A program made the translations under genes and the position numbers. The notes beneath the pieces are model-generated. The model had not been told where the DNA came from. It did not search any database and was given only the letters and a program-made list of their open reading frames with translations. A stretch of 64,000 nt of DNA from Isoetes taiwanensis (Eukaryota > Streptophyta > Lycopodiopsida > Isoetales > Isoetaceae), in contig JAJEKV010000018.1 in assembly GCA_021234155.1 (NCBI GenBank), positions 17,055,415 to 17,119,414 of the forward strand, read 5' to 3'. This document shows, in pieces, positions 1-64,000 of the stretch (positions are counted from its first letter, which is position 1; each line of letters opens with the position of its first letter).

Positions 1-1620
1 TGTTTGACGTAAGCACATACATATGAGAAATTCAGAGGATCAAGAAGCGGCTTTCCAAATAGAGAAAGTTTTTTAATTTTGAACTGAATTGCTTAGCTTT
101 GAGTGCTATCAGAAACACGGAAAGCAACATCAAAATATTAGTTCGCAGATCCAACAGAAATTTAAAACCCAATTGTGTTAGCTTTGACTGATTTAACTGA
201 ACAGGGCGGAAGGAAGAACAGATAAAATCGGAGCAGAAAATCCACATATTCTGCGGAAAAAGACCCACGAATTATTCAAGAAAGCCACTGAGAAATCAAA
301 TATATCTAATAAACCCACCAATCAAGCCGATGAATTCACAAAATAGTACAGAAACCTACGAATCTCATGAAATACTCACAAATTCATCATAAAAAATCCA
401 TGAATTTGGGGAGGAACCCTACTAATTAGACTGAGGAATCAAGGAACCCATGAATTTAGATGAAAAACGCAGAAAATGGGATCTGAGTTCAAGATCTTCT
501 AGAGCCGTTTGCTGTTTCAAAAAGAAGAGTTTAGGTGAGTACTCTTCATTTGTTTTGGGTGCTTGAAAACGAGGATCCACATTAAATTACATGGAGTCTG
601 TGAATCAACTACTTGACTTTTATGCCTGCAAAGTAAAAGCGCAGGTAGAAACAGCCTAAATCGACAGATTTCCAGTGATAATTTGGAGATCTCCCTCTCT
701 ATATGGCAACATACTCAAAAAATACAGGCTTTTTTTTGCTGTTACCGGATAGAAAATTCTCAGACTTTAAGTTTCGGTGGATAATTTTAGACCTTTGGCA
801 AGTCCAGCCACAGTTGTGCCGTAGAAATCTCTGGCCAAAGTCACCTGTGAATTTGTATGACTCACTTTAGAGCATTTTTGCCCTTTGTAAATATTTAATG
901 GCAGATAAATAACTTGGAATTAAACCGACCCGGTAGCTTCTTTTCCTTGAATGTGCCTCTACTCCAAATTTGTATCCCTTCATTTTCTTCAAGAATTGGT
1001 CTCAGGATAAGAACCCGTGATGAGAAATCCATGGAAGGACAACTGCTTCCCATCATGAACACTTGAGAACGACATAATCAGAAAGGGGAACAAATATATA
1101 TACTTCCATTAATCCTTTTTTATTTTTCCAAGCCCAAAGGCGGCAAAACCCACTTATAAATTTCGAGCTCAATTTCTAACTTATTCCTGATCTTTCCAAA
1201 TTTGAAAAACAGGCACGATACTAAAAAATCTCTTCACACAACCATGATTCATCTTTAAAACTCGACATCCGCAGGCAAAACAAAGACCAATTACGACTCC
1301 GATCTTCAGAGAATTAGCAAAAGGGATGGGCAAGATAAAGATAGACGGCCGAGGTCTTTAGCCCTTTACTGTTTTGTTACCCATGGCCACGTTTTGCCGG
1401 AAAGTCGCCGGGAACAGCATGCTAAAAAGTCACTAATTCCAAAATTTTTAGAAGGGTTGCCTAACCCCCCCCCCGCACAAAAGGCTGCAATTCTAGCTAT
1501 GCCACGTGTCCTACCACGTCACCCAAAATCAATTTGAGCCGTCCGATTCTCTAATTTTGAATCGTACGGCCAGGGAAATTAGAAAACTCTGAAAATTCTC
1601 TGTCGTGCCTTTCGCAACTC
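1..1620. other. AT-rich intergenic DNA, no gene seen
   Basis: No open frame here shows a recognisable domain or a convincing exon series. A short C-run lies near 1466-1474. Near 1625 a 28-codon reading frame begins with MADPDGDG in slightly more GC-rich DNA. It could be a first exon or 5' leader of the decayed gene further right, but nothing links them. Confidence 0.5.
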
Positions 1621-3294
1621 GGCTATGGCAGATCCGGATGGCGACGGCCGTGTTTCTGTTTCTTGCTATGGCGGTGGCATAGCTCTTGAGCTCTGCTTGG
1701 CACTGCCTTGAGGTACATGCCTTCTGCGTGAACTGCTAACAAAATAGTATTTTGCTTTTCTTTATTTTACTAAGAACAGTATTGATTTTGGGAGGATGTT
1801 GTGCCAGATTCTGCCTGGCTTTGTGCTTTTATTTTAGTCTTGGCAAAATTCTAGAACGAATTCTAAAATTTGTGCTGAGATACTTAGAACAGTTTCTAAA
1901 TGTCACCAGATGCCAGAGCGATGCTAGCTTGTGAACAAGTAAAATACTGGAACAGGTGCCCAATCTTTTTCTGAATTTGAATTGCATATTGTGTTTAGTG
2001 TTGGTTGTCATAATGCTAGATATGGATGCTTAGAAAATGCTCAAGCTGTACAACCTATCAATTCATAGGGAAAGAAACACGTTTTATTTTGAAAATGGAA
2101 ATGAGCAGATATTAGTATCCAGACAATTGACATCCATTCAGTTCAATGAAAAATGGTAGGGTTCATGCTTGTTGTTTCATTGGACATGCGACAGTTCAAA
2201 TATCTATGGCAGGATGTAAAATAAGTTTTTTCAAAAGGGAAAGCTTTTAGATTTGTTAGACCTCAATCCCTCAGTATCATTTTCATTTTAGTTTCTCCCA
2301 TTCTTGTCGATAGTAGCTTGGCATATGTTTTTCATGAGCTTCTTCCTACCAATCTCTGTCCAATCTAACTCTAGCCATTTTTTTTGCACATGACTTAACA
2401 AGCTTTTATCTTATGAAGGAACTGATTTTACTGAATTGAATGCTGGATTTGCTTATCTTTGTGATGTGAGTTACTAGTTTGTATTTATTTTTTGTAGACT
2501 AATTTCCATTTCCAATACCTATTGCCTTAATCTACCTTTTTCTAATTTGTCCTGTTTGAAGAACAATATCTCGAATTCGCTCTCTCTTACACTTAATGCA
2601 ATTTGGCAGAGATATTCTGTATCCTATATTGTTGAGGAGAAGAGTTCTCTGCTAGACCATTTCCTTATATGAGCATGAGCTTTCGGCTACTGCAATAACA
2701 TGAATAGAGTACTGGTCTCCAATTTCTGTGAATCAAGTGTACAGTAAAGGTACTTTTTGCATTTTGTATTGCATGTTCATATAAACAAACGTTCAGGAAT
2801 TTGGCATATCCATGGCAGTGGTCATTTGCATGCATTCTAGCTAGAGCCAATAATTTTGTGGCTCCATTGCTAATGCCCTTTGTGCTGGCATTTAGTTATT
2901 TCACCAAGTTATGATACTGCTCTGGGAAAAATCCTTTCAAATATTTCATTTCGCCCTTCTTTGTAATGCTAATTATTCAAGTGCAAGTACCTGAGAACTA
3001 ACATCAAGGATTCTTATCTCAAAGCCACTAGGATTGCTACTTTTCTTCAGTCATTCATCCTTTTTTCCCAGCCAGTCTTACTATATTTTTATTTCTGTCT
3101 AATTAACTGAAGGTCTAAGATCCCAAAGAGGCATGAAAGTGTTTCTTAAACATGCTTATCGTTTGTTTCTACTTATGTGGCCCATTCTGTTGACATCTCA
3201 AAAAAGAACCATTCTTATGGCAGTATATCCAGTCCAAATTAGAGAAGTTCCACCTATAGGAAGTTCATTTAACTTTGATTTGTGTGTGTTGCAG

Positions 3295-3700
3295 AAACCA
3301 TATGAGGAAGGCACAATCCAAGCCTAAAGTCTAAGGAAAAATGGTAGCTGCTCTCTAAACCCAGAGGAGCTAGATTTATTTTTAGCTGCATGTGGTTTCA
3401 CATACCCAGCCCCGATTTACATTACCAAGAAGGTACTAAATTATAAATTGACAAATTTGTGTCATAAGTTTCTAACAGCTCTCTGCTCTCTGCATTTTAA
3501 AGGAACTTATGGAAGGGAACAAAAGATAAAATCACTCAAGCAATTGTTGCCTTATGTTGATAACAATTCGATACTTGCAACAAAGGACGAATTAAAGTCA
3601 TTTCTTCAATTTTCTCATCAACTTGCTGGACTTGATTTTGTTATACGCCTTAACAGTAATGTTTTCATGTCTAATGCAGCTGGAAACTTTCCAAACATTT
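3295..3700 (+). pseudogene. O-fucosyltransferase-family gene fragment, decayed
   Basis: Two adjoining exon-like blocks resemble the C-terminal half of plant GDP-fucose protein O-fucosyltransferases, Golgi type II glycosyltransferases. Block 1 follows a gttgcag acceptor and runs 3295-3432; it contains CSLNPEELDLFLAACGF and then PAPIYITKK, matching the family's CPLTPEE...LGF...IYIA segment. A 70-bp intron-like gap (gtacta to ttaaag) precedes block 2 at 3503, which reads YGREQKIKSLKQLLP and then LAGLDFVIRLNSNVFM. That matches the family's GGE..M..L...FP and ALDF.V...SDVF segments. An in-frame TAA sits just upstream of CSLNPEE, and the phases of the two blocks do not agree across the gap, so I call it a pseudogene. 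The catalytic N-terminal half was not found upstream. Confidence 0.72.
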
Positions 3701-3759
3701 GTGTCATTTCTCAATCTTGTATGTGTCTACTATGGATAAACATTACATAGGATGTTATG

Positions 3760-5530
3760 AGTTTATCTTGAAATTCTGATTTAGTTAAGTTACTGATATT
3801 CCTTCATTATTGTGCAAGACCGGACAAAAAACACTTTTTGGCCCCAAGAAATTCATTCATTTTGACAAGACTTATCTTGCAAATCTTTTCTCTAACACTT
3901 CCTTGACTTAGAAAGATTTTTCTGCAAAAGCTGTTGTTGCACATCAGCTGAAAAAAGGTGCACCCCATTGTATGTGTCAAATTAAACCACAAACCTAAAT
4001 TTCGCATCCCATTGTATTGTCAAATTAAACCTCAAACTTAAATTTTTGAAGCTCAAACTTGACATAATTTGCATGGTGGGATTGCAAATAATGAAAGGAA
4101 TATCCTTGTTTAATCTTGTACGTTATCAATACGAACTCCAATACCAATTTCTCTTTATAGCCTCATGTGTTTGAATGTTTTTCTTTTTGATACGCAATGT
4201 TTTCCTTAGTTGGATCAAATTTATGTGTGTCTTTCATAGCTAATTTAAGAAGAATTAAGAACACTAAATTCAAAGGTGCAACATCAACCTATTTGCCTTC
4301 TGCTTCTTGGATGTGGATTGTTGGAAGGGCTCAAAAAACAGTGCTGCTCACAATTGTGGATTCTTTGTTAGATAGAATATTCATTGCAAAATGGCAAATT
4401 GGATGCTTATTGGTCCAATCTTGCAATATGTATCTATTTGGCATGTGATGTAATTTACATGGAAAAAAATTGGTATGAATGCTATATTGGCCAAGCTATA
4501 AGATATTCTTGCTGACCCAAAGGTTAAAAACCTTGAAAAAAAATCTAGTATATTTTGCTTTTTCTCCCTTTCTATGAGAAGTACAACCAACTTAAAGAAA
4601 AGCATTCTCCTTTGTTATCCAAACTTGAAAACATGTATTATATACACTCTACAAACGTGAACAAAAGATACAAACGTGACATTGTCACCTCTATTATCTA
4701 CTACAATTCTTGGTTTTCTATATATGTCTTCAAAGTCCCTTTAATTTCTTTTTTATTTTCACACTATAGGTTAGAAAGAACCAAACTGGTAATGATGTTT
4801 GCAATGTGAATTCTCAAGATCGTCACAACATAAGAAGATTAAATGTGTTTATAGGCCTCTGATTTAAATTGTTTTCGCTTCTGGCTGCTGCAATAAATCT
4901 CATTCCTGATATTAAAGACCCAATAGAATTTTCATGATTTCGGGACAACTATTTGTTTGTGTGTAATCTAGGTAGCCCCAGAGCCTGACTAGCACTATAT
5001 GGCACTATAAGGCCATTGTTTAAATAGTTTAAACAATAGTTTAAATAAACCATTGTTCTATTCTCTCATCATATTTTTACCCATGGCATAAAATATGTTA
5101 TTGCCCCCAATGCCTTAGACCTGTTTACCACAAAGAAACTAGCATTGACAATTATACATTGGAATTTTCGTCATCCCATGTAATGTAAAAAATTGCATTT
5201 AAGCTCAATAAATAATAAAATTTTCTAGCATGAATTTCCAAGATTGCAACATACATTTCCATTCCTTCGTAATAATGAGTTGTTCTCTTAAATCTATAGG
5301 GTTAAATGCTCACCTTTGTCTTTAAAAGTGCAAGATTCGAAAAATGAAGCCCATTAATATTTGGCAATAAAATGCACATACACCTCACAAGCCATTAACA
5401 TCTTCAACTTATGAAGTTAATGTATTACTATTTCAGTAACATGTAGCAGGCTCCAAAGGCCATTGCACTAGATTCTAGAAAGACTTTATGCAATCCCAAC
5501 GCACTAACCAACCCAACCCTACATGTCACG
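3760..5530. other. AT-rich intergenic DNA, no gene seen
   Basis: Short open frames here lack any domain signal and have no coherent splice sites. The only structure I see is a palindrome near 5015-5037. Confidence 0.5.
5015..5037. repeat. Perfect 10-bp inverted repeat, 3-nt spacer
   Basis: ATTGTTTAAA, TAG, TTTAAACAAT. The arms match exactly. A further partial copy (agtttaaat...ccattg) follows directly, so the site may be a small fold-back remnant in otherwise featureless DNA. Confidence 0.8.
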
Positions 5531-5540
5531 TCGTTTTATT

Positions 5541-6870
5541 TCATAATTTCCCATTTCTTCTCAGATACCAAAATTTCTTTGAACTTGAAGGGTTGCCACG
5601 CAAATTGTTATAGCCATTCAAAACAGTGTTATACTCCCGTATAAATTGCTTTTCTAATATGTTCGCCTCGTCTCGATTGGCGGCATGACCCAATATCTCA
5701 AATTGGAACATGTTCAAAATGCATCCATACTTCTCAACATCTTTAGCCATTTTCTTATTTGGCTTCTTCATATGTTGTTTCATATGTTTCCAAGGATTCG
5801 ACGATTGCCCTATATATTTCATCCCCCTCCCCACACATGTAATGCAATAGATATAAATAGGTTTCAATATCATGCACTCATTATCTGCAAAAGCAAAATT
5901 TTGCATGTATAAATAATAAAGAAGCTGGTGCTACAGAACGAAAAATTGCATCCTATTATTATCTATGAAAACATTATCAAACATTATCATTATCATTGTC
6001 ATTATATCATTACCAAACGCATCGTTCGTAAAACTATAATTGGGTTACATCAAGTGTTACCAACGCCTGTTGGGCTCGAAAAATCTTTGTTCCCGAAAAG
6101 CTCGACCGCAATTACGGGATTAATTTGATAGGTAACTTTCTCTATTGTCATCGGATTTTTTGCCTTATGGTCATGCCCATACATTTGCATTAATCTTGAC
6201 ATCAACCTCGCTGGCTTTGACTGCTTTTGCATCTCCATCAATTCGAAATAGTCACATTGTAACCAAAGTACAAAGATTGCACATTGGTAACCGTTAACGC
6301 TTTGGTAATACTACCCAACAACTCGGTAGCCTCATCCTTCCCCAAAGCATCGTAATCGCACTCAACATTTTGCGACCTTAAAAGAACTTCAAGAAACCAC
6401 GCAAATGACAACCAAGTCGTGATTAACACAACCAAAATTCAAAAGAGGGAAGAAAAAGAAACCATCATTGGCGCATACCATCAAGGGGCCGTCATTTGTT
6501 CTCCTTTGTAAGACTCCGCCCTCTTCTTCTTTGCCAAATCGGTAAACTCATCCATCTCCTTCTTCGCCTCCCAACCTTTTATGTACGCCTCTCGTTCCAT
6601 GCCGCACAAATTCAAATGTCGCATGTGAGCACTGCCTAGAGTAAACCTTTTGGAGCTCGATGAGGCCGGCGCAGGAGATGATTGTTTAATCTCTTCTAGT
6701 AAAAGCTCCCAAGCCTAATCATGTTTCACACAAAGAGAATAAGAACAAATAGAAATTCCACATGTGAGACCCCATGGAAAAAAAATACGTACTAAACAAA
6801 ACCTCGTTTGGTAGCCTTCCTCTTTTTTTCGATCTCGACGACGCTTAGAGTTGGTCTTCGGAGGGGCCAT
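5541..6870 (-). CDS. Multi-exon gene with C-terminal GIY-YIG domain
   Basis: The likely start is the ATG at 6870 (MAPPKTNSKRRRDRKKEEG, basic and possibly nuclear). Exon 1 ends at 6793 before gtacgt. Exon 2 begins at 6714 after gattag in phase 0 and is Lys/Glu-rich. Further exon-like blocks lie near 6370-6290 (LGKDEATELLGSITKAL) and 6241-6065. The last block, 5906-5541, is a GIY-YIG nuclease fold: IYCI and KYIGQS for the two signature strands, EANILEKQFI for the helix with the metal-binding Glu, and GYNNLRGN near the end. The family's catalytic Arg before HxxxxH is replaced (NPWKHMKQH), so activity is doubtful. In one reading exon 2 meets a TGA shortly before a possible donor, so the gene may be decayed or my splicing wrong. 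GIY-YIG domains occur in homing endonucleases, Penelope-type retroelements and repair proteins; no reverse transcriptase is seen here. Confidence 0.5.
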
Positions 6871-7330
6871 GTATAAGGCAAGGCACACTAAAAACAAACT
6901 GCGAAAGAGGACTTGAACTGACTAGGATAAGAAATAGAAGGCCTATTGCATGAACATATATAGGAAAATAGAGAGGGAAAAAGGCCACACTAGCTAATTA
7001 TAAAGATAGACCATTAAACCATTGGAGTTTAAAAAAAAGGGCATTTATGGGCGTGGCTGATAACGGGCCGCGAGCCCTTCAGCCGAATTATCCCAAAAAC
7101 GTATCAGAGTTCCAGAAACTTCCGGATTTGAGGAAAAGGCAGATCTGGCCGTGCAGAAAAGGTAAATCCAGGATATTTTAAGTCGAATCCTAGATATTTC
7201 TGTCTATTCGCCCTTTTATCAGATATTTGTAGCCAACAAAGGTCAAATCCGGAAATAGGTTTCTTACCTTATAAATACAGCCGTTGTTTTCAATCAAAAC
7301 AAGGAAATCCGGCTCAAAACTCCAGATAAT

Positions 7331-7912
7331 CCTCTGCCCTGCTCAAGTAAACGATCAGCTAATCTCTTCTTAGTGCTGCAATGATCTGCAGCAGTTTTAA
7401 AAGATCTTGTTTGCTTCTTTCAGTTCATTTGGAGGCCTACTAAATTCGCATCTTCCACACCCTGGAGCTCTAAAGGCCGTCACCTTCTCTTTTTTTTTGC
7501 ACTGATCTGTAGCACTTTAAAAAGATCTTGTTTGTAGGACCTTCAACGATTCAAAGAACAAATCATGGCGGTGGAGGCAATGAGAATCAGGTTAGATTGT
7601 ACAATTTTATTCTTCTTGTATTTTATCTGGCTAGGTCTAGCTCTGCCTATTCCATTTCTTATCTACTTGCCCTTTCACACCAGGTGAGTCCAGAACCATC
7701 TTGTCTAATGACATCTGGACAGATTCAGGTTGCTCCTCCAGAGTAGTAATAGCCACATCTGCTTCACTTCCATCTTTGCCTCCAAGAGCCTGTAACCTGC
7801 TTATTTCGTCTCTTAAAGAAGCACTTATGCTTTTGGAGATCAAGCTCCTCCTAAGTTCAGCATGATTCACGTCATTCTTAATAGTTGCTCTGCCCTGCTC
7901 AAGTAAACGACT
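7331..7912 (+). repeat. Short dispersed direct repeats
   Basis: The string tctgccctgctcaagtaaac occurs near 7333 and again near 7889. A second motif (ctgatct..agcac/agcag..tttaaaa agatcttgtttg) occurs near 7383-7412 and 7501-7534. A TATA-like ttataaata lies near 7271. Together they suggest remnants of a duplicated leader or of a small mobile element next to the Helitron fragment. A 77-codon minus-strand frame at 7637-7870 has no recognisable domain. Confidence 0.55.
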
Positions 7913-8098
7913 ACTGAAATTCCGATTGGTCTCTGCATCTCAGCATCAGTTGGATGACATTGCACTTATCCCAGAATCTAAAGTGTTTTCATAAGGAAGA
8001 GCTTACTATTGCAAAACCTGCCAGGGCAATACTTTGAAGCTATTAGGTGAACCATTTGCAGTTCTTCCCTGTCAAAAATTTCATCTGTTCCTTTAGCC

Positions 8099-9165
8099 TT
8101 GGATTATTCTAGCATTGCATACTACGTCCTCAAGTACGCGACGAAGCTCGAGCCGCACGGCCACCTCAACCTGAACGGAGAAGACATCCTGAGGCTCGGG
8201 CTCCCGGACATAGACAAAACGAAGGCGAGGCTGCTGTCTTCAATGCTGCTCTCCAAGCCGATCTCGCCCACCGAAGCCGCGCTGGCGTGCCTCCAAATAC
8301 CAACCATATGGAGATCGGACGAAGTCCACCGCCGACTCTCCCCGCCGTCGACGGAGAGCCTCGCCTCTCATTGGCGGCATGCCAACGCTCCACCCCATAG
8401 ACCACTACGCAGCAAGGCCCCCCGACATGGAGGGCGTAACATACAAGCAGTTCTGGCGCTCGTACGCCGTCGAGCCAGCCACCTCCGCCAAAGGCTTGAG
8501 CCACGCCCCCACCCGACACTAGGCCACCAAGATCATCCTTACAAACCAATCGGTACCTTCACCTACCACCCCGTCCACCATACCGAAGAGTTCTGCTACA
8601 ACATCCTCCTCGACAAAATCCCGTTCAGATCGGAAGCCGAGCTCCTCTCCCCGAACAACCACGCGCAGTCCCTACGGCTGGAATGCCAGCTCCGGCACCT
8701 GCTGACAAGCGAAGACGACATCCTCGCCCACGTCCAAGAATACGCCGAGTACCACCTCCTCGACAACGCAGGAGCAAAGAATTCGGCCGACGCGATACTC
8801 AGAACGCCCGTAAGCTCAACACGCGAAGCGGCTCGCCAAACGTGTGAGGAAGACCGACAACCTCACGCCAGCGACCAGGAAGGCCGAGAAGAGACAGCCA
8901 GTTTTAACGCATCCTTCACCCCGACGGGGCCGCCACACTCGCCTCGGGCCGAAAGCAAGCACACGCCTACGGTTTATCACGAGAAGCGCACGGGTTCCAC
9001 GTCATATCGGGCACGCCGGGATCCGGAAAGACCTTCCTGACGACGCGATGATACAAAGACTTCATCGCCAGGAAAAGTGGTGTTGGCCACCTGACCACCG
9101 GATGGCCGATCAAAGCCGTGGAGGGGGGCTGACCACCGCCGCACTACCAATTAGCAATCCCGTGT
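8099..9165 (+). pseudogene. Helitron Rep/helicase fragment, frameshifted, GC-rich
   Basis: This resembles the region between the Rep and helicase domains of Helitron rolling-circle transposons, plus the helicase start. The first frame reads AYYVLKYATKLEPHGH and then SKPISPTEAALACL, the Helitron segments around YV.KY..K and the S..EA...L block. A frame change leads to LHPIDHYAARPPDMEGV (around 8375-8440), the family's YY..RP..LE block. A further change returns to HPVHHTEEFCYNILL (8570-8615), the P....E.F.LR.LL block. Near 8985-9035 a third frame reads VISGTPGSGKTFLT, a Walker A loop. At least three frame breaks mean it is dead. GC content is far above that of both flanks and the boundary near 8100 is abrupt. 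No convincing 5' TC or 3' hairpin-CTRR terminus was found. Confidence 0.85.
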
Positions 9166-9179
9166 AACCACACAAACTC

Positions 9180-11000
9180 AAACGCCCAAAAAGATGCGCT
9201 TAACGGCACGGCCCTCAAGCAGTGCGCTTAAAAGCGGGTCTAACAAAATCGCACAATGGGGACGTGAGGCACCAACAGATCCAGGCGTTCTTCTAGTTTT
9301 TTTTTTCTAGTAATCATATATATAGGAAGGATATGATGCTTTATCCTCGAGGTTTCGAGGATGAATATATCAATTGTAACCTTTTAGACATTTTGGCTGC
9401 AGCAGAGGAATTTTCTTCTTGGTTTAACTATCTAAGGTCTGGCAATTTGTTTGTTAACTACTAACATAAAAGTTGTCATCATATAGACAAGACTGTTAAT
9501 AAAAGCCTTTTTGGATTGCCCTAGGGGGCAATCTGGGTGGGTCTACAGTTGAAGTTGTCGCTTGGAATTTTGAGTTAAGGCTACGTTCTCATGAGCCTAA
9601 CCGAACTTCGATATTCAACGGTGTCAACCGCAGCTCTTAGAAATCCTCCGCCATTCAACTTTTTTGAAGTCAGGTGAACGCATGGGAACGTACCCCTATA
9701 TTCCAGGGTGGGGGTTACTTTTGAAGTGGTTTAAAAGAAATAAACAGTTTGATATCTTGGATGTCGTGCTTGGGCACAAAAAGGAGTGAAGAAGCTAAGG
9801 GAAGGCTTCGTCTTTTAGAAGAGTGAATATCATTCATTGGATTGTACTTTATTATAGGATCTCACTTGTCTGTCAGTGTGGTGCTTGGGCACAAAAAGAA
9901 GTGAAGAAGCTAAGGAAAGGCTTCATCTTTTAGAAGAGTGAATACCAGATTACGAGGCTGATACTTAGGTCATTCAAGGTATCTACTCACTTGAAACATC
10001 GATGCTAATAACATGATGCAATTTCCTTACCCACTTAAACGTCGATACATAACATGATTTAACATTGTTGTTGGGCTCATTGTGGCGAGGTAATTCCATG
10101 GGAAACCTCCGACACCTAGATGACTAGTTGATGTAGCCACCAAGGGGTAGGAAAACCCTCTATCTATGCAGCTAGTTGATGTAGCCACCAAAGGGTAGAA
10201 TCAGAGTGATTGTTTGTGGTGGCCATAAAAAATTTCAGCCCAAAATTTACCCAAAATAAACTTTGGCATAAAAATCTAAAGAATTTTAACCACATTGGTT
10301 TAATCGTATAGTATCATCCAATTTCTCTACTCACTTAACACTAGAATGGTCAGGTGATGGACCAGAAATGGTCCATTTGTGGTGTCCACTTTAAAATTCA
10401 TATAAAAACAATGGTACAAAAAATCTACTCGAAACCCTTCCTAGGAGTTCATATATGGCAGTCATGGTCCACTAGAAAAAATACCTAAAAAATATATATC
10501 ATCCATTCTTGTAAGTTATGCTCTAGCAAACCTGTGGGGGTCAAGTACCAAAAGCTTCATGTGTATGTAAAGTCAAACTGGCTCTCAAAAAATGATTTTT
10601 TCAAATTTTTTCATTACCATGATATCTTTCTATACAAGACAGGAAAACAACACAAAAAAATCCAATGTCAATCCGGAAGTCCGCTAAGAAAGATAGGGTC
10701 ATTCAAACATGACAGGTCAACATTGTTTTTGCCTCCTCCAACTAATTATGGTTCCTAAGTATGCTGGTAGTTTAAATACAACTACTTTTACAAGGAAATG
10801 CATTTAGAGCTAATGTTTGACATATAAGCAATTGACAAATCCCATAAAAATGTTGGCTGACCTTGAATTTGGTGTTTGAACTTTCACTTTTGGTCTCAAT
10901 TTTAGGTAACTTGTAATAATGATTAATATTTTCCCATATGGAACAAAACTTACTCTATGATATCCTCCAAAAAAATCATGGTATGAAAGTTCAAAATGAT
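9180..11000. other. Intergenic DNA with local direct repeats
   Basis: No gene was found. The visible structures are a near-identical 65-70 bp direct repeat and a pair of short repeats containing ttgatgtagccaccaa at about 10128 and 10173. Confidence 0.5.
9766..9950 (+). repeat. Two-copy direct repeat, about 68 bp
   Basis: Unit 1 at about 9767-9834 and unit 2 at about 9881-9947 both start gtgcttgggcacaaaaag and end tagaagagtgaat. Only a few substitutions separate them. The units are separated by about 45 bp of unrelated DNA. Confidence 0.85.
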
Positions 11001-11160
11001 ATGAAACCAATGCAAAAACAAGCTCATTAAAAATGATGTCACAAGAAATCAAGAAAGGTTTCTGTACCTGAGCCCATTACTAGTCCATAGGCAATAACTT
11101 CCTTATGTTAATTGATCTCAAAGTTGAATTTTGGAATATGAATAGTTTCTGATTTCCTTT
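11001..11160 (+). repeat. Left member of a diverged direct-repeat pair
   Basis: This AT-rich block contains, in order, atgaaaccaatgcaaaaac, ccattactagtccatagg and ttgatctcaaagttga. The same ordered strings, diverged, occur in the same orientation at about 19366-19560. The pair brackets the DUF7869-type and methyltransferase genes. It may mark the ends of one large element, or simply be two copies of a dispersed repeat. Confidence 0.55.
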
Positions 11161-11669
11161 AGTAATATAAATATTTGTTAATCATAACCTTGAGATTTCG
11201 ATTAGACTTTATAGCATCTATGTCTTCTATGTTTATTCTAGATTTATGCCTCGAGATGTGACTTTGAAACATCACATTCTAAAAAAAAACAAGATTGCGT
11301 AATAAACGGGAGCAAATCATCGAAACGAGAGCGAAAGAAATATTCCTTAAAGATTCCCTTATTTTTTACAAAAAAGGGGGGTAAAATGAGGTTATTAAAA
11401 AAAAGGGTGCATGAAATTGTATTTTGACCCCCCTCCCCCCCATGACTAACTTTTTTATGGAACGATAGAAATGACTTTTTTAAAGTGACTCTTTTCCTTG
11501 CAAATAGAATTTTCTTCAAGTATGTTTTCAGAGAAAACCGCCAATTTAAGAGGGTATAATATTTAACAAGAAATTGAAGTAAAGCTTGTAACTGAAATTG
11601 TAGTATTCTCAAAATGTGAAGATGAAATCTTCATATTCACATGCAAAATTTACAGTCTTTTTTTAAGAC

Positions 11670-14600
11670 TCAGTTATGTACAAAAGTATGAGGAGTGATG
11701 AGGGAGGGATCCAACACATCATCATATTCATTTATGCCATCCTCATCACCTTCACTTCTTTCACTGTCACTCGGGGAAGTGCTTGAGTTGTCTTCCTCAT
11801 CACATATCAACAGATGGTGAAGCATTGCCACCACCACTCCCTTCTTCATCCTCTTCCTCATAATTACAAGCCTTTTTAAGCAAATTGATAGTCCTTTGGC
11901 GTAGACGATTGTCAGATTTCAATTTAAAATCATAGCACAATATAGTCACGTCATTAAGGTTCAGCTCATCCCTACAATCCACTTTCTTGGACTTTCTCCC
12001 TTTTCCTTGGCTTCTCATTTCTAACTCATATCTACCTTCAAAAGCATTTTCTAAGCGTGTTGCAAACCAATGAATCTTGAGTTTAGTGACTAAGCCTTCC
12101 TCCTTGATTGTAACAAGTACTTTTGCTATCCAGAAAGGTCGACCTTTGTCATCCTCCTCAGTTGGAAGACCTTTGGCAATTTCTGTGATATTACCTTGAG
12201 GCCCATTCCTGCATCTTGGTCCGAGGTACATGACTCGATCTTCGTCTTCTTCTACTGCAGGTGCTATTGTGGCATTGTTTGGACCTGCGGTGCTGGGATT
12301 GATGGAAGGTGTTAGGCCATTGAAATGGTTCTTGCAACTGTCTTAGAGCTATGTTTTGTACAACAATTTTCTGCTCGAGAAAGAAATTTCTCCATCACAT
12401 CCAATCTTCTTTAAGAAGTACTTAAAGCCTCGAGGAAATTCCATTTTCAATGGCTTTTAAGGATGTCACCGGGTACTTTTCTTCCGCTTGGACTCCTTAG
12501 GATTTTGAGTGGAAGTTGCTCAAAGACGCTCTATGAAGCAAGTGTCCGGAACATATTTAAGGAAGCGCAATCCCTCCGGGTGGACTCTAGTCCTTAGTTG
12601 TGGTGTACTTCTTCCCCTCAGAAGAAGCTTTGTCCATCCTTCAAGTAGAACTTGATGTGATGTTGAAAGGTGAGATCATTCAACTTGTTCATAGCTTGTT
12701 TCTCTGTCTGAACGTTGAGAGAAAACAAACTCTCTGAAGTTAGCAGTCTCTTTAAGAAACTCAATCACTGGAATGGGAGTATAAGAATCTTCAATAATTC
12801 GAACTAAAGTAGGAAGAGAAAAAGCTTTCTTCCTTCTAAGGCTTTAAAAACGTAAAACTGAACATTTGGTCAATCTGGATCATGAGTGTGGCCTACAAGT
12901 AAGAACTGAAGCTTCACTTTTCTAAAGATCCCCTAGCTCCACTAACATGGCACAGTAAGCAAAGAGTGTTTGATTCTTCTTCTCCCTTGTAGTATTGTCA
13001 AGTTGCAGGTAGAGCACTGGTGGTAATTGCTCTTGCTCACATAGGACCTTGTTAAGAATTTAATTGTGAGGTTCGGGTCACCATGCAAGTTTGGATACGT
13101 CAAAAATACTTTACACTTTAGACTTCCTTTGAAGACCATAGCTCCTACAAGGTGGACCTTAACAAAACATTCATCTAGCACATCTTTAGGAATGTTCAAG
13201 AAATGGGGTAGAGTAGTTTTTTTTTTATCCATTCCATCAATTACAACAGACATATATTGCAGTGGACGTTCGAGAGCTTTTTTTCTGTGCTTGACAAGCT
13301 TTCTTCTCTCTGCTGCTTGTTGTTCACGATGTCTGGCAAGGTTCTGTTGCACATTATCTGTTGAAGAATTTAGGTCAAAATATTTCTTTAAATAAGTAAG
13401 AGAGAAGAGAACTTGAGCTTACTTCTTTCGACCTCTGTCTTTGCAGTTTCTTGTTGACTCTTTAATTTCGCACACCTTGAGCAAAAACAGACATTCTGGC
13501 GGTCTCCTCGGGAATCTTTACAAGACCAATTCACTTTTCCAATACCGTGAAGTGTGAATAAGAGATGTGTTGAAACTGAGTGCAAGTCTCTTTGTATTCG
13601 TTAAAAACATCTTTTTTGGTGATGCTATCTGTCAAATAATACATGTTGCTGTTAGGCAACTTCTCACATGTTTCTCTAAAATATTTCTCCATCCATGACA
13701 CAGCAGCAAGGGCATGCATGGTTCCATTCTTGGTCCACAATGATCATCAATTGCTAGGTTTTTATCCAGTCTTTTGTGAACGGTGGACAACCATAAAGCA
13801 GTTCTGGCAAACTTCTTCACGGTTAATGTAAAGCAGGCATTCTGGTCTGCCAATGTCATTGAACTGTAGTTGTCTCTAATTACTCATAATTTAGACATGT
13901 TAAATTTGTTGATGCAACCCAATGAGCAGCATTTAGATCTTAAAAGTCTCCTCATTTTGTGCTCGTCCATAAGGATTCTTCTTCTGACAGAGGAGCATGT
14001 TCTCGAACTAAAATCCACCTTGAATTTCTTGGAGAACTGAGAATGTGTAATCTCGTTGCACCTCGTTGGTGTCTTCATCTTCTTATGAGAGTTCTACTCT
14101 AGGGGTGACCTCCTATGCCCTTAGTGGTGTGCTTGTAGAGGAAAACAAACTACGTGAAGCTGTACCCGATAAGGAGGAGGTACATTGTTGAATGAAGGAA
14201 ATGGGCCACAAGACGCCGTGCCAGCAAATGTTGTCGCAACTTCTTCATGAGGAGTTCGTTCAAACATGTCCCTTAGAGCCGACTGAAATTCTGCAAACCC
14301 ATGTGTAACCACAAGCCAGTGAAGAGGAGTAGATGCCGCAAAGGTCGCCTTCATTTGTAGTGAAGTCATAGTGGGAGAAGCGATGGAGAATCTCGCAGTC
14401 TTTTGAGCGTGCTACATTCCTTGTTTGTGTAAGTGAAGAAAGAGAAACTACAAATGGCTGGGGTAGCCTGTTCCAAAAAATTTGCTGAGGTCGAGCCTCT
14501 GTAGTGTCGGGGGATGGTACAAAAGGTGGTGGAAGATTGCTACGTGCAACAGGTGAGGCAATGAAAGGATGTGGCAGTCGGTTTCCTACTAGACTTGGAG

Positions 14601-14760
14601 AGGGTTGGAAAGGTGGTGGCATTCTACTAGTTACTGGATTCGGAGTGTCTTCGAGGAGCAATAAAGACCTTGTCGAGGTAGGAGAAGCATCGGCTTACGG
14701 TTCCATCCGGCAGAGGTACTAGAGGAAACAAATGGTGCTGGAAGTTTGTTCACGAAGCGG
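11670..14760 (-). pseudogene. DUF7869-type (RNase H-like, transposase-like) gene, decayed
   Basis: Read leftward from about 14760, the gene starts with a proline-rich repeat region (NRLPHPFIASP, NLPPPFVPSP). A Cys-rich block (CCSLGCINKF, about 13890-13930) follows. Next come WMEKYFRETCEKLPNSNMYYL with TKKDVFNEYKE (13700-13590), a C..C motif (CFCSRCAKL, 13490-13460), and YMSVVIDGMDKKKTTLPHF with LYLQLDN and VGHTHDPD (13280-12870). The Asp of IDGMD, the Asp of QLDN and the His/Asp of GHTHD have the spacing expected of an RNase H-like catalytic core. A C-terminal block (PFWIAKVLVTIKEE...LKIHWF, 12150-12030) and acidic tail end near 11670. This order is that of DUF7869 proteins, which I recall as widespread in repeat-rich plant and animal genomes. 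A frameshift near 12928 and a stop after GHTHDPD show decay. It is divergent from the methyltransferase gene across the palindrome array. Confidence 0.7.
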
Positions 14761-15164
14761 TTAACCATCTTAAACAACTGCAAAACATTGGGGACATGTA
14801 AGTAACTCAATAAGGGTTGGGCAATTGCTATTCAAGAATACAAAAAGCTATTCCGAAATATTATTTGGTATGATGCATTTGCTGTGTGAGTGCATGAATC
14901 CTATTCCGTATCACACTAGTCCGCATCGTTCGACAAGACGATTCCACTTTACATAGAAAAAGATAATCGACAATAGTCTACCTTTAAAAGGAAAATTGAG
15001 CCGCCTCGCCTTGAGTATTCCGGGGAGATTTAGTCGCCAGAGCGAGCGCCTTCGATTCAGTTCACTGTTGCTGTATTCCGATTTACATAGAGAAAATTAT
15101 GGACAGATAAGCATGTAAATACATAGTACGTCTTTTGGCTCTGTTATAGTTTACTTTTGTGGGC

Positions 15165-15575
15165 ATTAGTGTATTTCGGAATATACTTTGCCTTTCATCA
15201 TTAGAAGGGCAAAGTGTATTCCGGAAAACACTTTGGTCTTCTTGTGTGAGCAAAGTGTATTCCAGAATACACCTTCGTCTGATTAACAAAGTGTATTCTG
15301 GAATACACTTTGCTCACACAAGATATTCCGGAATACACTTTGCCTTTCGTCTGGAGGGCAATCACTTTGTTCTTCAGACAAAAGGTGAAGTGTATTCCAA
15401 AATACACTTTGCCTTTCGTCTGGAGGGCAATGTGTATTCCAGAATTCACTTTGCTTACACAAGAATGGCAAAGTGTATTCTGGAAAAAATACACTTTGCC
15501 TTTCTTGTGTAAGAAAAGTGTATTCCGGAATACACTTTGCCCTCCGCATTTAAAAGGCAAAGTGATTTTTTGGAA
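15165..15575. repeat. Array of 9-10 near-perfect palindromes, core TATTCCGGAATA
   Basis: Copies centre near 15178, 15223, 15262, 15300, 15330, 15398, 15440, 15484 and 15528, with a partial copy near 15568. The full unit is AAAGTGTATTCC followed by its reverse complement; most copies carry one or two central changes (CCAG, CTGG, CCAA). The spacers also form partial inverted pairs (cttgtgtgag/ctcacacaag; cctttcgtctggagggc). Looser copies of the half-site (tattccgaaata, tattccgtat) occur upstream at 14857-14900. The array lies between two divergent genes, where a shared promoter would be. Confidence 0.92.
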
Positions 15576-17247
15576 AATATTGTAATTTTTTTGTTGTTTT
15601 AGCTTTTACAAATCATTTTTAGTTAAATTAAAATATTTTAAAAAAGCATGCTTGTGCAACTTTTTTCCGGGCTGTTTTTCTTCTTTTTGCTTGCATTTAA
15701 TGCACAAATTTGCAATTGTTATTCTGGAATACATTTTTTGTTCCTTTTCTACTCGTGACAGTGTTGTTTTAAATATTATTTTGGCAGGCAAGAAGGAAGC
15801 AAGAAAGCACTAAAGAGAGTGCTTAAGCTGTTCCAACGGCCACATCCAATGAAGCAGATTAAGGACATAGATGAGCCCTAGCTTTATTTAAAATTTTCAA
15901 TCGTGAACCAAAGGTGCAGTGATAAGTACAACATTAATCGACCTTTCTTCACGTTTGCAAAAGCCCTGGGAATAAACGCTATGCCGACTCCGAGTTTGTC
16001 AATCTTGGGACAATAAAAGATGTCTCTGAGGTTGCTGGACAAGGAGGTCAAGTGGGGAGGCTATCTTTCAAGACCTCCCAGGGCTACATTGTGGTTGACA
16101 TTGCAAGCTTTAGATCATCAGTGTGCAACCACAGGCATTATACAAATATATCTCCCACTACCGGAACAAACAAAGCCTAGGTTCCATTATTAGGAAGGTT
16201 TGTTTCAGTCAAAGCGAGACTTTTCTGTTAGTGAATCCGAGCATGAGGAAGAAGCTGAAGAATCTCCTTCTGCTAGTATTTCTAGGAAGGTGACAAGGAC
16301 GGAAGTTTCGAGGAAGAAGTAGAGGAGCAGCCCAAAGAGCAGCCCAAAAACTTAGCGTGCCAAGAGACACTATAGCTACTAAGGGGACGTAATAAGGAGC
16401 AATCCAAATGCTCATGTGGCTCTAATTGTTGTCCTTGTTGATGAAGTAAGGCACAACCCCCAAGACTATGATCTAAAAAAATGCGTAAAACCTACACAAA
16501 CTATGTCTTGGGGGGAAACCACAGCTTTAAAGCCAGAAGGCAACTGTACAAGGAAAAGAACAACCCGAGATATCTCTCGCTCTTTTATGCAAATTTCATC
16601 GCGGGCCCCAGACGAGGAAGCAAAAATCGTCGCCAATACGCACAACGCAGACAATGAGTACAAACTGAAGATGAGCTTTGTCGATAAGATAAGGTTCATG
16701 TGCAGGGAGTGCGTTATTTTCAAAGAAAAGTATGGCGAAGACCTAAAGAAACTAGCCGACTCCTTGGAGCTTAAGGAGGCGTGTGCAATAGAGTGCTACC
16801 TTATGTACGATGAGGCGAACAAATGGCAGTCACTAATAAGCCAGGACAACTGGTTCCATCTTGCCTTTAGAGATGGCAGAGTATGTTACCTTTCTCTTCC
16901 AGAAAACGTTTTGTGTGTTAGTTGCCGTTTCCCACTCTAACAGCCTTTCATTTTCGAGTGCAGATCTGGGATCTACAGAATGAAATATTCAACATGTTTG
17001 AACGGGGAGAGCCGAAGAGCAAAGGAAATGTGTCAGACAAAAAGAAGGGCTCCGACGTCCCCAAAAAAGAAATGACCATTATGGTGTGGAGGGAGATGCA
17101 GGGATTTACAGACATGGATTTGCTGGAAAGGCTCCTGCAGAACGTTGTGGATACGGACTTTATACTGGAAGAAATGTCCAAGGAGCTACACAAGTAAGTT
17201 GATATTCAAGATTCGTTTGTCCTTAACGTGTTGTATAAATTTGTTAA

Positions 17248-17480
17248 TTTGTATTCCGGAATACCCAATCACGCCGGAGGTGTGTCAAAAGTGTATTTCG
17301 GAATACACTCCTGCTTGAACATGAAGCAAAACTGTATTCCAGAATACACTTTTGCTTTTACTGTTAAACAAAAGTGTATTCTGGAATACACTTTTGCTTC
17401 ATGTTCAAGCAGGAGTGTATTCCGGCATACACTTTTGATACACCTCGGTGGTGGTTGTGTATTCCGGAATACAGTGCTAG
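17248..17480. repeat. Intronic palindromes nested in a long hairpin
   Basis: Six copies of the TATTC(C/T)(A/G)GAATA palindrome lie inside an intron of the methyltransferase gene. Four of them form a larger hairpin. The left arm, from about 17280 (gtgtcaaaagtgtatttcgg) to 17366, is matched by the reverse complement of the right arm, about 17373-17442. The arms include the non-palindromic string ctcctgcttgaacatgaagc. The loop is only about 14 nt (cttttactgttaaa). This arrangement suggests growth by inverted duplication. Confidence 0.88.
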
Positions 17481-18214
17481 TTTATCTTTTCTTTACTTGT
17501 TTTGTTAAGATGTTCGTGGCACACTCATTTTTGACCTTGTTGACTTTCAGCCAAAAAAATGTCATAACCTGCCAGACATGTTTAATGGAGCAGTTGAACG
17601 TGGACAGCTGGAAGAGATGTAAACAACTTTATCACATTGCTACCATTGCTACCTCCGACGAGCGTATGATTCAATACGCTCCAAATTTTGAGGGCTGGTT
17701 ACGTCGCCTTCTTGTTCATTATATTTCTCTTTGTGTGCTGTTGATATGACGTTATTTCTAACAGAGCAAGAAGAAAAACAAGGACCTACCAGAGGGATTC
17801 ATGCACCTGGTACGGATAGCTTGAAAGGAGAGGACGTTAGCGGATAGGGCGGATTGTAGATGTTGAGCCGTCCGACTACAAGAGGTTTTGTATGTTCGAT
17901 CATAAGAACCTTTTTTCCATCATTCATGGGGACTGCACGAAGTTGGCTGGAACGATAAAGCCACAAGATTTCATGTTAGTCATATCAGACTTGCCATATG
18001 GCTTTAAGCTGAAGGATAGCCGCTTCGACGACCAACATTTCAAGAATTCAGAGTTTAATGCGTTCATCGACGGACATTAAGCAGGTTACCACAGCAAAGC
18101 ATTGGCGTCTTGTTGTGTTCCATTCTAGCATGCAGGCCACACTCATGGAATCTACTTTCAAAAACCATTTTGGTTCCCCTGTGCAAGCCGGTTATGAAAA
18201 TATGGTCTGGTGAG

Positions 18215-18345
18215 TTTTTTATTCTAGAACACAACTGTTTCTTCTTTTCGTTCAAAGTTTCGCAACATCATTGTACTTGTAACTTATTTTCTTCTTATTT
18301 TCTATTCTGGAATACGTATTTCTTATTCTGGGATATGTTTCTGCA
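18215..18345. repeat. Degenerate palindrome copies in the last intron
   Basis: tattctagaaca (18219), tattctggaatacg (18303) and tattctgggatatg (18323) are degenerate copies of the 15.2-kb palindrome, in the intron directly before the last methyltransferase exon. Another half-copy (attctggaataca) lies at about 15721, just before the first exon block. Confidence 0.7.
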
Positions 18346-19365
18346 GGTACAAAACAAACATTAACTACCATGGTGGAGGACCCAGGCTACTGAGTAAGGG
18401 TGGAATATCTCCATGTCGTTTACTGGAGTTTCGACGGGAAGTGCACTATGGAGCATTTCAAGACAGCAGCCTGCCAAAATTTTTCTGATGTTTTAGAGTT
18501 TCCAGCAATGTTATAGAAGTTGCAGGACCCAGTGCACAAGGCTGGATTGTCAATCATTACCAGAAGCCACAGAAGCTGATTAACCATCTTCTGAATATGT
18601 TCTCACATCCAGGAGATTGGGTGCTTGACGCTTTCTCTGGCTCTGGTACAACAATAGCATGTGCACTTAAAAAGGGCCGCAATTGTGTGACATGGACAAG
18701 GAGGCTGTAAACTTTATCAAGATGAGATTGTCTGCCTTACCAACTCTACCAGATGAGAATCAAGAGTTAGGCGCCAAATCATCATCAGATTTTACCAAGA
18801 TGACATCCTCAGAGATACAGCCTCCATTCACAAGCTCTCTGGAAGATGAAGCTACTTTTGCAGAGCTTAAAGAAGTAGCTCTAGCTACTATGCCTGAAGA
18901 AACTGTAGACACAAACAAAGATAAAACAGTGGAAAAGGAGCAAATTGAAGAGAAGGACCAACCTGAGACAAGCAAAAAACATGAGGACTACGATTTGGAT
19001 CTCTGACTTGTCTTCTGCAAGATTAATTATGATTGGCTAGAAACTATTGCCGAATTTGATGTATTAAAAAATTTTAATAATATAATTATTATTTTTTCTA
19101 CCTTATTGAGATATCTTCGAATTCCTAGTTACAGTGATTGTGTACTGATGTCTGAAATTTTGCCATTTTCGAGTGCTCTTCTTCATGAATACAAGATCAT
19201 CACTTTAAAAGAACCCAAAATGCAAGCTAAAATATTTTGTTCCTCTTGAAATCCCCAACTTTTTTAAAAAAGGATCAATTTTAGAGCATGGTGTTTTTCT
19301 TAAGGGAATCTTTGAAACGGGAGTCTCGTTTAATTTGCAGCAGTGTTAAAAGTGTTAAAATGTCC

Positions 19366-19560
19366 CACGTCATGAAATCAATGCAAAAAAATTCAAAGAA
19401 AATATGGAAGTTTATGACTATAAAAAATCAAGTTAGACAGTTATGTGCAGTTCCACTTGCAGACCATTATTGGTCCACAGGACTGGAAGTTTAAAAATTA
19501 ATAGAGGCAACATCTTAATCAATATTGATCTCAACTTTAGAATATAGTTTATGCGTACAG
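19366..19560 (+). repeat. Right member of a diverged direct-repeat pair
   Basis: It contains atgaaatcaatgcaaaaaaa, ccattattggtccacagg and ttgatctcaactttaga in the same order and orientation as the block at 11001-11160. Between these strings the two differ by many substitutions and indels. Confidence 0.55.
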
Positions 19561-20329
19561 TTCTTTATAGGGTAAAATTAATTGATTAGACGAGCTTGCA
19601 TAATTTGAGGGCAATGTTTAAACACAAACAACTGTGAATTTATGGAGTACTTATTCGTCAATTGAATCTACATGGACTTCTACTCACACCTTTCACAAAT
19701 TATGTTAATAAAGGTAAGAAACCATGGAATCATTATGGAGACAAAACAAATAGGGCTGGTGAGAGATATATGCTCTATACAATTGAACTAGTTATGGACC
19801 ATAAATGGTTCATGCTTAATTATATTAGTATCTTTCAAATAATATGTTATTTCAATATGAAAATAGAGAGTTATATTGCAAAAGAAGGCCCGCGTTCATG
19901 AAAAATATAGTGTACATGAAAGATGACCTACTTGAAATATTATCCTACTAAAACTATAATGCTTTGTAGTAGCAATGGATATACCAGTTTTATACTAGTA
20001 AAAAATAACCATGTTTCTCCGTATTTTTTTTGCAAGAAAGCCATACAACCTAAACTCAATTATTAATTTATCGCGCCCTATGCCCACGTGGGATTCAAAT
20101 TGTTGTCCCCCCACTTGGGGTGTGTACCACCTTGGGGGGGGAGGGGTGGATGGGGAGTGACTAGGTCAAGGGAGGGTAGATAGGAATTTCTTTTTATTAT
20201 TTTAAATTTGGCACGAATCGCAAGAAGTGAAAAATGAAGATCAATATGGGGTCTTTTTCAAAAAATCTTTTTTCCACAAGGAATATTTTTTGATGCTCTA
20301 TAGGATGGGAGAATCTTTTGCAAAAAAGA

Positions 20330-20640
20330 GCATTTTATTTTTTGGCTAAAAATGGAAGTGAAATTTGATGATGTGGCAAGTTGGTGGGATGATTTGGAAA
20401 ATGGGCGGTGACATGGCATTATAAAGTGATGATGTGTCGAGTCAAAACTTTCTATGAAGTGGAGATGATGTGGATGACATGTGTATGATAATGTGGAAGC
20501 ATTTAGGGATGATGTGGCACCATGGGATGATGACATGTCACCTAAGGTATCAAAATAACTTTTGAAAAATAAGTTTTCTGGTAGACGACACATGTATGAT
20601 GACATGGATGTGCTTAGGTGTTGATATGGATGGTATTTGG
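20330..20640. repeat. Degenerate GATGATGTGG/GACATG simple-sequence tract
   Basis: The words gatgatgtgg, gatgacatg and gatgtggatgacat recur about ten times in loose array, with a G-run (ggggggggagggg) nearby at about 20134. The minus-strand frame read across it is low-complexity and not a gene. Confidence 0.7.
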
Positions 20641-23509
20641 CATTCTTGAGGACAATGTGGTTAATTTGGTAACCAATTTGGCACTAAAAGCATACCAATA
20701 GATCTTTTATGCAATGACTTGACAATTTACTCTTCCATATTTGTTTGAGGAAAATATGCACTTTCTCTCTCTAGCTTAGCTTTTAGAGAGAGAAGATGGT
20801 CTTAAACCATAGAAATAGCCAAATTTGGTGGAATCTTTGCTCTTTTCAAAGGTGATGAATGTATGATGGGTGTGTGATGCATGTATGGTGTGTTTTGACT
20901 AGAAAAAAAACTCTTTGCCAATTTGGGCTAGGGAAAATGATGATGAGGCATGAAGATGTAATTTATAAAGCATGTATGGTGTTCATGGATGGGATTGAGG
21001 TGGTGGGATCATGTAAGAAGCCTTGAGAAATAGAACTCATGCCAAAATGATTTGGAACTAGCCACATACCAAAGAATCTTGAGGGATCTTCCAAACTTCA
21101 ATCTTGAGGGGTTTGTCTTTCAATCTCTAGACTCAACTTCACTAGCTTGAATCTTATCCTCCTTGCTACACTTGCATGATATCCAATGAATGTCCTTCCC
21201 TTGGTTCTTCAACAAAGGTATCAACTTGTGATCTTCAAAGATGGGAGTCTTCAAACTTCTAGCTCTTGCACATATATGTTAGTCCAATGTTAGATAAAGA
21301 TGTGCAAATTATGTGCATTGCTCTTCTATGCTGCCAAAATGTGGCAGCAGGATGCTAATGAAAAAATCAAAAAGAAGTTTCAGAAATATTTCACAGGTAA
21401 ATCAAGTTATATGGATTTGCGAAGGATTGTGATCATGTCTTCAAATGCCAGCATAAGACTTCATACGCCTATCATATTATTGATCATCCGGTGCCCGAGG
21501 ATGGGTGTGTCCTGGTCTTTTTCCGGCTGTAACCTCAAGTAAGTACATCGAGACATTAAAACTAGAACGTCATATTATCATGGAATATTAAGTTCTTTAC
21601 ACCATGCATTGATAGATAACCAAAGATGAGTAGAATATCTTATTTCAGCAATAATAATAGATCAAAATAACAGGACTTAGCAAACTGCATTCCAGTTTCA
21701 TATAAAATATTGTTTTAAGACAGAACATAGAAGTTTCCTTTCCAACCGCAAAACTAGATGAACTTGTAACAGAAATAGAGAAGGTTTTTGAACGTCACCA
21801 ATGCATCGATAGTATTTTGTGAACAAATATATTGCTTGAACACCAACTCCAAAGCATCACATGGAGGAATAAGTTCAGTTACCTGCAGCGAAACCAAGAG
21901 ACAATTAGCCTAATGGGTAAAAGCTCAAGTCACAACAAGTAAGCAATGAACCTATCCGGCTTAATGCTCCTCACCATTAACCAATATTCCTGTTATAAAT
22001 TAATACGTAAAGAAACGGAACTGTCATATCGCCCTTCACTATCGCATAGAGAGCAATAGTCTAAAAATAAGTCAAGGGACACCAAAAGCATTCACTGTTT
22101 GTCACAAATCACATGAAGCATGATTTATTATAGAGTAAGGAAAATAAATTACAGTCTAAGTTTACAGCATATATAACAGTATAGAAATAACGTGGCAACG
22201 AAACTTTTTAGCAAGAAATAGGCCCCATGGAGAATAACCAGTTAAGTGCAGATGCCTTGGGAACCACGTAAATGTGAAGTTAAATTACATGACAACAACG
22301 TGTAAATTAGAATCAACATGTGGCAATGTCACAGTTTAATAGCAAGATCAGATCTAATGGGATATAGCGACAGATAATTCAAGCTTAATCCCAAAGAAGA
22401 ACTACACTAGATAGCAAAAAATATTAAGTCCATGTGGCTAAGTAGCGTAGATCTTGTCTATAGAAAGCTATAGCAGATGCCATATTGTAGACATAGAAAA
22501 ATGTTAGACAACAGGAACAACATTTAGGGCAAGTTTAGCAGCTCAGATAATTTGGATCATAGCAGATAGATAGAGAAAACAAGTAGATAAAAGTCTATAC
22601 GAATCATGGACAATGGCATTGGAGATGTCATAAACAGAAATCTGAATTTCTACTATACGAATCAGCATACTTGTATTCAGTCACATGAAAGAGGAATTGG
22701 TTGTATCGCAAGTAAGAATAAACAAGCTTTTTCAAGATCCCGCAAGCAAGAATATTGAGGATCCTAAGAACAGGTCAAGCCAAACACAATATGAGAGGTT
22801 AAATTGTGTAGATGATTCAACAACATAAACTAACAAGGTGCTCTAAAAATGTTCGGATCAATTGGTTAAGAGAAAACAAAACCTAAATGGGTGAGAAATA
22901 TAACTACAAGCATACAAATCAAGTTTAAAATTAATGATTGCTAAGATTTATTGGCTGCAAGAACCTGATTTGACATGTTGGCCTTCATGTTGTTGGTTTG
23001 ATTGTGAGCCTCTCCAGCAGTTGAAAATGCGTCGGATATACATGGGGCAGAAGAACTGGTAAAACATAACAAGGACCATTGGGGGCATGACTTTAAGAAA
23101 ATTCAGCAGCATATTAGTCAACCAAAAAAAAAATGGTGTGCATATGTGATTGATTTTCTTAGCATTAATGAATTTTCAGAGGAGCCCCTGCATGAGATGC
23201 TGAGCATGGGCTCGGTACGGAGGTTGGGATCATACCTTCAAGAGATCATGGATCACCGAGATCAGCTCGGTCCTCGGGCACTTACCTGATACGTGTACAT
23301 ATTTCTTTCCCCCATGATATATATTTGTATTTGTATTTGTACAATTTTACAACAAACTTATTCCTATCACGATTTTTCCCCAAACAATCCTTTGAGGGGG
23401 AGTTAATCCGACAGTAATACGCTCTTTTGCCCCCTGTTTCGGGTCCCATAGGCCAATTGGTCTCCATGGATGATAAAAACTCTATTCTATTCGTTTCTAT
23501 ATGATTCAA

Positions 23510-23706
23510 AGCATTGGAAGAAGCCAGGTAAGTTGAGGATGAGATGTGTGGGAGGGGGGCATATGTGGTTTACGAAGTTTTTTTGTAATGGTTCTGTGGT
23601 TTTATATGATTTACAAGGGTATGAGCTTCCAATGCAAGTTAACGGTGCACGTCTTAAGAGGTATTATGCACCAAGAACTTTCAAGAAACTCCCTGACGCA
23701 ACGTAA
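23510..23706 (+). pseudogene. Ty3/gypsy integrase C-terminal scrap
   Basis: The frame reads KPGKLRMRCVGG, then WFTKFFCNGSVVLYDLQG, then ELPMQVNGARLKRYY. This is the SH3-like C-terminal segment of Ty3/gypsy integrases (GPF.V..... G...L.DL.G......VNG.RLK.Y). The integrase core and reverse transcriptase are absent upstream. The sequence is unrelated to the matching segment of the 40-55 kb element, so it belongs to another family. Confidence 0.8.
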
Positions 23707-25399
23707 TGTAATTCATCCGGGACGATGAATATAGTTCGGGAGAGGGAGGGAGGGGAGGAAAGCATGTAGGAGACAAACAATTTAGCTAAAAGAATATTAA
23801 AAATAGCCATTTATATATATTAAAATAACTTCTTATAGACAAGGCTAGCAATCAAATTGGAAGGCTAGATTAAAGCAATAACTAAATAGATTAAACCCAT
23901 GATTAAATAGAACATGCATTTGTAGTAGGTAAATAAAATGTGCCTTTTTCTATTTTTTAATTTAGGTTAAAGAAATTAATAATAAAGCTATTGTATGGGT
24001 GAATGAGATGTATCGTGTATAAGTACTTCAATTTTTTTTCTTTCATGTTGTTAAATTTTGCTGCCTTTTTAAAAGATATCAATACTTTCTTGTTTCCGAT
24101 GTGTTGTCTACTGGATTCTTATAGCTGATACTGGTGGCTTATCATTGTTGGATAATGTTTTTTATCTAATTGGTTTGCTTTTTTTATTATTGTTGGCCAA
24201 CAATTTTAACAGGAATTTATTCATGAACCAGGGGCAACAACATGATAAAAACATTTCAAAGACAAACATCAACATAAACCCTAAATAAAGACTCGTATAT
24301 TAAGGCAACATGCATAACAATTTAACTGAGTAAATGATTGTGCGACATAATCCAATTGAGATAAAAAGCGCTCAATGATGCTCCATGGGTTGCAGCTTGA
24401 GCAATTGTGGCACAATGGGATTCATGCAGAGGATATAAAATACATCTTACTGGAGTCTCTTATATATACATGTAAATGAGAAGACTTTGACATTCTTGCG
24501 ACAGATATCTGAGATAAATAAGTCAGATTAGAGTAGGATATTAGTTACAAATTTCAAGCAAGCACATGTGCTATGTTAATATGACAACATATCAAACATG
24601 AAGATCGAGATTAATAGTGCACAAAACAAACCTATGCTATCCAAATGAGTACTTTGACACACGTTGGGGGCATTAGAAAAGGAGATTATTATTAGGGTTT
24701 CTAAAAATTTTCTTTGAAGACATTCGGAACTTCCATTGCAGGGTTTTTCATTTCCAGATTTTTTTTATTCTTCAGGTATGTTTTCGTCTTCTAGTATCAT
24801 GGTCTGAACATCATCAAAAATCATAAAGGAATGATTGAAAAACTCTCTTTCATTACAAAAGTTTAATAGTGGTTGTAACAAATAGGTATGTCATCTGCAA
24901 TTAAATGAATATGCTCAATTATACTTTTCTAAAGAATAAGAAAAAAATGTATTCTATCTATATTGAATCACTTTGAGAGTGGCTGATTCCAGAAAGGATT
25001 AAAAGCAGTAAATTCCTGAATGTAACAGTCTTCTTGAGATCTTTAGACTTGTCATCTGGCCCCAGTGAAGAAAGGGAGCCTTCGAATTTGTTTGTTCAAA
25101 CTTTGCTCCTGTTGGGTTCAAACACGAACTTAATCAAGGAATATCTTATAGACAACATGTGGGAAAATTCCTTCTTAACCTTTGTGGCATCCATTTCATT
25201 GTTGCTATTCACTTTTGCCTGTTCTTCAAGATGAAATTGCTCCAGTTGAAATTGAGATCAATGTAATCCATGTACAACTCTAAGTGCCAGGATTTGTGAA
25301 GTTCTAGATTCCTGTGTAGTTGCGCTTCGCCATTTCAACAGCAATGGAAAGCAACTCATCCACTGTCACGCTATTTGGAATGTTGACAACCTTGGAATA

Positions 25400-27640
25400 T
25401 CGGGATATCTTAGTAATGAAAATATGCTAATGGACTTGGAAAGAAAGAATAAAAATGCATAAATCTATCAAATGATCACAACAAGAAGAATAATGTGCTA
25501 GAACGTCCCAAAAGGCGAAACCGGCGACGTGGGCGATGGAAAACAGTGGACAGAACAATTGGTCGGAATGTCCAATGAACACGATTTAAAGGCTAAACTG
25601 CAAATGATAAACGCCAATCATAGTACGTAAAGTTCGACTGAAAATTTCGTCCAATCCAAGAGTGACACGTGCACAACATTCTTTCCCGGAATTGTTCAAT
25701 TAGTTGCATTCTAAGTTTCTAGTTACATTCCAATATCTTACTTGCATTACTTGCATTCTGCCTTCCATTCTGCATTCTAATTTCTTGATTAATTTTGACT
25801 CTATTTACTATTTTGGGGAATTGAACTGATGAAAGCATAGCCTAGCAAATGATTGGAAAAGGTTACACAAAAGATGAAAATCTTCTTGAAGAACCAACGG
25901 ACCCGTTTGCAAAAAGGAGTTGGAAAGGAGGAAACAAGAGTAGCTTCAATGCCTTGGCTTTGCTTTTTGCAAAGAAAGATGTCATTATCCGGAGGAGGAA
26001 GATGCTAAGAAGAACGAGTAAATCCTTCATGGCCAGAGGTCGAGAGATCGAAAAGCATAATGTAAAACTGAAAGCTTACAAGAAAATATAAAAATATTCA
26101 CAAAGAACTGTCGGACCGCTTTAAGGCCTCCGATAGCAAAACTCTTCAGAAAAGAAAGCAAGTACGAAAGAAAGAAGTTTACAAAAGATCACGGATCACG
26201 ATCACGACTTTTGCCAAAACCGGATGATACCGCTTTTTTTAGCTTTGATCTTTAACCTGAAAAGGCAAACAAAACATTGTAAAGATCTAGAAGCTGAAAA
26301 TAACATTTCTTCCTGCAGGGCCAAGGCGCCATGATCTTTGGACGGCTCTTCAAGTAAGAGCCGGAGCTAGAGCCGAGGGTGGCATAGAAGGTTTATAGTC
26401 CAAGAGTTACATACAATTTCGAACAAAGAAGCAGCCGAAATAGCTTAGGAATTCGTCAATCCAAGATTATCAAACCGTATGATCTGCCTAAGAACAAAAA
26501 GAAACAGTTAGTAGCGGATCTGGAGCATATCAAGCAAAGCAAGCAAGCAAAATGATCTACAAAATAGAGAAAATCCTTCGTAATCGCGTGGATAGCTGAA
26601 TAATAGCAACTGAAACCTGAAAAAGCAGAGCGTTATAACTCGGCTTTTCTCGGCTTTCCTCATTCTGATGCCGGTCCTTCAGGAACGAAGATTGCACTGA
26701 ATAGTCGCTATATCATGGCAAAATCTTGCCAGAAGCACAACAATTTCAAGAAATCATGTCTAGACAAGAAAATAGGTTGTTTCCATTCCATCCAAACCTC
26801 ATTACATTCAGCAGCTGACCATATTTTGGATGGGCGCCATAGCTGGACTACATAGAAGAGCTCCTTTGCAAGAGCTGGAGCTAGAATAGAAGGCGCCAAC
26901 ATAGAAGGCACCATAGCCAAAGGCGCCATCGACAATCGCCAGAGTAAAAAAAAATGCCATATGAGAATAAAACTACCACGAACTTCCACGTGATGGGGAA
27001 AATCGGGACCCCTTCCGCAGCGGGGCGGGGGAGCCTCGCGACGGGCGGCGGCCGAGAGCAGTCCCCCGCCCATCGAAGCGGAAGGGGGGACCGATTTGCT
27101 TCCCCCCACAACATGGAAGATGGGAGCTGCGTTTTTTTTACCGATTCTTGTTCCTGATTGCACCGGCTTGATCTTGATCTTCACCAATGGCAGCCCCTCT
27201 TTCCATTCCGGAGTGTAGGGGACTGCCACATGGCAGCACCAGGATGATTCCGGCGACCCATCTTCCATGTTGTAACAAGAATTGCCTTCTACTTGCGGAG
27301 GCACACCTGAGCACCTGACACGCTAGAATTGCAGGTAGGAAGGCAATTCTTGTATACAAGCAATCCAATAGTGTCGTTTTACTTCGTCAAGCCATTTAGA
27401 AGACCCACTTTCATGATGTGCAGGCAAACACGCTGCAATTACATAGTCTTAACTATTGCTCACATATCGTCTATTGCTATATTGCTATTTTATGCATCCT
27501 AATGATAATGAATGCAAAATGTCTGAATCGATTCATTCTCCGGGAGCAGACGGCAAAGTTTCCTCTGACAAAAACCGGCAATGCACAGTTCCGGGGCGGT
27601 GTACGTTATCCAAGCCAGCTATTTCTTTTCTACCCTTTTT
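25400..27640 (-). pseudogene. Truncated duplicate of the MATE gene 5' end, split by an insertion
   Basis: Bases 25440-25622 match the 3' part of exon 1 and the start of intron 1 of the MATE gene (31155-31372). Shared strings include acgccaatcatag and caatgatcac-type intron sequence. Bases 27358-27405 match the preceding part of exon 1 (gtcgttttacttcgtcaagc, aagccattt). Bases about 27505-27620 match the 5' leader (gaatgcaaaat.tctg, tttcctctgaca, ggggcggtgta). So a copy of promoter, leader and exon 1 lies downstream of the intact gene in the same orientation and is interrupted by about 1.73 kb. No later MATE exons follow. Confidence 0.85.
25626..27357. mobile_element. Unclassified insertion with stacked inverted repeats
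   Basis: This DNA separates two halves of a duplicated MATE exon 1. Its right end holds three consecutive inverted repeats. One has GC-rich arms at about 26992-27021 and 27078-27109 (aatcgg.accccttccgc and its complement). The second has arms at 27110-27126 and 27258-27274 (acaacatggaagatggg). The third has arms at 27277-27294 and 27331-27349 (acaagaattgcctt). A basic 80-codon frame at 25849-26091 and a 198-codon minus frame over the inverted repeats show no domain. No target duplication is clear. It could be a non-autonomous fold-back transposon or several events. Confidence 0.5.
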
Positions 27641-28059
27641 GACAGAATACAATAATGAAAGGCCTTTGTGCAAGCAGAATCATCCCACTTTTAATCCTCA
27701 GGGTTAGTGTTAAATATGATTGGAGTTTACTACATATAAAGAAGACATTTGCTCAAATTGCTAAAAGATGCCGTCTTTTCAATTTCTTTTCAATCAATGG
27801 TTTTGCAATGATGCTGCTTGATGGGAACACGATCTTTCTGGAGCCCTTCTCCATAATTATTGTTCACTGGAATTGTAAAATATCCACTTAAAAACTAAAA
27901 GAATGGTGATACGTGGAAATGGCATGAACCTCGTTTCTGGAGCATTGCAGCCAATCCTCAATGACGCTGCATTAAAGAGTTCAATAAACCCACCATGGCA
28001 CTAACAGACATCAGAAACATGCATTCAAGCAACCACATCTTGCCATTACCTTCAAAAGT

Positions 28060-31000
28060 TTAAAGATAGACTGCCTGAAATCCGTTGCATATTAGTTCTT
28101 CATGCCAATAAACTTGAAGAATAAACGCGATTTCTAGCCTTATGAGCCTACAAAGATTTCAAAACATGTCACAATGTGCTCATTTAACCAGTGCAAAAAG
28201 CAACCAAAGCCAGAAATAGCTTACTTGTTTCTCCCAATTTGTCAGTGCTGTCAACGTTAGCAGAGACAGCATCTGTGTGGAAACTCCACATAGAATACCA
28301 AACCACAAACCCTGCAGCAAAACAATCTTCTGAATAAATTACGTGTACTTGAGTTCATAGAAGGAAGACAAAAGAACTGGTTTTACCGCACTAGAACAAT
28401 GAAAAGTATATTCGATGAACTAGAAAACACTAAATTGATTAAATAAGCTGTATATACATAGGATTATACATCAAGGCGGTGGACGCCCACCGTTCTTTTC
28501 TCTTGAAACTGTAAACAGTCTGTATACAGGCTCCATGGCCTCTTCAAGGCCCCAAGAGAGCAAGTTAATTTATTATTATTATTATTTATATAGACTCTCT
28601 CAATACCATGCTCGGATGATCTCTTATACTAGGATTACTAGTGAATGTCATGATCTTTGATATTGCCAGGTCCCAAGAAAACTTGGCATAACATGGCCCA
28701 TGGACCACAATCTTTTGCATAATCCAGCCTGTATTTGTATCCTGCCCTTATTTCTATAAGGCCATGTGCAAATCGAAGGCTTTAAAAAACTATTTCACTA
28801 AATGCCGCCTTTGACATGCTAAACCTCCCCTAAAAGTTGTGTCAAAACTCACTTTTCCGCCAATTTGAAATGTGAATGCTAATAAATAGGCAACAGGGAG
28901 CCCAACTACATAATATGCCCCAAGATTTGCCACAGCTGCAAAAGATTGCCATCCACATCCACGAGCCACACCTGGTCACACAAATAAAGATCTTTAGCTT
29001 CATCATAATATTATAAACTTCTGAACTAATGTGCAGAGATCCATATTTTAGCATCCTTTGGCATCCTAAGGAATAAGCAGATGAATTAATTGCATTAGTC
29101 AATGGACAATTACAAGTGCTGCAAATTTTACTGAAAAGAACCAGGATCAGTTGGGATAGCTAACATACAAATCAATTGCAATTTGTGGAAACATCAAAAG
29201 CTGTCCCACAACCACCTTTGCTACCACAATGCTTATTACAGAACCGGAAGTTTTGTTTAGAATCTATCCTACAAAAATTCATGCCAAAACATTCACTACA
29301 ATGCTTATTAGGGAACAAGAAATCTTGATGCCCATAGAGACGTCTATATGCTTATCCTCGATCTTTCCATGTTCATGCATTCTGGCAACCTTATTAAGGG
29401 TACCACATACTCCTCTATTTTAATCTACCTATGCAATCTCAAGCAAAAAACAGAATTACACCCAATTTCTCTTGGAAAGGGATCTAACCTGACAGAACAC
29501 CTTGAACAGTATCCATCACAGATATGCAGGCAATAAATGGCACAAGCTTTGCCACATAGTTCACAACCTCTTTTTCATTACTAAATGCCCAGCCTAAGAT
29601 GTTTTTGAAGCAAAACAGAGTGGTGGAAGCAAAAACGGCATCTATAAGAGTAAGACTTAATGCCACGTAGACAGCTAAGCGAGCTGCAAAGGGATGACCA
29701 GCTCCCAATTCATTTGAAACACGAGTACTGGAAATGCAGCAGTAAATTGTCAATTGCAATCAAAAGTTTGAGTGCTATAACATTTCAGTGCAATTGCTTG
29801 CCTTACAGAGGCGCTGAGACCGAACGGAATCATATATGCCAAAGACACAGTATTCAAACTGCACATAAACAACTTTATTAGGCCCGTTTTGTGCTTCTCT
29901 TACAGAGAAGTTTACATGAACGATATTTGCAGATGCCACAATCCTTACCATATGGAAAAAGCTGAAGCCTCGAGTTCTGGCCGTGGTAAAATACCAGAAA
30001 GGAGCACCAGAGTTTCAAATGACCACCATTCTAAACTGGAAGAATACAGTAAACTAAGTTTGGGACCACGAGAAAAACATTATCATACTCTTTTTTTTAA
30101 TAGGATATCAACAACACAAGCCATCATGACAATAGAATTGCCAAATTTTCAAGGCAGAAAAGAAGATATATAGAATATCATCAGAGATGTAAAAAAGAAT
30201 GAATCTAGAAACCAGAAAAGAAGATATATAGAATATCATCAGAGATGTAAAAAATAATGAATCTACAAACTTTGCTGACATTAAAGCGCGTTTTTCACAT
30301 CCCAAAAAAAAAAACCTAAAGCATACATTATGTTACTTGATTTGCAACTCTTCCTTTCATATGCTTTAATTCCACACCTTAGTGCTTGTGCTTTTCATAA
30401 GTAAACAAAGCATGACCATGAAAAACTCCTGCTCGTAAAGATTGTAGATATCCGAAAAAAATAAGATCAAAGGATCTGTGGTTATATTTCCAGTAAAACT
30501 TATAAAACTGCAAGCTCTACATGTTCGACTAAGTAAGTTGTGAAAGAAAGGAGCAGTAAAATAGAGTACCATATCATGATTGCCGAGGGAACCGCAAGCT
30601 TAAAAAATTGTTTTAAATCATTGAATGCCTCTCTCGAAAATGAGGTCCATGTCTTCTTACACTTAGGAGAGAACTTCACATAAAGCACTAGAAGTGCAAC
30701 GTTCACCCAATTTGATATGCTGGTTGATAATGCTGCTCCTTTGTTTCCCATTTTAAGTTTGTACACCAAAGTCCAGCATAATGGTATGTGAATTGACAAG
30801 GTTACACAAGAGCCTAACAACATTGGAAAAACAGTGCTCTGAGTTTGCAAGAATTTCACAAGCGGTTGGAGGCATGAATAAGCAAATAAACCAGGAAGCA
30901 TCCATCGGGCATATCTCCCTGCTTCTACTGCAATCATGTGATCTTGCCCTAGCACCATGAGCAGCCAACCCATGTTGTACCAAACAATTGCTACTGGTAT

Positions 31001-31573
31001 GCAGGTCATAGCCAACACAAACACTGCCCTTTGCATGTATATACCGAGTAAATGATACTGGTGTGCACCATAGGCTTGTCCACAAAGTGTCTCCAAAGCA
31101 CTCCCCATTCCTATCTATTGAAAGAGGCAAGTAAGATTTATTGAAACCAAAGAATACTAATAGACTTGAAAATAATCAAAATGTACAGAATTTAACAAAT
31201 GATCACCAAAAAAAAAAAAGTTGCTAAAACGTACCAAAAGACTGAAACCGGAGACATTGGCGAAGGAAGTGGCAATAGAAGCACTGGAGAGAGACAATTC
31301 GCCCAAATGTCCAACGAACATGACGGATACGATTTGAAGGCAAAACTGCAAAAGATTAACGCCAATCATAGGGCCAGCAATCCAACACTGTCGTTTTACT
31401 TCGTCAAGCCATTTGGACCACAAACTTTGATGGGCAGGAGGAGGAGCTTGTGGTAGAGCTTGGTACTCTCCATTGAGGGAGTCCATCTCCTCCCGCTTGT
31501 CGGCCGTATCCATGATTGGCAAACCCGCCGCCAAGGAATCACATAGGCTAGTCTTATTAATTACTGAATGCAA
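28060..31573 (-). CDS. MATE-family multidrug/toxin efflux transporter, 8 exons
   Basis: MATE (DTX-type) carriers are 12-helix cation antiporters of plant plasma or vacuolar membranes that export metabolites and xenobiotics. Exons on the minus strand: 31573-31235, 31114-30570, 30035-29949, 29858-29802, 29727-29489, 28971-28853, 28311-28225 and a probable short last exon 28074-28060. All phases agree, giving about 495 residues, the usual size. Family signatures: GPMIGVNLLQFCLQ in TM1, MFVGHLGELSLSSASIA, GMGSALETLCGQAYGA, QTQSTVFPML, LEWWSFETLVLLSG, STRVSNELGAGHP, and ARGCGWQ. Intron 4 has a GC-AG boundary (AAG/GCAAGC to CCAG). An internal ATG at 31513 could also start translation, leaving an acidic, proline-rich cytosolic tail. 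The last exon is inferred only from frame and splice sites. Intron 2 contains a 56-bp tandem duplication. No stop or frameshift is seen, so it looks functional. Confidence 0.93.
30159..30270. repeat. 56-bp tandem duplication in MATE intron 2
   Basis: Two head-to-tail units (cagaaaagaagatatataga through tctagaaac/tctacaaac) differ at only a few positions. Confidence 0.9.
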
Positions 31574-31599
31574 AATATCTGCCTAGATTCATTTTCCGG

Positions 31600-34120
31600 T
31601 AGCAGACCACGATGTTTCCTCTGACAGCAATGTGGGGCGGTGTATATTGTCCAGGCAAGCACCAAATAATTATTATTATTACTAGTAACGTTGCTGGCAT
31701 AAGTTGGGAGCATGTGTGAACAACTGTTCAGCTAAACATTGTAAAATAGATGCGCCATTAGCATTTTTCTTAGAGCCAATGTGGGTAGATGGCATTGGGG
31801 TTTCTTAGCAACCAAAGTGGGGATTTTCCAAAAGCCTAAATGTTTTTATTGGAGCTTAGAATGTTCCATGTAGCTAACTTGAGATGTTCCATGTTTTTGT
31901 TGTAGAAAAACATTTAGTATCGTATTAAACTGGCTCTATGAGGAACGACTACAAAACAATAAATAGGGTTTAGTATTATTTTTCCACTTTCTCATCTCAT
32001 CATACAACTAAAAACTATCTTTCATAATTCCAATATGGTCTAAAATTAAAGCAAACTCATATTGTGGATCTTGATTGATGTGCAATATGAAGAATCTTTC
32101 TAGATTCTCAAAGGGAAGAAGGAGATGTTATAATGTTGTTTATTCAGCTTTTTTGCCTACTTACTCGAAATTACATCATACTACAACGTCGCCTCCTAAG
32201 GGTTAAAATGCCAATATGACATGTGGACCAAAATATTCTTCTTAGAGTATCTGCCAACAACTATTGATGCTTGATATTTTGTGAAATGGGTACTGGGAGT
32301 TTATCGACCTAAAGCATAGTCCACATATTTTGCTGAAAGCATAGGGGCTACTGACAGAAGAAAACATTCTTATCCATAATAATACTAAATGCAAAATTGG
32401 AATGAACATTGTGCATGCAAGAGTTATATGGATAACTATTGACAATGAATCTTGGTGGCATTCTAATACATAATTTTTACCACTGAATACAGTAGTTAGA
32501 GACTTCATGGTTTCCAGAGGAGCTTCATTATGCTTACTTTTGTTAATGCAAAAAAAAAGCTCACATTCCTTTAAAAAAAAGTATTTCCAGACGCAATAGA
32601 TTTTGCCTTGCTATTGCATGTTATATTATGCACAATTGAGCTTTCTACTGAAAAAAAGTGGCACAATCCCATTGACTATCAGCAATTATGCATAATTGAG
32701 CTTTCAATTGCCATGAAAAAGTAACACAATGTACAAACCCTCCTGACTATCAGCAATGAGATAAATTATAGCTTGCATCCAGTCTTGGATGGAATCAAAC
32801 CAACAATTTTCAAGATATACAATTTTGATAGAAAAGAAAAACGAACGTTAAAAAGGGCACTTAAAAACTGACATTGGCTGGCTAGATCAATGGAGTAATT
32901 TGTTCAAAGATTTTGGGGATGCAGATTGGTGATAGTGTGATCCACCGAATCCCCTTGAAGAACCACTATTCTAGCATGCAAGTCGAGACTGATATCGAGT
33001 CAAATAACCCTTACATATTTTTTGAACTCCACTTGCATTCTGAATTCCAAGTATTGATGATTGGTGTTGATTGGCAAAGCACATCAGGCATTTGAGGCCG
33101 GGCCTTTGAATCCTTACATAAACTTTAACAGTTTCTGGCTAATGAGGCAGCTTTCTAAAATGCCTTTCAAGTTGGATTTAAAAGGCGTAGCACCCTTCGC
33201 CTGTCATTCAAATAGTGCTTACCAGCCATTAGTCATTACATATTCGGGGGCTGCATATCCATATGTTCCCATAATCCATGTTGAAACATTTGTCTTATCT
33301 CCATCCTTAAAAGTCAGAAAGCCTTGCAGTATAATGCTGCAAAAAGACACCTTTTTGCATTTCAAAAAATGCATATCAGTTCAAACATGCATTCTAATCT
33401 TCGCAAGGAAAATACTACACAAAATTTAACATCTACATTATTTTGCATGTGAAAATGGAAACCTCTAGCAGCTTGCTTCCAATTCACCCTCTCTTAAAAG
33501 ACCCTGCATTCACATTTTTTTAACCTTTTGTTAACTGCCTAATATATTGACGAAGGTCATTATTTCTTCCATCATTTGGTCACTCATAATCTAGCATTCA
33601 AAATCAGAACATGTCAGCATGCATGCATAAATTAGGCATGCCATGAAAGAATACAGAAAAAGTAGATACTTTAAAAATCGTATTTGGTCTTTCTTCCAGA
33701 CTCAGTATCACAACGGAACACAAATTATCACCACTAATCATAGGCTATAATATAAATGCAGAACTACCAACGTATTTGCTCTTTTTTTTTTTTTTTTTTT
33801 CAGATCAAGATTTCTAATGCCTCTCCACAAAATTGATTTCCTACAGACAGGCAACTCTTATATTGTAACACTCAAAGTAGACGTGGAATGAGCAAAAACA
33901 TGAGAAGGGATATAATTACCTGTTAACTTGAAGGCAAGTTCATGTCCTGATGTCTCACAGCAAGGGACTCAAGAAGTATAAACCAGGAAAATCATGCAAT
34001 CCACCCATCAGCAATTCGACTCAACCTGCAAAATTAGAGATTAGTGCAGACTCTACATTGTGTAGCAACCTAAATTTCAAATACATGGATGAAGAAACTT
34101 ACATCAGGTTTTTCCTCACC
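31600..34120. other. AT-rich upstream DNA, no gene seen
   Basis: This is the upstream side of the MATE gene. A loose repeat (aattgagcttt...actatcagcaat) occurs at about 32633-32684 and 32693-32756. A run of about 21 T lies near 33781-33803. No coding signal was found. Part of the MATE leader (31555-31660) is duplicated near 27.5 kb. Confidence 0.5.
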
Positions 34121-34445
34121 TGTAAGCAAATAGAAGCTTCACTTGGAGCGATTTTTCCTCACCTGTACATAAGCAAATAGAAGCTTCACTTGGAGCCATT
34201 TGGTGGAGTTCTAGTGATCATAGCAAATCTGTCATCGGCGGCAACCCTAATTTTTGTTTCCACGCCTCTGTCTAACCGGAATGGATGGGGAAGCGAGCTC
34301 GATGGCTGCCATGCTTCGGGTATGCATGTGCAAAAACGTTACGGCAACCCTAATTTTTGTTTCCACGCCTCTGTCTAACCGGAATGGATGGGGAAGCGAG
34401 CTCCATGGCTGCCATGCTTCGGGTATGCATGTGCAAAAACGTTAG
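34105..34445. repeat. Two tandem duplications, about 46 bp and 104 bp
   Basis: First, ttcctcacctgta(cata)agcaaatagaagcttcacttggagc occurs at about 34112-34150 and 34153-34196. Second, aaccctaatttttgtttcca through gcaaaaacgtta occurs at about 34243-34342 and 34347-34444, differing by about one base in the unit (ctcgatgg/ctccatgg). The second unit includes ATGGCAGCCAT on the minus strand and may derive from a gene leader. Confidence 0.9.
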
Positions 34446-34699
34446 GAAGAAAAAGATTTTTAGGGTTAGGGCTAGCTATCTAGACCGTTCAATCCTTAAT
34501 TCAAAAAATTTTGAGCCGTTAAACTTTTAGGGCGTGGTTGATTATAGGATAGGATTATTTGTCTGATGCTCTCTTGGGCCTCGAAAGACCATGGAGCACA
34601 TGAACAAGCTATTTACAACTTTAACAAAAAAGAGCGGTGAGTATCAACAGCTCTAATATATGGTCCTAAAGCCATTGGTGGCATCTCAGAATAAAGATA

Positions 34700-37600
34700 G
34701 AAAAAATCAAGAGCTTGAATTCCAAAGCTATCTCTCGATGTGGGCGATTAAAGGGTAGCATAAAACATGGTCCTCGTCTTCAAACTCTTCGGTCTCACAT
34801 ATTTTACATAAGCGTTCTTCTACAGATCTTAGCCCATCTCAGGTCTCAATTTCCGGCTTATGAGACCCGATTCGTACCTAGCCGCCGGGCATCTGAGACT
34901 TAGGTATATTCGATATCAAATAGAGTTGGCTTTCACCGTTATCATGGGATTGACATTTTTTCCTGCATCATTCTCTTTCACGGGTTTGCCCACATGTGTT
35001 GCATTGCTTGCTTCTCTAGCATGGCTCAAATTTCATCTTTCTCGAGTGCCTGGTTACCCCCATCTAGCGCCCCAAGCTAATAACTTGTTCTTCCATTACG
35101 GTGAGATAATCGGGTTGTATCTTGAGCATTCACCTGTTAAAGAAGTTTATTGCCGGTATAAACCTTCTAACTCCAAAGGTAGCAGGGCCTACTTCGCCAA
35201 GCATGTCGGATAAAGGGATTTGAGATCTAATGCCGAAGTTCTTCTTTTTATGAAGAATTTTTGACCGCTTCAACTGGCTTCCGGCTTGGCGAAATCTGGA
35301 CCCCAGATTGGAGCACGTCTGACAAAGACCACCGGCTGTACTGGTGTTTTGAAGAGAAGCTTCTTCAAATTCGGTCGCGTGAGTGATGCCTTATTGCATT
35401 TAGCTAGCATGCTATATAGTGCCGCTTTCACTTTGAAACTCTTCTATTAATGCGATTTTCCAAGCGTAGTTGGATGCCATGTCAATCCCCAAATATTTAT
35501 ATGACTCAACTATTTCAAAGCTCTCCCCTGTAGGTGAAATCGGCCTTTCTCTTGAGCCAAAGACCATAATTTTAGACTTTGTGATTAATGGTCATCTTCT
35601 TTCTTTGCCCACGTAAGTCGGCTAAGTGATTGAGATGCTCTTGCAATGCTTTTTCTTCTTTGGCAATTAGAACTACATCGTCGGCATAGAGGAGGAGTGT
35701 AGGATGTAGCTGCCTTGATTTTGTCCCGCTAGTGATACGGGCGTAGCCAATCATCTAGTTCATCAATATAGATGCCAAATAGAGTGGGGGATAAAGGGCA
35801 TCCCTGCCTTACTCCTATCGTGCTCTTCAAAACTGAATTGCTCTCTACGGAGATTGTTATCGAGAACCAAACATATAGTTGAGATACCGCCTCTCTAATT
35901 TCTTTTGGGGACTCAGAAGTTGAAACAATCTATCACCAAGATCTTTACGAGGAACTGTATCAAACGCCTTAGAAAAGTCAATGAATGCTAGATACATGGA
36001 AGAGTTTGGTGTTTTAGCTTTCTCAATCACAGCCCGGAGTGTGAGGACATGATCAATGGTGTTATGATCACATCGGAACCCTGCCTGGTATTGTGAGCGA
36101 AGCCGCTTTGCTGCCATTTACTAAGCTTGTTCTCAAGAAGATCTGCCTGAATTTTTGAGAAAATCGCCAATAAGAATGGTTCTATAATTTGCCGCCACCT
36201 TGTGATTTCCTCCTTTATGGATTGGGTGTACTCGGTTGAGTTTCCAACTGAGAGGCAGTCCCTGGGTGAGGCTTAAGTTCAGCAATTCTGTTAAGATTTC
36301 GTGAGTCTTCTCTCCACCCCATTTTAAGAGCTCTATGCATAAACCATCAGCATCTGGAGCCTTATTATTTGCTAACTTGGATAGGCATAGTTCTACCTCT
36401 GCGACAGTAAAAAGTGTTTCAGATGGAGCCATAATAGGCATGCTGGTAACGCCTTCCCTTTCATAAATATCCTTGACTAATTTTAGCAGAGCATCATTAT
36501 CAAGGCTATTATGTGTATGGCTATCTTTAAGCATGTTCAGAACCGTTTAGGTTTCTTTAGGAGGCGATCGGATAATGTCTTGCCTTTCGCCAAAATAGAG
36601 TCTTTTTTGTGCCTTATGAGGCGTTTATACCATGCGGGCTTGTACACACAGTTATGATGCAGTTTACTTCGGGCAACTTGGCATTCAGCATCCCACCAAG
36701 AGTTGCAAGGAATGCCTCTCCTGTGCATTTTCGTGAGACCAAAAGTTCCAGTTGCAGCATTCAATATGTGTTCTTGGAGCAGCTTTGCATCTTTTTCTAT
36801 TTCTCCTGACCATATTGCATCTGTAAGCAGTCCCTCCAGGTGCTCTCTATACTCGACATGATGCTCATAGTCTACCCCGATCCTTATTAGGAATTTGGGG
36901 CCTGCTTCAATGTTTTTAGCATGTGCTTGAATATCATGTGCAAGGGGTGCATGGTCGATTCGGCATAAGATCTCCTATAGAGAAATCCCCGATTTGGTCT
37001 TTGTTTCCGGCTAATGAGATAGTCAATAGTACTTGCACTGGTGATTACGGTAGGTGAATTTGCTGTTCGATAGATTGAAGGGCTGAACTCCATTTAGTAT
37101 TTTGAGTTTGCGGTGATGCATAACTCCAAGAGTTTTTGTCCCCTATCATTTGAAATTGATCTGCTGAAATTACGATTTGTACAATGGGTCTTCGAGCTCA
37201 TCTAAATGCAGATTTGTGAGGTTTTCAAAAACATTTGCTTGTTGGTTGCTTGTGCGACCGTTAAAGTCTCCTATAACAAAGATTTTACCTTGAGATGAAT
37301 AATCCAGAATATCCATGCATAGGCTCTCAAATGGATTTTCCTTGTCATGATCTGGTTGTTTGTAAATCTGGGAGGATTCAGGAGCAAAATAGCATATGGC
37401 AAAGACCATTCTCGCAGAGTTTAACCTATATGTATTGTTTTTTGGGATCCTTCTTCCAGACTTCCATATCAAATGCAGAGTTAGATCTTTTGTATAAGGC
37501 AATACCTCCATGTCCACGACCTGCGCCTGGTTTCTTATCATTTTCAACATGTCCTAACAGCTCAAAACCAAGAATGTCTGGAAGAGAGCGTGTTTTGTGG

Positions 37601-37707
37601 TGCCAGGTTTCTGTAAAGCAGACTAGATCTTGATGTTCCCAAACTGCAAAAGTAGCATTCAGTTTAGCCTGAGATAGTCCATGTGTGTTCCACAGACTGA
37701 CCCTCAA
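34700..37707 (-). pseudogene. LINE-A ORF2: endonuclease and reverse transcriptase, frameshifted
   Basis: The endonuclease begins MRVSLWNTHGLSQAK (37707) with FTETWHH, then HGGIALY, FVIGDFNGRTSNQQ (37290-37250) and STIDYLISR (about 37030). The reverse transcriptase has LSKLANNKAPDADG (36385-36345), NRVHPIHKGGNHK, SQYQAGFR, AFIDFSKAFDTVPRKDL (35990-35940) and the catalytic YADD box (LLYADDVVLIA, 35690-35660). Frame changes near 37550, 37170, 36530 and 36120 break the chain. A Cys/His motif near 34760 closes the ORF. The RT motifs keep their catalytic residues, so the decay is recent or moderate. Confidence 0.85.
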
Positions 37708-37719
37708 GGCCCCTATTTC

Positions 37720-38475
37720 CTATTTGTGCTTCTTACTTGTGATTATGGCTTTACCTCCCTTATCAAGATACGCCACCAATCCTTCTTCCCTTGCAGTTTT
37801 CACCTTTGCCCATTCCGCTTTCCTTATCTCCTGTTGTCCTGGGGTAAGATCTATATCTAACCAAACCTTTTCGCCCTTGAGAGCAGCTCTGTTATGCATG
37901 ACTCTATCTCTGGCTTCCTTGCTCTGAAATCTGACCAAAATTGGTCGGGTATATGGTCCTGGTTTCCCTAGCCTGCATGCTGTTGTATATAGAGGATCAT
38001 GTAACCTCATTGTGGTAGCAAAGAAATTCCTAACTGTGTCATTGATGTCTTCTCCATCAATCTCATGGAGGCCAGAGATTTTCAAGTTTCTTGCCCGTGC
38101 TTCTTGGTCTAGTTGTTCCGAAGAGATCTCTGCGTGATAAATTTTCATCTGTTCTTTGACCTCAGCATGATGAATTTTCATCTGTTCTTTGACCTCAGCA
38201 TGATGAATTTTCATCTGTTCTTTAGTAGACTCCGCTACTAGGGAAGCAAGCTTGATTTCTAAAGCTGTGATCTGCGCTCTGAAATCGTAGGTCTGTTTAT
38301 CAGATGATAATTCCGATTTCAGGTTCTCAGAATTTTGGGCCATTAGATTGAGCATTTCTTTGATGCCCTTAACTTCTGATCTCAACGTTAATACCTCGTT
38401 CTTCAATTCCAGCATCACAGATAGAAGGTGAGCCGTGTCTCCCTCATACTCCATGGCTTTCTTCTTAGGCGGCAT
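37720..38475 (-). CDS. LINE-A ORF1 protein, coiled coil plus RRM-like domain
   Basis: An unbroken 251-residue frame. Residues 1-130 are helical and heptad-like, including three head-to-tail copies of an 11-residue unit, KEQMKIHHAEV (third copy KEQMKIYHAEI). Residues 130-250 match the L1-type ORF1p RNA-binding region: ARNLKISGL, then ACRLGKPG, then PILVRFQSKEARDRVM and a basic C-terminal segment. In L1-type elements this protein trimerises, binds element RNA and acts as a nucleic-acid chaperone. Most angiosperm LINE ORF1 proteins instead carry a CCHC knuckle, so this type is uncommon for a plant. The stop nearly abuts the ORF2 start at 37707. Confidence 0.85.
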   Translation of the reverse strand: MPPKKKAMEYEGDTAHLLSVMLELKNEVLTLRSEVKGIKEMLNLMAQNSENLKSELSSDKQTYDFRAQITALEIKLASLVAESTKEQMKIHHAEVKEQMKIHHAEVKEQMKIYHAEISSEQLDQEARARNLKISGLHEIDGEDINDTVRNFFATTMRLHDPLYTTACRLGKPGPYTRPILVRFQSKEARDRVMHNRAALKGEKVWLDIDLTPGQQEIRKAEWAKVKTAREEGLVAYLDKGGKAIITSKKHK

Positions 38476-38914
38476 ACGAAAAGCTCGGAGGCGCCAAACT
38501 GGCGCGCCTCAATATATAAATACACTATGTATGTTACTATAATGAAAGCCAACATTCCGGTCCGTATAAAAGTAGCAGCCAAAAAGCACGTTTGATTATT
38601 TGCATTGAACTTTTTTATGCAACTTGAACACCATTTATATGTGCAAAGAGATTGGAGCCCTAATAACCTTTGCAATTTTCTCCTGCATTTGTCACAACCT
38701 TCGTAACCTTATGAAATGCACTAACATTAAGATGGGATTCACAACGAGGTCTTGCCTTCGAAGCAACTTATACAAGTTAACTTTCTTTGATGGGAGTTAA
38801 TTGCTTTCAAGTTTCGCTACACAATGACATCAAACATAAGCAATGACATCAAACATAAGTTTTGGCCAACTTAATATTATGGCAGTTATATCATGTGTCC
38901 GATTTATGGATAGA

Positions 38915-40138
38915 ATGTTTTTTTTTAATTGAAAGATGCTTTCATTCATAATGGATTTATGTATACAACTTAATTCTATGTGATATCAAAACCTCCACAA
39001 CTTGACGACTGTGCAGAGTTAATCACATAGCAAGATTAAACGTGCCATACGTCACAACTGACTAAAGAAAGAATCCCATAGTTGACGAGCCATTCTTTGA
39101 TCTTTCGCAGCTTGAACCTGTTTACTCAGTTTAGATTTAAGAGATATCAAGATCCTGGAGGAATGCGTGTAATTCTGTGAGAAGACAAAAGCCTTGCGTC
39201 TCTTCCAAATAATCCAAAGCAGCCATCCCTTACACAAATGCACAGCATCCCTTTTCAATGCAGACCATCCTCTAGGATAAATTCCCAGCACTACATTTAC
39301 AACTGGGCTAGATAATTCAAAAACTTCTTTCACTCGGTCCCAAGCTGCTTGGATGTCTCTGCATTCTATAAAGCAATGCTCAATAGATTCCTCCGTACAA
39401 TCACACATAGGACAGATAGGGCTAACTTGTGAGTTGAATCTGCTGACCACAATGTTAGTTCTTAATGCCCTGTGTATTATCTGCCATGTGAGAACTTGCA
39501 CTTTGGGGGGAAGACGATTCTTCCATACCTGTTTCCACATATGCTTCAAATCCCCTTCCTCACTTTGCAAGGACCACTTCGGCGATAACTGTAATACCTC
39601 GTTGAAATGAAGAAGTTTGTAGCAAGAAGAAACTGAAGGGTGCTCGTGCAAAGCTTCATGAGATGTCACAAAATCCCCCACCAGTGGTATTGCATAATAC
39701 ACGACCGACCGCCAAATTGCTTCAATCTTGTGGACGCACCTCAAATTTTTGTTTGAAGTCTTCCCATGATAAAAGCACCCCCTGTGAGCACCAATCGCCA
39801 ACAAAATTGATTCCACGTGATGACCACCTTCTCTGAGTCCTCATATCCACTAGAGAAAATAGGGGCTTTGGATCCCCATCCGTTTCTATGGCTAACCACC
39901 ACACCGGCATTGCGATGGAGTGGCAGTTCACTACATTCAGATGCCATAAACCCCTCACTGATTCCCATGCTTTAAGTAATCCTTTCAACAAAGGTGAAGC
40001 CCCTGAGAAAGGTTTTAATTTGTAAAAGAGAGCCCATGGCAACTCCACTTTCATGGTGACTTTGTCGCATGAAATGCAATGTAAAAGTGATTGTTTCAGC
40101 AGCTGAGTACCAGGGGAATTCACCTGCCCATTCAACAC
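38915..40138 (-). mobile_element. LINE-B, 3' part (zinc-binding RT tail, poly-A end)
   Basis: The frame 39816-39052 is the reverse-transcriptase zinc-binding domain of plant L1-type LINEs: MWKQVWKNRLPPKVQVLTWQ, then CPMCDCTEESIEHCFIEC, then GWLLWIIWKRRKAFVF. An upstream frame at 40138-39722 carries the preceding connection region. A 3' untranslated stretch ends in a run of A (minus strand) near 38918. The 5' part of the same LINE resumes at 55159, beyond the inserted LTR element; the join is marked by the duplicated AACAC. Confidence 0.88.
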
Positions 40139-41683
40139 TGTGACGTTCCAGGATAATGTACGGTATGAATACGTATATTATACTGACACGTCACTAGTAC
40201 ATGTCGACTTAGACGACATGTACGCATCGACCATAAAGGGGTAGTACCCTAGGGTACAACCTTGTGACCCATTATATTGCACATCTTAAGGCCACATGTG
40301 AATATAACACCCTTTTGCCATGTGGCAATAGCCCATTGACCAAAAAGGGCCCAGCCCTAAATTCGTGGGGATAAAGGGGCATAAACCCTAAAAGGGGAAC
40401 CCTTTCAGTTCCCAGCTCCCATAAATTGGATTGGGCGGCATTGGGCGTCTTCGGCGTGAAATGATGAGGAGAGGAAGGAATTCCCTTAGTGGCGGCTCGA
40501 TCCAAGCAAAGCAATCGAGATTCAGCAGCATGGACGCCTTCAGAGGAGTGGGAGCCAGCCAAGAAGCGGGTTAGTGGTTGATCCGATAGTTAGATCCGAG
40601 TTTTCAGCCCTCATTCCATAGGGTTAGTATTCATTCTTAGCTATAGGCGACCCCTACAGCCTAAGAATGATAGATACTAACAAAGGAACCTAACCATGTA
40701 TGATTAGGTAGATTAGAATAGATATGTTCTATTGTTTCAGTTCTATTGTGATGATGTTTTGACATTCCATGCGCCACTCTTGTGTATTGGGAAGGGGAGT
40801 AGAGACCCGTGAGCCCAAGTAGTTGTATGATCATAGTTTTGGCCCATTAATTCCCACCATGCGGCTCGTGCATAAGAGCCCTTTGGTTGTGGGGCGGAGC
40901 TAGACCCTACCGACAAGGGAGGTCTTGTCCAATCACGCTTGATCCTCCGGTGTGCAAGCGACGCCGGGAACGTTGTGAACCAGGCCTAACACCTGGGCAC
41001 CGCGGAGGGCAGGGTATGGGCTTCGACACCTCTTGGGCGAGCGCGTCGTCTTCTAGTGGTTCAAGTCGTAATGAAGCAAAGTGGCTCTGCGGCTCGCCTC
41101 GCGGATTGGCATGAACCTTCTTGAGGGGAGTGATCCCCACCGCCTCATCGGGCTGGGGAGATGCAACCCAAGAGCGCGTTAGCCCCTCCGTGGCTACTCA
41201 CCAGCACTCACGGTCATGCTCCAATACTCTTGACCTATCCCAAAGTATGCATGCGAGGGGGGCGGATGGAGTGGATTACCCAACGGCCATGTTCCTATGC
41301 CGGTACCAATCCATTTTGCCATGAATTTCATGCGCATTGCTATCTGGAGATCCCAAGCCGTCAGTCGATCCCCATCAGTCCGAGCTTGGGTAGGATCTTC
41401 TCTATGTTATGTTGATGTACTGATGTGTGATGCAGCTACTGTGATATGGTGGACCACCCTTCGAGGTGGGTATGTTATTATTGATTGATGTCATGTGCTC
41501 ATGTTTGTTTACGCGTTGTTAGGTCGATCGAGGGAGGCGGGATGAATGACACGCCCATTCTTCCCCGTCGGGTTCTTGGCCACCATCGAGAGCCCGATGT
41601 TAGGTGGACGGCCTCACATCGCCAGGCGATCTTTGGGAGGTTGTATACGATCGGGGCATCGTATATGAGTTGGGGCCGTCACA
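40139..41683 (+). repeat. 5' LTR of copy 1
   Basis: It is 1545 bp, bounded by a 7-bp inverted repeat TGTGACG...CGTCACA. Most of it realigns to 51720-51887 plus 53776-55158. The 3' LTR shows many small deletions relative to this one, so the insertion is not recent. A CTCATTCCATAGGG/GTTAGTATTC-type leader segment and GC-rich 3' half are shared with copy 2 more weakly. Confidence 0.9.
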
Positions 41684-41684
41684 A

Positions 41685-41698
41685 TGGTATCAGAGCTC
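41685..41698 (+). promoter_or_regulatory. Primer-binding site, initiator-Met tRNA
   Basis: TGGTATCAGAGCTC begins one base after the LTR end (CACA, A). TGGTATCAGAGC is complementary to the 3' end of plant initiator tRNA-Met, the usual primer of plant LTR elements. Confidence 0.9.
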
Positions 41699-41940
41699 TG
41701 ATCTTGGCAGACCAGGATCGAGCACTGACTGAAACCCTATAGGAACTAACTCATCTAGACATTCAGTCTTGGAGGTAAAAAAGCCCAAGCACAAACCTCG
41801 AGTAAGCGGGGAAAATTTTTCTTCCGGGGTAGAGTTAGTAATTATCTAGGATTAGGATAATTAGAGAACATAGGTAAGATAGAACAAGCATTTAAAACAC
41901 TTAAGAGAGCCTACTAAATTTCAAGCACTTTCGGCCGATA

Positions 41941-42007
41941 CCTCCAAGAGTGCGCCAGGGGAGCATGTTAGGTTGGACCTAATGGGTCTCTCACAAGACT
42001 CTTAGAG
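41941..42007. repeat. Stem-loop 1, upstream of the histone-like ORF (degenerate)
   Basis: It keeps CTCCAAGAGTGCGCC on the left, GTTAGGTTGGACCTAA in the centre and GACTCTTAGAG on the right, but the lower part of the right arm is changed. Confidence 0.75.
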
Positions 42008-42165
42008 TAGTCACCCCATATGAACCCTAGAACTTGGCCTTAGGAACTCCAAATGGTAAAATAAAAGATGAAATCCCAATCAAAAAAAAAAAAAGGCTCG
42101 AAATAGCTAGAATTATATGTTAAAACATCGAAAAACATTAAGTACAAGTCACTTTTGGAACAATG

Positions 42166-42232
42166 CCTCCAAGAGTGCGCCAGAGTATAGTTAGGTCCCA
42201 ACCTAACCCCCTCCTCGCGCACTCTTAGAGGC
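42166..42232. repeat. Stem-loop 2, upstream of the histone-like ORF
   Basis: The outer stem pairs GCCTCcAAGAGTGCGC with GCGCACTCTTaGAGGC, with one mismatch. The inner stem pairs GTTAGGT with ACCTAAC around CCCA. The intervening bulges are purine- and pyrimidine-rich. Confidence 0.9.
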
Positions 42233-42375
42233 GTCCCTAAAAGTGACCTCAAAAATTGATCATAACTTACTCAAGGGGTAAAAGTAATAATAGAATCTTG
42301 CTTAAAATGCTTGAATTAGTGGGAAACGACATGTAAATTGTATAAATTGGATGTGTTGGAGCAGAGAAGGCCAAT

Positions 42376-42443
42376 GCCTCCAAGAGTGCGCCAGAGCATA
42401 GTTAAGTCCCGACCTAACCCCCTCCTCGCGCACTCTTAGAGGT
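42376..42443. repeat. Stem-loop 3, upstream of the histone-like ORF
   Basis: It is nearly identical to stem-loop 2, with GTTAAGTCCCGACCTAAC in the inner stem. It starts about 250 bp before the histone-like ATG. Confidence 0.9.
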
Positions 42444-42623
42444 GTTCGAAGGAACAGGACCAAACAAGACCCCAATTTCATCCAAGATGGGGAGATTTTC
42501 GCCAGCAAACCATATAAATTACGGGACATAGGCTCATTTTTTAGGGTTTCTCACGTGATTCCGCGAGCTCCTTCCGAGAGCCGATCTTTTGGCGCCCTGC
42601 TCCGAACTAAACGCTGTCGCACA

Positions 42624-43124
42624 ATGGCTAGAACAAAACAGACCGCCTGTAAGCCCAAGAAGGATGATAAGCCCAGCGCACAAGTACTCGCCGCCGAACA
42701 GAAGCTCAAAGATGCTGACGAGAAACTGAAGGCTGACATGGAGAGGCGGCCTAGGTACTATAGAAACTTCGAAAAGAGGCGCAGGAAAGAAGAAAAAGCC
42801 AGGAAGAAAGAAGAAAAGGCAAGAAGAAGAGAAGAAAGGGCCAAGAGAAAGGAGGAGAAGGCGAGAAGGAAAGCGGATGAAGAAATTGCAGAGGCGGAGG
42901 ATGATCAATGGCGGGAGCTGAGGACTAAGAATAGGGAGGAACCCGACCCGAAAGGAAAAAGGGTAATGATGAAGAACCCCCGCCTAAGAAGAGGAAGACT
43001 CGACCGAACCAGTCATAAACGAACCAACCGGCTTAACAACCGCCAGCCTCGCCGAAGACATCGGAGATGTAGCGACTTTTGGACTCGCTTTTCTGAACCG
43101 GAGAATCCTCACGAAGTAGCCTAA
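42624..43124 (+). CDS. Histone H3-like ORF of copy 1, tail and charged region
   Basis: The first ATG of the frame has a strong context (ACAATGG). After Met removal the N-terminus reads ARTKQTACKPKKDDKPS. Canonical H3 starts ARTKQTARKSTGGKAP, so the seven residues that carry R2, T3, K4 and T6 are identical, R8 is Cys and K9 is kept. About 20-40 residues later comes a long Lys/Glu/Arg-rich helix (KARKKEEKARRREERAKRKE), unlike any host H3. The frame closes at 43124; the reading continues in other frames (43205-43330, then 43360-43788) into an H3 fold. So the present copy has two frame breaks, or an intron I could not define. It lies between the PBS and gag, outside the standard Ty3/gypsy gene set. 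Confidence 0.85.
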   Translation: MARTKQTACKPKKDDKPSAQVLAAEQKLKDADEKLKADMERRPRYYRNFEKRRRKEEKARKKEEKARRREERAKRKEEKARRKADEEIAEAEDDQWRELRTKNREEPDPKGKRVMMKNPRLRRGRLDRTSHKRTNRLNNRQPRRRHRRCSDFWTRFSEPENPHEVA

Positions 43125-43359
43125 CCCTCGCCCCGACACGACGCACCCCTGTGAAGAAGACCCACCACCGTGACCCGTAGAGACACGTGTTGACCTACCC
43201 GTAGTTGCCTCCACCATTCTTGGAATGGCAAGAAGCAAAGAGACTTGACGCAGAAAAAGCAGCTGGAAAGAAGGCAACCAAAACAGCCCGGGACTCGTAC
43301 ACTTTAGGGCCCGAGAGAAGGTACAAAAAGAGCTGGCAGAATATACCTTATACAAGAAG

Positions 43360-43788
43360 ATGCACGACGAGTACGCAGCCTACTACGAAGCAAACAGGGT
43401 CAGAGTTGTCGAAGAAGGGCGGCCAACTCGAGAAGCATTCCAGCTCAAACCTCCACCAGAACTGCCAGAACCCCCCAAGAAGCTTATGAAGAGATCTCAA
43501 GACTCCCCTTTTGCAAGAGCCCTGAGAGAAATCCGCCACTTCCAAAGGAGCTACGGATTTCTGATCCCGAGAGCAGCATTCCAGAGGTTCGTGCGAGAAA
43601 TCTTGTGGGAATTCGACCCCAACAAACGAGTAACTAACGACATGTTACTCGCTTTACAAGAAGCAGCAGAGATGGAGGTAGTGCAACACTTCGAGGACTC
43701 ACTGGCGTGCACGCTCCATGCAAAAAGGGTCACACTTCAACCAAAGGACATGAAGTTAGCCAAGTACATCAAGAGGACAGATAAATAG
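43360..43788 (+). CDS. Histone H3-like ORF of copy 1, histone-fold domain
   Basis: An unbroken 142-codon frame ending in a complete H3-type histone fold. Residues ALREIRHFQRS correspond to H3 alpha-N. FQRFVREI is alpha-1, LLALQEAAEMEVVQHFED is alpha-2, and HAKRVT with PKDMKLAKYIKR is loop 2 and alpha-3. My hand alignment to H3 from its YQKS segment to the C-terminus needs no gap and gives 36 identities in 82 positions. The Cys equivalent to H3 C110 is kept. Loop 1 has the canonical length, without the insertion usual in CenH3. Surface residues differ widely (LWEFDPNKRVTND in alpha-1/loop 1). The stop is at the point where H3 ends. It could enter nucleosomes as an H3 variant or package element nucleic acid; that is inference. 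Confidence 0.93.
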   Translation: MHDEYAAYYEANRVRVVEEGRPTREAFQLKPPPELPEPPKKLMKRSQDSPFARALREIRHFQRSYGFLIPRAAFQRFVREILWEFDPNKRVTNDMLLALQEAAEMEVVQHFEDSLACTLHAKRVTLQPKDMKLAKYIKRTDK

Positions 43789-43926
43789 AAGAGAACTTAC
43801 CTTTTTGTAACTAACAGGGTTATATGTGATGTATGAAAAATTTTGAATAATAAAGATATATAGTCGTTTAAAAATGTGTATTTCATTAGGTACAAGGTCT
43901 GGAGCAAATGCGATATTTTGACCAAC

Positions 43927-43994
43927 GACTCCAAGAGTGCGCCAGAGCATAGTTAGGTCCCAACCTAACCCCCTCCTCGCGCACTCTTAGAGTC
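43927..43994. repeat. Stem-loop 4, downstream of the histone-like ORF
   Basis: Same core as stem-loop 2, but the outermost pairs are GACTC with GAGTC instead of GCCTC with GAGGC, a compensated C:G to A:T change. Confidence 0.9.
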
Positions 43995-44139
43995 ATCCAG
44001 CCAACTGGGCCATTGATTAGCCCTACTTGCTCCAAACGTGGTAAATAAACAAAGAAACTTGCATTTAGGAAGAAAACTAATAGGAATTTACCCCTTCCAA
44101 ATGGATTCTTGGCATCCATTAGACAAGAGATAGGCTATC

Positions 44140-44202
44140 GACTCCAATAGTGCGCCAGAGGCCACTTAGGTCCCAACCTAACACCACAAGACTATTAGAG
44201 GC
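44140..44202. repeat. Stem-loop 5, downstream of the histone-like ORF
   Basis: The stem reads CCAATAGTGCGCC with ACTATTAGAGG. Compared with the others, AAGAG/CTCTT has become AATAG/CTATT, again changed on both sides. The inner stem is TTAGGTCCCAACCTAA. Confidence 0.85.
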
Positions 44203-44479
44203 ATCCCGACCTTTCCAGGTCCATAAGTTGAGCTACACATATCCAAATCGGCCAAAATTTGTTGTATTAGAACCATAAAACTGTAGACAAGTCACTTCTA
44301 GCTTCAAATTAACCCAGAAACATCAGCCTTCATCCCAAATATCAAGAGTTTTAGAAACCCTAAAAATTTTAGGGTACAAATTTCCTATATATACCCTCAT
44401 AACCCCTAAACCTCAACCACGTAATTGTTCCCCAATGATCAAGGCGATCTTCCCCTCCCTCCAGCCCCTGGCCTGCGTT

Positions 44480-46036
44480 TGATATCGGCAAAGACGCTTC
44501 TCGCCATGGCTACGTAATCCTTCATCGTTGGTATAGCCCCCACATTGTCAAGTAGATGTCAATATAGTATTCCAAGTCTTTCAAAAGAATTTGACCTCTC
44601 TAAGCAACCCCCGAACTCCAATCCCTTCTACCAAAGCCAAGTCCCAAGCAAGAATTCCAAATGAAAAGTAGTCCCTAGCTTGCAAGAGATACCGCCATGC
44701 ATAGGGTACTTTGTACCAAGGACCCATTGCAAGCAGCCCTTAGTCATGTACCCAACATTGCCAAAGTATTATGGAACAGAACCAACCGCTTACCCGCCTT
44801 ACATGATCCTAACCAAAGAATAGAAAAAGTTTTTTCTCTTACAACACTTTAGCGCTATATATCTAGTCTATAGGGTCAAAACTATAATAGGCTTAACCAT
44901 CAATTCAGCCACTTGAGGTCACACCCTTGGACACAGCAGAAGCATTTAATCCGCCACGCTTGAGTATGAAGAGACCATAGCGTAAGCATCCAAGAAAGTG
45001 AAGACTCGAGCAAGAAAGCGAGGATGGCATGAAGGTGGACCCAGAGGAGGAACGCCGTGGAAGCGTAACAAGACATCACCCGCTTCGAAGACAGACAGAC
45101 CACCCGAGGATTGCACAAACCAATCGGGCTGGGAATAACAAGTCTAGTAACCGATCATAGTCGGAAGGCCAGAATACTTGTTGCTAAACGACATCAAAAC
45201 CTCCCCAATGCAGAGGGACAGAGGCTACCGCGCCGGACCTAACTCCTTCACCTTCTACACAAGCAAAATTCTGGATTTAGAAGACTTCATCGACCAAGAA
45301 ACAGAAGACTTTCCTGGCAAGTAATGAAGCAACTACTTACACAGACACACCATGTCGACATTGAAGCCTATGGCACTATCGGAGAGGCATGATGACGGGA
45401 AGAACTCCCTACCGAGGAGGAGTTTGTAGCACTTCAAGAACAGATGGGAATAAGGGGAAGACAACAAGAGTACTTTAAGGAGTCTTCTTCTTCAGTAAAG
45501 AATGTATCAAAATTCCAAGGGAGAGCCACAAACTTGACAAGTGTACTAACGCTCTTCCGTGATTAGAAGGAATTAGTTCAAGTACCGGCCGATCAATATG
45601 CATCAAGGCATAGGGGTACCTCAGAGCACGCGGAGGAGTACCGAGCAAGACTTCAAATATTATCTTCCCGCTCCTAATCCGGACGGTAGAATAATAGTAT
45701 TTCACAAGCCCAGCCCACGCCGAGAGGAAGCAAGTGCAGATGCTAGTAGCACTTTCGGGATTTGGCATGCACGCACGACTATCGAAAAAGTCGACCATGT
45801 CATTTTGGTGAAGGAAAAACGCTTTGGGCATTTTCGACTTTATGCACCCCACCTTCGACAAGGTAGGTTATAAGGATGCTGACTCATACCTCCCATAGAC
45901 GGGTGGAAGAGCTAGCATTTGCCATCGAGGGGGGATCGGCCGAGGGATATACTCGTGAACTTGGGAAGTACAAGAGGTACAGCCCAAGTAAAGAAGTTCC
46001 TTTGAGGATCACCCAGACTATCAAGAAATCAATGTA
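44480..46036 (+). pseudogene. ORF B of copy 1, unrecognised retroelement protein, decayed
   Basis: I do not recognise this gene. It is supported by its counterpart in copy 2 (61524-63075), in the same place between the histone-like ORF and gag. Shared blocks in order: a start region (cgtttgata...ATGGC), SKQEFQ/SREFQ before CIGYF-like sequence, DIKTSP/DIQTS, VDIEAYG/LDIQAYW, EEEFVALQEQ/EEEFIAQRKR, KYYLPAPNPDGRIIVFHK/RYYLPLLMDGRIAVIHR, and a C-terminal GTAQVKKFL. The reading frame is broken many times. There is no histone, envelope, protease or nuclease signature that I can see. A frame of 91 codons at 45598-45873 covers the best preserved part. Confidence 0.6.
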
Positions 46037-46199
46037 ATGAAATTCATGACTATTGTATTAAGTAAATATATATCGGGCTATATATCAATAAAAATGTAAG
46101 ATCTTTTGAATTGCATTTTAAATGTCTTTGGTATCATTGTTTTAACAATCATATCATTCAAACACTTAATGCAACCAACAAAAGAACTCATGATAAATG

Positions 46200-47062
46200 G
46201 TGCTAATGTAATAGGTGCGTTTTAGAACAACTAGGAATGTCGACCTTGAATTCCAAGCCCAAGGCGATCACACGCCAATGAGACAATTCCAGCCTGGATC
46301 CGCTCAAGAGTATTACGACCGACGCCAGAGGAAGAAATCTCGCAGATGAGGTCGATCCGCAAGAAATCAAAGCTATGTTGGCGTGGCGGGGAAGAAACAG
46401 CAAGACCGTAATGTACAACCCCGAGAGGCCCCGCTCAACACAAAGGAAAAGAGAAAAAAAGAGGAGCCGGGGCGCAGATCTTCTAGCTCCAGCCTCGGCT
46501 TCGGACTCAAGCTCGAAGTCCGAGGAGGAAACAAGAAGAACAAAATTAAGGAAGGGAAGAAAGAGTAGCGGTGGAAGCAGCCGCACCAATCCGACTACCA
46601 AAAGAAGGTCGACTCGCCTTAAGTAATGTTTGAAGGCATTTAAAACCGAACAATTTTCCGACGAAAAAAGATCGTGGATGGAAGTCAAGCATGGCTAGAC
46701 GAGATGAGTGAGTACTGAAATGCTTACGCATGAAAGACAAAGACAAGGGCGTGGTAGCCACCGCTAACTTGAAAGGGCGGCCCAGATTTGGTGGAGGGGC
46801 TATGCTAAAGCCCATGGAATGAGCAGACAAGTGCAGGTTCAATGGTTCGCAAGGGGCCTTCAAAAGCACTATGTCCCAAGAGAACACAAGTGCCATCGAT
46901 GCAAGCATTCCACAAAGTTACAACAGGGGGAACAAATGCACGTAAATATAGGAAGAGTTCATGAGGTTGAGGCTATATGTGCCAAAACTCAGCCAGAGAA
47001 GAGCAAAGGGGAAGGCTATGTGGAGGGCCTGAATGAGGACCTACGGAAGATAGTCGAGCTCT
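46200..47062 (+). pseudogene. gag region of copy 1, frameshifted
   Basis: Gag forms the retroelement particle and binds its RNA. The N-terminal part aligns with copy 2 (EEISQMR region) and has a basic Ser/Arg-rich segment (46375-46626). The capsid part reads WLDEMSEY, KDKDKGVVATANLKG, YAKAHGMS, HYVPREHKC, and LQQGEQMHVNIGRVHEVEAIC with EGLNEDLRKIVEL (46940-47062), the retrotransposon gag pattern W...F...Y.P......L.Q....V..Y...F......GL...L...V. Several frame changes occur. I could not find a clear CCHC knuckle downstream (47.1-47.5 kb). Confidence 0.8.
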
Positions 47063-47549
47063 GAACCCGCCAAGATCGAGGCGGAAGCGAAGTTGGTAAG
47101 CCTACAAGGGCGGGACCCCGTAAAAGTGAACCCAAGGAGTGGTATGACAAAGGAAAAGCATATGGAGGCCGAGCCGAGAGCAAAACAACCACACCGCCAA
47201 GACACCATACACCGTAAAATCAATGGAAACAAGCAGAAAAGCAGGTGCCTTCAAAGATAAAGGACAAAGCATGAGGCTCAAATTATTCAAAGACAACAAG
47301 TTCCTCAACTCCATTCGAAAAGAAAAGCGGCAGGAATGTATAGAAAAACAATGAAGCTTCCGGCTTCCACCGGGCATAGAACACACAACCGCCTGCTCGT
47401 GATGAATGCAAAAGACTTTATGAAATGGGAGGTTGGAAGACCCCGATTGTAAGAAGAGGAGGGAAGGACGCCGACTATATCCATGGTGAGGTGCGTCACA
47501 TCTTTGCCGCCATAGATACGAAAAGCCGCAAAGAGCCGCATACCAAGTA

Positions 47550-47880
47550 ATATCCACGATTGGTAAAATAGCCACCAAATCTTTTATAGTCCCTATAGAC
47601 GTGGGCGTTTCCCACAATTTCGCATCACCAAGGATGGCAGAAATGCTAAAGTTGAAAAACAAAGAAAGTCTAAACCCAGACCAAGAGTGTTAGCCAGTGA
47701 GCCATCAGCACACTACGGGCGAGAGGGTGAATTTCAATATAGACTTACCGGTATCAATATTGAAATGGGGGCAGTAGATCATGAGTATAGGAAAATATGA
47801 CTTCATCATAGGTATGGAATACCTCAACCCCGCAAAAGCACAAATAGATTGTGGAGAGCCGGAAGGTGAAGCTCACGGCC
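47550..47880 (+). pseudogene. Retropepsin-like protease region of copy 1
   Basis: VPIDVGVSHNFASPRMAEML (about 47601-47650) corresponds to the DSGA.HNF active-site region of Ty3/gypsy proteases. Here Asp is kept but the DSGA triad reads DVGV. YDFIIGMEYLNPAKAQIDC (47798-47855) is the flap/C-terminal ILGMDWL..H...IDC segment. The two are in different frames. Confidence 0.8.
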
Positions 47881-48099
47881 TAACGGAAAAAATCATAGAA
47901 ATCTCAGGTAAGCAAGTGACATCTATAATGCAATGCATGTCGAGTAAGAAATTACTTAGATGCATCACAAAGGAGCAAGTTGCATACATCTTCAAATTAG
48001 AACTTGTCAAGAAGAGGCACCGTAAGATAAAGAAGATGAATCGCGAAGCAAACTACCAAGCAAGTAGCCAAGCTTAATAGAGGAATTCCATGACTTGTT

Positions 48100-49430
48100 C
48101 CCCCGATGAAATCAAGGAGCTCCCGCCATAGGGGAGTGGAGTGCTAAATTGCACTCGAACCGTGTACTAAGCCCACGAGTAAGGCACCATACGTAATGAC
48201 GGCCCACCTAAACCATCGTGAGTTGAAGAAGCAATTGCGGGGAGCTATTGGACCTAGGGTTCATAAGGCCTAGTGTCTCTTCTTCGAGCCCCATCTTATT
48301 CGGCAAAAAGAAAGATGGAAGTTTGAGGATGTGTATTGACTATCGCCAATTAAACAAACACACAATCAAGAACAAGTATGCCTTACCCAGAGCGTACGCA
48401 CGATGGATCGATTACAAGGAGCCAGAGTCTTCTCCAAAATAGACTTAAGGTCTGGATATCATCAAATCAGAATCAAGGAGGAAGATATTCACAAAACGGT
48501 GTTCCGAACAAGGTATGGCCATTATGAATTCACAGTGATGCCATTTGGCCTATCAAATGCCCCAGCAACGTTCATGAGACTCATGAACGATATCTTTCGG
48601 GAATTCCTTGACACATTTGTTATCGTGTTCTTCGATGATATTTTGGTGTATAGCAAGTCCCTAGAGGAGCATATCCACCAGTTGAGAAGGGTACTTGAGA
48701 AGCTGAGAAGACACCAGCTTTTGCGCGGTTATCATTAAATGTCATTTCGCCACCGAAAGAGTGGAATACTTGGGGCACGCCATATCAGCAGACGCAAGAT
48801 CTCCACCGATCCCAAGCAAAGATCCAAGCAAAGGATTGAATGGCCAGCACCAAAGAATATACACGAGGTGAGAAGCTTTTTGGGCTTAGCAGGATATTAT
48901 AGAAAGTTCGTCAAGAACTTTGCTAAGATAGCAAAGACCTTTAACCGGACCTCACCAAGGCGTAAAAGATAAAAGACTGGTGGCACATTGGCAAAAAGAA
49001 GGCTCAAGCAGATTCGAGAAGTTGAAGGAAGCCTTTAACAACCGCCCGCCTTAACATTGCCGATCCAGAGAAGGACAAGCTAGTTGCAACCGATGCGAAA
49101 GCAAGATTGCGACGGGAGCCTTTAATGCAAGAAGAAAGAGTCGAGAGCATACAATTCACGAAAAGATGAATGACGCAGACTCGCTACCGACAACACCATC
49201 GAGCTATTGGCGCTGGTAAGAGCTTTAAAGATCTGGAGACACTATCTATTGGGAAGGAAGTTCCATTAGATACCGACCACCAAAGTCCGGCAAGACATCT
49301 TCACGCAACCATTGTTGAATTTAAGGCAAAGAAGATGGATGGAGTTCCCGGAAGAGCACGACTTCAGATTGTGTACAAGCCGGGAAACTCAATGTGGTCG
49401 CAGATGCTCGGCCAAGGCACCCCTTAACAA
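48100..49430 (+). pseudogene. Reverse transcriptase and RNase H of copy 1, frameshifted
   Basis: RT blocks: [15 protein letters not shown] with [18 protein letters not shown] (48253-48355), [15 protein letters not shown] (48430-48475), [20 protein letters not shown] and the catalytic FFDDILVYS (about 48633-48660). The thumb reads RSFLGLAGYYRKFVKNFAKIA (48866-48930). RNase H shows VATDAKA (49085), IELLALVRALKIWRHYLLGR (49197-49258) and a TDHQS segment. Catalytic Asp residues of RT are present. Breaks near 48400, 48740, 48970 and 49250 separate the frames. Block wording places it in the chromodomain-bearing Ty3/gypsy group. Confidence 0.92.
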
Positions 49431-49639
49431 CAAGGGTGCATTGCAATGCCATATCAACACTCACCAAGTGAGTTTGACAAGAAAATAGAAGAAACATTGC
49501 CAACGGACAAGGACTTGAAGTGAAGTATGGGCAAGCCTTTCTAAAGAGGCAAGAACGGACAAAGAGAGAGAAGCCTTCAAACATTTTAAGAAGGAGGGAA
49601 ATCTCTTGTACCATAAAAATAAGTTGTATGTACCGTAAT

Positions 49640-50380
49640 CATCCTAGGAGTCGGAAGGTTGATTCTCCATGACACCCACAACAGCCCGACAGCCGGCCAG
49701 TTATAGGTTTTACGAAAACCTACTTCAAGATAAGAAGTAGTTACTATTGGCCGTGCATGAAGAAGCGATAGCAAGGTACATACGCGAAAGTGTCGATTTA
49801 TGTCGGCAAACCAAGGCGAACAACTACAAGATAAGAAGTAATTCCGCATGGAGCATTAGAGCCATTGCGCAGAAACCAAACTCCAAGTGGGAGATAATAA
49901 GCATGGACTTCATTGGGAGGCTCCTAGAACCATAAGGGGCAAAGACGCCTTAATGGTCGTAGTCGACAAATTGTCGAAAATGGCGCACTTTGTGCCTTGT
50001 AGGAGCACCGACACGGCTTTAGACACGGCTGTGTTATTCACAAGGGAGATTTTTAGACTCCATGGGATGCCAAGAGAAATAATCTCTGATAGGGATTCGA
50101 AGTTCATGAGTGCATTCTGGCAGGATCTCTTCAAAACCATCGGAACGAAATTATCAATGAGCTCGGCTTATCACCCTCAAACAGATGGCCAGACGGAGCG
50201 CACCAATCGGATACTTGAAGATATGTTGCGGAATTATGTCTGGAACAAGCAATCAAAGTGGGATGACTTTATCTACTTGGTTGAGTTTGCATACAATAGC
50301 ACCAAGCAAGAGTCATCCCAAATGTCGCCGTTTATGATCAACTACGGCTATCAGTGCTTGACACCAGACACTTGACACAA
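49640..50380 (+). pseudogene. Integrase core of copy 1
   Basis: The DDE integrase reads ISMDFIGRL (49897-49923), VVVDKLSKMAHFVPC (49955-50000), ISDRDSKFMSAFWQDLF (50085-50135) and SSAYHPQTDGQTERTNRILE (50160-50218). Both core Asp residues and the Glu of DGQTERTN are kept. A zinc-binding N-terminal region lies upstream in broken frames (49640-49860). The core frame 49887-50375 is open for 162 codons. Confidence 0.93.
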
Positions 50381-50519
50381 CCCCAGGTCCAAGGTAGAAG
50401 TATCCCGGCCAGATGTTAGCCGAGATGCAACAATTGGTTGAGGAGGTACGAGGATACCTCTTAGCAAGAAGAAGCAGCAAAAAAAGAGCATAGCTGATCA
50501 AGACCGAACAAGAAGGGAG

Positions 50520-51192
50520 TTCCAAGTAGGGGACAATGTTTGGCTGAAGATAAAAGTCAAACAAGCGAAGCTCAAGATCGGCAATTGCAAGAAGCTTGCT
50601 CCAAGGTGGACTGGGTCCATTCAAAATTGTCGAAAAGAGTGGGCAACCAAGCCTACAAATTGACTTACCAAAGACACCTCAAGATCCATAGAGTCTTTCA
50701 CGTAAGTCTCCTAAAGAAACACACTCCTAATCCAGAGGAAGTATTGGAGACACCGAGTTTCATCGGAATTAATCGGACGATCAGCTTGAGATTGTCCCTC
50801 GAAGTTTCTTCTCGACCGATCCTATAAGAAGACGAGAAGATCTCAATTTCTCCAAAGATCTTGTGAAATGGACGACTTACCGTGGAGGACGCCACGTGGG
50901 TACTACAATCGATCTTGAGAAGCAAAGATACCCACAATTCATGGAGCAATGCAAGGGTCAGCTCGTCACCAAGTGGTCGACTCTCGAACCGATGGGCGAA
51001 AGTGAGGTATCTACAGAGTCTACTTCCGATGCCACGGAAGTAGTCAGCTTGAGAGAAAAGAGGTCATTCAGGAATGCATTTGTTAGGAAAAGCACCTCTA
51101 GCCCCATATATGTTTTGATAGGAGGAATCTGTCCTTCACGCCCCATATACGGGAAGGACCCCATCCTCCACGCTGGGCAACTAAAGGTGTAG
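50520..51192 (+). pseudogene. Integrase C-terminus with chromodomain-like tail, copy 1
   Basis: QAYKLTYQRHLKIHRVFHVS followed by LLKKHTP (50650-50725) is the usual integrase C-terminal A..L.LP....IH.VFHVSLL segment. It is followed, across two frames, by VKWT..LPWEDATWV (about 50858-50915) and DLEKQRYPQFMEQC (50911-50952). This is the chromodomain pattern of chromoviruses (L.KW...P.EDATWE....L...P.F). Chromovirus chromodomains bind methylated H3 tails or chromatin and direct integration. A charged C-terminal extension runs to about 51192. Confidence 0.78.
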
Positions 51193-51706
51193 GCATGAGC
51201 GGCATATAGGCATGATAGGATGCTGTCTCCGCGGGCACGATGGAAGAATCATCCTCTTCCTACGCCGGGAGATTAGCCATGCATTCATGTAGATAGGTGG
51301 GGTGGTCACCATATAACCAAAAATTTTATTAATAATTAAATGATACTAATGTAGTGTTGAACCTGCAGGCCAATAGAACGACAAACAGGCGGGAGGTTGC
51401 ACTACAAGACCTTGTAGCATATGTAGTGAATAAATGCTACAAGGGGACGAGAACCTTAAGAACACTTTTTGTTATGTTCAATCTTGATATTTTAAACTTG
51501 ATATTTTAATCTTGATATTTTAACTAATGTTGAATTAAGGCATAAATTAAATGCCTTACCATGTGGTGATTATAAACATTGCAATTAGAATTTTAAGTAT
51601 TATCTTATAATAATTCTGTTAATTACATGTACCATCCAAGATTCCTTGTGCAGGTATTTTTCCAAGGTGGGGAGACTCGTGATGCCGCGGGACAAAGATC
51701 AATCCA

Positions 51707-51719
51707 GGTAAAGGGAGAA
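51707..51719 (+). promoter_or_regulatory. Polypurine tract of copy 1
   Basis: ggtaaagggagaa directly precedes the TGTGGCG start of the 3' LTR, the expected place and composition of the plus-strand primer. Confidence 0.85.
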
Positions 51720-54700
51720 TGTGGCGTTCGGGATAATATACGGTATGAATACGTATATTATAATCGACGTCACTAGTACATGTCGACTTAGGCGACATAT
51801 GTAACAAGATCGACTATAAAGGGGTAGTACCCTAGGGTACAACCTTGTGACCCATTATATTGCACATGTTAAGGCCACATGTGAATAGAATAGAATAGAA
51901 TAGAATAGAATAGAATATACATTAACGTCCCTCAGGCCGTGAGGCCCCCGGACTTGTGTAGCATCCCCGCGAGCTCCCAAAAATTAGGTTTGCCAACAAA
52001 CGCATTTACATGATTATATAGCCTTCTAGCGGGCTTCACTTGTTCTTTTTATTACCCGCATCGTGCTTTTTAGTTGGCTTCTTTTTGGCCATACACAATG
52101 CATCGTTATCAATGACTTTGAGTTGTCCTTTGTGGCCTTTTCGATTCGCCGCGTGCTTCTCGATTATCGGACCCTTCTCTTTGTGCACCCCGGTGTCTAA
52201 TTATCATCTCTTTTATAGCTTTCGCTACATCTCGTAGCGTCTCTTCTTTGTCCATCAAGTCTTTGGGAGTGGGAGGTCCCACCCGACCTTGTTAAATTTG
52301 GACCTTATGTCCGTGTAGACCAGGACATTCTTTGACCATATGCCTCTCGTCCTCTATTTTGCTCAGATCACATAGTCGGCATATTCTCTCTCTCGTCATG
52401 TTCTATATTTCTCCACCTATCCTTCTCGATTCGTAGATCGTGGCTTCCCATTTCGAATCTAGCTAAGCGTTCCTCATTTGTTTCTACATAGCGGTGTTGC
52501 TTTTGTATGTAATGTGTCCTATCTCGAGAGTGGATTGAAGACTCCCAATAGCCATTCCACTTTTTGGACCAGATCTTTGTGCCGACCAACTTCTCATTGC
52601 CCCGTCCGGCCCATTCTTCTTCCCATCCATTTGCTTGTATGATATGATTTAATTGCAACCCCATGTTTGCCGCCCATCTCGCCACATCGTTGAACCATCC
52701 CTTGCCTTTTACTATGTGTTGCTTTCTTTGATTCCTCCATTGCTAGTGATGATAACTTATCCTCTTTCCCATAATTTATCCTTTATTAGGTACCTTATTG
52801 TTCTTTCCCATGCTCTCACCTCCATTGGTTTTTCTTACATTTCATATATGATTGTTGCTAATGATGTACCCGCTTTCACGGAATTCCCGCCCAGGTACCC
52901 TTTGTCTCAAGATCCCTTCTGTTTCTCCCATTTTTTTTCTCTGTTAGGCCCGGCCCCACGTTTCACATCCTGCAGATAAATGCGTCGATGCCACTAATGT
53001 GTTAAACAGGTATGTTTTGATTTCAGCTTGGTGATCCCGGCTTGTTAGTGCAGAATTCATCATGGTATAATAGTTGCCCATCATCGCCACGAAATCATTG
53101 TCGCCGCCTTTGACCACTTCCCCGCCATGTGTGTCATAGCCCAAGCAATTGCACTCGTGGTTTCCTCTAGCTCTTGTCCCTTGTATTTGAAGGGTTTGTG
53201 CTTAGATCTTTGTACGGAAGGTCACTATTTTGTTTTGTCCAGATTGATGTTAAACTCGCCTCCAAACGAGAACTCTTCTAGAATTTCTAACATTCGTGCA
53301 TTCCTTTGACTTTGGTCGCCATCATACCTAGGTCGATCTGCAGATAGCATTATTGGGACCTTCGTTCTCCCTATTATTGGTGCTTCCTTTATCTCCTTCT
53401 TTTCTCCTCAAGAATTCCCTGTAGGGCATCTATGTATATCCCAAAAGCGTGGGTGATAATGGGCACCCTTGTTTTTACTCGTGGTCGCAATCTATTGCTT
53501 CCCCTTCCCCTTCCATTTTAGCATATACCTTCCGGTATAGTCTTGCGATTGCTCCCACCAACCCATCTGGTGCTCTTAATCCTATCAGTCTCAGAATGAG
53601 CTTATCTCTGGGTACTATGTCGAAGGCTTTCCTAAAGTCCACAAAGCAGATATGATTTTCTTGTTGTTCTCCTTGCCCTGTTTCTATCATTATTCTTAAG
53701 GTCACTAGGTGTGGTGAAGTCGAGTATTCTGGTCGGAAGCCGGCCTGGCCTTGTGCTCTGAGTTTCCCTGTGGCTCATATAACACCCTTTTGCCATGTGG
53801 CAATAGCCCATTGACCAAAAAGGGCCCAGCCCTAAATTCGTGGGGATAAAGGGGCATAAACCTAAAAGGGAACTCTTTTCAGTTCCCCTCCCATAAGTCG
53901 GATTGGAGCAAAGCATTGGACGCCTTCTCGGCGTGAGCGATGTGAGGAACCGGAATTCCTTAGTGGCACTCGATCCAAGCCGGCAATCTTAGATTCAAAG
54001 AAAGATGGACGCCTTCGTGAGGAGTGGGGAGCCAGCCAAGATGCGGGTTAGTGGTTGATCCGATAGTTAGATCCCAGTTTTCAGCCCTCATTCCATAGGG
54101 TTAGCATTCATTCTTAGCTATAGGCGACCCCTCGACCTAAGAATGATAGATACTAACAAAGGAACCTAACCATGTATGATTAGGTAGATTAGAATAGATA
54201 TGTTCTATTGTTTCAGTTACATTTGTGATGATGTTTTGACATTCTATGCGCCACTCTTGTGTATTGGGAAGGGGGGTAGAGACCCAGAGCCCAAGTAGTT
54301 GTATGATCATAGTTTTAGCCCATTAATTCCCACCACGCGGCTGTGTATAAGAGCCCGCCGGGTTGTGGGTGGCGGAGCTAGACCTACCGACAAGGGAGGT
54401 CTTGTCCAATCTGATTGATCCCTCCGTGCGTAGTAACGGTAGGGGAACGCTAGGAGTCGGGGCGCTCGCGTGAGGGCAGGTGGTATGGGCTCGACACCTC
54501 TTGGGCGTCGCGCCTTCTTCTAGGGGTTCAAGTCGGTACGAGCAATGGCTCTCGCTCAGCCTGCGGATTGGCATGGACCTTCGGAGGGAGTGATCCCCAC
54601 CGCCTCATCGGGGCCGGGAGATGCAACCCAAGAGCGATAGCCCCTCGGCTACTCACCCCGGCGGGCTACGGTCAGGCTCCAATACTCTTCAGCCTATCAC

Positions 54701-55158
54701 GCAAAGTATGCATGTGAGGGGCGGATGGAGTGGATTACCCAACGGCCATGTTCCTATACCCTAGCAAATCCATTTGCCATGAATTGCATGCGCATTGCTA
54801 TTCGAGACCCTAAGCCGTCGGTCCAATCCCCATCGGTCAGAAGCTTGGGTAGGATCTTCCCTATGTTATGTTGATGTACCGATGTGTGATCAAACAATTG
54901 TGATATGGTGGACCACCCTTCGAGGTGGGTATGTTATTATTGATTGATGTCATGTGCTCATGTTTGTTTACGCCTGCTTGCTGGGTCGATCCCGAGGGAG
55001 ACGGGATGAATGACACGCCCATTCTTCCGGGTTAGGGTTCTTGGCCATCATCGAGAGCCCGATGTTAGGTGGACGGCCTCACATCATCGGGCGATCTTTG
55101 GTTTGAGGGATGATCTCCAGTTGTATACGATCGGGCATCGATAATTTTGGGGCCCACA
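51720..55158 (+). repeat. 3' LTR of copy 1, split by LINE-C
   Basis: LTR sequence occupies 51720-51887 and about 53776-55158. It starts TGTGGCG (5' LTR TGTGACG) and ends GGGGCCCACA. The break falls inside gtgaatataacaccc of the intact 5' LTR. Confidence 0.9.
51888..53775 (-). mobile_element. LINE-C, 5'-truncated non-LTR element with (GAATA)n tail
   Basis: On the minus strand: HICFVDFRKAFDIVPRDKL (53645-53590), an RT core motif; then further RT/thumb sequence in broken frames; then WESSIHSRDRTHYIQK and CRLCDLSKIEDERHMVKEC (about 52385-52330), a terminal Cys/His knuckle. The 3' end is a microsatellite of seven to eight TATTC units (plus strand GAATA, 51883-51914) joined directly to LTR sequence. 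The endonuclease and RT start are missing, as expected for 5' truncation. A YADD box was not found intact. Confidence 0.85.
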
Positions 55159-57372
55159 AACACACCGCCAAAATGAATTTGCTCGCCAAAACTTTAGTGT
55201 GCAACACAATATCTAGCATCCCTAATCCACCCTGGTTTCTATGAATGCAGCACTTGTCCCAAGCCACCTTAACATCCGGCCCTCCTCATTTCCACCCCAT
55301 ACAAAATTCCTTATTGATTTAGTCAATTGTCGAAAGTGATGCTTTTTGGAGCCAATAAAGCGCGGAAGTTGATATACGTACGTACTACAAAGTACTGATT
55401 TAGCTACCACAATCCTGCCAGCCATAGAGAGCTTACCTATTTTCCACCAATTTAAATATTTTTCCAACCCAAGTAGGATCTCATCCCACGTCTCTATTGC
55501 TGACCTGTTAATACCAATCGGAATACCCAACAATCTAGATGAGGCACCGCTTGGTGTTACTCTCCAAGGATATTGGAGAATGCACTGAGGTATGGTTTCA
55601 TCCAAAGGCAGCACATTTGTTCCAATTCAAAGAACAACCGGAAGCCATGGAAAACATGTTAAGAAGCCTAGTGGCGCAAGATAGATTCTCCTCTGTTGCT
55701 TCCAAGAAAAGAAAGGTGTCGTTCGCATATTGGCTACATACCTGTTGAGTTCCATCATGCATAGCAAGACCATTAATGATTCCATCACCTGTGGCTGAAA
55801 GAAGCAATTGGGAAAGACCCCCGGCTACAACATTAAAGAGAAATGGTGGCAATGGACAGCCTTGCCTGATGCCTCTGCAATTGGAAAAATGGAAGAAGAT
55901 TCACTAGAAAAAACCACTGATGCGTGACTAGTATCAAGAAGCTTCATTATCACTGATGTGAAGTCTGAACCACAGCCTAGAGCTAAAAGCATCATCTAAA
56001 GAAAGGACCAGCTTACACTGTCGTATGCTTTCTTAATTTCCAACTTCAAGTATATGACTCTACATTTGCATTTTCTTGCCCAAAGGCAAACCTTCAAGGG
56101 TCAAGGCAACATTGCTAAGAATGCTTCTTTTGGGCAAGAAACCAGACTGTGTATAAGTGATATGTTCCATAAGAATTGGTTTTAGCCTCTCTGCATATGC
56201 CTTAGCCACAACTTTGTAAAAGGAGGACAATAATGTAATCGGTCTCCAATCATTAATTGATCTAGGCTCTTTCACTTTTGGTATCAATGTAATGAAGCCA
56301 GTGTTGAGTCTCTTGTCCAAGTATTCCTTTTCGAAAAAATCAGAGTACGCGCTATAAACAAACGGTTCTATCCATTCCCAGTTGGTCTGAAAAAACTCAA
56401 CGGGAATGCCATCCATACCTGGACACTTGTCTTTGACCAACAAGAAGGCTGCTTCCTTAATCTCTTCCATGGATAGAGGTGCTCCCAGCACATCCCTTTG
56501 TGGTTGCGTCACGCCGGGGTTTTACTTTTGGTCTGAAAAAACTCAACGGGAATGCCATCCATACCTGGGCACTTGTCTTTGGCCAACAAGATTTTGCTTC
56601 CTTAATCTCTTCCATGGATAGAGGTGCTCCCAAAGACATCCCTTTGTGGTTCGTCACTTTAGGTTTTACTTTAGCAAGGATCATGTTTTTAAAACAATCA
56701 CGAAACTCCACATCCTTTCCTCGCTCAAAGAAACACCTAAAAGTAATTATATAAATATTCTTTGATCGGTTGAGGGTTCGACGACCACGGCCCATCTTCC
56801 ATGCGAATATGAGTAAGAGTAGCAGCATACATTCTTTGCCTTGCAACCTTGAAGAAAAATTTAGAACATCTGTCCCCTTCTCTTATCCAGGTAAGGCCTG
56901 CTTTTGCTTTAGCCTGAGTGACTTTGATTGTTTCCAAGTTTTTTATCTCTTTCAGAACTTCCTTCTCGCGGTTCCCTGTAATAATTCCACTGCTTAAAAG
57001 ATTGGAGAGCTCCTGATACAAGGAATCCAATCTCGCCTTTTCCTCTCTTACCTTGGTTCTGCCCCACTCTTTAGCAAATTTCTTACGTCCATTCCCATTT
57101 TATTTGAGCTCGTCTCTGGCCATATTCTCTTGCATTGCAACTTGAAATGAATATCCTTCAAGTATCGAGTATTCAATTTAAAAACTGTTCTTAAAGGTTT
57201 AAAGTTGTCCAGAATGCGACCGCTCACGAGTTGCGGGTTGTGATCAGAGATGGAATTATCCAACAGATTTTGACGATATAAAGATGGGCACCAAGATGCA
57301 GCGATCTGGTTAATATAACATCTATCGTGGCGAGCATATGCCCTTCCTTCCGCTACCCGTCCATTGTGCCAT
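55159..57372 (-). mobile_element. LINE-B, 5' part (endonuclease end and reverse transcriptase)
   Basis: This continues LINE-B on the far side of the 15-kb LTR insertion. The endonuclease end reads RHDRCYINQI and SISDHNPQLVSG (57330-57230). RT blocks: DKCPGMDGIPVEFF (56430-56390), LNTGFITLIPKVKEPRSIND (56300-56250), SGFLPKRSI, and QYANDTFLFLEA (about 55735-55700), where the usual YADD is YAND. A tandem duplication of about 140 bp repeats the DGIPVEFF block (56390-56520 and 56530-56660). IRNFVWGGNEEGR and WDKCCIHRNQGGLGMLD (55310-55215) follow. The 5' end is cut at 57373 by a second LTR element of the same family. Confidence 0.88.
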
Positions 57373-58872
57373 TGTGACGTTCCAGTACGATATACGGCCT
57401 CAAGATGTATACCGTATTGCGCCCAAATCACAGCGTACCGCCGCAAATCCGATCAACGTAATGCCGACGTATACAAGCAAGGGGCGCCCTAGGGGCAACT
57501 TGCAAATGGTGCGCACACTTAGCAATGCGCGCACCTTTAGACCTTTAACCCATTAAAGGTAGACCAAGGATCATGGAAACCCTAAACTCTAACTAATAGC
57601 CTACATAAGGCATCAAACCCTAACATTCCCCTTTTTCACCCACAGACCTTCCGAGCTCCGATTCGCGCGCCTGAGGAGTCGATTCCAACTCCCACGATCT
57701 GCCGTCGCTTCCCGGCGTGTCGGATCGCCCTCCGACAGCATCTCGGAGACATGGACGCCCCGGATCGAGAGGAGTGAACCGAGGGATCGGGTATTTGGTC
57801 GATCAAATAGCATAAACCTCACTCCGACCTTGAACCAAAGTGGGTTTAGCCTATTAGATCACCCCTAACGCCTAAGTAGATCCGAGATTGATCTAACTAA
57901 AGAACCTAACTCTATGAGATAGATTAGTTCTTTATTATTTATTATGTTGATATGATGGGCCGGATGGATTACGTGAACTCATTGTATTGGGAAGGGGGTA
58001 GAGACTTAAAGCTTAGTAGATGATGCTCCTAGTTGGTCCCTCTTAGTGCATTACAAGTTTTAGGGCAGTGTACAAGAACCTCACGGTTGAGGGTGAAGGG
58101 ACCAGGCGGCTCGAACGAGGTTAGTGTTGACCCTTGATCGATCCTACGGTGTGTAAGGCCACAGGGGATCGAGTGACTAGGTCTAATGGCTTGCCGCTGC
58201 GTGCGGGCAAGGCATGGGCATGGGCTCATTGCAGTGGGGTGGAGTTCACCTTCCGGTGGGTTAAGTCAAATAAGGCGGTGGCCCTCTAGTCACCAGATGG
58301 GTCAACATGTAGACCTCGGGTGGGAGTGATCCCTACACGCCCCATCGGGCTGGGGAGATGTAACCCGGGAGTAGCCCCTTTGGCTATGCACCCGTGGGCC
58401 TCTGATCCGAGGTCCTAACACTTGTCAACCTACTGCGCAAAGTGTGCACGGGAGGGGGCGGATGGAGTGGACAACCCAATGCCATGTTCTTATGCCGGCC
58501 CCCTCCATTGTCATGATTACATGCGCAAGGAACTCACGGAGACCCAAGCTTGTCGGTCCATCCTTGTGTACGAGCGTGGGTAGGAACTTCCTTTGTATTG
58601 TCTTTGATCTTTGTCTATGCATATGTTGATGCGCCACCCGCCGAGGTGGATATATGATGATTATATTCTTGGCGTGTATGTTTACGCTTCCGGCGCCTAG
58701 GTAGGCCCGAGGAAGGCGGGGTAAAATGACCCCTTCACTCTTCCCAGGGGACCCTAGGCAGTCCGCGGTGATATGTGGAGGGCCAGACGTATCGAGTGTG
58801 GAGCTGGTGGGGATGAACTCTGTTGTTGTATACGGTGCGGGCATCATGATTATCACAGTAGGGGACGTCACA
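57373..58872 (+). repeat. 5' LTR of copy 2
   Basis: It is 1500 bp, starting TGTGACG and ending GACGTCACA, the same 7-bp terminal inverted repeat as copy 1. Short shared blocks with copy 1 include ttccagtacgatatacgg-like start, attgtattgggaaggggg, gggcggatggagtgga and caccc.ccgaggtgg. Confidence 0.88.
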
Positions 58873-58873
58873 A

Positions 58874-58885
58874 TGGTATCGAGCA
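58874..58885 (+). promoter_or_regulatory. Primer-binding site of copy 2, one base missing
   Basis: TGGTATCGAGCA stands one base after the LTR end. It is the initiator-Met site with the A of ATCAGAG lost. Confidence 0.8.
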
Positions 58886-59075
58886 TGTTCTTGGAGACCA
58901 AGAGCAAAGCACTGGCCATGCTCCCAGTAGTACTAACTTGGTAGGATCCTTAAGCTTCGAAAAGTGGGAAAATTTTTTCTCATCTTTGTAGTTTATGCTA
59001 AGCTAGTAATAATTAAGTAAATTGGAATTTAATAAGACTAAAAAGAATAAGCCAAAAATTTTTCCAAGAGAGGTG

Positions 59076-59323
59076 GTCTCGGCGGCGCTGGTCGAAGAAC
59101 TAAAAGTTAGTTTTTGAGCGAGGCTAAGTTGTGAGACATTGAGCCAAGATCACTTAAACATGATGAATTTGAGAAAACTAATAGGGTAAAGCTAATTCTA
59201 AGATAGGAATTAGTAATAATAGCATGATTTGATTACATTAATTACTTAAAAATGTGTGAGATCTCACATTTCGGCGCTGGACTAAAACTAAACTTTAGTT
59301 CTTGGTAGCGACACCGTGAGACC
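59076..59323. repeat. Two stem-loops upstream of the copy 2 histone-like ORF
   Basis: Units at 59076-59137 and 59257-59323. Outer stem GTCTC(AC)...GTGAGAC; inner stem AACTAAACTTTAGTT or AACTAAAAGTTAGTT. The outer arm of the first unit is partly lost. The sequence is unrelated to the stem-loops of copy 1, but size, nesting and position are the same. Confidence 0.82.
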
Positions 59324-59533
59324 AATTAGGAAAAAGTCCGAAATAAGTGTAAGTTTTAACTAAATAGGTATCTTAGCATGTTAAATAGAGCAACTTGAAG
59401 TTTGACCTAAAAATTTGAAAAAGCTATAAATAGAAGTAGACCCCCTCATTTGAACATTCCATGCCTTTAGGAACCAGCTCTAAGCTCCCTAAGGCGATCT
59501 TTGGCTCGAGATCCGGATTGACGATCCACAAAC

Positions 59534-60840
59534 ATGGCACCGGACCAAACAGACTGCGGAGGAAAGCCCGCCCAAAGGCCGACGCCCGCCGATGCAAGCA
59601 CGATTCGACGATTTCGGGGAGTAGCCTCCCTAACCCACTCCAACTTCCTCGAGTAAAGGAGAACCTTCGAACGAGCACAATGGAGAAGAGGAAGTACACT
59701 TCGGGCGCAGGGACGGAAGTAATTGAGGAGGAGGAGGAGGAAGCGAAGGAAAGGAGAACCAAAGCCCGAGAGGAAAGGAGGATACCCCTCGAGAGCCGAC
59801 CATGAAGAACAAGTCAAGCTTGGATCCAGAAAAGGAAGCCGGAGGAGCAACAGGAGCAAATGGAGCCGAAACTCCAGCCAAGAAGAAAAGACCCTCGCCG
59901 GTTTTATCGTGAAATACGACGCCGAGAAAAGAGAAGAGAAGAGAAGAAGAGGAAGAGGAAGAAGAAGAGAAGAAATCGGGCCGAGGAGACCAAAAAGAAG
60001 AAAAGATAAATGGGTGGGGAGCCCAAGGAAGTTCAAGGACGTCCCCCATGGTGAAAAAGCCCAACCCGAAGATCACCCACATCGAACGGCCACCCGATCA
60101 TCCCCCAACCCCCTGAGAGTTCTCGGTTTTAAGAGCCTCACCCCAACATGAAGGGGGCAAGTTCTTCCAAACCCGTGGATTGAACAAGTAGTAGTTGAAC
60201 AGTAGTAACCGATCGTGAAGTGGCCGAGGAGGAGCAGCAGAACACAGTGAAGAACCCCCCTCCCTACCCGAAATGGGACAGGAAAAAGCAACCCCGGCCT
60301 GCCCGAGAGTCCCACGTCCACGTAATCCCGGTAAAGATCTATGAACGAAGATGCGGGAGCACAATGCCTACATGAAGGAGTGGGAGGCATACGACAAGTA
60401 CTACACAGGAGGAAAGCGAGGTCGGGGCCATTGAAGGAGGACACCCAACCAAGCAGAGACCCTAAGACCGCCACCACCCAAGCCCAAGGCCCGAAAAAGC
60501 ACGCCGGGAAGAAGCTTACCAAGAAAAGCGGCTCGGCGAGAGAGCACTACGGGGAAATCCGACACTTCCAAGCGCAGCTTCTGGCCTCGATTCCCCGCCC
60601 CCTTTGCTCGGCTAGTTAGAGAAGTGGCCTTGGGATTTTAGGACCGGACTTCAGTGGTCCTGAGGCGAGATCTTTTGCCGCCGCGACTCGGTGAAGCGGT
60701 GGCGAGAAGATAGTCTGACATTTTGAAGACTCCGGCACCTTGTCCATGCGTTTAGTGACTCGATGAGGCAAGATATGCAACTTGCTACTCACATCAAGGG
60801 AGAGCAGCCCCTAAACTTTTTGTAAATAATCGAAAAATTT
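59534..60840 (+). pseudogene. Histone H3-like ORF of copy 2, decayed
   Basis: The ATG at 59534 opens ATGGCACC; one base shifted, the next codons read RTKQTA, and one more shift gives RKARPKAD, so an H3-type tail is recoverable as fragments from three frames. A Glu/Arg-rich region follows (EEEEEEAKERR at 59728-59760, and 59723-60151). The fold is broken but visible: GEIRHFQ (60560), PFARLVREVA (60605-60634), HFEDSG (60721-60738) and DMQLATHIKGEQ (60775-60810). These match H3 alpha-N, alpha-1, the end of alpha-2 and alpha-3 (PKDIQLARRIRGE). Location between PBS/stem-loops and ORF B is the same as in copy 1, which shows that the histone is a stable part of the family. Confidence 0.85.
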
Positions 60841-60960
60841 TGTGATAATAGAACAAATTTGAGTACTTTAATTAATGCGAACTTGCGTAATTAGGATAAG
60901 TTAGCAAGTTTTAGCTTTTATTTTGGAAAAATAGGACAATTGTAGATAGAAAGACGTGAT

Positions 60961-61221
60961 GTCTCACATTTCGCCTGGACTAAAAACTAAACTTTAGTTT
61001 TTGAGCATATTTAAGACCTGAGACCTTGCCCAAACAGAAGCTTGACTCCAAATCGACCAAATAAGGGGTCGATTCTACCTGATTTGATGAGACCATCATC
61101 TTTACACCCTTAGTTTATCCAAATTGGTCATGTTTTGATCAAAATGAGACTGATGTCTCACAGCTCGCGCCTGAACAAGAAACTAAACTTTAGTTTTTGA
61201 GCGAGGCGCAAGCTGTGAGAC
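60961..61221. repeat. Two stem-loops downstream of the copy 2 histone-like ORF
   Basis: Units at 60961-61024 and 61155-61221. The second is nearly perfect: GTCTCACAGCTcGCGCCT pairs with AGGCGCaAGCTGTGAGAC, and the inner AAACTAAA pairs with TTTAGTTT. Spacing is about 194 bp. Confidence 0.9.
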
Positions 61222-61523
61222 CTCTTACCATTTCTTCACCAAAACTTGCCCGAATGAATCCCAACCTGTTGTATAGCATTCTTTAGGTAATCCAGCCACG
61301 CTCAAACACTTGAACTAGTCTTCAAATTCCCATTTTGACCTCAGTATAGACTAGAATTGCCAACCCCAGGAATTTTCCAAGTCATCCAAAAATTAGGGTT
61401 TTCCCCTTTTCTATAAATAGGCCCCTTATTTCACACAAGGCACCCTACAAGTTTGCTCCTGCCCTCTTAGCCGATTTTCCAGCTCCCTGAGGCGCTCTTG
61501 CAACCGTTTGATACCCTCTTTCG

Positions 61524-63075
61524 CATTTAACCAATGGCAACTTCTGATTTCCGCAGATGGTATAGCGCCCGATTGCTCATCTTTGCGAGGCCGACATCGA
61601 CCAAATTTTCCATGTCTTAGAAAGGAGGTAGATGTCAAAAAGCAACTCTGACGCAACCCCCAAATTTTACAAGAGAGTCATGTCGAGAATTCCAAGCTAG
61701 GGTAGAACCAAAGACTAGTGCGGCCCCACCTTGCATAGGGTACTTTGTTCCTAGGCAATCCCCGCAAAGCGACTTTAGGTGATGTTCCAAACATTGCCAA
61801 ATACGACAAACAAGGCGCTGGCCCGCACACCCGAAAGCCAATGGTCATAAGCGTCAATAGGACCAAATATTTCTCTTTCAACACCGCCTTGGCAATTTTT
61901 CTTACCCATCGTCGAGAACGCGTGGGGAAACCTCCATTCCCCATGGGCGTGGACCCAATAGCCATAGCAGTAGAACAAGCGGCTCCTCACGCACATCTGA
62001 GCAGGGAGCAGGAAGGGAAAGAAGAGGAGGACCCGGGGAAGAGGAGTCGGAAGAGGAGGAAGACTATGTCGAAGCTCGACCGTGCCAGAGGAGCCGTGTG
62101 ACAAGCAGAGCAAGCGAGGACTTCTGAGAGAAGCTGGCAAACTCTTAGAGTCGCGCCACCCACAGGGGCTAGGCATTACAAGCCTAGCCCCCATCATTGT
62201 AGAGGGCTTAAGAATTTTTGCTCCAAATGACATCCAAACCTCCTGAGTGGCGGGAAAGGGAGTATGACTGAAGAATTGCTGCACCAACTCGAAGAACGGG
62301 ACGGGCGACTTCATCGTCCATGAGAATCTGACTTCTGGCTCCAAATAAGGGGAAGCCGACACTTACACAGGAGAGTCGACTCCTCGACATCCAAGCCTAC
62401 TGGCGGCATCAGGCGATTGATGGAGGCGCACAAGGCCCGCAGATAGACTAAGCGGAGGAAGAGTTCATCGCTCAGAGAAAGCGTGATAGGATCCCACTGG
62501 CGACCTCGAACATCCTAACGGCAAGCTCTTCGCAGCACCTCCCTCGGAAGAGGTTTAATTCGACCTGAGGGGAGGGCCGCAACGGGAGAGACTACGGGGG
62601 GAGCTCACCGGTGGGAGGTTGATGACTTTGCAAGCGAACACGAGCTGCATACCGAGTGGCCGAAAGATCGCCCCTCAGCGGCAATTCGTTCGCGGTATTA
62701 CCTTCCCCTGCTAATGGATGGAAGAATAGCGGTAATTCACCGCAAATTCACCCCCAGAGGCGAGGAAGGAGTGTCGATGCTAATTGCGCTCTCAGGATTT
62801 GGTCGGCATGCACGGTTGCCCCTCAACACCGAGTATGCCATCGGTAAAAGAGCGTGCTTTTCGATGTTTTCGACTTCGCCATACCTTACAGGCGGCAGGG
62901 AAGACTGGCGGTGACCGCAGCTTATACCTCCGACCGCAGAGTGGAAGACTTAGCGAGAGCCTTGCAGGGGGGATCTTCAGCCAATGTCCTTAGGAACTTG
63001 GGTCATTCAGTGGGAACGGCCCAAGTGAAGAAGTTCCTAGAGGACAATCCATCCTACCGGCGACATCAAGATTAG
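61524..63075 (+). pseudogene. ORF B of copy 2, unrecognised, better preserved at its C-terminus
   Basis: It begins around MATSDFRRWYSA (61533) and has many frame breaks. Its last third is readable: MDGRIAVIHRKFTPRGEEG, SMLIALSGFGRHARLPLN, EYAIGKRACF, VFDFAIPYRRQGRLAVTAAY, VEDLARALQGG, GHSVGTAQVKKFLEDNPSYR. Charged Glu/Arg-rich sequence precedes it (62010-62060). I do not recognise the family. Position and conservation with copy 1 argue that it is a real element gene. Confidence 0.6.
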
Positions 63076-63315
63076 TTAGCAATCTTGATTCCGGAAGTTT
63101 TTTTTTAAATTTTGTATTAGCATATTATAAAATATGAATATAATTTCCTTGTCCTTTTTGCACTTGGAATGTTTTGTTGATGTAATTTCTTCCCCACAAT
63201 TATACCAACATCACGTATAAAGCAAAGAGAACAAATAAAACTAACCCGACAGCCATAACCAACTGTGTGTGCAGATAGGGAACAACGAACGGTCGAACAA
63301 AACAGGAGGCCCAAC

Positions 63316-64000
63316 ATGGACGAAGAGACTCCTGACAGGCAACCCATCCCCAGGAACCTCTTCGAAGGATATGGTCCCATGACCCCAGAAGAGGAGATGT
63401 CGCAGATGCGAACGGAGCTGGACCAGATAAAGGCCCTACTCGCAGCCCAAGCATCAGCCGGGCCACAAACGACACCCCAAAAATCGGGGAAAGACAAGAG
63501 AAGGAGTAAGAGAAGGAGGTCCCCACACAGACCTATAGAATCAAGCTCGACTTGACTCGAGTCCCAAAAGAGAGCCCAGCGGTGACCCCGGACCCCGAAG
63601 GCAGTGTAAGGACACTAAGACCCTTGATTATTAGAGGAAGGTGGACTCAGCACTAGGTAATGTGTGGAAAGCCCGGAAACTCGAACAATTCTGGGCGAGA
63701 ACAGATCCCGCCTTTGAGGCGGAGGCATGGTCGGACGAGATGATTTAGTATCGCAATGCCTACGCATGAAGGACAAAGACAAAGGCAGAGTAGCAACAGC
63801 CAACCTGAAAGGAGCCGCATGAATATGGTGGAAGGGCTACGCCAAAGCCCATGGGTTGAGCAGAGACGCATGCCGCTTCAAGAAGTTCTCAAAAGCTTTC
63901 AAGAGACACTATGTCCCTCGGGAACACAAGTCGAACATGATGCGCAGCTTTTATTGTTCTGTGAGGGATACAAAACGGTGCAGAAGTACACCGAGGAGTT
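63316..64000 (+). pseudogene. gag of copy 2, truncated by the window end
   Basis: Starts MDEETPDRQPIPRNLFEGYG with a coiled segment EEEMSQMRTELDQIKALLAA and a basic stretch (KDKRRSKRRRSPHR). After a frame change the capsid-like part reads MKDKDKGRVATANLKGAA, WWKGYAKAHGLS and FKRHYVPREHKSNMMRSF, matching copy 1 gag. The start at 63316 sets the gag start for the family. Confidence 0.85.

Follow-up and report, generated by a model that had tools for sequence, protein, structure and literature searches.

Related Ty3/gypsy retrotransposon families of Isoetes taiwanensis carry a selected gene for a protein with a C-terminal histone H3 fold

Mobile elements carrying an H3-like gene have been described in fungi. 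A hAT element of Pyrenophora tritici-repentis captured such a gene, two forms of which occur in 10 and 16 copies in the reference genome, mostly identical and with ESTs (PMC3538342). hAT elements of Pseudocercospora fijiensis and its relatives also carry H3-like genes, with 784 copies in P. fijiensis, one or two per element and all but the original inactivated by RIP (PMC6710886). Among plants, orchid Ty3/gypsy elements captured an AlkB RNA demethylase; the available text of that study, which screened 121 angiosperm genomes, contains two mentions of histones, both on other matters, and presents retroelement chromodomains as readers of histone marks (PMC9289625). Medusavirus and Melbournevirus encode histones of their own, and some DNA viruses are described as having whole sets or doublets. 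A polydnavirus H4 is reportedly another parasite-encoded histone. No histone gene in an LTR retrotransposon was found in the literature searched, which comprised titles and the opening parts of abstracts, with preprints and subscription-only papers mostly outside. The word histone is absent from the main text of the I. taiwanensis genome paper (PMC8566536) and of the I. sinensis paper (PMC10541799). A preliminary description of the locus studied here had stated that no chromovirus encoding a histone was known; this stands for LTR elements in the literature found, but the fungal hAT reports had already put captured H3 genes in print (PMC3538342, PMC6710886).

We analysed a stretch of 64,000 nucleotides of I. 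taiwanensis, hereafter the window (G000:C996:17055415-17119414), and searched the assembly that contains it (1,658,258,908 bases in 1,110 sequences). The window holds an LTR element with an H3-like coding stretch between the primer binding site (PBS) and gag (Table 1). Like the fungal hAT elements, the Isoetes elements are mobile and carry and multiply an H3-like gene. The former are class II elements with separate H3-like copies, whereas the latter are plant LTR retrotransposons encoding composite proteins of 390-460 aa, and they differ further in long-lasting purifying selection and in having the gene as a conserved element ORF. Membership in the hAT-H3L group was rejected, as LTRs and reverse transcriptase (RT) were found instead of TIRs and a hAT transposase (Pfam scans). 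The orchid AlkB elements likewise belong to plant Ty3/gypsy and have an added ORF that derives from a regulator of host type, though of different function. The histones of DNA viruses are also parasite-encoded, possibly for packing or reshaping chromatin, the parasites there being DNA viruses. With plant chromoviruses the Isoetes elements share the Gag-PR-RT-RH-IN order, a chromodomain, a Met-type PBS and a short target site duplication (TSD), and differ from them in having extra ORFs between the PBS and gag, the first of which is H3-like.

Table 1. Features of the window element, of the second copy in the window and of related elements.
Feature	Position	Strand	Remarks
5' LTR (TGTGACG...GTCACA)	40139..41683	+	TSD AACAC at 40134-40138 on the left
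Primer binding site TGGTATCAGAGC	41685..41696	+	initiator-Met tRNA type
83-nt repeat copies	41929, 42154, 42365, 43916, 44129		
H3-like ORF, N-terminal part: MARTKQTACK tail and K/E-rich stretch	42624..43124	+	single open frame; relatives L051-L059 open throughout
H3-like ORF, middle part (WQEAKRLDAEKAAGKK...SYTLGPERRYKK)	43205..43350	+	another frame; in frame in L051
H3-like ORF, C-terminal part with H3 fold (~43507-43773), stop included	43360..43788	+	third frame
gag capsid region	46730..47055	+	decayed; tblastn with A-type gag-pol
Protease, RT, RNase H and integrase region	47490..50824	+	frame-broken; Pfam, tblastn with A-type gag-pol
RT; integrase core; SH3_Tf2-1	48403-48735; 49887-50372; within 50540-50824	+	Pfam, in pieces
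Chromodomain-like remnants (LVKW..., EDATWV...)	50773..51040	+	differing frames, by eye
3' LTR	51720..55158	+	split at ~51891-53776 by ~1.9 kb; TSD AACAC at 55159-55163 after
Second copy, diverged 5' LTR	57373..58872	+	PBS-like TGGTATC-GAGC follows
Second copy, H3-tail relic (RTKQTAEES)	59535..59570	+	
Second copy, decayed H3 fold	60484..60798	+	frameshift-aware alignment
Second ORF between H3 ORF and gag	L039:3506-4834, L040:4879-6273	-	and relatives
L045 element (L045/L046)			LTR identity 95.3%; TSD GTGACC
L039 element (L039/L047)			LTR identity 96.5%; TSD GTGGC
L035 element (L035/L048)			LTR identity 91.6%; TSD AC[T/C]GC, one mismatch
L036 element (L036/L049)			LTR identity 93.7%; TSD AAAGT

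Paired LTRs with a TSD, a PBS and the PR-RT-RH-IN order mark both the window element and the A/B/C elements described below as Ty3/gypsy. The PBS TGGTATCAGAGC is of the initiator-Met tRNA type. The TSD on both outer sides and the PBS place the H3-like ORF inside the LTRs, as the preliminary description had proposed. The length of 15 kb given there is reached (15.0 kb) only when ~1.9 kb of DNA observed within the 3' LTR is counted in. Gag begins ~2.9 kb past the H3 stop, at ~46.73 kb, PR-RT follows at ~47.5 kb, and an A-type gag-pol aligned at 46.7-48.7 kb. As for the assignment to chromoviruses, the pieces in the window are frame-broken and chromodomain-like by eye, but a related element, L050 of family C, has an intact chromodomain (PF00385, E=4.3e-8) after the integrase SH3_Tf2-1 domain (E=5e-21), at the C terminus of the integrase, as is characteristic of chromoviruses.

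The H3-like stretch of the window opens with the ATG at 42624, which reads MARTKQTAC where host H3 reads MARTKQTAR. Its last part (43360-43785, 142 aa) matched the Pfam Histone profile with E=5e-23 over positions 23-121 of 122, and H3 chains in the PDB with E-values from 4.3e-21. A beginning like an H3 tail and an end in an H3 fold, as first described, were thus confirmed, and the concern that a profile search might give no histone match was removed. What did not hold is that 42624-43788 forms one ORF: the coding stretch is spread over at least three frames, so this copy is a pseudogene, in a family that has open-frame copies. Chance resemblance or a wrong frame was ruled out by the Pfam and PDB searches and by dinucleotide shuffles. 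An artefact of assembly or reading, or a chance likeness, has a negligible probability in view of the Pfam and PDB E-values, the many copies on many long contigs and the TSDs. A lone nested H3 pseudogene was ruled out because the ~390-aa ORF of the relatives has the same tail, middle and fold. The window fold found 119 proteins in the databases; the best named matches were CENH3/CENP-A, and none of the named proteins carried a retroelement name.

An 83-nt repeat (CTCCAAGAGTGCGC...GCGCACTCTTAGAG) was observed in five partial or full copies on either side of the window H3 ORF. One copy folds as an RNA hairpin of -39.8 kcal/mol, and the repeat is possibly an RNA signal of the element. We also observed that ~600-930 nt with 3-12 upstream ATGs separate the PBS from the H3 start codon (L031, L035, L036, L039, L043, L045 and the window). 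Because of these ATGs, translation of the H3 ORF may require re-initiation, splicing or internal entry.

A second copy with a similar arrangement, also claimed in the preliminary description, was recovered in the window. Its 5' LTR is 67% identical to the first over an aligned 0.6 kb; after it come a relic of the tail (RTKQTA) and an H3 fold in decay. In frameshift-aware alignment this fold scored 139, whereas 120 dinucleotide shuffles gave 34.9 +/- 5.4 and at most 49. An out-of-frame reading of this copy at 60435-60641 (ARKSTPGRSLPRKAARRES) resembles the middle of the H3 tail; this likeness is probably fortuitous or left over from an older tail.

The search of the assembly for intact copies revealed many open-frame relatives. 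The 142-aa window fold gave 9,177 first-look candidates. The best 150 were scored and were all at least 65% identical; among them the fold was stop-free in 121, and 45 combined a stop-free fold with an open frame of at least 370 aa. Nine copies picked for long frames (L051-L059) could each be read from the start ATG through a single open ORF, 393-401 aa long. Proteins of these W families, to which the window belongs, measure 393-417 aa, with the H3 fold at the C-terminal end. Subfamily W1 mostly starts with MARTKQTARKPKKDD..., with one residue change in the first ten in L055 and in L056; W2 starts with MARTKQTARKVMPPG...; W3 is represented by L062 (417 aa, start MARTKQTARKCRPG...), which came from the RT-picked sample described below. 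We compared 13 W tails (L051-L059, L062, L064, L068 and the window). MARTKQTARK was exact in ten, the copies L055, L056 and that of the window having one change each, and K4 and K9 were kept in all 13. Measured against the H3 tail, residues 1-9 were exact in 10/13, and residues 10 to ~40 were replaced by other sequence. Genome-wide, MARTKQTARK in any synonymous spelling occurred 516 + 535 = 1,051 times, host H3 genes included, and the reversed pattern 0 times. Among 100 listed places, at least seven lay just upstream of a W fold and at least five were host H3 genes; the first 30 listed had 24 different DNA spellings.

A search with the Pfam Histone profile gave 8,705 first-look candidates and led to further families, A, B and C. 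The first 15 of the best 150 scored rows were ordinary host H3 genes. The remaining 135, read in part, included 5 with stops and 36 stop-free ones with a frame of at least 400 aa. Fifteen stretches of 9.9 kb (L031-L045) were taken from these rows for their long frames and, as this selection implies, all had an open H3 ORF. The proteins (411-459 aa) start with M[PS]RFKLT... in A, ME..K... in B and MANTK... in C (one locus), and have K at residue 5, counting Met, in 15/15. They do not begin with MARTKQTARK, the tail being absent or remodelled. A loss of K9 from A/B/C was dropped as a claim, because ARKS occurs ahead of the fold in the C protein and PRKS in several B proteins, with an ambiguous alignment. 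The folds are near-canonical (Pfam Histone E 2.7e-42 to 2.6e-41 in the three proteins tested), and the part upstream of them comprises a ~200-aa domain of no known type common to A, B and C, followed by a linker that varies and then by basic sequence. For residues 1-235 of the A protein the protein databases gave no relative at E<=10. From 8,000 scored candidates the whole protein gave 4,516 matches; those listed, 120 in number, cover 21-43% of its length, an extent that the H3 part would account for by itself. AlphaFold modelled an A-type protein with low confidence (mean pLDDT 58.5); in Foldseek the model had eight matches at E<=0.001, all nucleosomal H3.

Four elements of the A/B/C group bounded at both ends (Table 1) measure ~11.3-13.2 kb by coordinates. 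In L039 the H3 ORF is followed by a second ORF and then by gag-PR-RT in one frame, and L040 has PR-RT-RH-IN in one frame. The second ORF measures 443-465 aa in 5/6 aligned stretches and is 44% identical between A and B. The one tested, from L039, had no Pfam match. An AlphaFold model of the second ORF was useless (mean pLDDT 38).

The link to the element was also tested from the RT side. We took nine RT matches down the list of the best 150 scored, blind to H3, and read the 2.4 kb at 4.0-6.4 kb upstream of each; these nine places are the only sample chosen without regard to H3. An H3 fold was present in five, namely L062, L063, L064, L068 and, decayed, L065. L066 and L067 had open frames resembling the pol of another element, and nothing H3-like was found in the 2.4-kb stretches of L060 and L061. 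Since four of the nine places had no H3 there, the gene may be missing from part of the clade. In 11 of the 20 highest RT rows, that of the window included, an H3 fold is listed at most 9 kb upstream on the same strand. The central claim of the preliminary description, a Ty3/gypsy element that has an H3-like gene of its own located between PBS and gag, was supported. The three roles suggested there for the gene, a special nucleosome on element DNA, packaging of RNA or cDNA and a decoy for host silencing, are conjectural.

Capture and amplification of H3 by transposons is in print for fungi (PMC3538342, PMC6710886), and the H3-like ORF could in principle be a passenger, a host gene picked up by chance, amplified and of no use to the element. 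We estimated dN/dS by the Nei-Gojobori method in 15 A/B/C and 12 W pairs, from loci with the best histone scores (L001-L030) or long frames (L031-L045, three of them around L018, L022 and L026, and L051-L059). In pairs with finite dS, fold dN/dS was 0-0.16 for A/B/C and 0.03-0.18 for W, the choice of copies for open frames or high histone score lowering dN somewhat. The N-terminal domain of A/B/C gave 0.05-0.27 (finite dS) and the linker up to 0.9. Between A and B, A and C, and B and C, dS was saturated and fold dN only 0.09-0.13. Likewise, W1 (L051) and W2 (L057) showed saturated dS with a dN of 0.25 in the fold and 0.61 in the middle. In the tail of this pair dN was 0, with 9/9 residues alike and synonymous sites saturated. 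The nine tail residues had no amino-acid difference in 7/12 W pairs, the other five involving L055 or L056. Selection of open copies does not account for saturated dS beside low dN or unchanged residues. Fold dN/dS of 0-0.18 with saturated dS between families therefore indicates that the H3-like ORF is kept by selection and is no passenger. Further points against a passenger, which we consider very improbable, are the six subfamilies (A, B, C, W1, W2 and W3), in each of which at least one ORF is open, the same place in the elements examined and the added domains. Open copies under purifying selection in other family members likewise remove the objection that the ORF is a chance insertion.

The fold is of H3 type by Pfam, PDB and alignment. 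Read by eye, the 21 aligned rows of A, B, C, W1 and W2 all agree with host H3 at E97, D106, C110, H113, K115-T118, K122, D123 and L126, residues that pair with H4 or form H3-H3' and loop-2 contacts. W3 differs from host H3 at K122. The W1 rows have VT for F84-Q85 and, in 6/7, Y at R129, so the nucleosome stability of the W1 protein may differ. In a maximum likelihood tree of the fold (40 rows), A/B/C formed one clade (100/98) beside host H3, nearest to L015, which reads SHA where the other two host rows read SSA or STA. W formed a separate clade (100/99) with a long branch. The data would be explained best by two captures, or by a single one with later replacement; a tree holding all element rows together was not rejected (AU p=0.107), so that W and A/B/C may share a single origin. 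Profile comparison revealed no homology between W and A/B/C outside the fold (E=0.28, against 1e-40 for A-B and 8e-28 for W1-W2) and did not bear out a DM..RP.RY stretch as a link between them. The best database matches had suggested W to be a captured CENH3, a candidate that loop length and tree do not support. W and CENH3/CENP-A have EIRHFQ and LIP in common, whereas plant CENH3 rows have a longer loop 1, with no insertion there in W and A/B/C rows, and W keeps the canonical tail start. W and CENH3 as one clade fitted worse and were not rejected at 0.05 (AU p=0.065), in a tree without host CENH3, as the host's own CENH3 was not found.

The RT tells a different story from the H3 module. The RT protein of the window differs by ~20-25% from those of A and B (46% from L038), and the RT pieces of A and B, compared among copies of this genome, are 92-100% identical, L038 apart. 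RT dS between A and B copies (L035, L036, L039-L041, L043 and L044) was 0.36-1.05, whereas that of the H3 ORF was saturated, which suggests that pol and H3 module have been exchanged between element families.

Altogether, several related Ty3/gypsy families carry a selected gene, the first long ORF past the PBS, for a protein with an H3 fold at its end. The best explanation, to which we assign a probability of roughly 0.55 on the sequence evidence, is that it encodes an H3 variant that is put into nucleosomes and shifts local chromatin from normal silencing. The site as first long ORF between PBS and gag-pol, in elements with LTRs and TSDs, argues for this model, as do the H3 fold itself, the purifying selection, the conserved W tail, the host-like contact residues and the chromodomain of the C element. 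The variant would pair with host H4 through the conserved fold, use the host H3-H4 chaperone and import route (a KKRR or KKKK stretch is present in 9/9 of L051-L059) and become part of nucleosomes, the likeliest sites being newly made element DNA and target chromatin. In W, the H3 segment from residue 10 to ~40, with K27 and K36, is swapped for ~290-315 residues of element sequence, and the variant would keep ARTKQTARK, K4 and K9 included, as its free end. Local chromatin would thereby be moved away from normal silencing. Chromodomains bind H3-tail-type peptides, and the W tail could serve as an H3K9-type docking peptide for the integrase chromodomain of the element. The role proposed for the tail cannot extend to A/B/C, which have no MARTKQTARK end. 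The W1 changes at F84-Q85 and R129, the four RT-picked places lacking H3, the choice of copies for dN/dS and the low-confidence A-type model also count against the explanation. We regard as doubtful a private address that the element would both write and read, in which its H3 would replace host H3 on element chromatin, with the K27/K36 middle dropped and a methylated ARTKQTARK cap read by the element's own integrase chromodomain.

The position as first long ORF and the W middle, which is very basic and K/E-rich, would also suit a protein that condenses element RNA or cDNA in the virus-like particle through basic tail and fold, outside host nucleosomes, much as giant viruses pack DNA with their own histones. 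The gag of an A element, however, brings a capsid domain and weakly matches zinc knuckles, plain condensation needs neither a conserved H4/H3-H3' interface nor an ARTKQTARK end, and Pfam found no further histone match in the element proteins tested; we therefore judge packaging unlikely. Ranked behind it, and unlikely too, is a decoy that would soak up H3 writers, readers and chaperones (H3K9 methyltransferases, ASF1/CAF-1) and weaken silencing with no need for incorporation. The exact K4/K9 peptide under selection in W, the kept fold and the numerous copies are in line with a decoy, but a tail decoy needs no fold and a fold decoy no tail, both are kept, and A/B/C have no free tail. The chromodomain integrase of the C element and a W tail peptide of a kind that chromodomains bind point to a third possibility, in which the protein would bridge the integrase chromodomain and target chromatin, by replacing H3 there or binding H3 readers, and so guide target choice; we hold this tether to be less probable still. 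Incorporation of an element-encoded H3 variant into nucleosomes remains our preferred reading.

A long-conserved H3 gene, often with the exact H3 tail, suggests that these parasites of the genome produce a host chromatin protein in a form of their own. If the element supplies a histone too, the conflict between parasite and host over chromatin would be two-sided, the parasite bringing its own substrate for the marks. In this genome, element genes swamp any count of H3 homologs. Selection on nine residues of the tail, which lie ~290 residues from the fold, would provide a clean test of the use of H3K4 and H3K9 outside normal nucleosomes.
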